Translations under genes and position numbers: made by a program | Shown here: one piece after another, positions 1 through 34,360 of the stretch | Layout of the letters: every line of letters begins with the position of its first letter | Numbering within the stretch: position 1 is the first letter of the stretch | Notes under the pieces: generated by a model | Databases searched by the model: none | Told to the model about the DNA's origin: nothing | What the model saw: only the letters and a program-made list of their open reading frames with translations | Assembly (NCBI GenBank): GCA_944323685.1 | Contig: CALUTJ010000025.1 | Span: 1-34,360, forward strand | Direction of reading: 5' to 3' | Source: Candidatus Gastranaerophilales bacterium | Lineage (GTDB): Bacteria > Cyanobacteriota > Vampirovibrionia > Gastranaerophilales > Gastranaerophilaceae | Length of the DNA stretch: 34,360 bases

Positions 1-115
1 TGTTCACATAGTGAAGCCATTTTTCAGGCTTCACCACAGTTCAGCCGAAAAAGAAGGCAAAGGTGAGCAGTGACGGTTCGAAGGCTCGAGGCGGCAACTG
101 CGACACTAGATTAGA
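1..115 (-). repeat. 177-bp dispersed repeat, copy 1 (partial, cut by window start)
   Basis: Read on the minus strand this copy starts TCTAATCTAGTGTCGCAG and matches copies 3 and 4 nearly base for base until the window edge. It includes the hairpin GTGAAGCC/GGCTTCAC (plus positions about 14-37). The TAA stop of the UvrA-like gene (111-113) lies inside the first bases of the repeat, so the gene runs directly into it. Confidence 0.9.
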
Positions 116-2585
116 AAATAAATTTTGCGGTTTTAGAATCACTGCAACTTTTCAGTCCGTCTAACGTTCCAGCAAAAATAATTTCTCCGCCTGCTTCTCC
201 GCCTTCAGGGCCCATATCTATTATATAATCGGCATTTTTTATAACATCGGTATCGTGTTCAATTACAATTACGGTAGCGCCGTTTTGTATTAACGTTTGA
301 AAAACCGTAAGCAGCGTTTGAACATCCAGAGGGTGCAGCCCGATTGTAGGTTCATCAAAAACAAAAACGGTATCAGACTGGGCTTTTCTCATTTCTCCAG
401 CAAGTTTCAATCTTTGAGCCTCACCGCCTGAAAGCCCCGGAGTTTGTTCGCCAAGCGTTAAATAACCTAAGCCGAGTTCCTGCAAGACTTTTAATCTTTG
501 ATGGACGGTTTTTAAATCTTTGCAAACCTCGGATGCGCTGTTAACATCCATTGCCATAAGCTCCGGCAGAGAATATGAATTATATTTTACGTTCCCCGCA
601 ATCCTTGCATATCTTGATCCCCCGCAATCGGGACAGGGGATTTCAACATCGGGTAAAAATTGTACATCTAAACTTATCACCCCTGTTCCGTCACATGCCG
701 GACAGCGTAATTTACCCGTATTGTATGAAAAATCACCGGATTTAAAGCCCAGTTCTTTTGCTTGAGAGGTTCTCGCAAATACTTTTCTTAATTCGTCATG
801 CACATTGGCGTATGTTGCAACCGTTGAACGGACATTTATACCGATAGGCGTTGCATCAATCAGCTTTACCTGTTTGATTCCGTCCGCTTCTATTTTCAAA
901 ACATGTTCCGGCAGCTTTTTATTTGAAGTTGCAGCTTCTAACGCAGGCACAAGACTTTCAAGAATCATTGTGGTTTTTCCGGAGCCGGATACTCCCGTGA
1001 CCACGGTTAATTTGCTTTTAGGAATATCAACTTCAAGCGGTTTTACCGTATGTATTGAGCCTGTAGACATATGAATTTTACCGTTATCGAACATATTGTC
1101 CGTATTAGCAGGAGTTCTGACCAAAACTTTATTTTTGCCTGAAAGAAAGCCTCCGATTAAAGAATTTTTATCTTTTTCAAGCTCTTTAATCGTTCCCTGT
1201 GCAATAACATTTCCGCCCTGTGCCCCTGCTTTTGGGCCCATTTCTACAACCCAGTCGGATTCCGACAAAATTTGCGTATCGTGATCAACCAGTACAACAG
1301 AATTTCCATCCGAGACCAAATCGTGTATAACCCCTTTTAAACCTTCTATGTTTGCGGGGTGAAGTCCGATTGAGGGTTCATCAAGAACATACAGCACTCC
1401 GGTTGTGCGGTTGCGCACAGCACGAGCAAGCTGCATACGCTGTCTTTCGCCGGTAGAAAGCGTTGAAGAAGCTCTATCCAGAGTTAAATATCCTAATCCC
1501 AAATCTATCAGTCTTTTGGCAGAGCTTTGAAAAGATTCGCAAATACTTATGGCCATAGGTTTCATTTTGTCGGGCAGGGAGTCCGGTACTTTGTCTACCC
1601 AACGGATAAGTTCTGATAATGTCATTTCGCAGGCTTTATCAAGAGAAATCCCCATTAATTTCGGTGCTCTTGCTGCTTCTGACAGTCTCGAGCCGCGGCA
1701 ATCCGGACAGATATCCTGTTTTAAGAATTTTTCCACTCTTTTCATACTCTTTTCGTCTTTGACCTTAGAAAGAGCATTTTCTACGGTATAGGTGGCGTTG
1801 TAGTATGTAAAATCCAGCTCTCCGGCAAGTTCCGAGTTTTTAGCTTTGTAGAATATATGCTTTTTCTCAGCCGGACCGTTATAGACTATATCTTTTTCTT
1901 TATCCGTTAAATCTTTAAACGGAATATTTGTTCTTACACCCATTGCTCTGCATACGTCCGTCATTAACGTCCACATTAAGGAATTCCACGGAGCAACCGC
2001 CCCCTCATCAATTGTTAAGGATTCATCCGGAATAAGCGTTGATTTATCGACAGTCCTTATTATGCCTGTCCCCTGACAGGTCGGGCATGCCCCCTGACTG
2101 TTAAAAGCAAGTTCCTCAGCAGACGGAGGATAAAAATGCTCGCCGCATACGGGGCATATAAGTTCCTGCTCGGCAGCAACCGCAAGAGTAGGTTCCAGAT
2201 AGTGGCCGTTCGGGCAGCGATGGTTTGCCAGTCTTGAAAACATAAGTCTTAAGCTGTTTAACAGTTCTGTGCCGGTACCGAAAGTGCTTCTTATACCGGG
2301 GACTGAGGGACGCTGATGCAAAGCCAGAGAAGCAGGAACATACAAAACCTCATCTACCTGAGCTTTTTGTGCCTGCGTCATTCTTCTTCTTGTATAAGTA
2401 GAGAGGGATTCAAGGTATCTTCTTGAACCTTCGGAATACAATACCCCGAGGGCAAGAGAAGATTTACCCGAGCCCGAAACGCCTGCTATGCCCACAATTT
2501 TATTAAGAGGAATATCAACGTCAATATTTTTTAAATTGTGAACCCTTGCTCCCCTTACTTTTATTTTATCAACAGTATTTGTCAT
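111..2585 (-). CDS. uvrA: UvrA-like ABC ATPase lacking the UvrB-binding domain (UvrA2-type)
   Basis: A DNA-binding twin ABC ATPase of the UvrA family, 824 aa, against roughly 940 aa for canonical excinuclease subunit A. Walker A motifs GVSGSGKS (about 35-42) and GVSGSGKT (532-539), signatures LSTGERQ and LSGGEAQ, and Walker B/D-loops DEPSIGLHP and DEPTIGLHP are all intact. Zinc module 1 (CPVC, 19 residues, CPTC) lies at 144-170, about 110 residues earlier than in E. coli UvrA. Zinc module 2 (CPAC, 19 residues, CPDC) is at 629-655. The missing stretch corresponds to the UvrB-interaction domain, so this is more likely a UvrA2-like paralogue (tolerance to DNA-binding compounds or an accessory repair role) than the main uvrA; that role is inference. 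The start ATG has AGGA about 11 nt upstream. The gene ends inside repeat copy 1. Confidence 0.9.
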   Translation of the reverse strand: MTNTVDKIKVRGARVHNLKNIDVDIPLNKIVGIAGVSGSGKSSLALGVLYSEGSRRYLESLSTYTRRRMTQAQKAQVDEVLYVPASLALHQRPSVPGIRSTFGTGTELLNSLRLMFSRLANHRCPNGHYLEPTLAVAAEQELICPVCGEHFYPPSAEELAFNSQGACPTCQGTGIIRTVDKSTLIPDESLTIDEGAVAPWNSLMWTLMTDVCRAMGVRTNIPFKDLTDKEKDIVYNGPAEKKHIFYKAKNSELAGELDFTYYNATYTVENALSKVKDEKSMKRVEKFLKQDICPDCRGSRLSEAARAPKLMGISLDKACEMTLSELIRWVDKVPDSLPDKMKPMAISICESFQSSAKRLIDLGLGYLTLDRASSTLSTGERQRMQLARAVRNRTTGVLYVLDEPSIGLHPANIEGLKGVIHDLVSDGNSVVLVDHDTQILSESDWVVEMGPKAGAQGGNVIAQGTIKELEKDKNSLIGGFLSGKNKVLVRTPANTDNMFDNGKIHMSTGSIHTVKPLEVDIPKSKLTVVTGVSGSGKTTMILESLVPALEAATSNKKLPEHVLKIEADGIKQVKLIDATPIGINVRSTVATYANVHDELRKVFARTSQAKELGFKSGDFSYNTGKLRCPACDGTGVISLDVQFLPDVEIPCPDCGGSRYARIAGNVKYNSYSLPELMAMDVNSASEVCKDLKTVHQRLKVLQELGLGYLTLGEQTPGLSGGEAQRLKLAGEMRKAQSDTVFVFDEPTIGLHPLDVQTLLTVFQTLIQNGATVIVIEHDTDVIKNADYIIDMGPEGGEAGGEIIFAGTLDGLKSCSDSKTAKFIF

Positions 2586-2630
2586 TATCTTTTATCCTGT
2601 GTCGTAAATTTACCCCCGCTGGTTAGCGAT

Positions 2631-2639
2631 AGTATAGCA
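2631..2639 (-). promoter_or_regulatory. Extended -10 of the UvrA-like gene
   Basis: The minus strand reads TGCTATACT, an extended -10 (TGnTATACT), about 45 nt before the start codon. No good -35 is seen, as is common with extended -10 promoters. Just upstream lies a small inverted repeat CTGTC-ACG-GACAG. Confidence 0.45.
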
Positions 2640-2668
2640 CAACTGACTGTCCGTGACAGATAAAATTC

Positions 2669-4372
2669 TTATACATTTTGACTGTTCTGAGGTGTTTGGC
2701 TTTTTTGAAGCTTGGTCCAGGAATCAAAAGCTGCTTTCAGCTTATGTTGTTCGTTACGGTATTTTTTAACAAAACTGTCAGCCTGAGTGCCGATTATACT
2801 TAACAACCAGCCCGAACCAAGACCCAAAAGCAAGTTTTTAGCACCCGTATAGCCTCTAACAGTACCGTAGTATGTTACACCGACACCGCCTAAAATAGGT
2901 ACACCCTGAGTAAGAGTTTTTGAGATACGTTCGTCTTTGTTATCCGCATTAACAACCATGCCAACGCCGAGAGCAGTCGGAGCTAGGATACCGACAATAT
3001 CCGACGGAGCGGAACCGACAGCGAGTTCCGCCATTTTTTCATAGACATTCATCTCCTGATAAATGGCGTTGTTGAGTTTGGCATTCATATTTTTCATATA
3101 TTTGTGTGCAAGTTTATACTCTTTTGATTGAGCGCCCTGTTCAAACATATGTTTGACGTCTGTTATTGCCTCTTGCGCCAGTCCTTTTTTATAAAAATCA
3201 GGTTTTATTATTTCGTAAAATTTAGAAATTCGCTGCTGCGCAAGCTTGTAATCTTCAGGATTTTTTATATCTTTTCTTGCAATATGAGAAAGTTCATCTA
3301 AATATTCTTTTATAGAAGAAAACAAAGCAGCTCTTGAGTTAGCTTCTGATTTACCTTTGAGGTTTTTGCTTTCTTCAAGTAATTTGTTGATTTTCTTAAC
3401 AATATCTACAGCTTTATCATTACGCGGATTAATGCTGATTTTCAAGTTATTAAACGCTTCTTTTATTGCATCATTTACATCTGTCATGTTGTTGGAAATA
3501 TTTGCTTTTGCGTTTTTTATGTCACGATCTATAACCCCGCGGCGTGGGGCGATTATATCCGTTGTTACGTAAGAACGCAGCTGTTTTAAGTTCTTAAAGA
3601 AACCGCCTTTTTGTTTAAAAAGCCTGTTATAAACATCCGTATGCAACCCCTGCATGCTCTGCCATGCTTCTTCTGAACGTTTTACGTGGTTCGGGGTGGA
3701 GAATTTTGCGGAGTAATCCGCCATAATTTGTTTTGCTTTTCTTGCCAGTTCAGGATTGTTTTTTATTTTTGCAAGATTTTCAAGATAGTTGCAAAATTCT
3801 ATCGTTGCATATTCTGCCTCATTATATGCAACATTTTTGGTTTTTAAAATTAATTTATTTTTAAAGAATTTATTAATCGAGTTCACAGCTTTTTCAAGGT
3901 GAAGTGTTTTCATAAGCTTGAGCATGGCACTGTCTTTGACAGCCGAAATATTGGAAGAAGCCTGCATTGCATCAGCAAAATGCTGAACGCCTTTATGTAC
4001 ACCGAGTTTTAATTTTTGAGATTCCGTCAATTCCTGTGACTGTGTTGTCAGGTCATAAATCGCTTTTTTTGCACTGTCGGAAACTTTTCTCAGTTTTCTT
4101 GCAATATTTCCGGAAAAACCTTTACTTAAAGTGAATAAGCCTATAACCGTAAGTAACAATGCCGAACCGACAGAAATTCCTATTATGCCGAATAGTTTTT
4201 TATGACTTGTTCCCTGTTTATCCTGTGTATCCGAAGCAGCAAGGTTTTGAGAGTTTATATCTCCGACGTTTACGGCAGCAGGCGGATTCTGCGGCGGAGT
4301 ATAGGCTGTTTTGCCCATACCGAGGGTATTTAAAAAGCTTTTATAAGTATTGTTTACAGAATTTAGCGGCAT
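2669..4372 (-). CDS. Unknown 567-aa membrane-associated helical protein
   Basis: I do not recognise a family. The N-terminal 55 residues are Pro/Asn/Gln-rich and low complexity. One clear transmembrane segment follows (about 60-82, starting LFGIIGISVG). Residues 90-440 are charged and predicted mostly helical, rich in Lys, Asn, Ala and Glu. A Gly-rich hydrophobic cluster then occupies about 455-530 (three candidate segments, including GILAPTALGVGMVV and LLLGLGSGWLLSIIG), before a polar tail. No catalytic motif stands out. It lies 85 nt downstream of the dehydrogenase on the same strand but has no strong Shine-Dalgarno at its ATG. It is probably a lineage-specific envelope protein; the topology could suit a membrane-inserting or scaffold role, but that is speculation. 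Confidence 0.75.
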   Translation of the reverse strand: MPLNSVNNTYKSFLNTLGMGKTAYTPPQNPPAAVNVGDINSQNLAASDTQDKQGTSHKKLFGIIGISVGSALLLTVIGLFTLSKGFSGNIARKLRKVSDSAKKAIYDLTTQSQELTESQKLKLGVHKGVQHFADAMQASSNISAVKDSAMLKLMKTLHLEKAVNSINKFFKNKLILKTKNVAYNEAEYATIEFCNYLENLAKIKNNPELARKAKQIMADYSAKFSTPNHVKRSEEAWQSMQGLHTDVYNRLFKQKGGFFKNLKQLRSYVTTDIIAPRRGVIDRDIKNAKANISNNMTDVNDAIKEAFNNLKISINPRNDKAVDIVKKINKLLEESKNLKGKSEANSRAALFSSIKEYLDELSHIARKDIKNPEDYKLAQQRISKFYEIIKPDFYKKGLAQEAITDVKHMFEQGAQSKEYKLAHKYMKNMNAKLNNAIYQEMNVYEKMAELAVGSAPSDIVGILAPTALGVGMVVNADNKDERISKTLTQGVPILGGVGVTYYGTVRGYTGAKNLLLGLGSGWLLSIIGTQADSFVKKYRNEQHKLKAAFDSWTKLQKSQTPQNSQNV

Positions 4373-4457
4373 ACAACAAAACTTCTTACAACTTGCTTAC
4401 TTCACTGCTAATATTAAAACAAAACAACCTCAAAAGTTGCCAAAAGTTTAAATATTG

Positions 4458-5303
4458 TTAACCTATACGATTCTTTAATCCGGCTTTAACGAGAGAATTT
4501 GATATTTTTACAGGCAGGTAAGACATAAGCCGTGCAAATACGGAATCTTTTCCGATATTGTATGAAAGCTCCGGATTTTTTACGGTTAAGACTTTAAACA
4601 CAAGCTCTGCAATATCCTGAGGATTTAATCCTTTCTCCGTATTTTTGAGTGCATTTTTCATCAAGAAATCAAACTCTTTTGCGTACTTTTTTTTGCCTTC
4701 TTCGCAAAGATTTTCAAGATTTTTTAAAGAAGCATCAACTGACTTGTTCCAGATAGGGGTTGACACTACCCCCGGTTTTATAGAAACGACCTTAAGATTG
4801 GGCATTTTACATTCTAAAGTCAAAAAGTTAAAAAACATATCCAGCGCCCGTTTAGATACACAATAAGGAGAAATAAAAGGGAATATACCGTAACTTGCCA
4901 TTGAACTTATGTTGACAATTCTGCAATCGTCAATATCCCGCATAAACGGCAGAGCCTTTTGCGCGGTACGTATTGCCCCGAAAACGTTTATATCAAACTG
5001 CTTTTTTAAAATATCAACCGGAATATATTCAACAGGCCCGGCAAGAGCAACTCCTGCATTGTTAACAAGAGCAAAAAGCTTGTCCGTATGCTCTTTTATT
5101 TTTTCAAATGCACGGTTTACACTTTCGTCACTTGTTACATCTATAAATACGGGAATAATATTTGAATGCAGCTGTTCAAGAGCCTGCTTATCCTCCTGTT
5201 TTCTTACCCCCGCAAAAACTTTAAACCCCTCTTGTGCAAGTTTTTGTGCGGCCGATTTGCCAAGCCCCGATGATGAACCAGTAATTAATACATATTTATC
5301 CAT
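4458..5303 (-). CDS. Short-chain dehydrogenase/reductase (SDR), classical type
   Basis: A 281-aa Rossmann-fold NAD(P)-dependent oxidoreductase. The cofactor motif TGSSSGLG is at residues 8-15, NNAG at about 81-84, the catalytic Ser in NISSMASYG, and YCVSK supplies the active-site Tyr and Lys. The length and PGVVSTPIW after the catalytic region fit classical SDRs acting on lipids, retinoids or steroids, but the substrate cannot be told from sequence. The 81-nt gap to divergent glmU is very AT-rich. No Shine-Dalgarno precedes the ATG, and TATAAT boxes lie only a few to about 15 nt before it, so the transcript leader may be extremely short. Confidence 0.85.
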   Translation of the reverse strand: MDKYVLITGSSSGLGKSAAQKLAQEGFKVFAGVRKQEDKQALEQLHSNIIPVFIDVTSDESVNRAFEKIKEHTDKLFALVNNAGVALAGPVEYIPVDILKKQFDINVFGAIRTAQKALPFMRDIDDCRIVNISSMASYGIFPFISPYCVSKRALDMFFNFLTLECKMPNLKVVSIKPGVVSTPIWNKSVDASLKNLENLCEEGKKKYAKEFDFLMKNALKNTEKGLNPQDIAELVFKVLTVKNPELSYNIGKDSVFARLMSYLPVKISNSLVKAGLKNRIG

Positions 5304-5384
5304 AATTATATTTTATTATAAAATTTCAACAAATTAACTTTGAGGTAAAATATTATTAAGATTACAAAAAGCAGGATTAATATT

Positions 5385-6683
5385 ATGGAAACAACAAAAA
5401 AGACAATAAAATCAATTATCTTAGCCGCCGGCAAAGGTACAAGAATGAAATCACAAACGCCTAAAGTTTTGCATAAAATTTTTAACAAAGAACTTTTAGG
5501 CTACGTAATAGACGCGGTAAACAATACAGGCAAAGCCGAAGAAAATTATATTATTGTAGGGCATTGCGCACAGCAGGTAGAAGATTACGTTACAAAAAAT
5601 TATACAAATGCAAAATGCCGTCTTCAATCACCGCAGCTGGGCACAGGCCATGCCGCAATGCAGGCTTATGAGGATTTAAAAGGCTTTGAGGGTGAAGTTT
5701 TAATATTAAACGGAGATATTCCTCTTTTAACCACGGAGACCTTAAATAAATTTATAGAAGAACACAGAAAAAACACCAACGCACTCACCGTTATGTCAGC
5801 AATACTTGATGACCCGACAAATTACGGACGAATAGTGAGAGATGAAAACGGAGATTTAAAAGCTATTGTAGAAGAAAAAGATGCGACAGAAGAGCAGAAA
5901 AAAATTAATGAAATTAATACGGGCGCATATTTACTTGACTGGCCAAAAGTTAATGAAGCTTTTTTAAGCTTTGATACAAACAATGCCCAGCACGAATACT
6001 ATTTGACAGACATTGTTAAATGGACTATAAACAAGGGACTTAAAGCACGCTCTTATATTCTTGAAAATAATGAGGAGTCTTTCGGAATAAACTCTAAAAA
6101 ACAGCTTGCAGAAGCTGCAAAAATTCTCAAAAACAGAGTTATAGACAAACTGTTAGATGAAGGAGTAACTGTTGTTGACCCTGATACAACCTATATTTCA
6201 CCGGAAACGCAAATTGAACCGGACACGATAATTTATCCCTGCACTTATATCGAAGGTAAAAACAAAATCGGAAGAGATTGCAAAATCGGCCCGTTTGCAC
6301 GTTTAAGAGGCGATGTTGAACTTGGTGACGGGGTAAAAATAGGCAACTTTGTTGAAATCAAAAAGACCAAAATCAAAGACCATACAAATGTCTGCCACCT
6401 GAGCTATGTCGGAGACAGCATGTTAGGCAGCAATGTTAACATAGGTGCCGGAACAATCACCGCAAACTACAACCACATTACCAAAGAAAAATTTAAAACC
6501 GTTATAGATGACAATGCTTCAACCGGCTCAAATTCAGTAATTGTTGCCCCTGCTCACATAGGCGAAAATGCATCAATAGGCGCGGGGTCTGTTATAAGCA
6601 AAGATATTGAAGCAAACGCACTGGGTTTAACCAGAGCACCTTTAAAAATATTAAAAGGCTGGTTTGACAGAATAAAAATCTAA
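5385..6683 (+). CDS. glmU: Bifunctional GlmU: GlcN-1-P acetyltransferase / GlcNAc-1-P uridylyltransferase
   Basis: Makes UDP-GlcNAc, precursor of peptidoglycan and lipopolysaccharide, in the cytoplasm. At 432 aa it is slightly shorter than the usual 450-460. The N-terminal uridylyltransferase begins IILAAGKGTRM (11-21) and has LNGDIPLL and the GTGHA motif. From about residue 255 a left-handed beta-helix of hexapeptide repeats follows, with CHLSYVGDS (catalytic His region) and GAGTITANYN. The start ATG has AGGA 8 nt upstream. The stop TAA (6681-6683) lies within the first bases of repeat copy 2, so the mRNA should carry the repeat in its 3' UTR up to the terminator at 6835. Confidence 0.97.
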   Translation: METTKKTIKSIILAAGKGTRMKSQTPKVLHKIFNKELLGYVIDAVNNTGKAEENYIIVGHCAQQVEDYVTKNYTNAKCRLQSPQLGTGHAAMQAYEDLKGFEGEVLILNGDIPLLTTETLNKFIEEHRKNTNALTVMSAILDDPTNYGRIVRDENGDLKAIVEEKDATEEQKKINEINTGAYLLDWPKVNEAFLSFDTNNAQHEYYLTDIVKWTINKGLKARSYILENNEESFGINSKKQLAEAAKILKNRVIDKLLDEGVTVVDPDTTYISPETQIEPDTIIYPCTYIEGKNKIGRDCKIGPFARLRGDVELGDGVKIGNFVEIKKTKIKDHTNVCHLSYVGDSMLGSNVNIGAGTITANYNHITKEKFKTVIDDNASTGSNSVIVAPAHIGENASIGAGSVISKDIEANALGLTRAPLKILKGWFDRIKI

Positions 6684-6803
6684 TCTAGTGTCGCAGTTGC
6701 CGCCTCGAGCCTTCGAGCCGTCACTGCTCTCCTTTTTTTCAATGGGACTCTCCAAAAATTCGTTCACGTCGCTTTGCTCCTTATCACGAATTTTTCCCGG
6801 ACA
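6679..6803 (+). repeat. 177-bp dispersed repeat, copy 2 (125 bp, internal deletion)
   Basis: It starts TCTAATCTAGTGTCGCAG at the glmU stop and ends GAATTTTTCCCGGACA, with both termini matching copies 3 and 4. About 52 bp of the middle, including the GTGAAGCC/GGCTTCAC hairpin, is missing. The perfect CTCGA-GCCT-TCGAG hairpin and the distal AAAATTCGT/ACGAATTTT hairpin are kept. This shows the element has separable modules. Confidence 0.9.
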
Positions 6804-6834
6804 AAATAGATTTGTTTAATAATTTTTCAAAATA

Positions 6835-6874
6835 AAAAAGAAATAGACGAAAACCTCGTTTATTTCTTTTTTTT
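6835..6874 (+). terminator. Intrinsic terminator after glmU and repeat copy 2
   Basis: AAAAAGAAATA (6835-6845) pairs perfectly with TATTTCTTTTT (6861-6871), with an inner ACGA/TCGT stem and loop AAACC, followed by more Ts. It is symmetrical and A-rich on the other side, so it could work in both directions. Confidence 0.8.
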
Positions 6875-6879
6875 ATAAC

Positions 6880-7300
6880 TTGACATTTTTAAAACCATAA
6901 AAATAATTACAAAAGATTAACGCAAATTATTTTTATAAACAAAGATGAAATAGCCTTATATTCATGGTTTCAAGTCTTTTTTTAAGAATTATAAAAAAAA
7001 TAATGTAAAACTTTTTGTAAAAGTTATAAAAAGCCTTTTTTATTGAATTTCAGGTATTGCTACACAGGTAAAATTGTAAAATAAAAAGCATGGAAAGAAT
7101 AAAAATTGCCCATGCGTTCAAAATTTGTTTTAATATGGATATACAAGTTCGGATAACAATTAAATTTTATTTTCATAAAAGAAATTAAAAATTTTTCGGG
7201 GATACGATTTATGCAAAATTTTTTTTGCATAATAAGTGTACTTTTTACCCTATTCCGCACTAGCGTATTAATGATATACATCATTTAATCGATAAAAAAC
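6880..7300. other. AT-rich intergenic region without a convincing gene
   Basis: About 490 bp separate the glmU terminator from cobO. A TTGACA at 6880 with a weak ATAATT 17 nt later could be a promoter. There are inverted repeats GCATGG/CCATGC (7088-7115), ATGCAAAA-TTTT-TTTTGCAT (7211-7230) and AATGAT-ATAC-ATCATT (7270-7285). The only longer frames (such as a 74-codon minus frame at 7060-7284) lack a ribosome-binding site and have biased, low-complexity composition. A small RNA cannot be excluded; I see no known RNA family and no cobalamin box. Confidence 0.5.
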
Positions 7301-7314
7301 AACCAGAAAGTATT

Positions 7315-7320
7315 TATAAT
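7315..7320 (+). promoter_or_regulatory. -10 box of cobO
   Basis: A perfect TATAAT lies 43 nt before the TTG start; the -35 region is poor. The inverted repeat AATGAT-ATAC-ATCATT at 7270-7285 sits about 30 bp upstream and could be an operator. Confidence 0.5.
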
Positions 7321-7362
7321 GATAGATGAGATTAGAGTCTGTCAGTTTCGGAGGACAAAACT

Positions 7363-7896
7363 TTGTTAGAACATGGTTATATACAAATTTATACAGGGGA
7401 CGGCAAAGGTAAAACAACGGCATCATTGGGGTTGGCTTTACGTGCATTAGGCCATGGCTGGAAAGTTCTTGTTATCCAGTTTACTAAAGGTGATTCAGGA
7501 ACTACTTACGGAGAAATTGCCTCTGCCGGTCAATTTTTACCAAATCTTGAAGTTCACCAGTTTGGCATGGACAGAGTTGTTTACAAACATAATGTTTGCA
7601 TCGAAGACTATAAAGAAGCTAAAAAAGGCTGGGAACTTGCTAAGCAAGCTATTCAAAGCGGTGAATACCAGCTTATTATCTTAGACGAAATTAACATTTG
7701 TGTTGCTATGAATATGATTAAAGTTTCCGATGTAAAAGAAGTTTTGATGAATAAACCGGAAAGCCTTGAAATTGTATTAACAGGCAGATATGCTCACCCC
7801 GAGCTTGTTGCTATGGCGCATCTGGTTACTGAAATGAAGCCGATTAAACACTACTTTGATATGGGTGTTATGGCAAGACAGGGTATCGAATATTAA
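7363..7896 (+). CDS. cobO: Cob(I)yrinic acid a,c-diamide adenosyltransferase (CobO/BtuR family)
   Basis: Transfers the adenosyl group of ATP to the cobalt of corrinoids, a late step in cobalamin synthesis or salvage. At 177 aa it has normal length. The P-loop GDGKGKTT (12-19) directly follows YIQIYT, and IILDEIN is the Walker B-like strand, as in CobA/BtuR. It starts with TTG; the choice is set by a strong GGAGG 8 nt upstream (7350-7354). An intrinsic terminator follows at 7942. Next come acsD and acsC, whose product binds a corrinoid, so the neighbourhood is cobamide-related. Confidence 0.93.
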   Translation: MLEHGYIQIYTGDGKGKTTASLGLALRALGHGWKVLVIQFTKGDSGTTYGEIASAGQFLPNLEVHQFGMDRVVYKHNVCIEDYKEAKKGWELAKQAIQSGEYQLIILDEINICVAMNMIKVSDVKEVLMNKPESLEIVLTGRYAHPELVAMAHLVTEMKPIKHYFDMGVMARQGIEY

Positions 7897-7941
7897 CGCA
7901 CTAATTATTAGGCGTAAATATACGGAGAAATGGGGAAATAC

Positions 7942-7974
7942 GGGAGGTTTGTTAAAAACAACTCCCTTTTTTTT
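7942..7974 (+). terminator. Intrinsic terminator of cobO
   Basis: GGGAG-(GT bulge)-TTGTT, loop AAA, AACAA-CTCCC, then eight Ts (7967-7974). It lies inside an upstream in-frame extension of acsD, which argues against the earliest possible acsD start. Confidence 0.85.
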
Positions 7975-7980
7975 ATTAAA

Positions 7981-8009
7981 TTGACAAAGGGATATTTAAT
8001 TTTTAATAT
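7981..8009 (+). promoter_or_regulatory. acsD promoter, possibly giving a leaderless mRNA
   Basis: A perfect -35 TTGACA (7981-7986), 17-nt spacer, and TAATAT (8004-8009, 4 of 6 matches). Transcription would start near 8016-8017, which is the ATG of acsD, and no Shine-Dalgarno precedes that ATG. Confidence 0.5.
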
Positions 8010-8016
8010 AAAACTT

Positions 8017-8925
8017 ATGGATAAATCATTACTTTCGTTTGATATAAAAGAAAAAATAAGAGAAACAAAACTCGGGAATTTAAAAATAGGCGGCGCCTCT
8101 GCCCGCTCTTTTATGAGGGAAAATGATAATATTGCCAGACCGCTTGTTGCAATAGAGATTCCTTATACCATTGACAACACGTATCCTGAGGTATTACAGA
8201 CAGTCTGGGGCTGCGATAAAGCTGAGCAAATGCTAGAAAAAGCCTGTAAGTCAGAGGCTGATATAATATCGATAAAATTTAACCTGACGGAAGAAAATAT
8301 TGATGGCAGCATTAGTGACATTGCAATATTCTTAAAAAACACTGTTTCAAAAATAAGCAAACCGATTATTTTAAGAGGAGCAAACAATGATGCGGTTGAT
8401 TTAAAACTTTTACCTTTTCTTGCTCAAAACGCACCAAAACAGTGTATAATTTCTTTTGCTCAGGAAAGTACTTACGAACAAATTGTTCCGGTTGTTGCAA
8501 AATACAATCATCTGCTTGTTTTAAGAAGCCCGATTGATATTAATCTGGCAAAAGAATTGAATATTTTATCAATCGACAAAGGTATAGCACCGGAAAATAT
8601 TCTTATAGATCCGGATATGGGCGGGCTTGGTTACGGGCTTGATTACGGCTACAGCATAATAGAAAAAATCAGACAGGCAGCTTTTGACGGCGACACAATG
8701 CTTAATATGCCTATCATTGCCTTCATCGGCGAAGAGTCCTACCGCGCTAAAGAAGCAAAATCAGATACATTTGACACTCAATGGGGAGATTACAAGGAAC
8801 GCGCAGCTATGTGGGAAATATCCGGAGCCTGTGCAATGATTAGCGCAGGAGCGGATATTGTTGTTTTGTGGAATCCTCAGAGTGTACAAGCAATAAAATC
8901 ACTGTTAAAAGGGGAAAATAAATGA
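8017..8925 (+). CDS. acsD: Corrinoid iron-sulfur protein small subunit (AcsD, CODH/ACS delta)
   Basis: The small, TIM-barrel subunit of the CFeSP, which with AcsC carries a methyl group on a corrinoid between methyltransferases and acceptors in the Wood-Ljungdahl pathway. At 302 aa it matches the family. The C-terminal block GGLGYGLDYGYSIIEKIR followed by MLNMPIIAFIGEESY is typical of the delta subunit. The frame is open back to an ATG at 7930, but that extension crosses the cobO terminator; the ATG at 8017 begins the conserved part. The stop overlaps the acsC start (ATGA), indicating translational coupling. No CODH, acetyl-CoA synthase or MeTr gene is in the window. Confidence 0.88.
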   Translation: MDKSLLSFDIKEKIRETKLGNLKIGGASARSFMRENDNIARPLVAIEIPYTIDNTYPEVLQTVWGCDKAEQMLEKACKSEADIISIKFNLTEENIDGSISDIAIFLKNTVSKISKPIILRGANNDAVDLKLLPFLAQNAPKQCIISFAQESTYEQIVPVVAKYNHLLVLRSPIDINLAKELNILSIDKGIAPENILIDPDMGGLGYGLDYGYSIIEKIRQAAFDGDTMLNMPIIAFIGEESYRAKEAKSDTFDTQWGDYKERAAMWEISGACAMISAGADIVVLWNPQSVQAIKSLLKGENK

Positions 8926-10136
8926 GCCTTACGGGTATGCAAATTTTTAAATATCTGCCGGGAGCTAAAAAAGCAGAAGGAACAAACTGCAAACAATGCG
9001 GCTGCCCTACCTGCATGGCTTTTGCTCTAAAACTTGCAAAACAACAGGTTGCTATTGAAAAATGCCCGCATATTCCTTCAGAACTTAAAGAAATGTTTTG
9101 CGAGGCATCAAAGATTCAACAGCACGAAATAAAACTCTCCCACACCCTTGTGACAGGCGGAGAAAATGTTATGTACCGTCATGACAAGACTTTTGTTAAC
9201 CGTACGGTAATTGCGGTTTGGCTTGATTCCGATGACAAAGATTTCGATAAAAAACTTGAGCAGATTTCAAACTACGAAATCGAACGTATAGGCGAAAAAT
9301 TCAAGGTAGACGCAATTTATCTTACGGGGAAAAATCTTGAAACAGCAACGAAGAAAGTTGAAGCAAAATCTATTGCGGCAATATCAGAGATAGCACCTTA
9401 TTCAATAGTAAAAGGGAAAGATTTTGAAACTATTGAAAAATCCTCTCAGCAAGCTCTTGCGCAAAACAAAAAGGATATTATACTGGAGCTTGAATACGGA
9501 AATAAAAGGCTGCAAGATATAGTTGAAGAACTCACGCTGATAAGACGCGCGGCAATCATAAAGCGTTATGAACCTTTTACATATCCTGTTATGGTAAAAA
9601 TACCGCGTGATATGGATACTTTACAAATTGCTGCTTCAGCATCAGTGTTGTTGTGCAGATATGCCAGTATAATTGTGCTTCCGTTTTTTAATGAGGCAAT
9701 TTTATCAACACTGTTTACACTAAGACAAAATATCTATACAAACCCGCAAAAGCCTCTTCAGGTAGAAGCAAAGGTTTATGAATTTAATGAACCTGACAAA
9801 AACGCGCCTGTACTTTTGACAACAAACTTTGCACTTACTTACTTTGCGGTTGCAGCAGAACTTGAGTCGCTTCCGTTCGGCTCTTATCTTGTTGTTACAC
9901 CTTCTGACGGAATGAGTGTTTTAACGGCGTGGTCTGCTGATAAATTTACGGCAGAGCTGGTTGCACGTTCGGTTAAAAATTTCGAGCTTGCACAAAAAGT
10001 CAATACCAGAAAAATCATTATCCCCGGACTTTTGGCACATATGAGAGATGAGCTTCAAGAAGCTATGCCGGAATGGGAAATAATTACCGGAACAATTGAA
10101 GCCTGCCAGATTCCCGAATTTTTAAAGAACGGCTAA
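8922..10136 (+). CDS. acsC: Corrinoid iron-sulfur protein large subunit (AcsC, CODH/ACS gamma)
   Basis: The large CFeSP subunit with a [4Fe-4S] cluster and a corrinoid site. The N-terminus has the cluster motif with Cys in TNCKQCGCPTCMAFA and a further Cys in EKCPHI. The C-terminal corrinoid domain keeps VTTNFALTYFAV, PSDGMSVLTAW and KIIIPGLLA as in acetogen AcsC. At 404 aa it is about 40 residues shorter than acetogen homologues; by eye the loss is in the central TIM-barrel part, before LIRRAAIIKRY. GGGG lies 8-10 nt upstream of the ATG, which overlaps the acsD stop. It ends 3 nt from convergent dapA. Because the acetyl-CoA synthase partner is not seen, methyl delivery to another acceptor (for example methionine synthesis) is a reasonable inference. 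Confidence 0.9.
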   Translation: MSLTGMQIFKYLPGAKKAEGTNCKQCGCPTCMAFALKLAKQQVAIEKCPHIPSELKEMFCEASKIQQHEIKLSHTLVTGGENVMYRHDKTFVNRTVIAVWLDSDDKDFDKKLEQISNYEIERIGEKFKVDAIYLTGKNLETATKKVEAKSIAAISEIAPYSIVKGKDFETIEKSSQQALAQNKKDIILELEYGNKRLQDIVEELTLIRRAAIIKRYEPFTYPVMVKIPRDMDTLQIAASASVLLCRYASIIVLPFFNEAILSTLFTLRQNIYTNPQKPLQVEAKVYEFNEPDKNAPVLLTTNFALTYFAVAAELESLPFGSYLVVTPSDGMSVLTAWSADKFTAELVARSVKNFELAQKVNTRKIIIPGLLAHMRDELQEAMPEWEIITGTIEACQIPEFLKNG

Positions 10137-10139
10137 ATT

Positions 10140-11027
10140 TTAGATGTACTGCTCCAATACTGAATACAAATCTTTTTTCTCATCTGCGTCAAGTTCAACA
10201 AGCGGACATCTTACGTAATTTTTAATTATGCCCATTTTTGACAAACATTCTTTGACAGGTACAGGATTAGGCGCCATAAATATTTTTTTAAACAGCGGAT
10301 ACAATTTTAAGTGCATATCAGTAGCCGCTTTAACATTACCTGATTTATAAAGATTGAGCATTTCATGCATCTGGTTGCCGATTATGTGAGAGGCAACGGA
10401 TATTACCCCGTACGCACCGACTGAAACCATCGGCAGGGTCAAACTGTCGTCGCCCGAATAAATAACAAAATCATCGGGACAGAGTTTACGAGTTTCCGTG
10501 ATTATATCCATGTTAGCCAGACTCTGTTTTACGGCAAAAATATTTTTGTGGTTATTAGCTAATTCAGCTATCGTTTCAGGATTCATTGTTATACCGGTTC
10601 TGCCTGGAATATTGTACAGGATAATCGGCAAGTCCGTTGATTGTGCAATTGTAGAAAAATGTTTTAATAACCCTTTTTGAGACGGTTTGTTGTAATACGG
10701 TACAACAGACAACACGGCGTCAGCGCCGGCTTTTTTAGCATTTTCTGTTGCCATAACAGCCGTTTGCGTACAATTTGAACCTGCGCCCATAATCAGTTTA
10801 CATCTGCCGTTTGCGACTTTTTTTACGAAACTGAAAATCTCGACTTCCTCTTCGTGAGTCAACGTGGGAGATTCTCCCGTCGTACCGGCAACAAGCAAAG
10901 AGTTAGAGCCTGTTTTTATAAGGTGTTCCACCAGTTTTTCAAGAGCAGGAAAATCTACTTTTCTGTTCTCGTCCATAGGTGTAACCATTGCAGTGATAAT
11001 CTCGCCCGCGTCAAAACGAATAGCCAT
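10140..11027 (-). CDS. dapA: 4-hydroxy-tetrahydrodipicolinate synthase
   Basis: Condenses pyruvate with aspartate semialdehyde, the first committed step to diaminopimelate and lysine. At 295 aa it has normal length. GTTGESPT (48-55), the catalytic Tyr in LYNIPGRTG (about 138) and the Schiff-base Lys in AVKQS (about 167) are all present. I chose the ATG at 11027 because AAGGAG lies 7 nt before it; a TTG six codons upstream in the same frame would place the ribosome-binding site inside the gene. It is last in a same-strand run miaB, three SNase-like genes, dapA (67 nt after the previous gene). Confidence 0.95.
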   Translation of the reverse strand: MAIRFDAGEIITAMVTPMDENRKVDFPALEKLVEHLIKTGSNSLLVAGTTGESPTLTHEEEVEIFSFVKKVANGRCKLIMGAGSNCTQTAVMATENAKKAGADAVLSVVPYYNKPSQKGLLKHFSTIAQSTDLPIILYNIPGRTGITMNPETIAELANNHKNIFAVKQSLANMDIITETRKLCPDDFVIYSGDDSLTLPMVSVGAYGVISVASHIIGNQMHEMLNLYKSGNVKAATDMHLKLYPLFKKIFMAPNPVPVKECLSKMGIIKNYVRCPLVELDADEKKDLYSVLEQYI

Positions 11028-11094
11028 AACTTTCTCCTTGTTCAATACAATCAGTAAATTAAGTATAAATTATTTGCTGATTTTATACAATATG

Positions 11095-11610
11095 TTATTG
11101 AACATAAGAGCAATAACCTTTTTCTATAAGGTGTTGGTTGAGGTTTACTCCGTTAACATAAAATTCTCCGACAAGGTTATTTCTTTCTCCATAGCCTTTA
11201 GCTATAAAAGAAATTTTCTTTCTGTACTGTCTAAACAGTGATTTTACATAGTCAGTTGCATTTGAATTTGTTTCCTTTGCCAACTTTGCCGGACGAAGAT
11301 AAGATACTCCGTTGAAATCACTGTTTTTGGCAGCCTGACTTAAGGTGCCTTTGAGCAGTTCGGTTTGCGAATATTCATGGCAATCCAGATTAGAAACATA
11401 TACAGTAGCAAGTGAATTATTGCCGCGGGGAAAGAAAAAACTTTCTGCTTGAGGGACTTCAAATATAATTTTGACCTGTAAGGCATTGTCCACTTTAAAT
11501 ATCCTAACAGGAATAGGTGTGCTCATCATGCTTTTACTTGCATATTTTATCGCAAAAGCAGGCATTGCTACTAACATACAGATACTTAATATAATCAAAT
11601 TCTTTTTCAT
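11095..11610 (-). CDS. Secreted SNase-like protein, paralogue 1 of 3
   Basis: 171 aa with a Sec signal peptide (MKKNLIILSICMLVAMPAFA, cleavage after AFA). The mature part resembles a thermonuclease/SNase OB-fold: PVRIFKVDNALQVKI in place of the DGDT strand, VYVSNLDCHEYS in place of the IDAPE motif, and GEFYVNGVNLNQHLIEKGYC matching the GEVYVxGxxVNxxLVxxGxA strand-helix. The active-site Arg expected before LVGE is Asn (ERNNLVGE) and DGDT is lost, so nuclease activity is doubtful. Two Cys (in DCHE and KGYC) are shared by all three paralogues and may form a disulfide. GAGGAAG precedes the ATG. Fold assignment is by pattern only. Confidence 0.7.
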   Translation of the reverse strand: MKKNLIILSICMLVAMPAFAIKYASKSMMSTPIPVRIFKVDNALQVKIIFEVPQAESFFFPRGNNSLATVYVSNLDCHEYSQTELLKGTLSQAAKNSDFNGVSYLRPAKLAKETNSNATDYVKSLFRQYRKKISFIAKGYGERNNLVGEFYVNGVNLNQHLIEKGYCSYVQ

Positions 11611-11655
11611 AAAACTTCCTCTATAATTTAATTTTAAACACGATAATTATAAAAT

Positions 11656-12156
11656 TTATTTAATGTAATCGCAATACCCTTTTTCTATAAGGTGTTGATT
11701 AAGGCTAACACCGTTAATATAAAACTCACCAACAAGATTATTCCTAATTCCGTAACCCTTCACAACAAGATAAATACTGTCAGGATATTGTTTAAACAGT
11801 TGTTTTACGTATTTTGTCGGCTCACTTTCTCTTTTTACGGAATAATTTGACGGCAGCAGATAAGAAGCACCGTTATAATCTCTCTTTTTAGCCACCTGTT
11901 TTTTTGTGCTTTTACGGAGAATAGTTTTTGAAAATTCATGACAATTTAAGTTCGAAACATAAACCGTTAACAATACCTTCCTGTACATCATCTCATCGTT
12001 ATTGAATTTCACCCTCATCTGCAAAGCATTTGAAACATCAAAGATATCAACCTTCACTGGTCTGTCAAAAACAAATGCATTATTTATTACCTTCAGGGCA
12101 AAAGCCGGTAGTGCGGTTATAAAACAAAAAGCCAAAACCAAAAAACTCTTTTTCAT
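11656..12156 (-). CDS. Secreted SNase-like protein, paralogue 2 of 3
   Basis: 166 aa, signal peptide ending PAFA. It is closest to paralogue 1: the C-terminal GVSLNQHLIEKGYCDYI and RNNLVGEFYINGV are nearly identical. The acidic motif reads LNCHEFS, with Asn replacing the Asp kept in the other two, which again suggests loss of catalytic metal binding. AAGGAG lies 6 nt before the ATG. It sits 45 nt upstream of paralogue 1 and 23 nt downstream of paralogue 3, consistent with tandem duplication inside one transcript. Confidence 0.7.
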   Translation of the reverse strand: MKKSFLVLAFCFITALPAFALKVINNAFVFDRPVKVDIFDVSNALQMRVKFNNDEMMYRKVLLTVYVSNLNCHEFSKTILRKSTKKQVAKKRDYNGASYLLPSNYSVKRESEPTKYVKQLFKQYPDSIYLVVKGYGIRNNLVGEFYINGVSLNQHLIEKGYCDYIK

Positions 12157-12179
12157 ATAAACTCCTTATAAAAACACAG

Positions 12180-12677
12180 TTATTGTATTGTTTGTTTAGG
12201 ATATTTTTTATCATTGTCGGAATCCGGCTTATTTTCAACACGTGTACAATACCCCTTTTCTATCAAATGTTCGCTAAGACTTACATCACCTATAAAAAAT
12301 TCTCCTACTAAATTGGCATATAAACCATAGCCGTTTGCTGCAAAATAAATGTCATCCGGATATTTTTCAAAGACAGATTGTACGTAATCAGTTACCTGAG
12401 TGCTCACTCTTTCAGCCAAACGGCTCGGCAAAACATAGGTAGCACCTCTTGAGCTGTTCAGGGTATAAGTTTTTGAATATTCGTGGCAATCAAGGTTCGA
12501 TACGTAGACAGGAGCACGCATTCTGTTTAATTCAACACGAACCTGCAATGCATCAAAAACTCTTTTGACTTCGACTTTTTCATGGGTTCCCCATTTGTAA
12601 GGGTTTATTTCTTTCATTGCGAACGCTGGAAGTGCAATAAAAGCCATAAAAGAAACCGCGAGCAGACATTTTTTCAT
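12180..12677 (-). CDS. Secreted SNase-like protein, paralogue 3 of 3
   Basis: 165 aa, signal peptide with a hydrophobic core starting MKKCLLAVSFMAFIALPAFA. The most divergent copy: it lacks a stretch between the two N-terminal strands, has YGLYANLVGEFFIG in place of RNNLVGEFY, and adds a charged tail after KGYC. I start it at 12677, where its ATG overlaps the miaB stop (TAATG); an in-frame ATG at 12704 would add nine residues in front of the signal peptide. GGAG is 11 nt upstream. Coupling to miaB suggests co-expression only, not shared function. Confidence 0.7.
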   Translation of the reverse strand: MKKCLLAVSFMAFIALPAFAMKEINPYKWGTHEKVEVKRVFDALQVRVELNRMRAPVYVSNLDCHEYSKTYTLNSSRGATYVLPSRLAERVSTQVTDYVQSVFEKYPDDIYFAANGYGLYANLVGEFFIGDVSLSEHLIEKGYCTRVENKPDSDNDKKYPKQTIQ

Positions 12678-14077
12678 TAATTTAATTCTCCGCGCAAATG
12701 CCATGTGCTGGCACCTGTAATTTTTACCTCAACAAACTCGCCGACAAGATTTTTATTACCTGCAAAATGCACGATTTTGTTATTTCTTGCACGGCCTGCC
12801 AGTATTATATTATTATCTTTTTCTTCGTATGATTCAACAAGAATTTCAAAAACTTTGCCGACACATTTTTGGTTTGATTTAAGGCACGCCTGTCTGTTTT
12901 TTTCGTTCAAACGTGCAAGTCTGTCTGATTTAGTATCCTCGTCTATAAATTTATCAGTCCATTTCGCCGCCTTAGTTTTTACCCTCGGAGAATAAGCTGC
13001 CGTATTTGAATAATCAAGCTCAAACTCGTCAATTGCACTGAGGGTATCTAAAAACTCTTCTTCAGTTTCTCCGGGGAAACCTGCAATAAAGTCTGAAGTT
13101 ATAGCAACATCTTCAAAAGTATTTCTGATTTTTTTTACAATTTCACCGTACTGCTGTCTGTCATAACGGCGGTTCATCTCTTTTAACACCTTTGAATTAC
13201 CTGACTGCATAGGTATATGGAAGAACTCACAGACCTTGTCACACTCTTTTACCGCTTTTATAAGGTCGTCAGAGATATCAGTCGGGTATGATGTAACAAA
13301 CCTTATACGGAATTTGCCGTCAATTTTGTTCAAATCCCTTAAAAGATTGGCAAGGGTGACATCTCTTCCGTCATAATCTTTATCAGGGTCTAATTTTTTA
13401 CCGTAGCTGTCAACATTTTGCCCGAGCAGTGTAATCTCTTTAAAGCCGTCTTCTTGAATTGCTTTTGCTGCTTCCGCGTATATTTCTGCCGGTTTTCGGC
13501 TTCTTTCCCTGCCTCTTGTAAAAGGAACAATACAATAAGTACAAAAATTATCGCAGCCTTCCATAATAGGAATCCAGGCATTCAAACTTTTGGCGCGTTT
13601 AATTTCGTATTTAGCTTCTTCTTCGCCATCAGTAAATTTTTTAGGAGTTTCATTTGTTGCGCAGACTCTCTCTCCGTTATTAATACGTTTAATAAGCTCG
13701 GGGAGTTCATAAACATTGTTGGTGCCGAACACTAAATCAACATAAGGAAATCTTTTCAGGAGTTTTTCTTTATCCTGCTGCGCCACACATCCGCAAAAAG
13801 CTATTTTTATATTTTTAAAAGGTTTGCCCTGCAATTCTTTCTGATGTTCTTCACTTTTTCTCTTGCCCCAGACTCCGACAAGACTGTATGCTTTGTCAGC
13901 TGACAACTGACGTATCGAACATGTGTTCACCATTAACAAATCAGCCTGCTTATCATCATCTGTTTGCTCATAACCGAAGTGAGAAAGCATTCCCAGTATT
14001 CTTTCGCTGTCGGACTTATTCATCTGACAGCCCATTGTTTCTATATAAACCTTTTTTGTAAAATTCTTGTTTTCCAT
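12677..14077 (-). CDS. miaB: tRNA-2-methylthio-N6-dimethylallyladenosine synthase
   Basis: A radical-SAM methylthiotransferase that adds the 2-methylthio group to (i6)A37 of tRNAs reading UNN codons. 466 aa in normal domain order: UPF0004 domain with cluster Cys in ETMGCQMN (17), NTCS (53) and CGCVAQ (97), radical-SAM motif CDNFCTYC (Cys 175, 179, 182), then a TRAM domain at the C-terminus (VEILVESYEE-like region to HLRGELN). MGCQMNKSDSE favours MiaB over RimO or MtaB. It heads a same-strand run with three SNase-like genes and dapA. Confidence 0.96.
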   Translation of the reverse strand: MENKNFTKKVYIETMGCQMNKSDSERILGMLSHFGYEQTDDDKQADLLMVNTCSIRQLSADKAYSLVGVWGKRKSEEHQKELQGKPFKNIKIAFCGCVAQQDKEKLLKRFPYVDLVFGTNNVYELPELIKRINNGERVCATNETPKKFTDGEEEAKYEIKRAKSLNAWIPIMEGCDNFCTYCIVPFTRGRERSRKPAEIYAEAAKAIQEDGFKEITLLGQNVDSYGKKLDPDKDYDGRDVTLANLLRDLNKIDGKFRIRFVTSYPTDISDDLIKAVKECDKVCEFFHIPMQSGNSKVLKEMNRRYDRQQYGEIVKKIRNTFEDVAITSDFIAGFPGETEEEFLDTLSAIDEFELDYSNTAAYSPRVKTKAAKWTDKFIDEDTKSDRLARLNEKNRQACLKSNQKCVGKVFEILVESYEEKDNNIILAGRARNNKIVHFAGNKNLVGEFVEVKITGASTWHLRGELN

Positions 14078-14218
14078 AAGAGAAATTATAAAAAAAACAC
14101 AGCCAAAATAAAACTAAGCGAACACGTGTAACAAATTATTTAACAAAATATTTGCAAATGACAAAAATAAATCTGTACGGATTTTAAGAAATAATAAAAA
14201 ATAAAGAAAGGATTACAA

Positions 14219-14662
14219 ATGTTTCAGGTTACAAGACTTGCGGCAAAAGCAACAACTTTAGGCAGAAAAGTAGTAAACAATGTTGAAAAGGGCAAATTAA
14301 ACCCCGAAAATTTCAGCAAACAGTTAGACACATTCTATAAAAACGCTCTGGATACAGCACCTTCTCAAAAAACATTTTTCAAAAAAATAAAAGCATGGTT
14401 TATAGCGTTTAGAGAAAACATCCAAAAAGCAAAAGCAAATATAAAAGATGATGTAGAGCATATAAAAGTCGAACAATACAAAGACAACCACATATCAAAA
14501 ACCACCAAAAAAGATGACAAAAAATTTTCAAAGACAGTCAAAAAATTTGTGTTGCAAACATACAAACTACAATTAAAAAATCTTAAAACAGAGATAAAAA
14601 GTTTAAAAGCTGATTTAAAAGCTCAGGCAAAAATGAGCAAAAAAGAAAAAGCAGCAAATTAA
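14219..14662 (+). CDS. Small Lys-rich protein of unknown function
   Basis: 147 aa, very basic, no signal peptide or transmembrane segment. Residues 55-147 are almost entirely Lys, Glu, Asp, Ala and Thr with heptad-like leucines near the end (LKNLKTEIKSLKADLKAQ), predicting a coiled coil. A ribosome-binding site AAAGGA lies 8 nt before the ATG and a strong terminator follows the stop, so it looks like a genuine monocistronic gene. I do not recognise a family; nucleic-acid binding or a structural role are possible given the charge. Confidence 0.75.
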   Translation: MFQVTRLAAKATTLGRKVVNNVEKGKLNPENFSKQLDTFYKNALDTAPSQKTFFKKIKAWFIAFRENIQKAKANIKDDVEHIKVEQYKDNHISKTTKKDDKKFSKTVKKFVLQTYKLQLKNLKTEIKSLKADLKAQAKMSKKEKAAN

Positions 14663-14665
14663 AAT

Positions 14666-14706
14666 AAAAAATCCGGCTCTTTTGAAATAAAAAGGGCCGG
14701 ATTTTT
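14666..14706. terminator. Bidirectional terminator between the Lys-rich gene and ftsH
   Basis: AAAAATCCGGC (14666-14676) pairs with GCCGGATTTTT (14696-14706); the stem continues inward through CTTTT/AAAAG around a GAAAT loop. A-tract and T-tract flank both sides, serving two convergent genes. Confidence 0.88.
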
Positions 14707-14722
14707 CTATGTAAATTACTTA

Positions 14723-16642
14723 TTATAAATCGTGGTGCTGTCTTTTATCTTCAACACGTTTCATAATTTCTTCAAATTCTTCCTCGTCAAGAGTTTCTCT
14801 TTCAAGAAGTTCTTTTGCAATAACTTCTAACATATCTCTGTTGCCTAAGAGAAGTTCTTTAGCAAGGTTGTACCTTTCATCAACAATCTTTTTAACTTCT
14901 CTGTCAATGTCTGCGGCAATTTCTTCCGAATAATCTCTCGAATGTCCGAAGTCTCTGCCCATAAACACATGTTCTTCACTCTTTCCGTATGCCATATTAC
15001 CCATTTTGAAGGACATACCGTAAGTTGTAACCATGTTTCTTGCAGTTGCTGTAACTTTTTCTAAGTCATTCTGTGCGCCCGTAGTAATAGAATCAGACCC
15101 GTATATAATTTCTTCCGCAACACGTCCGCCTAAAAGCATAGTGATTCTATCCAACAACTGTGATTTTTTAAGTGTTAAATGGTCTTTTTCAGGCAGCGTC
15201 ATTGTGACACCCAGCGCCATACCTCTCGGAATAATGGAAACCTTGTGAAGAGGGTCTGTATTTTTAAGTAATTTTGCAAGCAAAGCATGACCAACCTCGT
15301 GATAAGCGGTATTTTCTTTTTCCTCATCTGAGATAATTCTGCTTTTCTTTTCAGGGCCGGCTATTACTTTATCAATAGCTTCTTCCAAATCGGGCATATC
15401 GATTTTATCCTGATTTTTACGTGCTGCAAGCAATGCTGCTTCGTTTAAAAGGTTCTGTAAATCCGCACCTGTAAAACCGGGGGTTCTTTTTGCAAGAACT
15501 TTTAAATCAACATCATCAGCCAGAGGCTTGTTTTTAGCATGGACTTTTAAAATCTGCTCTCTGCCAAGAATATCCGGTCTGTGAACAACTATCTGTCTGT
15601 CAAAACGACCGGGTCTTAAAAGAGCGTTATCTAAGATATCAGGTCTGTTTGTTGCTGCGATTACGATGATATTTGTATTTTCGTCAAAACCGTCCATCTC
15701 AACAAGCAGCTGGTTAAGGGTCTGTTCTCTTTCATCGTGGCCGCCGCCCATGCCGGCACCTCTTTGTCTGCCGACAGCATCAATTTCATCTATAAATATA
15801 ATACAGGGCTGATGTTTTTTTGCCTGTTCGAATAAATCTCTTACACGCGAAGCACCGACACCAACAAACATTTCAACAAAGTCGGAACCGCTTATAGAGA
15901 AGAAGGGAACACCTGCCTCACCGGCAACGGCTTTAGCCATTAATGTTTTACCGGTACCGGGGACACCGACAAGCAAAACGCCTTTAGGAATTTTAGCCCC
16001 GAGTTTGATATATTTTTCACCGTTTTTAAGAAAATCAACAATTTCTTCAAGCTCTTGTTTTTCTTCATCAATACCGGCAACGTCATCAAAAGTAACTTTT
16101 ACTTTGCTATCAAGCATAAGCTTTGCTTTGCTTTTGCCAAAAGACATTGCCTGAGAGCCGCCTGATTGCAATGTTTTTGCCATAAGAACAACAAAACCGA
16201 TAATAAGCAATAACGGCAAAACCGTTGATAATATGGCAATTAACTGAGAAGAATCGCTTGGCTTTTTAACATTTATATCAACCTTGCTGGCCTCCAATTT
16301 TTGATAAAGCGAGTCATCATTCAGCGGAATCATAACCCTGTACTGTATGCTCGCAGGTGCAGAGAGTCTTTTTGCACCCATAACTCCGGCAAGAGAATTT
16401 GTGTCGGGCGCGGGCTGCGGAACCTTTTGAGCACTATCAGTTTTTTGTTTGACAGGTTTTGCAATTAACACATCTCTGTCAATTTGCACGGATTCTATTT
16501 GACCGCTTTTGACTTTTGAAAGGAATTGAGAATATGAAATATCCTGAGTACTTGTTGTTTGAGCAGGGAAAAGCATTGACCCCAGACATAACACAAGCAG
16601 GATAACTACAATCCAAATTCCGGTTGATTGGCTTTTATTCAT
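14723..16642 (-). CDS. ftsH: ATP-dependent zinc metalloprotease FtsH
   Basis: A membrane-anchored AAA+ protease that degrades damaged membrane proteins and short-lived regulators. 639 aa, typical. Transmembrane segments at about 9-25 and 134-155 flank an extracytoplasmic domain that carries a Pro/Ala/Gln-rich insert (about 65-95). Walker A GVPGTGKT (226-233), Walker B IIFIDEID (281-288), second region of homology [19 protein letters not shown] (331-349), pore motif FVGVGA, and zinc site HEVGH (448-452) are all intact. GAGGAA precedes the ATG. It has its own divergent promoter. Confidence 0.97.
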
Positions 16643-16682
16643 TATTATTTCCTCTAATTAATATTCATCGTTCGGTTATAAG

Positions 16683-16712
16683 ATTATAACACACTTTGTA
16701 AACTTATGTAAA
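16683..16712 (-). promoter_or_regulatory. ftsH promoter
   Basis: On the minus strand: -35 TTTACA (16712-16707), 18-nt spacer, perfect -10 TATAAT (16688-16683), about 40 nt before the ATG. Confidence 0.6.
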
Positions 16713-16734
16713 TTATAAACTAAAAATCGTAAAG

Positions 16735-16763
16735 TTTAAAACAAAATTGCCGATACATATAAT
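16735..16763 (+). promoter_or_regulatory. Promoter of the 16789 gene
   Basis: A perfect -10 TATAAT (16758-16763) with a weak -35 TTTAAA 17 nt upstream. Transcription would start near 16770, which rules out the in-frame ATG at 16747 as start codon. Confidence 0.5.
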
Positions 16764-16788
16764 ACAAGCAAAAAGGGGTATGAAACAA

Positions 16789-17310
16789 ATGAGTCTTGGC
16801 GTTACATTAAATACTAACAGAAATTATATTGATACAGCAGCAATCAACGAAGTTGCAAAACAGATTTTTACAAATGCTCAATCAAAAACAACAACTTCCG
16901 ATTTAAGCAATGTTGATTTAACAAAATTCAGAAGACCTGAAGTAGGTATCGATTTATACAGCCAGAGAACAAATCTCGATACAACAAAATTTGTTGCGGT
17001 AAGAAATGCAGGCCTTGATATCAACTTAAACCAGAACTTCATAGCTAACGTTCAATACTTGAACACAATGGCTGCTGTTGATGCAACAAAAGTTCAAAAA
17101 AATGTTGAAGGAAAAATGATTGCTCCGGTTGCTGAAGGCGAAAAATCAGAAGTTAAAAATATCTTCAATCTTCCTCAAACAGTTGAATTATCTAATGCAA
17201 AAACATTAGACAAAGACAAAAGAGGTTCTAACCCGTTCTCATTTTTCTCAATGAACACTAACAAAGGCAAAGAAAAACAGGAAGAAAAAATAGTTAACAT
17301 CTTTGCATAA
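16789..17310 (+). CDS. Small Asn-rich soluble protein of unknown function
   Basis: 173 aa, no signal peptide, no transmembrane segment, no cysteine. Composition is rich in Asn, Thr, Ala, Val and Lys. Within residues 35-95 loosely similar units recur (NVDLTKF, NLDTTKF, GLDINLNQNF, AVDATKV), hinting at a short degenerate repeat. The C-terminus is Lys/Glu-rich. I start it at the ATG at 16789, 10 nt after GGGG; an ATG at 16780 is only 1 nt from that site and one at 16747 lies upstream of the likely transcription start. It has its own promoter and terminator, which suggests a separately controlled gene. Function unknown. Confidence 0.7.
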   Translation: MSLGVTLNTNRNYIDTAAINEVAKQIFTNAQSKTTTSDLSNVDLTKFRRPEVGIDLYSQRTNLDTTKFVAVRNAGLDINLNQNFIANVQYLNTMAAVDATKVQKNVEGKMIAPVAEGEKSEVKNIFNLPQTVELSNAKTLDKDKRGSNPFSFFSMNTNKGKEKQEEKIVNIFA

Positions 17311-17366
17311 TAAAATTTGAATCCATTATATTCATTAATATCCCTTAATTTATTGCTTGATTATTA

Positions 17367-17395
17367 GATGAGTCCTCAAAACTCATCTTTTTTTT
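17367..17395 (+). terminator. Intrinsic terminator after the 16789 gene
   Basis: GATGAGT (17367-17373), loop CCTCAAA, ACTCATC (17381-17387), then eight Ts. Confidence 0.9.
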
Positions 17396-17414
17396 ATTTT
17401 GAAACAACAAAATC

Positions 17415-17591
17415 TGTCCGAGAAAAATTCGTGATAAGGCGCAAAACGACGTGAACGAATTTTTGGAGTGTCACATTGTTCACATAGTGAAGCCATTTTT
17501 CAGGCTTCACCACAGTTCAGCAGAAAAAGAAGGCAAAGGTGAGCAATGACGGCTCAAAGGCTCGAGGCGGCAACTGCGACACTAAATTAGA
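17415..17591 (-). repeat. 177-bp dispersed repeat, copy 3 (complete)
   Basis: On the minus strand it runs from TCTAATTTAGTGTCGCAG to GAATTTTTCTCGGACA. It is exactly the length of copy 4 and differs from it at only about eight positions. It begins 3 nt after the stop of the 46-codon ORF behind aroF and is the only terminator-like structure visible downstream of that operon. Confidence 0.95.
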
Positions 17592-17593
17592 TT

Positions 17594-17734
17594 CTATACG
17601 GCACGTTTTTGAGCGTGGTCTTCCTTCAATGCTTTTTCATACAAAACCGTTTTTAAAAGGCTGTCTTTTAAAATATCGTTAAGTTTCGTATTTTGAGCAA
17701 ATAATATTTCTTTTTTATCGGAATATTTTTTCAT
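17594..17734 (-). CDS. 46-aa ORF translationally coupled to aroF
   Basis: ATG at 17734 overlaps the aroF stop (TAATG). The peptide starts MKKYSDKKEILFAQNTKLND and ends AQKRAV; it is hydrophilic, Lys/Leu-rich and probably one or two amphipathic helices, with no Cys. The stop TAG is 3 nt from repeat copy 3. The tight TAATG junction resembles the miaB/SNase junction in this window and supports translation; function is unknown. It could also be a remnant of a longer gene cut short near the repeat. Confidence 0.5.
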   Translation of the reverse strand: MKKYSDKKEILFAQNTKLNDILKDSLLKTVLYEKALKEDHAQKRAV

Positions 17735-18798
17735 TATAAAAGCGAGGCCTTTTTTCTTTCTTCTTTAAGCACTTTGTTGTCATAATCAATTCTGCCTATC
17801 ATTTTGTTCAGATGTCTTTGGACTTCTCTGAACTGAGGCAGGCTGAGGCTTTGGGCACCGTCAGAAGAAGCATGGTCAGGATCATTGTGAATTTCTATCA
17901 TCAAACCGTTTGCACCTGCAACAAGTGCTGCCTTGCTCAATGGTTCAACAAGATATCTTCTGCCTGTACCATGGCTGGGGTCGGCAATAACAGGAAGATG
18001 TGAATATTTTTTTATAATCGGTATAGCGGCAATATCAAGTGTGTTACGGGTAAAGGTGGAATCAAACCCTTTAACACCACGTTCACAGAGAATTACCTTA
18101 TCGTTGTCGTTGGCCATAATATGTTCGGCAGCAAGTAAAAATTCACGTATGGTTGCAGCAGGACCTCTTTTTAATAACACGGGCTTGCCTGCTTTACCGA
18201 CAGCCTTAAGAAGTTTAAAGTTCTGCATATTTCTGGCTCCGATTTGGATAAGGTCAACATAGTCGCAGAACATATCGACATCAACAGTATCCATAACCTC
18301 GGAAACTACAAGAAGACCTGTTTTTTCCGCAGCTTCTTTAAGGTATTGCAGCCCTTTTTCCCCAAGCCCTTGAAAATCATATGGTGAAGTTCTCGGTTTA
18401 AAAGCACCGCCTCTTAAAAATTCGCAGCCCATTTCTTTTGCGGCAGCGGCTATTTCCATAAGCCCGTCAAATTCTTTCTCTACGGAACACGGCCCTACCA
18501 TCATAACCGGTTTTTCCAGACCGCCGATTTTTACGCCGTTTTTAAACTCAATAACGGTGTCATCTTCTTTATATTCTCTTGAAGCAAGTTTGTACGGTTC
18601 TTGAATAAGTTTTACTTCTCTTACACCTTCAAACGATGCCACGGATTGAGGCTCGATAAGTCGTTTATCCCCGATTGCGGCCAGTACTGTCATAACATCG
18701 CCGTGGTTTAAAATAATTTTAAACCCTTTGTTTTCCATATAGCGTTTTACTGCGTTAATCTGTTCAACAGTGGCTTTGGGTTCCATTATTATTATCAT
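17734..18798 (-). CDS. aroF: 3-deoxy-7-phosphoheptulonate (DAHP) synthase, type I-beta
   Basis: Condenses phosphoenolpyruvate and erythrose-4-phosphate, the first step of the shikimate pathway. 354 aa: an N-terminal ferredoxin-like regulatory domain (about 1-75) and a TIM barrel with MVGPCSVE, RGGAFKPRTSPYDFQG, LLKRGPAATIREF, CERGVKGF and VIADPSHGTGRR. The short N-terminal domain is the type found in Thermotoga DAHP synthase, where it mediates Tyr/Phe feedback inhibition. It lies 19 nt downstream of the sugar nucleotidyltransferase, so both are probably co-transcribed. An AAAGAG precedes the first ATG; a second in-frame ATG four codons later is possible. Confidence 0.95.
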   Translation of the reverse strand: MIIIMEPKATVEQINAVKRYMENKGFKIILNHGDVMTVLAAIGDKRLIEPQSVASFEGVREVKLIQEPYKLASREYKEDDTVIEFKNGVKIGGLEKPVMMVGPCSVEKEFDGLMEIAAAAKEMGCEFLRGGAFKPRTSPYDFQGLGEKGLQYLKEAAEKTGLLVVSEVMDTVDVDMFCDYVDLIQIGARNMQNFKLLKAVGKAGKPVLLKRGPAATIREFLLAAEHIMANDNDKVILCERGVKGFDSTFTRNTLDIAAIPIIKKYSHLPVIADPSHGTGRRYLVEPLSKAALVAGANGLMIEIHNDPDHASSDGAQSLSLPQFREVQRHLNKMIGRIDYDNKVLKEERKKASLL

Positions 18799-18817
18799 GT
18801 TCGGCTCTTTCTATTTT

Positions 18818-19843
18818 CTATAAGTTACAATACTCAACAACTCTGTCAGGCCCTATTATTTCCCATTTATCAGCGCCCGAAACTGAACTCTTTATCACCG
18901 TGTTATTGGCACAAACTACATTTTTTAGTGATAAATTATCCACAATTTCAACGTTATCCCAGAGGATAACATTTTCTAACGATACATTTTTCCCGATTTT
19001 GCAGTTGTTGCCGATAACAATACTGTCTTTAAACCTTACGCTCGAATCAATATCGGTATTTTCGCCTATAACATATAACGAATCAAATTTACGCATAATG
19101 TCAGGATTTTTTATTAAAACTTTTCTGTTTAAAGCATCAATATTTGATTGAATATACTGTTCAATCGTCCCTATATCCGACCAGTAAGAATATATTCTGT
19201 AAACATTGATTTTTTCGCCGGCTGCTAACAATGAAGGAAAAACATTTTTTGCAAAATCATATTTTTGACCTGCCGGTATAAAATCAAAAATACGTTTATT
19301 GAATACATAAATACCGGTGTTTATGTAATTGCTTTTTGCTTCGGCAACTGGCGGTTTTTCCTGAAATTCCGTAACAAGGTGCTCTACAGACGGAACAACA
19401 ACACCGTAATGACAGACCTCTTCATGTTCAACGGCGGAAATAGCCATTGTTGCAATGCAGCCGCTTTCTTTATGGGAGCGGATTATTTTTTCGAAATCAG
19501 CATCGTGCAAGCCGTCTGCACTAACAACAAGAAAATCTTCAACATCATCAAAGAAAAATTCACATTTTTTTACACCGCCAGCTGTACCGGAGAGTGTATC
19601 TTCGTGTATGTATTCAAATTGAATATTAACGGGAGAATTTTTGCTGTAGCGTGTTTGAATTTGCTGCGCAAGATAATGAGTATTTGCAATAACTTTTTCA
19701 ATACCGTAATCTTTCAGCTTTTGCAGCAATATATCCATAACGGGCTTATTTAAAACAGGCACAAGAGGTTTGGGAATTTTTTGTGTCAAAGGGTCGAGTC
19801 TTGAGCCGACACCTGCTGCCATAACCATTGCTTTTTTTATCAA
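18818..19843 (-). CDS. Sugar-phosphate nucleotidyltransferase with C-terminal beta-helix (mannose-1-P guanylyltransferase-like)
   Basis: 341 aa. The Rossmann-like NTP-transferase opens MVMAAGVGSRLDPLTQKIPKPLVPVLNKPV and has the metal-binding acid in VVSADGLHD. Residues from about 255 form a left-handed beta-helix of hexapeptide units (IVIGNNCKIGKNVSLENVIL). This architecture fits the GDP-mannose or glucose-1-phosphate nucleotidyltransferase group; the nucleotide and sugar cannot be decided by eye. The start is TTG, supported by GGGAG about 8 nt upstream; the next ATG would cut into the nucleotide-binding motif. It probably feeds envelope polysaccharide synthesis. Confidence 0.85.
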   Translation of the reverse strand: MIKKAMVMAAGVGSRLDPLTQKIPKPLVPVLNKPVMDILLQKLKDYGIEKVIANTHYLAQQIQTRYSKNSPVNIQFEYIHEDTLSGTAGGVKKCEFFFDDVEDFLVVSADGLHDADFEKIIRSHKESGCIATMAISAVEHEEVCHYGVVVPSVEHLVTEFQEKPPVAEAKSNYINTGIYVFNKRIFDFIPAGQKYDFAKNVFPSLLAAGEKINVYRIYSYWSDIGTIEQYIQSNIDALNRKVLIKNPDIMRKFDSLYVIGENTDIDSSVRFKDSIVIGNNCKIGKNVSLENVILWDNVEIVDNLSLKNVVCANNTVIKSSVSGADKWEIIGPDRVVEYCNL

Positions 19844-19955
19844 GATTGCTCTCCCGCATGTCTTACGTAAAACTTAAACAAAATTGTAGTATAAAACGCA
19901 TACATTGTACATTTATTTAAAACAATATTTAACATTTATACATTTTTAGTGCTAA

Positions 19956-19961
19956 TATAAT
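19956..19961 (+). promoter_or_regulatory. -10 box of the YhaM-like gene
   Basis: A perfect TATAAT 31 nt before the ATG at 19993; no convincing -35. Confidence 0.4.
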
Positions 19962-19992
19962 TAAATATCGCACAATATTTGAAAGGGAAAGT

Positions 19993-20823
19993 ATGTTGGA
20001 TTTGTCACAAACCTATGAGATAGTTATATTTTCAATCGGTGATACAAAAGCCGGTACAAAAATGGGGAAGCTTCAGTTGAAGAACCTTTCGGATGACTCC
20101 CTTTTAAATTGTATTTTGTGGGAAGAAACCCTCAACAGATACGACAGCAAGATATTCAGAACCGGCAACCATATAAAAATTCTCGGCGGTTCTTATAACG
20201 AAAAGTATAACAACTGTCTTATCTCAAGCATTGAGCTGGTAAAAGAAGCAAAAATAGGACTCAGTGAAGATGAACGCAACAAACTTTTTGATTCTGTTGT
20301 GGAATACGCAAATGAAATCGAAGACGAGGATTTGAAAAAATACGTAACGGAACTTTTGTTTGAATATGAAGACAAATTTAAAATCACACCTGCCGCAAGA
20401 TTAATGCACCACAATTATTTAGGCGGACTTGTCGAACACACTTTTGAATGTCTTGAAATTGCAAAATGTATTATGTCAGGGCTATACAAAAAAGTTAATA
20501 AGTCATATGTATACGCAGCCTGTATTTTACACGATTTCGGAAAAATTTTCGAATACAAAATAGATACTGAATCAGGCTTGATAGAGTATGACGAAAAATT
20601 CCCAAAAGAATGGCTTACTCACTCTCAATGGGGATTTTCAAACTGTATGGCTCACGGCTTTAAAACAGTAGCAAAAATGATTGCCGCACACCACGGACGT
20701 CTTGAATGGGGCGCTATTGTTGATTTGAATGAAAAAGATCTTGAACCTTTATTATACTTGATTCACCACATAGATGATTTAAGCGCAAAATTCGGCAGAA
20801 CATCAATAACCGATTTAGGATAA
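19993..20823 (+). CDS. YhaM-like 3'-5' exoribonuclease (OB-fold plus HD domain)
   Basis: 276 aa, against about 310 for Bacillus YhaM. An N-terminal OB-fold nucleic-acid-binding part (about 1-90) with GKLQLKNLSDDSLLNCILW is followed by an HD phosphohydrolase domain: HHNYLGGLVEHT (about 139-150), ILHDFGK (HD pair at about 179-180) and AAHHGRLEWG, then LIHHIDDLSAKFG, which supplies the remaining metal ligands. This order is characteristic of YhaM/CbfI nucleases that degrade RNA and ssDNA from the 3' end. GGGA lies about 6 nt before the ATG. Role by homology: RNA turnover in the cytoplasm. Confidence 0.85.
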   Translation: MLDLSQTYEIVIFSIGDTKAGTKMGKLQLKNLSDDSLLNCILWEETLNRYDSKIFRTGNHIKILGGSYNEKYNNCLISSIELVKEAKIGLSEDERNKLFDSVVEYANEIEDEDLKKYVTELLFEYEDKFKITPAARLMHHNYLGGLVEHTFECLEIAKCIMSGLYKKVNKSYVYAACILHDFGKIFEYKIDTESGLIEYDEKFPKEWLTHSQWGFSNCMAHGFKTVAKMIAAHHGRLEWGAIVDLNEKDLEPLLYLIHHIDDLSAKFGRTSITDLG

Positions 20824-20829
20824 TATTAA

Positions 20830-20892
20830 ATGGGAATACTTGACCTTTTAGGCAATGTAATACTTGGTATTATGACTATTTTTGGAGCATAA
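20830..20892 (+). CDS. Possible 20-aa hydrophobic micropeptide
   Basis: ATG 6 nt after the YhaM-like stop, with AGGA 9 nt upstream, encodes MGILDLLGNV followed by ILGIMTIFGA: one hydrophobic amphipathic helix. Single-helix peptides of this kind can be leader peptides, membrane micropeptides or type I toxin-like, but a chance ORF is equally likely. Confidence 0.25.
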   Translation: MGILDLLGNVILGIMTIFGA

Positions 20893-20951
20893 TGCCTGAA
20901 ATAATATTATTAATAAATTTGTATAAGTTTACTATATGAAATATCTGACTT

Positions 20952-20978
20952 TTGATAAAATATTATTAATAATATAAT
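20952..20978 (+). promoter_or_regulatory. dnaJ promoter with a perfect 16-bp palindrome
   Basis: TTGATA (20952-20957) and TATAAT (20973-20978) with a short 15-nt spacer. Overlapping the -10 is ATATTATT/AATAATAT (20960-20975), a perfect palindrome that could be an operator or just AT-rich chance. Transcription from here starts near 20985, upstream of the GTG at 21006. Confidence 0.4.
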
Positions 20979-21005
20979 TGTGTGTTATATCAAACGGATA
21001 AATCA

Positions 21006-22082
21006 GTGAACCAGTATTATCAAAAAGACTTATACGCTATTTTAGGAATCGAACCTGACGCAGATGAAGCACAAATAAAATCTGCGTACCGCAAACAGGC
21101 CCGCATATGGCATCCTGACGTAAATGACAATTCTCAGGAAAGCATTGTCCGTTTTAAAGAAATAACGGAAGCCTATGAAGTCTTGACTGACGAACACAAA
21201 AAAAGCCAGTACGATATATTAAAAGGCTTTAATTTTAAATCCTCGTCTTATACAACACAAACTCAGGCAAAAAAGGCTTATACTCAATCATCGTCAACAC
21301 AGACAAAAACAGAGTTCAAAACAGAAACCAAACAACAGGAAAACCGGAGTCACGACAAGAGTTCTTTCTCTCAGGTATTTGAAAACATTTTAGACGGATT
21401 GTTTACGGGAGAAAGCAGTCCTAAAAAAACAAAAACCGAAAAGAAAAAACATAAACCCGAAAACGGCAGAGATATAAATTTAAACGTTACAATAAAGATT
21501 TCAGAGGCGATTTCCGGTACAAACAGAACAGTTAATGTCCTGCATAGCGAAAGATGCCCGAAATGCGAAGGCAGAAGGTTTATTAACGGTGCAAAATGCC
21601 CCTTGTGTAAAGGAACCGGAGAAATTTCCATACACAAAAAACTCAGCGTAAAAATCCCCGCGGGCATAAAAAAAGGTGCAAAAATAAGGATAGCAGATGA
21701 GGGCAATAAAGGTTACAACGGCGGCAAAAGCGGGGATTTATACCTTTTTATTGATATAGAAGAAAGCAGCTTTTTTAAGTACGAAGGCAATAACGTCCTT
21801 TGCGAAATTCCGATTACGCCTTTTGAAGCAGTACTGGGTGCAAATATTGAGGTACCGACCTTATCAGGCAATGTTTCAATGAAGATTCCGCCTTACACAA
21901 CAACAGGACAAAAATTCAGATTGTCACAGCAAGGCACGGGTAAAAACAAAAAAGGCGACCAGATTGTCACGGTAAAAATAGTTGTGCCTAAAGAAATGAC
22001 AGAAAAAGAACTTGAACTGTACGAACAGTTAAAACTGATTTCCAAACATAATGTCAGGGAGAATTTGTTAAATGACAAATAA
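21006..22082 (+). CDS. dnaJ: DnaJ-type Hsp40 co-chaperone with half a zinc-finger domain
   Basis: 358 aa. The J domain (DLYAILGIEPDADE onward) has the HPD motif in IWHPDVND, needed to stimulate DnaK ATPase. The Gly/Phe linker is replaced by a Thr/Gln/Lys-rich stretch (about 75-150). The zinc-finger region keeps only two CxxCxG units (CPKCEGRR and CPLCKGTG) instead of four, then the usual C-terminal substrate domains (VKIPAGIKKGAKIRIADEG, LGANIEVPTLSGNVSMKIP). I start at GTG 21006, where a weak GGA lies 8 nt upstream; an in-frame GTG at 20982 is upstream of the likely transcription start. It overlaps queE by 11 nt. Confidence 0.88.
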   Translation: MNQYYQKDLYAILGIEPDADEAQIKSAYRKQARIWHPDVNDNSQESIVRFKEITEAYEVLTDEHKKSQYDILKGFNFKSSSYTTQTQAKKAYTQSSSTQTKTEFKTETKQQENRSHDKSSFSQVFENILDGLFTGESSPKKTKTEKKKHKPENGRDINLNVTIKISEAISGTNRTVNVLHSERCPKCEGRRFINGAKCPLCKGTGEISIHKKLSVKIPAGIKKGAKIRIADEGNKGYNGGKSGDLYLFIDIEESSFFKYEGNNVLCEIPITPFEAVLGANIEVPTLSGNVSMKIPPYTTTGQKFRLSQQGTGKNKKGDQIVTVKIVVPKEMTEKELELYEQLKLISKHNVRENLLNDK

Positions 22083-22755
22083 AACAAAAATTGCGGAAAT
22101 ATTTGATTCCGTTCAGGGAGAAGGGCCATATATAGGGTACAGACAGCTTTTTATAAGATTTTGCGGCTGTAATCTGCTTTGTGATTACTGTGATACAGAA
22201 TTTGATAAAGGCGAAGAATACAGCAAAGAATCGTTAACAGAAAAAGTAAAAACTTTCAATCTCGCAGCCTTACATTCAGTCAGCCTGACAGGAGGAGAGC
22301 CGCTTTTGCATTATCAATTTTTGCAGGAATTTTTACCGGAACTTAAAAAATTAAAACTGAAAATTTATCTCGAAACAAACGGCACCCTGCCGAAACCTTT
22401 GAAATCAGTTATCGATTTTATTGATATCGTGTCTATGGATTTCAAACTTGATTCCAGCGCAAAAATAGGCGATGTTTACGCAACACATGATGAGTTTTTG
22501 AATATAGCGACAGAAAATAAAAAAGATACCTTTGCAAAGCTCGTATTTGACGACAATATAAGGGATTACGAATTAAACGAATGCCTGACACTGGCTAAAA
22601 AATATAATATACCGCTAATTCTGCAACCAAAAATGGATAAGAATACAGTCAATGTATCGCATGAAAAAATTCTGGAAATTTTTAACCGCTTTTCGCAAAA
22701 TTATCCTAATACCCGCCTAATCGGTCAGGTACACAAGTTTTTTGATATACAATAA
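22072..22755 (+). CDS. queE: 7-carboxy-7-deazaguanine synthase QueE
   Basis: A radical-SAM enzyme converting CPH4 to 7-carboxy-7-deazaguanine in queuosine (tRNA) biosynthesis. 227 aa, typical. EIFDSVQGEGPYIGYRQLFIR is the family signature; the cluster motif is CNLLCDYC (Cys 33, 37, 40), followed by DTEF and LTGGEPLL (SAM binding). The ATG overlaps the end of dnaJ and has GGGAG 11 nt upstream, so it is expressed with dnaJ. No other queuosine gene is in the window. Confidence 0.94.
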   Translation: MTNKTKIAEIFDSVQGEGPYIGYRQLFIRFCGCNLLCDYCDTEFDKGEEYSKESLTEKVKTFNLAALHSVSLTGGEPLLHYQFLQEFLPELKKLKLKIYLETNGTLPKPLKSVIDFIDIVSMDFKLDSSAKIGDVYATHDEFLNIATENKKDTFAKLVFDDNIRDYELNECLTLAKKYNIPLILQPKMDKNTVNVSHEKILEIFNRFSQNYPNTRLIGQVHKFFDIQ

Positions 22756-22838
22756 TTTTTGAAAATATGAGTCATCTGTCACACACTGCCTCTGCCGGAT
22801 AAGCAGGTGCGCTTTGGTGCACAGATTTTTATGACTAA

Positions 22839-22844
22839 TATAAT
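22839..22844 (+). promoter_or_regulatory. -10 box of the SLH protein gene
   Basis: A perfect TATAAT about 157 nt before the start codon; the -35 is poor. It implies a leader of about 150 nt. Confidence 0.45.
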
Positions 22845-22864
22845 TAATATAAAAATTCTAATAG

Positions 22865-22928
22865 CCTGTTAAGGCAAGCTGCCGTGGTAATGATTTTTTG
22901 CAGGTTTCCCCGTAATAATACGGCATAA
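22865..22928 (+). promoter_or_regulatory. Structured 5' leader of the SLH gene
   Basis: Inverted repeats: GGCA-AGC-TGCC, CCGTA-ATAA-TACGG, and a longer-range TGCCGT/ACGGCA that would compete with both. I recognise no known riboswitch. It may control translation or stability of an abundant surface-protein mRNA. Confidence 0.35.
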
Positions 22929-23000
22929 GATGTTAATAATCACAAATTGGATTTGAATATAAAAAATCCGGTTTCAGTTTGTTTAATTAAGGAGGGAAAA

Positions 23001-25160
23001 ATGACGATTAACAAACTTACACTTGCCGCAGCCCTTACTATCGGATTGATGGCAGGTACAATGAACTCGGGGATTGCAAGTAATGTAGATATTACCAATT
23101 TAGATATGACAAAACTTGCGGCATGCCCGATATCAGGTTGTCAGGCAGATGTAACACCATCAACGGCAGTCTGTCCGTGTACGCCTGTACCAAAAGATGA
23201 CTGCGGATGTGAAACAGGCGCCGCTGCACCGTGCCCTTGCGACCCGTGCAACACCTGTGCACCCGTAGAACCATGTGACCCGTGTGAAGCAGCTGCACCG
23301 CCTTGTGATTGCCAGCCTGTAGTACAGTCTGTTTGCGCTTCACAATGTGACGGAAAATCTGTTTCTAAACAGCATTATGCTTATCCGGCTAACGTTTATT
23401 CAGACAGCCAGTCGGTTGGTTCAACAGCAAATAACGTTATTATCGGAGAATCTTCACAGTGCGGCTGCTCTCTGTGCCCGACACCGGGTGTAATGGTTTC
23501 TGATTTGCCCACCTGCGGTTGCGGATGCGGAGAAGGCATTACAACAGGTGCAGCTGCGGATATGCCGGTAATAGGCAATACAAATTTTGACCTAAATCAG
23601 GTTATAACAGGCGGAGCCGCACCTGTTGACCCGACAGCGGTAACAGGCGGCTGCCCCGTAGAAATGCAAACCTCATCGGGTATGGAGGTGATTAAAAGAA
23701 CAATCACTCCTTACAACCCGCCTATAACAGGCGCAGCTGCACCAATTACAGGCGCGTCTTCTTTTGAAGATGTTCCCGACGGATTCTGGGCAGGCTGTGA
23801 CATCAACCTTCTTGCCGAAAACAAGGTTGTTGCCGGATATCCTGACAGAACCTTCAAACCTAATCTGCCGGTATCACGCGCGGAAATTGCCTCTATGGCT
23901 GTTAACGGCTTTAACCTCAGAAGCTGCGGCTGCCCGTCAAAACAGTTTAAGGATGTTCCTGCCGACCACTGGGCAAATCAGGCCATAAATACAGCAGTAG
24001 CCAACGGCTTAATGGACGGATATCCGGGAGATATGTTTAAACCGAACAAACCCGTAACAAGAGCCGAGGCAATGGTTACACTTGCAAAAGGTATTCCCTG
24101 CGAAATGGATAACTGCAAGGCCGACCAGATTTTAAGCAAATACTGTGACGGTAACAAAGTTCCGGCGTGGGCAAAAATCCCTGTAGCAAAAGCTATTGAA
24201 TCAGGTGCTTTGAGCGATATCCCTAATTCAAACGAAATTCAGGCATGCAAAGATGCAAGCCGTGCAGATGTAGCTTCTATGCTTGAATCCGTGCGAGTTG
24301 CAATGGGATATTCCAAAAAAGATGTGGCATATACATCTGATTGCGGATGCACAGGCGGTGCTGCGTTTATAGCAAAGGACGAAGTTGTTACAATACCGAC
24401 ACTCTGTTTAAAATTTGAAGACGAAATAAGCGCAAAATCAGCCACAATAGGCGACAGATTTGCAGCTAAAACAACAGAATCAGTAACAATTAACGGCCAG
24501 ACCTTCCCCGCAGGCTCAAATGTTTACGGTAAAGTAACAGAGGTAGAAAGACCGTCAGGCAACTGCAAAGGCGGGTTAAAACTTTCTTTTGAAAGAATCC
24601 AATGCCACGATTGCAAAGCAGACTTACCTCAACAGGTTTTGACAGCACAGGTTAAAACCGATAAAAAACCAAACTTCTTTGCAAAATTAATCGAAGCTCC
24701 GTTCACCTTTGCCGGTGGTGTGGTAGGTACCATAGGCAGAACAGTAGGCGGTGCAATCATTGCAGCAGGTAACGCTGCCGAACACGTAACCGACGGAGTT
24801 GGATTAACTCTCGGGGAAACTCTTCAAGGTCAGCTGCCTGCTGCGGGCAGAAGCTTGATGGATGCGTCAAAAGCACTTGTTAAAGCACCTGTAGATTTAA
24901 CAAGAACAGCTCTTTCAGGCACAATCGGCTTGCTGCAGCATACAGGTGATGAGGTGGCTTACCTTGTTGACCCGAAAGGCAACAGAGTTACCTCCGTCAA
25001 CCCGAGAGAAAATATCACTGTAGCATTCGGCTGCAACTCCTGCACCGGCTGTGCTGCCCCGATTCAACCCTGCAACCCTTGTGAACAGGCTGCTCCATCT
25101 TGTGACTGCGGATGCGATGCAAACCCTTGCGACTGCGATGATGATTGCGGCTGCAAATAG
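23001..25160 (+). CDS. Cys-rich SLH-domain envelope protein
   Basis: 719 aa, starting at ATG 23001, 6 nt after AAGGAGG; the frame is open further upstream to 22947 but that start would bury the signal peptide. Signal peptide about 1-28 (cleavage near GIAS). Residues about 41-117 carry roughly 16 Cys in PC/DC/GC pairs (DPCNTC, EPCDPC). Short GAAAP/ITGGAAP units recur to about 250. Two clear SLH domains (SFEDVPDGFWAG and FKDVPADHWANQ starts, each ending in PVSRAE/PVTRAE) and a weaker third span about 253-435. A beta-rich domain with FPAGSNVYGKVTEV follows, then a Gly/Ala amphipathic region and a Cys-rich tail with 12 Cys in about 42 residues. SLH domains anchor proteins to cell-wall polymer and are common in cyanobacterial outer-membrane proteins. 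The Cys clusters suggest disulfide crosslinking or metal binding. It is probably an abundant structural protein. Confidence 0.85.
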   Translation: MTINKLTLAAALTIGLMAGTMNSGIASNVDITNLDMTKLAACPISGCQADVTPSTAVCPCTPVPKDDCGCETGAAAPCPCDPCNTCAPVEPCDPCEAAAPPCDCQPVVQSVCASQCDGKSVSKQHYAYPANVYSDSQSVGSTANNVIIGESSQCGCSLCPTPGVMVSDLPTCGCGCGEGITTGAAADMPVIGNTNFDLNQVITGGAAPVDPTAVTGGCPVEMQTSSGMEVIKRTITPYNPPITGAAAPITGASSFEDVPDGFWAGCDINLLAENKVVAGYPDRTFKPNLPVSRAEIASMAVNGFNLRSCGCPSKQFKDVPADHWANQAINTAVANGLMDGYPGDMFKPNKPVTRAEAMVTLAKGIPCEMDNCKADQILSKYCDGNKVPAWAKIPVAKAIESGALSDIPNSNEIQACKDASRADVASMLESVRVAMGYSKKDVAYTSDCGCTGGAAFIAKDEVVTIPTLCLKFEDEISAKSATIGDRFAAKTTESVTINGQTFPAGSNVYGKVTEVERPSGNCKGGLKLSFERIQCHDCKADLPQQVLTAQVKTDKKPNFFAKLIEAPFTFAGGVVGTIGRTVGGAIIAAGNAAEHVTDGVGLTLGETLQGQLPAAGRSLMDASKALVKAPVDLTRTALSGTIGLLQHTGDEVAYLVDPKGNRVTSVNPRENITVAFGCNSCTGCAAPIQPCNPCEQAAPSCDCGCDANPCDCDDDCGCK

Positions 25161-25189
25161 TGTAAGCCATTGTATTTATCGTTATCCTG

Positions 25190-25221
25190 AAAAAGCGGTG
25201 CTTAAAAAGCATCGCTTTTTT
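25190..25221. terminator. Bidirectional terminator between the SLH gene and the tolC-like gene
   Basis: AAAAAGCG-G-TGCTT, loop AAA, AAGCA-T-CGCTTTTT; the single central mismatch is a G-U wobble on one strand. It ends in a T-run on both strands and serves two convergent genes. Confidence 0.88.
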
Positions 25222-25286
25222 CAACAGAAGAGAAAATTATTCTATCCAATCCACTTCGCCCCGGCTGTTTTTTAATCAAACAGAGT

Positions 25287-26978
25287 TTAAAGAGTTACGT
25301 CACTTGTGGTAAGAGGCGCCCCGATTACACGTTCAAGGTTTGCAGCAGATATATGGTATTGCATTAAAGTGTTATAATACTGTAGTTTTGCATTCATATA
25401 AGTAATCTGTGAATCTTTAAGCTCTAACGCATCGCCAAGACCTACTTTATAACGTCCGGCAGCAAGTTCATAACGTTCTTGAGCTACATCCATCGATGCT
25501 CTTGATACAGGAATAGACTGTTGCGCGTTTTTAAGCTGAATATAAGCCTGTTTTACGTCCAGATAGACCTTCTGACGCTGAACCTCGTAATCAGCCTGAT
25601 CTTTTTTATAGGTCAATTTGGCCTCATCTACCTGTTCTTTTAACAAAAGCAGGTTAAGGTTTGAATAGCTGAGCTGCGCACCTATTTGATAACTGTAATC
25701 GGTGCTGGGAGTTTTACCGCCGTTTATATAAGACCCGAAGCCCTGTAAATTAGGCAAGAAAGCAACCTTAGACGCTTTAACAAGAAGTTTTGAACCTTCC
25801 ATTTTCTTTTTGGCTGCTGCCAGTGTAGGACTTTGTTTATATGCAATTTCAAGTGCCTCATCAAAAGTTATATCGTATCTTTTTTTATCGAGTCTGTCTT
25901 TTATGTCGAACTTAGCAAACTCGGGCACGCCCATTGCATTAGTCAATTGTGCAAAACCTGTATCAACTGCGTTTTTAGCCTGTATAAGAGTCAATTTTGC
26001 GTTATCAAGGTTAAATGCAGCAGTAGAAACATCAATTTTTGCTTTGCTGCCTATATTGTAATAAGCCTGAGCCTGTTCAAGGTGAATTTGGTACTGTAGC
26101 ACCGTGTCTTCATAAACTTCTACCTGCTGCTGCAAATACAACAGATTGTAATAATAATTTTTTACGTTATACACAACATCGTTAATGCTTGATTGCAAAG
26201 TTTCTCTCGAAGCTTCATAAGTCTTTTTGGCAACATTAGCCTGTGTGCTTGTCTTTCCAAAGTCATACAAAAGCAAGTTTACACCAACTGTCGGCATATT
26301 CCACGAGTTGTAAGTTTGAGTCGGAAAACGGAAGTTGGTAACGAGCATATCGTTTTTAGAATAAGACAGCCCTGCGTTAATAGTCGGAAAATAATTTGAC
26401 CATGCCTGTGCTATCTGATTTTTATAGATATCTTTGCTCAGCAATTGTGACAAAATCGTCGGGTTATTTTGCAGTGCTATTTTAACGCAATCATCAACAG
26501 AAATGATTTTGGTAGCGGAAACAGAACCTTCAATATCGGGTCTTTCCGCACTGAATGCGTCTGCTTGCTGTTCATTTTGCTGCAAGGCTTCTTCATTTTG
26601 GGAAGAAGAGGTATTTTCTTCCGCATTTTTGGCCTTTGAAGCTTTTGGTTTTGAAAAATGCTTATGCTTAACCTTTGTTTCTTTTTTCTCTTTTTTAGCA
26701 GCTTTTTTTTCTTTTTTATCCTTGTTATCATCAACGATTAAACGCACTGAATACTGAGATTTATCAGTTTTTGCAGTAACTTTTTGCTCGTCGTATTTTT
26801 CTTTTTTTTGTTTTTTAGGCTTAGCCTCTTTTTGTTCAACAACATCTTCTTGCTGAACCTTTGGCGGCTGGTTTTTATCCTTTTTAAACCAGTTCAGGGC
26901 AAATGCCTGCGAGGACACTGCCTGTGTAAGCATAGATAGTATTAAAGTTATTGCTAATGTTTTCTGTAATCTTTTCAT
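25287..26978 (-). CDS. TolC-family outer-membrane efflux channel with a Lys/Glu-rich N-terminal insert
   Basis: 563 aa. Signal peptide about 1-28 (cleavage near AFA). Residues 30-155 are a low-complexity Lys/Glu/Gln segment unusual for the family (runs such as KKEKKAAKKEKKE). The TolC barrel/alpha-helical domain starts at about 157 (ISVDDCVKIALQNNP) and contains both OEP repeats; the second half has LEIAYKQSPTLAAAKKKMEGS and the closing YEVQRQKVYLDVKQAYIQL, NAKLQYYNTLMQYHIS. It is last in the efflux operon, 26 nt after the RND gene. Role: exit duct through the outer membrane for the MFP-RND pump. Confidence 0.9.
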   Translation of the reverse strand: MKRLQKTLAITLILSMLTQAVSSQAFALNWFKKDKNQPPKVQQEDVVEQKEAKPKKQKKEKYDEQKVTAKTDKSQYSVRLIVDDNKDKKEKKAAKKEKKETKVKHKHFSKPKASKAKNAEENTSSSQNEEALQQNEQQADAFSAERPDIEGSVSATKIISVDDCVKIALQNNPTILSQLLSKDIYKNQIAQAWSNYFPTINAGLSYSKNDMLVTNFRFPTQTYNSWNMPTVGVNLLLYDFGKTSTQANVAKKTYEASRETLQSSINDVVYNVKNYYYNLLYLQQQVEVYEDTVLQYQIHLEQAQAYYNIGSKAKIDVSTAAFNLDNAKLTLIQAKNAVDTGFAQLTNAMGVPEFAKFDIKDRLDKKRYDITFDEALEIAYKQSPTLAAAKKKMEGSKLLVKASKVAFLPNLQGFGSYINGGKTPSTDYSYQIGAQLSYSNLNLLLLKEQVDEAKLTYKKDQADYEVQRQKVYLDVKQAYIQLKNAQQSIPVSRASMDVAQERYELAAGRYKVGLGDALELKDSQITYMNAKLQYYNTLMQYHISAANLERVIGAPLTTSDVTL

Positions 26979-27004
26979 CTCTTCCCCAATAATTTATTAT
27001 GGAT

Positions 27005-30000
27005 TTATTTTTGCTCCTTGTCCACATTTTTACGAAGCACTCTGTAAACAAGGTGCTGAATAATTACATAAAATGCAGGAGTCATAATTGTACCTAAAGT
27101 ACCTGCTGCAAGCATACCGCCGAATACCGTAGAACCTACAGATATTCTTGATGCAGCGCCTGCTCCGTGAGCAAGAATCAACGGCAGCATACCGACAACA
27201 AAGGCAACAACCGTCATCATAATGGCCCTGAATCTTATATGTGAAGCCTCAACGGCAGCTTCTTCAACTGACATCCCGCCGTTTTCATGCAATTCTTTAG
27301 CAAATTCTACAATCAAAATCGCCTGTTTTGCGGCAAGACCTATAAGCATAATCATACCGACCTGTGAGTAAAGGTCAAATGCCTGTCCCATTACCAACTG
27401 GAATATCAACGCACCTGCCGCTGCCAGAGGACAGATAAGCAATACGGCAAACGGTATTGACCAGCTCTCATACAGTGCAACAAGGAACAGGTAAACAAAA
27501 ATCAAAGCAAGGGCAATAATTGTTGTGGTTTGACCGCTGGATTCAAGTTCCTGTTTTGAAGTACCTGACCACTCATAGCCCATATCTTTAGGCAGAACCT
27601 GTGAAGCAACCTCTTCCATTGCTTTCATCGCAACACCCGAGCTTACTCCGGCTGCCGGCTGGCCGGAAATCTGCACGTTTTCGTACTGGTTGTATCGTGT
27701 AATAGAAGCCGCACCAACAGACTGTTTAAGAGAAACAACCGTTGTTATCGGAACCATTTTACCCGCACTGTTTTTAACATATATTCCGCTCAGGTCGTTT
27801 GCATTTCTTCTGTATCTTTGTTCAGCCTGCATTTGAACCCTGAATACACGGCCTAATTTGTTAAAGTCGTTTACATAGTATGTACCGAGCGTTGACGACA
27901 GAGTAGAATAAAGCTCCTGAAGATCAATGCCCTGAGCAAGCGCTTTTGCATAATCAATTTCTACGATATATTGCAGCATATTTGCCTGATACTGTGTATA
28001 AACATTGGTTAAATATTTGTTGCTGTTTGCTGCGGCAATAAGTTTGTTTGCCCACTGCTCCATCTGCTGCGGAGTATACTCGCCTTTTGACAGCATCTGG
28101 AATTCGAAACCGCCTACCATACTCATACCTGTAATTGCAGGAGGAGAGAAAACACCAATCTGCGCTGTTTTGATAGAAGAAAACGCCTGTCTGATTCTGT
28201 TTTGTATTGCGTTCAAAGACAAATCGGTTTCTTTACCCTGAATTTTTCTTATCATTTTTTGGAATATATTAAACTCACGTTTGCTCCATTCATCCAAACG
28301 GATAACCATAAACGCCTGGTTAGATGGCCCCATACCAACAAAGACAAGAACTCCGTCTATACCATCAATTTTACTGAGCTTTTCTTCCATCTCGTGGGTT
28401 ACATCAGTCGTTCTTGCAAGCGAAGCACCCGACGGAAGGTTTATTTGAGTCATCAACACGGCCTGATCTTCGTCAGGGATAAAGCCTGTCGGTATAACTT
28501 TAAACAACACAAGCATAAGTGCAACAATTGCAATATAAGTTATCAATGTGAGTTTTTGACTGTATACAAATTTTTTAACGCAATGCAAATAAACATCTGT
28601 TAATTTTTGGAAATAAACATTGAACTCGGTAAATATCCACTTAATAGCTGCTGAGGCTTTATTAGAGGGCTTTCTATTCGGGTCTTCGGCACGCAAAATA
28701 ATCGCACACAAAGCCGGTGACAGTGTTAACGCACAAACTGCCGACAAAGCAATAGACACGGCTATACATACGGCAAACTGTTTATACATCAATCCTGACA
28801 ACCCCGGCATAAACGAAACCGGAACAAATACCGCCATCAAGACAAGCGCCATTGAAACGAGAGCTCCGCCGATTTCCTTCATTGTAATTTGAGTTGCTTC
28901 AACGGGAGTTTTCCCTTCTTCAAGGTGCCTTTTTACGTTTTCTATTACAACAATCGCGTCATCGACTACCGTCGCAACCGCCAGTACCATCGCAAACAAC
29001 GTCAAAAGGTTGATGGACATACCAAATACGGGCAACGCCGCAAAAGTACCAATCAACGATACAGGTATTGCAATCAACGGTACAAGTGTAGCTCTCGGGT
29101 CACCGAGGAATACGAATATAATTGCAACAACGATAATAGATGTTTCTATAATCGTTTTGACAACTTCTTTCATTGACTCACGGATAAACTGGGTATCATC
29201 GTGAACCATTGCAAGTTCCATACCGTCAGGCAAAGTTTTGGAGATTTCCGCCATTTTTGCTTTAACCTGATTAACAATCTCGATACCGTTTGCACCCGGA
29301 ATCTGGATAATTTGCATCAAAGCCGCAGGTTTTCCGTCAACACGGCCGTTTCTGTCGTATGTTTCAGAACCGAGTTCAACTCTGGCTATATCTTTTATCT
29401 TAACGCTTGAGCCATCGAGGTTAGAACGAACAATTATATTTTCAAATTCCTCAGGCTCTAATAAACGCCCTTTTGTTCTTAATGTAATTTGGAATTTTTG
29501 TTTATCAGGCCCCGGCTCCTGACCGAGTGCGCCTGCTGAAACCTGAATATTTTGAGTATTTATTGCATTTTGAACCTCCGCAACGGACACATTGAGGTTT
29601 GCCATTTTTTCGGTATCAAGCCATATTCTCATAGAATAGTTGCCTGCACCGTAAACCCCGACTTCGCCCACACCGTACAAACGGGCGATTTCGTCTTTAA
29701 TATATATTGAAGCGTAGTTTGTAACATCAAGCTGTGAGTACCTGCCGTCAGTTGAAGCAAGGTTCAAAATTGCAACACCGGCACCGGATACACGTTGTTT
29801 TGCCGTTACACCCAGTCTTTTTACATCTTCGGGCAGTTTTGGTTCAATTTGCTGGATTCTGTTTTGAACGTTTACAAGGTCAATGTTTCTGTCAGAACCT
29901 ACTTTAAAATATATTTGAAGCTGATAAGAAGCGTCGGTACTTGTTGAAACCATGTAAATCATGTCTTCAACACCGTTAACCTGAGATTCAATAAGTGATG

Positions 30001-30235
30001 CAACCGAAGACTCAACTACATCGGCACTGGCACCGGGGTACGAGGCGGTTACCTGAATTTGAGGCGGGGTAATATCAGGGTACTTTTCAAGCTGAAGCCC
30101 CATCATTGATATAATCCCGACAAGGGTTATAAACAAAGAAATTACAATCGCAAACCTCGGTTTACGAATAAAAAAGTATAACTCCTCGTTTTTGCTTTTA
30201 TCTTTTTCAGGTTGGTTATTATCACTTAAATGCAT
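27005..30235 (-). CDS. RND multidrug efflux pump, inner-membrane transporter (HAE1/AcrB family)
   Basis: 1076 aa, typical length for proton-driven RND exporters with 12 membrane helices. A charged N-terminal extension of about 25 residues precedes TM1 (FAIVISLFITLVGIISMMGL). The AcrB-type porter-domain opening PDITPPQIQVTASYPGASA is present. The proton-relay residues are conserved: the Asp pair in ATVVDDAIVV (about 425-426) and the Lys in AAKQAILIVEFAKEL (about 969). A long insert with GKETDLSLNAIQNRIRQAF lies in the second porter half. It lies 6 nt after the membrane-fusion gene and 26 nt before the TolC-like gene, forming a complete tripartite pump operon. Substrates cannot be told from sequence. 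Confidence 0.95.
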   Translation of the reverse strand: MHLSDNNQPEKDKSKNEELYFFIRKPRFAIVISLFITLVGIISMMGLQLEKYPDITPPQIQVTASYPGASADVVESSVASLIESQVNGVEDMIYMVSTSTDASYQLQIYFKVGSDRNIDLVNVQNRIQQIEPKLPEDVKRLGVTAKQRVSGAGVAILNLASTDGRYSQLDVTNYASIYIKDEIARLYGVGEVGVYGAGNYSMRIWLDTEKMANLNVSVAEVQNAINTQNIQVSAGALGQEPGPDKQKFQITLRTKGRLLEPEEFENIIVRSNLDGSSVKIKDIARVELGSETYDRNGRVDGKPAALMQIIQIPGANGIEIVNQVKAKMAEISKTLPDGMELAMVHDDTQFIRESMKEVVKTIIETSIIVVAIIFVFLGDPRATLVPLIAIPVSLIGTFAALPVFGMSINLLTLFAMVLAVATVVDDAIVVIENVKRHLEEGKTPVEATQITMKEIGGALVSMALVLMAVFVPVSFMPGLSGLMYKQFAVCIAVSIALSAVCALTLSPALCAIILRAEDPNRKPSNKASAAIKWIFTEFNVYFQKLTDVYLHCVKKFVYSQKLTLITYIAIVALMLVLFKVIPTGFIPDEDQAVLMTQINLPSGASLARTTDVTHEMEEKLSKIDGIDGVLVFVGMGPSNQAFMVIRLDEWSKREFNIFQKMIRKIQGKETDLSLNAIQNRIRQAFSSIKTAQIGVFSPPAITGMSMVGGFEFQMLSKGEYTPQQMEQWANKLIAAANSNKYLTNVYTQYQANMLQYIVEIDYAKALAQGIDLQELYSTLSSTLGTYYVNDFNKLGRVFRVQMQAEQRYRRNANDLSGIYVKNSAGKMVPITTVVSLKQSVGAASITRYNQYENVQISGQPAAGVSSGVAMKAMEEVASQVLPKDMGYEWSGTSKQELESSGQTTTIIALALIFVYLFLVALYESWSIPFAVLLICPLAAAGALIFQLVMGQAFDLYSQVGMIMLIGLAAKQAILIVEFAKELHENGGMSVEEAAVEASHIRFRAIMMTVVAFVVGMLPLILAHGAGAASRISVGSTVFGGMLAAGTLGTIMTPAFYVIIQHLVYRVLRKNVDKEQK

Positions 30236-30241
30236 AATTTA

Positions 30242-31417
30242 TTATTTTTCTTTCTCATTGCTTTCTGTTTTCACCGAAGAAGCAGGTTCTTTAAAAGAAA
30301 CATAAGAACCCTCTCTTAATTTTTGGAAGCCCGATTCAACCACAATATCTCCGGGGTTTAGACCTTCCGTAACAATCCAGTTATCACCTTCTTGTTTATC
30401 AATTTTTATAAATTGCTGATGAACCTGTTTGTTTTCGTCAACAAGCCATACGTAAGTACCTTCCGTACTGTCTGAAACAGCTATTTGAGGAACAAGAATA
30501 ACCTTAACCGGTTCTTTTGCGGTTGCCGTAACATTAACAAAGTCACCTGGAACAAGCAGATTGTCTTTGTTCATAAACGTAGCTCTTAACGAGATGGTGC
30601 CTGCTGTCTGGTCAACTTCGTTATTCATAAATTCCATCTTGCCCTGTTCTTTATACAATGTTCCGTCAGAAAGTCTTATTTGGACATCCATGCCGGATTT
30701 CTTTTTGTCTTTGTTTTCCATTCTAAATCTGCGGTAAGCTATATAATCCTCGCTTTTAATGGTGAAATAAACATAAATCGGGCTGGTGCTTACAATTCTT
30801 GCAAGCGTACCGGACTGAGAGTTAACAAGGTTGCCTTCCGTAATCAAAATTTTACCTACACGTCCGTCAACCGGAGAGATAATTTTTGTGTAGCTTAAAT
30901 TTAACTCTGCAGCAGCAAGATTAGCTTTGTTAACATCAAGTGTCGCTCTGTTCTGATCACGGGTAGCAAGTGCGTTATCGTAATAAGATTTACTTACAAA
31001 ATCATTTTTAACAAGTTCTTTTGCTCTGACAAGTTCTTTTTCCGCATTAATCAAAGCCGCTTCTGATTGTCTTACGGCAGCCTCTGCCTGTTGAACGGCA
31101 ATCTGGTATTCGTTAGGCTGAATAAGAAACAGAGTCTGGCCTTTCTTTACAAAAGCACCTTCTTTAAAATACCTTTTTTGAAGCCATCCGTTTATCCTTG
31201 CTACAACATCAACGGAATATTTTGCCTCTACACGGCCTACGGATTCTGTTTTAGGGTAATAATCTCCTTCAACCGCATAACCGATTTCAACCTCTGTAGG
31301 CTTTTTTTGCATTTGTGCGGCTATTCTCTCAGAGATAAAGCCGGCAACTTTATTAAAAACAATAGGGACAACAATTATTGCAATTACAATTATCCCTATC
31401 AATTTTTTCCTATCCAT
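30242..31417 (-). CDS. RND efflux periplasmic adaptor (membrane fusion protein, AcrA/HlyD family)
   Basis: 391 aa. An N-terminal membrane anchor (about 4-27, LIGIIVIAIIVVPIVF) is followed by the two half-lipoyl motifs: VVARINGWLQKRYFKEGAFV and IISPVDGRVGKILITEGNLV. Between them is an alpha-helical hairpin rich in Ala, Glu and Lys (QQAEAAVRQSEAALINAEKEL). The beta-barrel and membrane-proximal domains complete the family layout. GGGGAGAG lies about 9 nt before the ATG. It is first gene of the operon; no regulator (TetR, MarR) is adjacent. It lacks a lipobox, so the anchor is probably a helix. Confidence 0.94.
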   Translation of the reverse strand: MDRKKLIGIIVIAIIVVPIVFNKVAGFISERIAAQMQKKPTEVEIGYAVEGDYYPKTESVGRVEAKYSVDVVARINGWLQKRYFKEGAFVKKGQTLFLIQPNEYQIAVQQAEAAVRQSEAALINAEKELVRAKELVKNDFVSKSYYDNALATRDQNRATLDVNKANLAAAELNLSYTKIISPVDGRVGKILITEGNLVNSQSGTLARIVSTSPIYVYFTIKSEDYIAYRRFRMENKDKKKSGMDVQIRLSDGTLYKEQGKMEFMNNEVDQTAGTISLRATFMNKDNLLVPGDFVNVTATAKEPVKVILVPQIAVSDSTEGTYVWLVDENKQVHQQFIKIDKQEGDNWIVTEGLNPGDIVVESGFQKLREGSYVSFKEPASSVKTESNEKEK

Positions 31418-31472
31418 TATGTAAATCTCTCCCCATTAATCAACTTTACTTTTGTTATCATAGCAACAATCT

Positions 31473-31478
31473 ATTATA
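31473..31478 (-). promoter_or_regulatory. -10 box of the efflux operon
   Basis: The minus strand reads TATAAT about 55 nt before the adaptor gene start. The -35 region is weak. From here to the repeat at 31596 I see no gene. Confidence 0.4.
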
Positions 31479-31595
31479 ATATCAAGAGTATTTACAATAA
31501 TAGTACAGCCGGAGTATATTCTTCTTTAGATAGTCTAATCAGGCATGTACAAGGCACCGGAAAGTTAAAATCAACACAACATTTGTGTAATTTGC

Positions 31596-31772
31596 TCTAA
31601 TCTAGTGTCGCAGTTGCCGCCTCGAACCTTCAAGCCGTCACTGCTCACCTTTGCCTTCTTTTTCGGCTGAACTGTGGTGAAGCCTGAAAAATGGCTTCAC
31701 TATGTGAACAATGTGACACTCCAAAAATTCGTTCACGTCGCTTTGCTCCTTATCACGAATTTTTCTCGGACA
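31596..31772 (+). repeat. 177-bp dispersed repeat, copy 4 (complete)
   Basis: Runs from TCTAATCTAGTGTCGCAG to GAATTTTTCTCGGACA. Internal features: imperfect hairpin CTCGA-ACCT-TCAAG, perfect 8-bp hairpin GTGAAGCC/GGCTTCAC (loop TGAAAAAT), overlapping TTCAC-TAT-GTGAA, and distal hairpin AAAATTCGT/ACGAATTTT. AGTGTC at the start could pair with GACACT near the distal hairpin. It lies between the efflux promoter and the 3' end of the prepilin gene; unlike copies 1-3 it does not follow a convincing gene on its own strand. Confidence 0.95.
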
Positions 31773-31778
31773 TATTTA

Positions 31779-31872
31779 TCTAATCCGGTGCCCGAGTTGA
31801 GCCGTAACTGACTTCATTTAAAACGTTACCCCAAAATTTTGCTCATGTTAAATTGTTCCTTGTCAAAAAAGT
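31779..31872 (+). repeat. Decayed, shortened relative of the 177-bp repeat
   Basis: Six bases after copy 4, a second TCTAATC begins a stretch with three blocks in the same order as the repeat: TCTAATC..GTG.C..AGTTG, AGCCGT.ACTG, and CCAAAA.TT..TCA.GT....TTG.TCCTT.TCA. The central part is lost. Identity is partial, so this is a judgement by eye. Confidence 0.55.
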
Positions 31873-31905
31873 TAGCGCAACAACCTAATTTACGCCGGCA
31901 GCACT

Positions 31906-32496
31906 TTACTCGCTGTCACCGGCAGCAGGAGAAGTTGTACCTGCTTTATCCCAGAGTTCATTAGTAAAGCGCCAGCTGTTTCTCTGCAATTCGGCTGCAT
32001 CGCCAAGAGGGATTACTCTGTCAGTTATATCAACCTCATTGTCCGAACCTTCAATTGTTCCCTTCTTGTTGTCAGCAGGATCAAGTTTACTAAAGTACAA
32101 TTCATATTCAAAAATATCTTTGCCGTACAGGTTCGGCTCTTTTTTGGGGCCGTTCACGTCAGCAGTAAACGAGCACTTTTCTTGGTCACAGTTAACAATC
32201 AGCTCCATGCCGTCAGTAGTGAGTCCGTTATCCTGAATTTTTAAATGCTCCGAAATCATTTCAGTCGGAACTTTTCCGTCAGGATTTTTAGACCACGTAT
32301 GCGGAGGACCGTACAAGACAACAGCTTCATCAAACGCCTCGTTAAAGGTAAGATATGCTTTTTGGGCACCGCGTTCAAACTGGCTTCGCTGCATAACTCT
32401 TCTTAAGCCGGGAACTGTCATCATTGCAACTATACCTAATATCAGCATTACAATGGCTAATTCAGCAAAAGTAAACGCTCTGTTTTTTCTAAACAT
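31906..32496 (-). CDS. Type IV prepilin-like / pseudopilin protein
   Basis: 196 aa. It opens MFRKNRAFTFAELAIVMLILG: a prepilin peptidase site A7/F8 with Glu at +5 and a hydrophobic N-terminal helix (8-28), as in type IV pilins and type II secretion pseudopilins. The globular part has two Cys about five residues apart (NCDQEKC), suggesting a disulfide loop. AAAGG 7 nt upstream of the ATG overlaps the end of the upstream thioredoxin-like gene (gap 12 nt). No other pilus gene is in the window, so it is probably an orphan minor pilin or pseudopilin. Confidence 0.85.
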   Translation of the reverse strand: MFRKNRAFTFAELAIVMLILGIVAMMTVPGLRRVMQRSQFERGAQKAYLTFNEAFDEAVVLYGPPHTWSKNPDGKVPTEMISEHLKIQDNGLTTDGMELIVNCDQEKCSFTADVNGPKKEPNLYGKDIFEYELYFSKLDPADNKKGTIEGSDNEVDITDRVIPLGDAAELQRNSWRFTNELWDKAGTTSPAAGDSE

Positions 32497-32508
32497 AAAA
32501 AGACCTTT

Positions 32509-32985
32509 CTATTGTTGGCAGGATACTCCGCGCTGGGCGAGTTTTCTTAAATTTAAGTATTTATGAACTTCCGTATTTAAGACATCAACAGACTCAAGAA
32601 AAGCACCATCGATATGCGAACGGTAGTCATATTTTGGATCTATAATATAAACTGTAGGGAACGCGCCTATTTTATATTCTCTTGATATTTTTTCGTTTGC
32701 CGGATCTTCAACATTAATTAAAACAACATTTAAATTATCTTTATTAATATTTCTTACTTTATCCAATCTCGGCATGAATTTTTTGCAGTATGTACACCAG
32801 TCAACGTAAAAAACGGTTAAAATAGCCTTATCCTGTTTAGAGGCCTGCTCCATTGTCATCCCCAAATCATAATCAGACGGTTTCATATTAGCTTTAGGCA
32901 AAATCGCCATACAGCTTGTCACTGAAATTCCTATAAGCAAAATAATTGCAACTGCAATCAATGAAATTCTTAACTTCTTGTTCAA
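32509..32985 (-). CDS. Thioredoxin-fold lipoprotein
   Basis: 158 aa. N-terminal signal with a lipobox-like VTSC (Cys 25), so it is probably an envelope-anchored lipoprotein. The thioredoxin active site is WCTYC (63-67), with the cis-Pro in GAFPTVYI. The start is TTG, overlapping the glgC stop (TTGA); the choice is supported by GGAG 7 nt upstream. Position directly before a prepilin with two close Cys suggests a role in disulfide formation or reduction in the envelope, which is inference. The C-terminal tail has one more Cys near the end (VSCQQ). Confidence 0.8.
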   Translation of the reverse strand: MNKKLRISLIAVAIILLIGISVTSCMAILPKANMKPSDYDLGMTMEQASKQDKAILTVFYVDWCTYCKKFMPRLDKVRNINKDNLNVVLINVEDPANEKISREYKIGAFPTVYIIDPKYDYRSHIDGAFLESVDVLNTEVHKYLNLRKLAQRGVSCQQ

Positions 32986-34217
32986 ATCTGTGCTCCTTTT
33001 GGTACTACTGTTACCCCGCCTTCAGAAATATAGAAGCCCCGTGCTTCATCCTGCTCACGGTCAAAGCCTATATTAGTATATGGCGGAATATCAACATTCT
33101 TATCTATTATAGCTTTTTTAATATGGGAATGTCTGCCGATATTAACATTTTCCATAATTATTGAATCTTCTACACTTGAAAAACTGTTTATCCTGACTTT
33201 AGGCGACAATATACAGCGCGACAAAGTACCGCCTGATATGATACACCCCTCTGATACAAGAGAGTTTGTAGCCATACCGCGTCTTTCGAGTTCTTCCCAG
33301 ATAAATTTTGCCGGCGGGAAGTTATAATTGTATGTTCTTACCGGCCACTCTTTAGTGTATAAGTTAAACTCAGGGTCATAAGCCAGCAAATCCATATTGG
33401 CCTGCCAGTATGCGTCCATCGTTCCTACATCACGCCAGTAGCCCCGCTCGGATTCTTCCATTCCGGGGAAAGTGTTTTGTGCAAAATCATAAACAAAAAT
33501 CCTATCCCCCTGCTCTAGCATTTTCGGGATAACATTTTTGCCGAAATCATGGTTTGACTCTTCTATAACAGCATCAGCCTGCAATTCATCTATCAGTTTA
33601 TCTCTGTTAAAGAAATAATTACCCATAGACGCAAGACATTTTGTTTCGTCCCCCGGAATATGTTTGGGTTTTGTTTTCGGTTTTTCTATAAAATTAGTTA
33701 AACGCCAGTTATCGTCAACTTCCATAATCCCGTATTCGCCAGCCTGTTCTATCGGAATAGGAATAGCGGAGATTGTCAAATCCGCGTTGTTTTTCTTATG
33801 GAAATCAAGCATTTGCTCAACATTCATTTTATAAATATGATCGCCGCCGAAAACAGCAACAAACTTGCTGTCTTCTGCCAGAATATGATGAATATTCTGG
33901 AACACAGCGTCAGCCGTACCCTTATACCAGTGGCTGTCAATACGCATCTGCGCCGGAACTAAATCAACATACTGGTTGATAATCGGTGACAGAGGCCAGG
34001 TTTTTAAAATATGCTTGTTTAAAGAGTCTGACTTATACTGAGTAAGAATTTTTAATTTATAAAATCCGGAATTAATAAAATTATTTATAACAAAATCGAT
34101 AATACGATACCTGCCACCGAAAGGAACAGCAGGTTTTGCACGGTCACGCGTAAGAGGATACAGTCTTTTTCCTTCTCCGCCCGCAAGTATCATAACCAAT
34201 GTATCATCAACCGGCAT
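32982..34217 (-). CDS. glgC: Glucose-1-phosphate adenylyltransferase (ADP-glucose pyrophosphorylase)
   Basis: Makes ADP-glucose for glycogen synthesis. 411 aa, typical. The signature ILAGGEGKRLYPLTRDRAKPAVPFGGRYRIIDF includes the activator and catalytic Arg/Lys residues; FGGDHIYKM holds the catalytic Asp, FIEKPK the glucose-1-P Lys, and GTADAV the ATP-binding loop. A C-terminal beta-helix follows. AGGA lies about 10 nt before the ATG, and a TATAAT is seen on the minus strand about 30 nt upstream. It heads a three-gene run with the thioredoxin-like lipoprotein and the prepilin, linked by an overlapping stop/start. Confidence 0.95.
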   Translation of the reverse strand: MPVDDTLVMILAGGEGKRLYPLTRDRAKPAVPFGGRYRIIDFVINNFINSGFYKLKILTQYKSDSLNKHILKTWPLSPIINQYVDLVPAQMRIDSHWYKGTADAVFQNIHHILAEDSKFVAVFGGDHIYKMNVEQMLDFHKKNNADLTISAIPIPIEQAGEYGIMEVDDNWRLTNFIEKPKTKPKHIPGDETKCLASMGNYFFNRDKLIDELQADAVIEESNHDFGKNVIPKMLEQGDRIFVYDFAQNTFPGMEESERGYWRDVGTMDAYWQANMDLLAYDPEFNLYTKEWPVRTYNYNFPPAKFIWEELERRGMATNSLVSEGCIISGGTLSRCILSPKVRINSFSSVEDSIIMENVNIGRHSHIKKAIIDKNVDIPPYTNIGFDREQDEARGFYISEGGVTVVPKGAQI

Positions 34218-34284
34218 AATTTATATTCCTATCCAAGTACTCTTGATTATAATAATACCACACATTCAAATAAAAGAAATATAT

Positions 34285-34360
34285 TGTCCGAGAAAAATTC
34301 GTGATAAGGAGCAAAGCGACGTGAACGAATTTTTGGAGTGATACATTGTTCACATAGTGA
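34285..34360 (-). repeat. 177-bp dispersed repeat, copy 5 (partial, cut by window end)
   Basis: On the plus strand it begins TGTCCGAGAAAAATTCGTG and continues to the window edge at TTCACATAGTGA. It matches copies 3 and 4 except TGATAC in place of TGTCAC. It lies upstream of glgC; the gene it would follow is outside the window. Confidence 0.9.

Follow-up and report, generated by a model that had tools for sequence, protein, structure and literature searches.

A corrinoid iron-sulfur protein encoded without acetyl-CoA synthase in Gastranaerophilales, a probable methyl shuttle for methionine synthesis

What does a corrinoid iron-sulfur protein (CFeSP) do in a genome where no acetyl-CoA synthase (ACS) accompanies it? 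The question is raised by an acsD-acsC pair in a 34,360-nucleotide stretch of DNA, hereafter the window, which is contig 25 of a Candidatus Gastranaerophilales genome (2.3 Mb, 99.7% complete). The features of the window that bear on this question are the following.

7363-7896, + strand: cobO/cobA, ATP:corrinoid adenosyltransferase (PF02572, 209.7 bits)
8017-8925, + strand: acsD, CFeSP small subunit (PF03599; phmmer to 2h9a_B, E 1.2e-45)
8922-10136, + strand: acsC, CFeSP large subunit, 404 aa, with a shortened middle barrel (PF03599 and the PF04060 Fe-S domain)
8988-9065, + strand: [4Fe-4S] cysteine motif of AcsC, C23-x2-C26-x4-C31-x16-C48 (direct reading)
9753-10133, + strand: C-terminal corrinoid-binding domain of AcsC, the part common with HgcA (HgcA models, residues 278-404)

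A first, sequence-only reading of this DNA had described acsD and acsC as overlapping genes for a complete CFeSP, and this description holds. The overlap is of 4 bases, PF03599 and PF04060 are matched, the closest solved structures to AcsD and AcsC are the two CFeSP subunits of 2h9a (E 1e-71 for AcsC to 2h9a_A by phmmer), and the four Fe-S cysteines are in place. Moreover, AcsC scores 357 bits against NF003195 (cut-off 306), its C-terminal domain can be aligned to the end of 2h9a_A, and the Fe-S cysteine motif was found in all 34 AcsC proteins examined. Two homologous subunits, the larger one with an N-terminal Fe-S and a C-terminal corrinoid domain, are thus encoded here; judged from their sequences, both genes appear genuine and look intact, with FeS and corrinoid motifs retained. 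The acsD frame is open from an ATG at 7930 to its end at 8925. As AcsD relatives are mostly about 257-322 aa long, position 8017 is the most likely start.

The cobalamin adenosyltransferase gene that had been noticed beside acsD is indeed a CobA/CobO gene, at 7363-7896. As a functional partner of acsCD it was rejected: cobO flanks acsD in 3 of the 26 AcsCD loci examined, all of them in the own genus; it is thus a local feature of part of that genus and no conserved neighbour. A terminator between cobO and acsD is not established: a hairpin with a T run there folds at -9.5 kcal/mol (z -0.98; 34 of 200 shuffles do equally well), and a pattern scan left it unlisted. Among the clustered loci, the acsDC gene context showed no common partner. 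With neighbouring genes named by eye from their sequences, two basal families have flagellar genes beside acsDC, and several gut genera have ftsH. At L051, L056 and L058, in the two basal families, acsDC closes what appears by eye to be a flagellar operon (fliI, fliG, fliF, flgBC).

AcsC had also been described as shorter than the acetogen protein. Compared with 2h9a, about 45 residues are indeed gone from the middle barrel, between residues 158 and 163 of the query (154 to 205 of the 2h9a chain). As a peculiarity of this protein, however, the shortening does not stand. Counted from the conserved QIFK motif, AcsC has 401-414 residues in all 10 own-genus proteins examined, vs 438-464 in all 12 from basal families. 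Twelve proteins from other genera of the own family were also considered: the six with an exact QIFK have 371-434 residues, and the other six have total lengths of 377-439. By sequence comparison, the shortened AcsC is a trend of the lineage, and the loss falls in the middle barrel. A single-sequence model of AcsC alone reached a pLDDT of 36.4 and was set aside.

The order was surveyed with a sample of 155 genomes. AcsCD was found in 107 of them, including the own genome, and 48 are AcsCD-. The ACS that had been missed in the neighbourhood of acsCD is not elsewhere in the own genome either: CdhC/AcsB was matched in none of the 155 genomes, the control genomes of M. jannaschii and M. acetivorans being matched. 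RACo, the usual re-activator of CFeSP, was found in 2 of the 155 genomes and not in the own one. The usual methionine synthases are similarly rare. Searching the genome for metH and metE, as had been proposed, gave no match to PF02574 (MetH/BHMT-type) or PF01717 (MetE-type), and the only pterin-binding proteins of the genome are AcsE and a frame of 396 residues, taken to be FolP on its score alone. Across the sample, PF02574 was matched in three genomes, every one AcsCD-, and PF01717 in three, every one AcsCD+, so that 104 of the 107 AcsCD genomes match neither MetH nor MetE. As none of AcsCD, MetH and MetE was found in 45 of the 155 genomes, some members of the order seem able to do without a methionine synthase.

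The statement that no AcsE gene is nearby was correct for the stretch read but not genome-wide. A pterin-binding search located acsE on contig 23 of the same genome, directly after metF. Its product is closest to methyl-THF:CFeSP methyltransferases, not to DHPS or MetH (E 6e-53 to 2yci_X vs 1.9e-22 to MetH), with an NCBIfam score of 229 bits that is below the curated cut-off of 259. In the sample, AcsE was found in 102 genomes, corresponding to 102 of the 107 AcsCD+ and none of the 48 AcsCD- genomes, and MetF in 99 of 107 vs 7 of 48.

Forty of the 102 acsE neighbourhoods were clustered for shared genes. In the basal families, the cluster order is a protein of ~360 residues, an ATPase of ~250 residues, FolD (by Pfam) and AcsE. 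A profile of the ~360-residue protein found a match in 122 of the 155 genomes, including the own one, where the gene is followed on contig 12 by an ATPase with a CXC motif and then by folD.

G000:C12:40353-41423: MesB-like candidate core methionine synthase, ~361 residues, unannotated (profile search from the acsE context)

A search for a core MetE had been advised, and it was the gene context of acsE that gave this candidate, which is invisible to the MetE model PF01717. The protein matches nothing meaningful in Pfam, PF01717 included, and a sequence search of the PDB with its profile gave nothing meaningful. In NCBIfam, a weak match to methionine synthase was obtained (24 bits vs a cut-off of 258). 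The best 80 of the 139 MesB-like matches are designated here as the named loci. Their records are mostly labelled Candidatus Gastranaerophilales or Melainabacteria, with other labels, such as uncultured bacterium, Clostridia or Fusobacterium sp., on some. Among these best 80 of 139, the ATPase gene adjoins the MesB-like gene in 77, folD is nearby in 69 and acsE in 7, contig edges being left unfiltered.

The identity of the protein was approached through its predicted structure. One of the named loci encodes a relative with 87% identity to the own protein; modelled with AlphaFold2 on a 37-row alignment, this relative gave a pLDDT of 94.8. In a Foldseek search of the PDB, the 18 best matches were all MetE, followed by MesD and then by uroporphyrinogen decarboxylase (UROD). 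VIA-align Z values were 25.2 for MesD (3rpd), 24.9 for the C-terminal half of MetE (1xdj), 20.2 for UROD and 19.6 for a M. mazei methyltransferase (4ay8). On this model, the MesB-like protein is predicted to have the fold of the MetE catalytic domain, with no N-terminal folate domain. Its zinc ligands are H-C-D-C (HCDC), and the spacing H-2-C-19-D is that of MesB, numbered 214/216/235 in the MesB study (PMC7857596). The S and D that this study assigns to homocysteine in MesB are also present. The survey in that study used a threshold of at least 130-173 bits to DET0516 by phmmer (PMC7857596). The protein is named MesB-like only, because the likeness was drawn via the fold and published residues and not by direct comparison with the Dehalococcoides MesB sequence. 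In a plasmid collection, one distant MesB-like match was found, in Desulfosarcina ovata (24%, 121 bits). It is not beside acs genes, has a zinc site of HxC, D and C in an alignment judged by eye, and has no Pfam MetE domain.

The distribution of the MesB-like gene follows that of AcsCD. The gene was found in 106 of the 107 AcsCD+ genomes vs 16 of the 48 AcsCD- genomes, counts for which Fisher co-occurrence values overstate the significance because related genomes are not independent. In the one AcsCD+ exception (G109), AcsCD and AcsE are present and the MesB-like gene is unmatched. Among the 106 AcsCD+ genomes, 35 MesB-like proteins were read for their zinc ligands, and all show HCDC. Each of the 80 named loci (the best 80 of 139), taken without regard to AcsCD status, shows it as well. 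Among AcsCD- genomes, 32 of 48 are without the gene, and 14 of the 16 copies are damaged, either at the zinc site or by a long deletion: the zinc site is lost in 11 (genera g14 and g15), and three keep HCDC but are shortened by ~70 residues (G062, G066, G083). The remaining two are near-full-length HCDC copies (G058, G080). AcsCD+ and AcsCD- members are both found within genera g2 and g7, which suggests more than one loss. Within the AcsCD+ set, AcsE and MetF are absent from five genomes of genus g6 that still have AcsCD and the MesB-like gene; either another methyl source is needed there or an early stage of decay is seen. In G004, G019 and G024, AcsCD is found without a MetF match.

The compact copies of G062, G066 and G083 have a pairwise dN/dS of about 0.15, which indicates purifying selection and argues that they are not simply dying. 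An HCDC copy survives in five AcsCD- genomes, so that the MesB-like protein may have some function where AcsCD is lacking. The segments deleted in the compact copies include EEFFxDYE and FYDETLREI, which are the most strongly conserved in the family and which the search tool had used as patterns. Because these were deleted in three related genomes that lost AcsCD, they may form the CFeSP docking surface, in contact with AcsCD. In other AcsCD- homologues, the zinc ligands are all or mostly gone and the frame is open over ~350 residues (L187, L188, G084, G086, G102, G105, G113 and likewise G124, G131, G138, G143). Such proteins stripped of zinc ligands may have been repurposed. L187 and L188, whose flanks were viewed, have the same upstream gene as functional copies in many gut genera, rplI by eye.

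The ATPase encoded after the MesB-like gene has a deviant P-loop, and all 27 proteins examined share CXC and one more cysteine. Its best match in the structural database is CooC (3kje). Against Acetoanaerobium, it is closest to the ATPase encoded directly upstream of acsD (25%, 83.6 bits), with 44.3 bits to another one encoded further away; from gene order, these two are probably AcsF and CooC. It thus resembles the AcsF/CooC maturation ATPases in its P-loop, its CXC and its closest structure, but differs in having no ACS to mature and in being linked to the MesB-like gene. As ACS is absent, and RACo is absent from 153 of the 155 genomes, it may reasonably be guessed that the ATPase charges or re-reduces AcsCD, or else supplies the MesB-like protein with metal. 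It should, however, be noted that the ATPase gene, with its cysteines, persists in the four AcsCD- genomes examined (G058, G080, G062, G066), which counts against a role as AcsCD activator.

From genome sequences and the structural model, we consider it likely, with good confidence, that AcsCD serves as methyl shuttle in a MetH-like methionine synthase dismantled into separate proteins, in which methyl groups pass from methyl-THF via AcsE and AcsCD to the MesB-like protein. The genome sequences show that the parts are present, that their catalytic motifs are retained and that they occur together across the order. From this we infer the direction of the flow, the methylation of homocysteine by the MesB-like protein and the use of methyl-CFeSP as donor. 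MetF would produce methyl-THF, AcsE would transfer its methyl group to cob(I)amide on AcsCD, and methyl-CFeSP would then methylate homocysteine that the MesB-like protein binds as a zinc thiolate, giving methionine. MetK, encoded on the contig of the MesB-like gene, would convert methionine to SAM, and in the own genome MetY (590 bits to TIGR01326) would supply homocysteine. In many other AcsCD genera, matches to PF01053 are weak, so that the system may merely recycle homocysteine there. More speculatively, the AcsF/CooC-like ATPase could maintain the system in place of RACo, either by loading metal or by using ATP to re-reduce cob(II)amide. The sequence-only reading had pointed to a stand-alone CFeSP that gives methyl groups to a core methionine synthase. 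Such a transfer is well supported by the gene content of the genome, by co-occurrence and operon structure, and by the fold and the conserved zinc site. The stand-alone character is not: AcsE and MetF are encoded elsewhere in the genome, which makes methyl-THF the probable methyl source.

The predicted chemistry, from methyl-THF to a cobamide and then to zinc-bound homocysteine, is that of MetH, and AcsE is homologous to the MetH folate domain (partial match to NCBIfam TIGR02082). However, the proteins here are separate, the zinc domain is from the MetE superfamily and not from PF02574, and the carrier has a [4Fe-4S] domain. With the CFeSP and AcsE of acetogens, homology extends throughout, Fe-S motif and corrinoid domain being kept, and the own AcsE is 33% identical to the Acetoanaerobium protein; the differences are the missing ACS, the scarcity of RACo (2 of 155) and the AcsC barrel shortened in the gut family. 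The closest parallel is the core-MetE (MesB) of Dehalococcoides mccartyi, for which CFeSP was proposed as methyl donor (PMC7005905). According to the two studies, MesB has the core MetE fold with no folate domain and an HCDC site with matching spacing, and D. mccartyi is without MetH and MetE (PMC7005905, PMC7857596). By the same account, D. mccartyi has ACS (AcsB), takes the methyl group from acetyl-CoA and is without MetF and AcsE (PMC7005905, PMC7857596). Here, by contrast, ACS is absent and MetF and AcsE are present, so that the methyl group should come from methyl-THF. Moreover, the MesB-like gene sits here with those of the AcsF/CooC-like ATPase and FolD.

Other readings have to be weighed against this methyl shuttle. 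Methyl groups might flow in reverse, the MesB-like protein demethylating a methylated nutrient and the methyl group passing via AcsCD and AcsE to THF, to be oxidised by MetF and FolD. The presence of FolD within the MesB-like gene cluster agrees with such a route, as does that of a methyltransferase of the same superfamily (M. mazei 4ay8) among the structural matches. MtaA/MtbA-type zinc methyltransferases are relatives of the MesB-like protein. However, the Z value of 19.6 for 4ay8 is about 5 below that of methionine synthase, and no common dedicated substrate methyltransferase was evident in the clustered loci. Reverse flow would also leave 104 of the 107 AcsCD genomes without a known methionine synthase, though the own genome makes homocysteine (MetY). 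We regard it as improbable. Somewhat less probable still is that the MesB-like protein takes its methyl group from free methylcobamide or another corrinoid protein, AcsCD having a separate role. The five AcsCD- genomes with an HCDC copy would fit, and the core-MetE of D. mccartyi can use free methylcobalamin in vitro (PMC7005905), but against it stand the near-perfect co-occurrence with AcsCD and the fact that the MesB-like gene is lost or decayed in the majority of AcsCD- genomes. Finally, that AcsCD serves an undetected or divergent CODH/ACS is very unlikely and largely refuted: AcsC, AcsD, AcsE and the AcsF-like ATPase are all acs-cluster parts, as in Acetoanaerobium, but CdhC/ACS is found in 0 of 155 genomes with positive controls, RACo in 2 of 155, and any CODH without ACS could not turn the methyl group into acetyl-CoA.

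If AcsCD does act as the methyl shuttle to the MesB-like protein, the apparent methionine synthase gap of this gut lineage (104 of 107 AcsCD genomes) is filled, these bacteria need a cobamide for methionine, and methyl-transfer parts of the Wood-Ljungdahl pathway survive and work without acetyl-CoA synthase. The order would also offer a small natural test system for AcsF-type ATPases without ACS. More tentatively, and with less than even confidence, it can be proposed that the whole is a self-contained, ACS-free corrinoid methionine system spanning a gut order, with AcsE, AcsCD and a new branch of core methionine synthases, and that it is kept active by an AcsF-like CXC ATPase diverted from nickel insertion and replacing RACo. 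The idea for D. mccartyi was already published; as far as our literature searches went, among open-licence papers, no ACS-free, folate-fed CFeSP methionine synthase across an order was found, and this version is new to that extent. In the UniProt survey, which used AcsC/AcsD as the test, MesB and MesC are reported to be confined to Wood-Ljungdahl organisms (PMC7857596). The present order shows that this marker can mislead.

Some further observations concern methionine genes in single genomes and the rest of the window. In G005 and G006 (the latter 99% complete), MetF is present, yet AcsCD, AcsE, the MesB-like gene, MetH and MetE are all unmatched. MetH-type genes and S-methyltransferase/MTHFR fusions are found in three AcsCD- genomes (G106, G113, G125), where they look like replacements of the patchwork system. 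In the window, positions 11095-12704 of the - strand encode three tandem paralogues of ~170 residues each, with apparent signal peptides, one of which has a sub-threshold SNase match (E 0.007).

Follow-up and report, generated by a model that had tools for sequence, protein, structure and literature searches.

What kind of element is repeated several times in a 34,360-nt stretch of a Candidatus Gastranaerophilales genome (G000:C25:1-34360, the whole of which is referred to here as the window), and by what means does it spread? The five copies recognized in the initial annotation are all present at the positions listed in Table 1. The two complete copies are each 177 nt long, as described, and are ∼95% identical to each other, while the remaining three match portions of the 177-nt unit. 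One of these three, at 6679-6803, is not a truncated copy but a 125-nt version of a 122-nt form that lacks an internal module. The suspected decayed sixth copy was recovered with a covariance model of the element (24.2 bits, E = 1.2e-4). The element is gene-less and, as noted at the outset, carries no transposase. Two copies supply stop codons to neighboring genes: that of the GlmU-like gene at 5385-6683 comes from the 3′ end of the 6679-6803 copy, and that of the UvrA-like gene at 111-2585 (minus strand) comes from the copy at 1-115.

Table 1. Copies of the element in the window and modules of one complete copy.
Feature	Coordinates	Strand	Remarks
Complete 177-nt element, A-B-C form	17415..17591	+	
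Module A, left hairpin, element 1-56	17415..17470	+	TGTCCGAG plus stem AAAAATTCGT/ACGAATTTTT, loop GATAAGG..ACGTGA; pairs covary
Module B, 56-nt insert in inter-hairpin linker, element 65-120	17479..17534	+	Forms a hairpin itself
Module C, right hairpin plus constant 3′ end GACACTAGATTAGA, element 121-177	17535..17591	+	
Complete 177-nt element	31596..31772	-	Inserted immediately beyond the right end of an older copy, now decayed
Decayed family member, ends ..CACCGGATTAGAT	31775..31882	-	Adjoins the 31596-31772 copy; found with covariance model
Short form, A-C without B, 125 nt	6679..6803	-	Basis includes empty-site orthologues
Element cut by contig end, B plus C part	1..115	+	
Element cut by contig end, A part plus start of B	34285..34360	+	

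The genome (2.307 Mb in 44 contigs, 99.7% complete) contains at least 134 occurrences of the left-end pattern, 64 forward and 70 reverse, and none of a reversed control pattern; copies are thus not confined to the window. The repeat is indeed abundant, but the initial density of about one copy per 7 kb was inflated; averaged over the genome, these left ends occur about once every 17 kb. The inflation results from the assembly breaking in repeats, so that both ends of the window fall inside copies. The sequence surrounding the copies yielded 98 different complete ones. Of these, 65 have the 177-nt length and 22 the 122-nt length, and the remainder differ from these lengths by a few nucleotides; the best full copies are 95 to 97% identical. 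The GTDB genomes with exact matches are Candidatus Gastranaerophilales MAGs or carry no title more specific than "uncultured bacterium." Homologues, ranging from 108 to 310 nt, occur in 22/23 genomes of the genus and are patchy within the same family, where the covariance model finds the element in 35/191 genomes and 9/41 genera. A class-wide search with the model detected it in 54/382 genomes, every one of them inside this family; carriers occur in genera g1, g9, and g70, and genus g6 had no element among its many genomes listed in that search. A phage or viral origin was rejected because the phage collection contained no similar DNA and the viral contigs no exact motif.

The element is modular. 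Two hairpins (modules A and C) are bounded by constant outer sequences (5′ TGTYCGAG... and 3′ ...GACACTAGATTAGA); the 122-nt form consists of these two alone, and the 177-nt form carries module B between them. The weak similarity of the two ends reported initially (TGTCCGAG and TGTCGCAG) is present, but it belongs to the base of the two hairpins rather than to a classical terminal inverted repeat. In relatives, alternative modules occupy three sites (following the A stem, within the A loop, and within the C loop), and the place between the hairpins is taken by variants of B. At one orthologous locus (L093 versus L327), the short form is present in G006, and in G016 its apical loop AAAGC is replaced by a hairpin of ∼47 nt, with the adjoining 60-nt flanks almost identical. 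Separately, some of the elements found with the model (L213-L220) have the same left hairpin and another right half ending in GGAGAACTG(CTTTA), and a solitary, perfectly palindromic left hairpin is located at 1290-1340 of L214. The elements at the orthologous loci L104 and L065, from different species, occupy almost identical positions and differ in sequence type.

In this genome, module B deviates from the consensus at 0.33% of sites, ∼8-fold less than the 2.5 to 2.8% at those A and C sites that were not used for finding copies (Fisher p < 1e-15). Given the seemingly unconstrained decay of A and C, B appears to be younger than the copies that carry it, which it may have reached by in-place insertion or gene conversion, and we infer an active invasion of old copies. 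Alternatively, B could be immobile and the long copies ancestral, with B held uniform by purifying selection or homogenized by gene conversion. We take this alternative seriously while leaning against it: B is the most conserved part of the element, gene conversion is plausible among >100 copies, and long and short forms are nearly intermixed when judged by their A and C parts (p = 0.034), with 18 shared polymorphisms, but the A and C parts of the same copies show no constraint, other genomes contain relatives of B that are not accompanied by A and C, and a loop module has been gained or lost in place at the locus described above. A more ambitious two-tier scheme is doubtful. Here, an orphan folded-strand element, moved by a mechanism unlike that of known transposases, would be colonized by modules (B and at least three others) that replace its loops, parasites of parasites recognized by shape and not by sequence. 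Stand-alone B-like repeats (..GTGARGCCATTTTKCA..AAAAGAAGGCAAA) were also observed in L077, L078, L080, L082, L083, and L085-L087, often preceded by TTCACTATTTA; these probably represent a repeat family of their own.

Orthologous loci with and without the element were compared, as the initial annotation had proposed, and empty sites are present in relatives. The site in L042 is uninterrupted in G017, G008, G018, and others, where a stop codon leads straight to the next start codon. The site in L059 is uninterrupted in three relatives, in which an open reading frame runs through it, and removal of 123 nt from L059 restores the interrupted reading frame, of ∼400 aa. At both loci, the occupied site exceeds its empty orthologues by the element length plus 1 nt. 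No target duplication was seen at the empty-site comparisons beyond a possible 1 nt, and the bases flanking the two sides agree in 55/98 copies, versus 46 expected. The left flank reads WWAWWT, with A at position -4 in 95% of copies, and the right flank is AT-rich. The suggested likeness to MITEs holds for mobility and the lack of genes, but not for target duplication.

Insertions are predominantly intergenic. No more than 5 of ∼95 copies disrupt an open reading frame, and many lie 0 to 3 nt past a stop codon or provide a new one. Relative to the adjacent genes, 31 copies are codirectional with the plus strand and 17 are against it, while 20 lie between convergent and 21 between divergent genes. 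The proposal of a mobile 3′-UTR or terminator module was abandoned because divergent genes flank copies as often as convergent ones. An intron was likewise rejected, given the few interrupted reading frames and the lack of an Rfam match; neither a group I/II intron nor HEARO nor another known structured RNA was matched by an Rfam covariance model.

The predicted fold is conserved across lineages. The covariance model was built from a seed alignment of 11 short forms, in which 10 of the 27 pairs show two-sided changes. Among 75 homologues, 95.4% of the predicted stem cells at these 27 pairs are paired, two-sided changes affect 280 cells versus 80 in shuffles, and sliding the partners lowers pairing to 24 to 59%; because the alignment of these matches was fitted to the model, the figures lean towards it. 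Across homologues, G.U pairs far outnumber A.C (164 versus 11, or 32 versus 9 without four mostly-G.U pairs), which indicates that the plus strand is the folded one, bearing in mind that structure prediction used RNA energies and the plus strand, a procedure that favors G.U over A.C when choosing pairs. The G.U excess does not separate RNA from single-stranded DNA, and the tandem G.A mismatches and tolerance of G.U fit RNA at least as well, which counts against a DNA reading. The form in which the folded plus strand would spread is nevertheless more likely single-stranded DNA than RNA. The initial idea of an RNA element was thus partly right, in that one strand folds and covaries strongly. No gathering-level Rfam match was found in the window, and a search at E values up to 5 found nothing in L036 or L076 and, in L074, no more than leader-peptide, antisense, and CRISPR hits located beyond the elements, in keeping with the earlier remark that no described family was known.

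We consider it probable that these repeats are orphan, non-autonomous, gene-less elements that are mobilized while folded as one strand. The pair of adjacent hairpins, with its constant outer sequences, would spread as the folded plus strand; insertion would take place on the 3′ side of WWAWWT, an AT-rich site, and would cause no target duplication, with a net gain of the element length plus 1 nt. We infer that movement occurs in single-stranded form and that an enzyme acts in trans. Further hairpin modules, B and several others, would be tolerated in the loops and acquired there repeatedly, and some of these resemble second-order mobile elements. Against this reading, none of the enzymes tested tracks the element, no long autonomous version with a gene between the same ends was found in the stretches around copies, and copies show no orientation bias with respect to GC skew (p = 0.13), which lagging-strand single-strand transposition might give.

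One candidate for a trans-acting enzyme is a RAYT, and the check for one that had been suggested found a single intact RAYT in the genome (NF047646, E = 2e-42). A REP/REPIN-type element mobilized by this IS200-like Y1 transposase would explain the two hairpins, which resemble a REPIN, and the absence of target duplication. It is nonetheless unlikely, since Y1 does not follow the element: Y1 is present in 8/23 genomes of the genus versus 22/23 for the element, G006, 99% complete in 20 contigs, lacks Y1 despite its many copies, and outside the genus Y1 exceeds the cut-off in 3/17 genomes with the element and 1/6 without. Furthermore, the RAYTs of the genus adjoin GTTGGG..CCCAAC palindromes, a different REP, and neither a GTAG nor a CGTC tetranucleotide tag is present at the consensus ends. 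A role for RAYT as the mobilizer is therefore unsupported. The intact RAYT (L089, 63-620) is adjacent to one of the copies of the element; contig C11 contains two Y1 copies that resemble pseudogenes, 5.6 kb apart (L090/L091). RAYTs of the genus and family (L173, L174, L176, L178, L180, L181, and L189) adjoin REP-like GTTGGGC..GCCCAAC / TAGGTTGGGGTTTCTACCCCAAC palindromes, which make up another repeat system distinct from the element. Other candidate mobilizers were rejected because several or most of the carriers examined lack them: IS110 was found in 1/10 carriers, TnpB was not found over the cut-off in the carriers tested, and a reverse transcriptase (RVT_1) gave no match in 4/9 carriers tested (G018, G007, G160, and G196).

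Within this genome, the fold does not appear to be maintained copy by copy. In 87 copies, variation in the C module amounts to 2.9% in the stems and 2.8% in the loops, and the single changes comprise 25 to G.U, 20 to A.C, and 25 to other mismatches, with no two-sided repair. Stems and loops therefore decay alike within the genome while pairing is kept between lineages, which is most simply explained if the fold is needed for spreading and not by the host at each site; copies seem to decay freely after insertion. This bears on the view that the repeats are a dispersed, structured RNA of benefit to the host (a regulator, terminator, or processing site), with each copy under selection. The intergenic placement of copies and an excess of codirectional ones (31:17, p = 0.06) agree with such a role, as do five orthologous element pairs that looked better conserved between species than their flanks, suggesting constraint in place. 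These pairs came from best-scoring hits, a sample biased towards conserved copies, and purifying selection on this basis was set aside. With stems and loops of individual copies decaying equally, every gene arrangement occupied (divergent included), and empty sites in relatives where this genome is occupied, a host-beneficial RNA is very unlikely. An equally improbable option is a SINE-like mobile RNA copied to DNA by a reverse transcriptase in trans, for which strong covariation, G.U-rich pairs on one strand, and loops accepting extra hairpins might speak, but which is opposed by the four carriers without an RVT_1 match, the lack of both target duplication and a 3′ tail, and intergenic insertion in both orientations.

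Non-autonomous elements derived from IS200/IS605 cause no target duplication, have an AT-rich 5′ target and subterminal hairpins, and fold on one strand. The element described here shares these properties, but most carriers lack a cognate Y1 TnpA or TnpB, its target is loosely conserved, and 1 nt is added.

Other small repeats offer partial parallels. Like REPINs and the REP-BIME associated with RAYTs (PMC3116915, PMC3733652), the element is a gene-less, intergenic, high-copy pair of hairpins; unlike in REPINs, the hairpin sequences vary with pairing kept, and most carriers have no RAYT or have one beside another REP. CGTC-tagged REPs are 20- to 40-bp units that bear the CGTC tag and lack a dedicated transposase (PMC3733652). 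The present family is similarly palindromic and without a dedicated transposase, but spans 108 to 310 nt, with two different hairpins and nested modules. BOX of Streptococcus, in which tandem boxB arrays and end similarity to ISSpn2 have been reported (PMC3049150), shares a modular A-B-C plan with constant ends, an optional middle, and an uncertain mobilizer, as well as many intergenic copies in ∼2 Mb and an extensive predicted fold. The counterpart here of constant boxA and boxC around a variable boxB is an analogous architecture only, as single, different modules occupy several hairpin loops; covariation deep across genera and the lack of an IS partner found also set the element apart from the description of BOX. 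MITEs such as Correia and RUP (PMC3049150) are likewise short, intergenic, folded, and gene-less, but the present element has no target duplication, a short and imperfect terminal similarity, and no matching IS found. The family lacks the REP tag, the link to RAYT, and MITE-type duplication and has no Rfam match; it is best read as allied to small folded mobile repeats of the REPIN/BOX/MITE kind while a member of none.

Among open-licence papers, none relevant to Melainabacteria repeats was found, and an earlier description may exist elsewhere; within that literature, this large repeat family in uncultured gut relatives of cyanobacteria is apparently undescribed. The family provides unusually clear evidence that propagation selects a single-strand fold. 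It also fragments assemblies, with contigs ending in copies, and changes the 3′ ends of genes. Its copies form a natural data set on the movement of BOX, CGTC-REPs, and other gene-less hairpin elements for which no transposase is apparent, and on the jumping of loop modules between hairpins.

Two further observations concern the window and its copies. A rearranged copy in L040, consisting of A and 20 nt of B, continues into CTATACGGCACG, a motif also present just beyond the end of the window copy at 17591 (window 17592-17605). On the minus strand at 11095-12704, three diverged tandem genes encode similar secreted-type proteins of ∼170 aa (repeat families D1 and D3).
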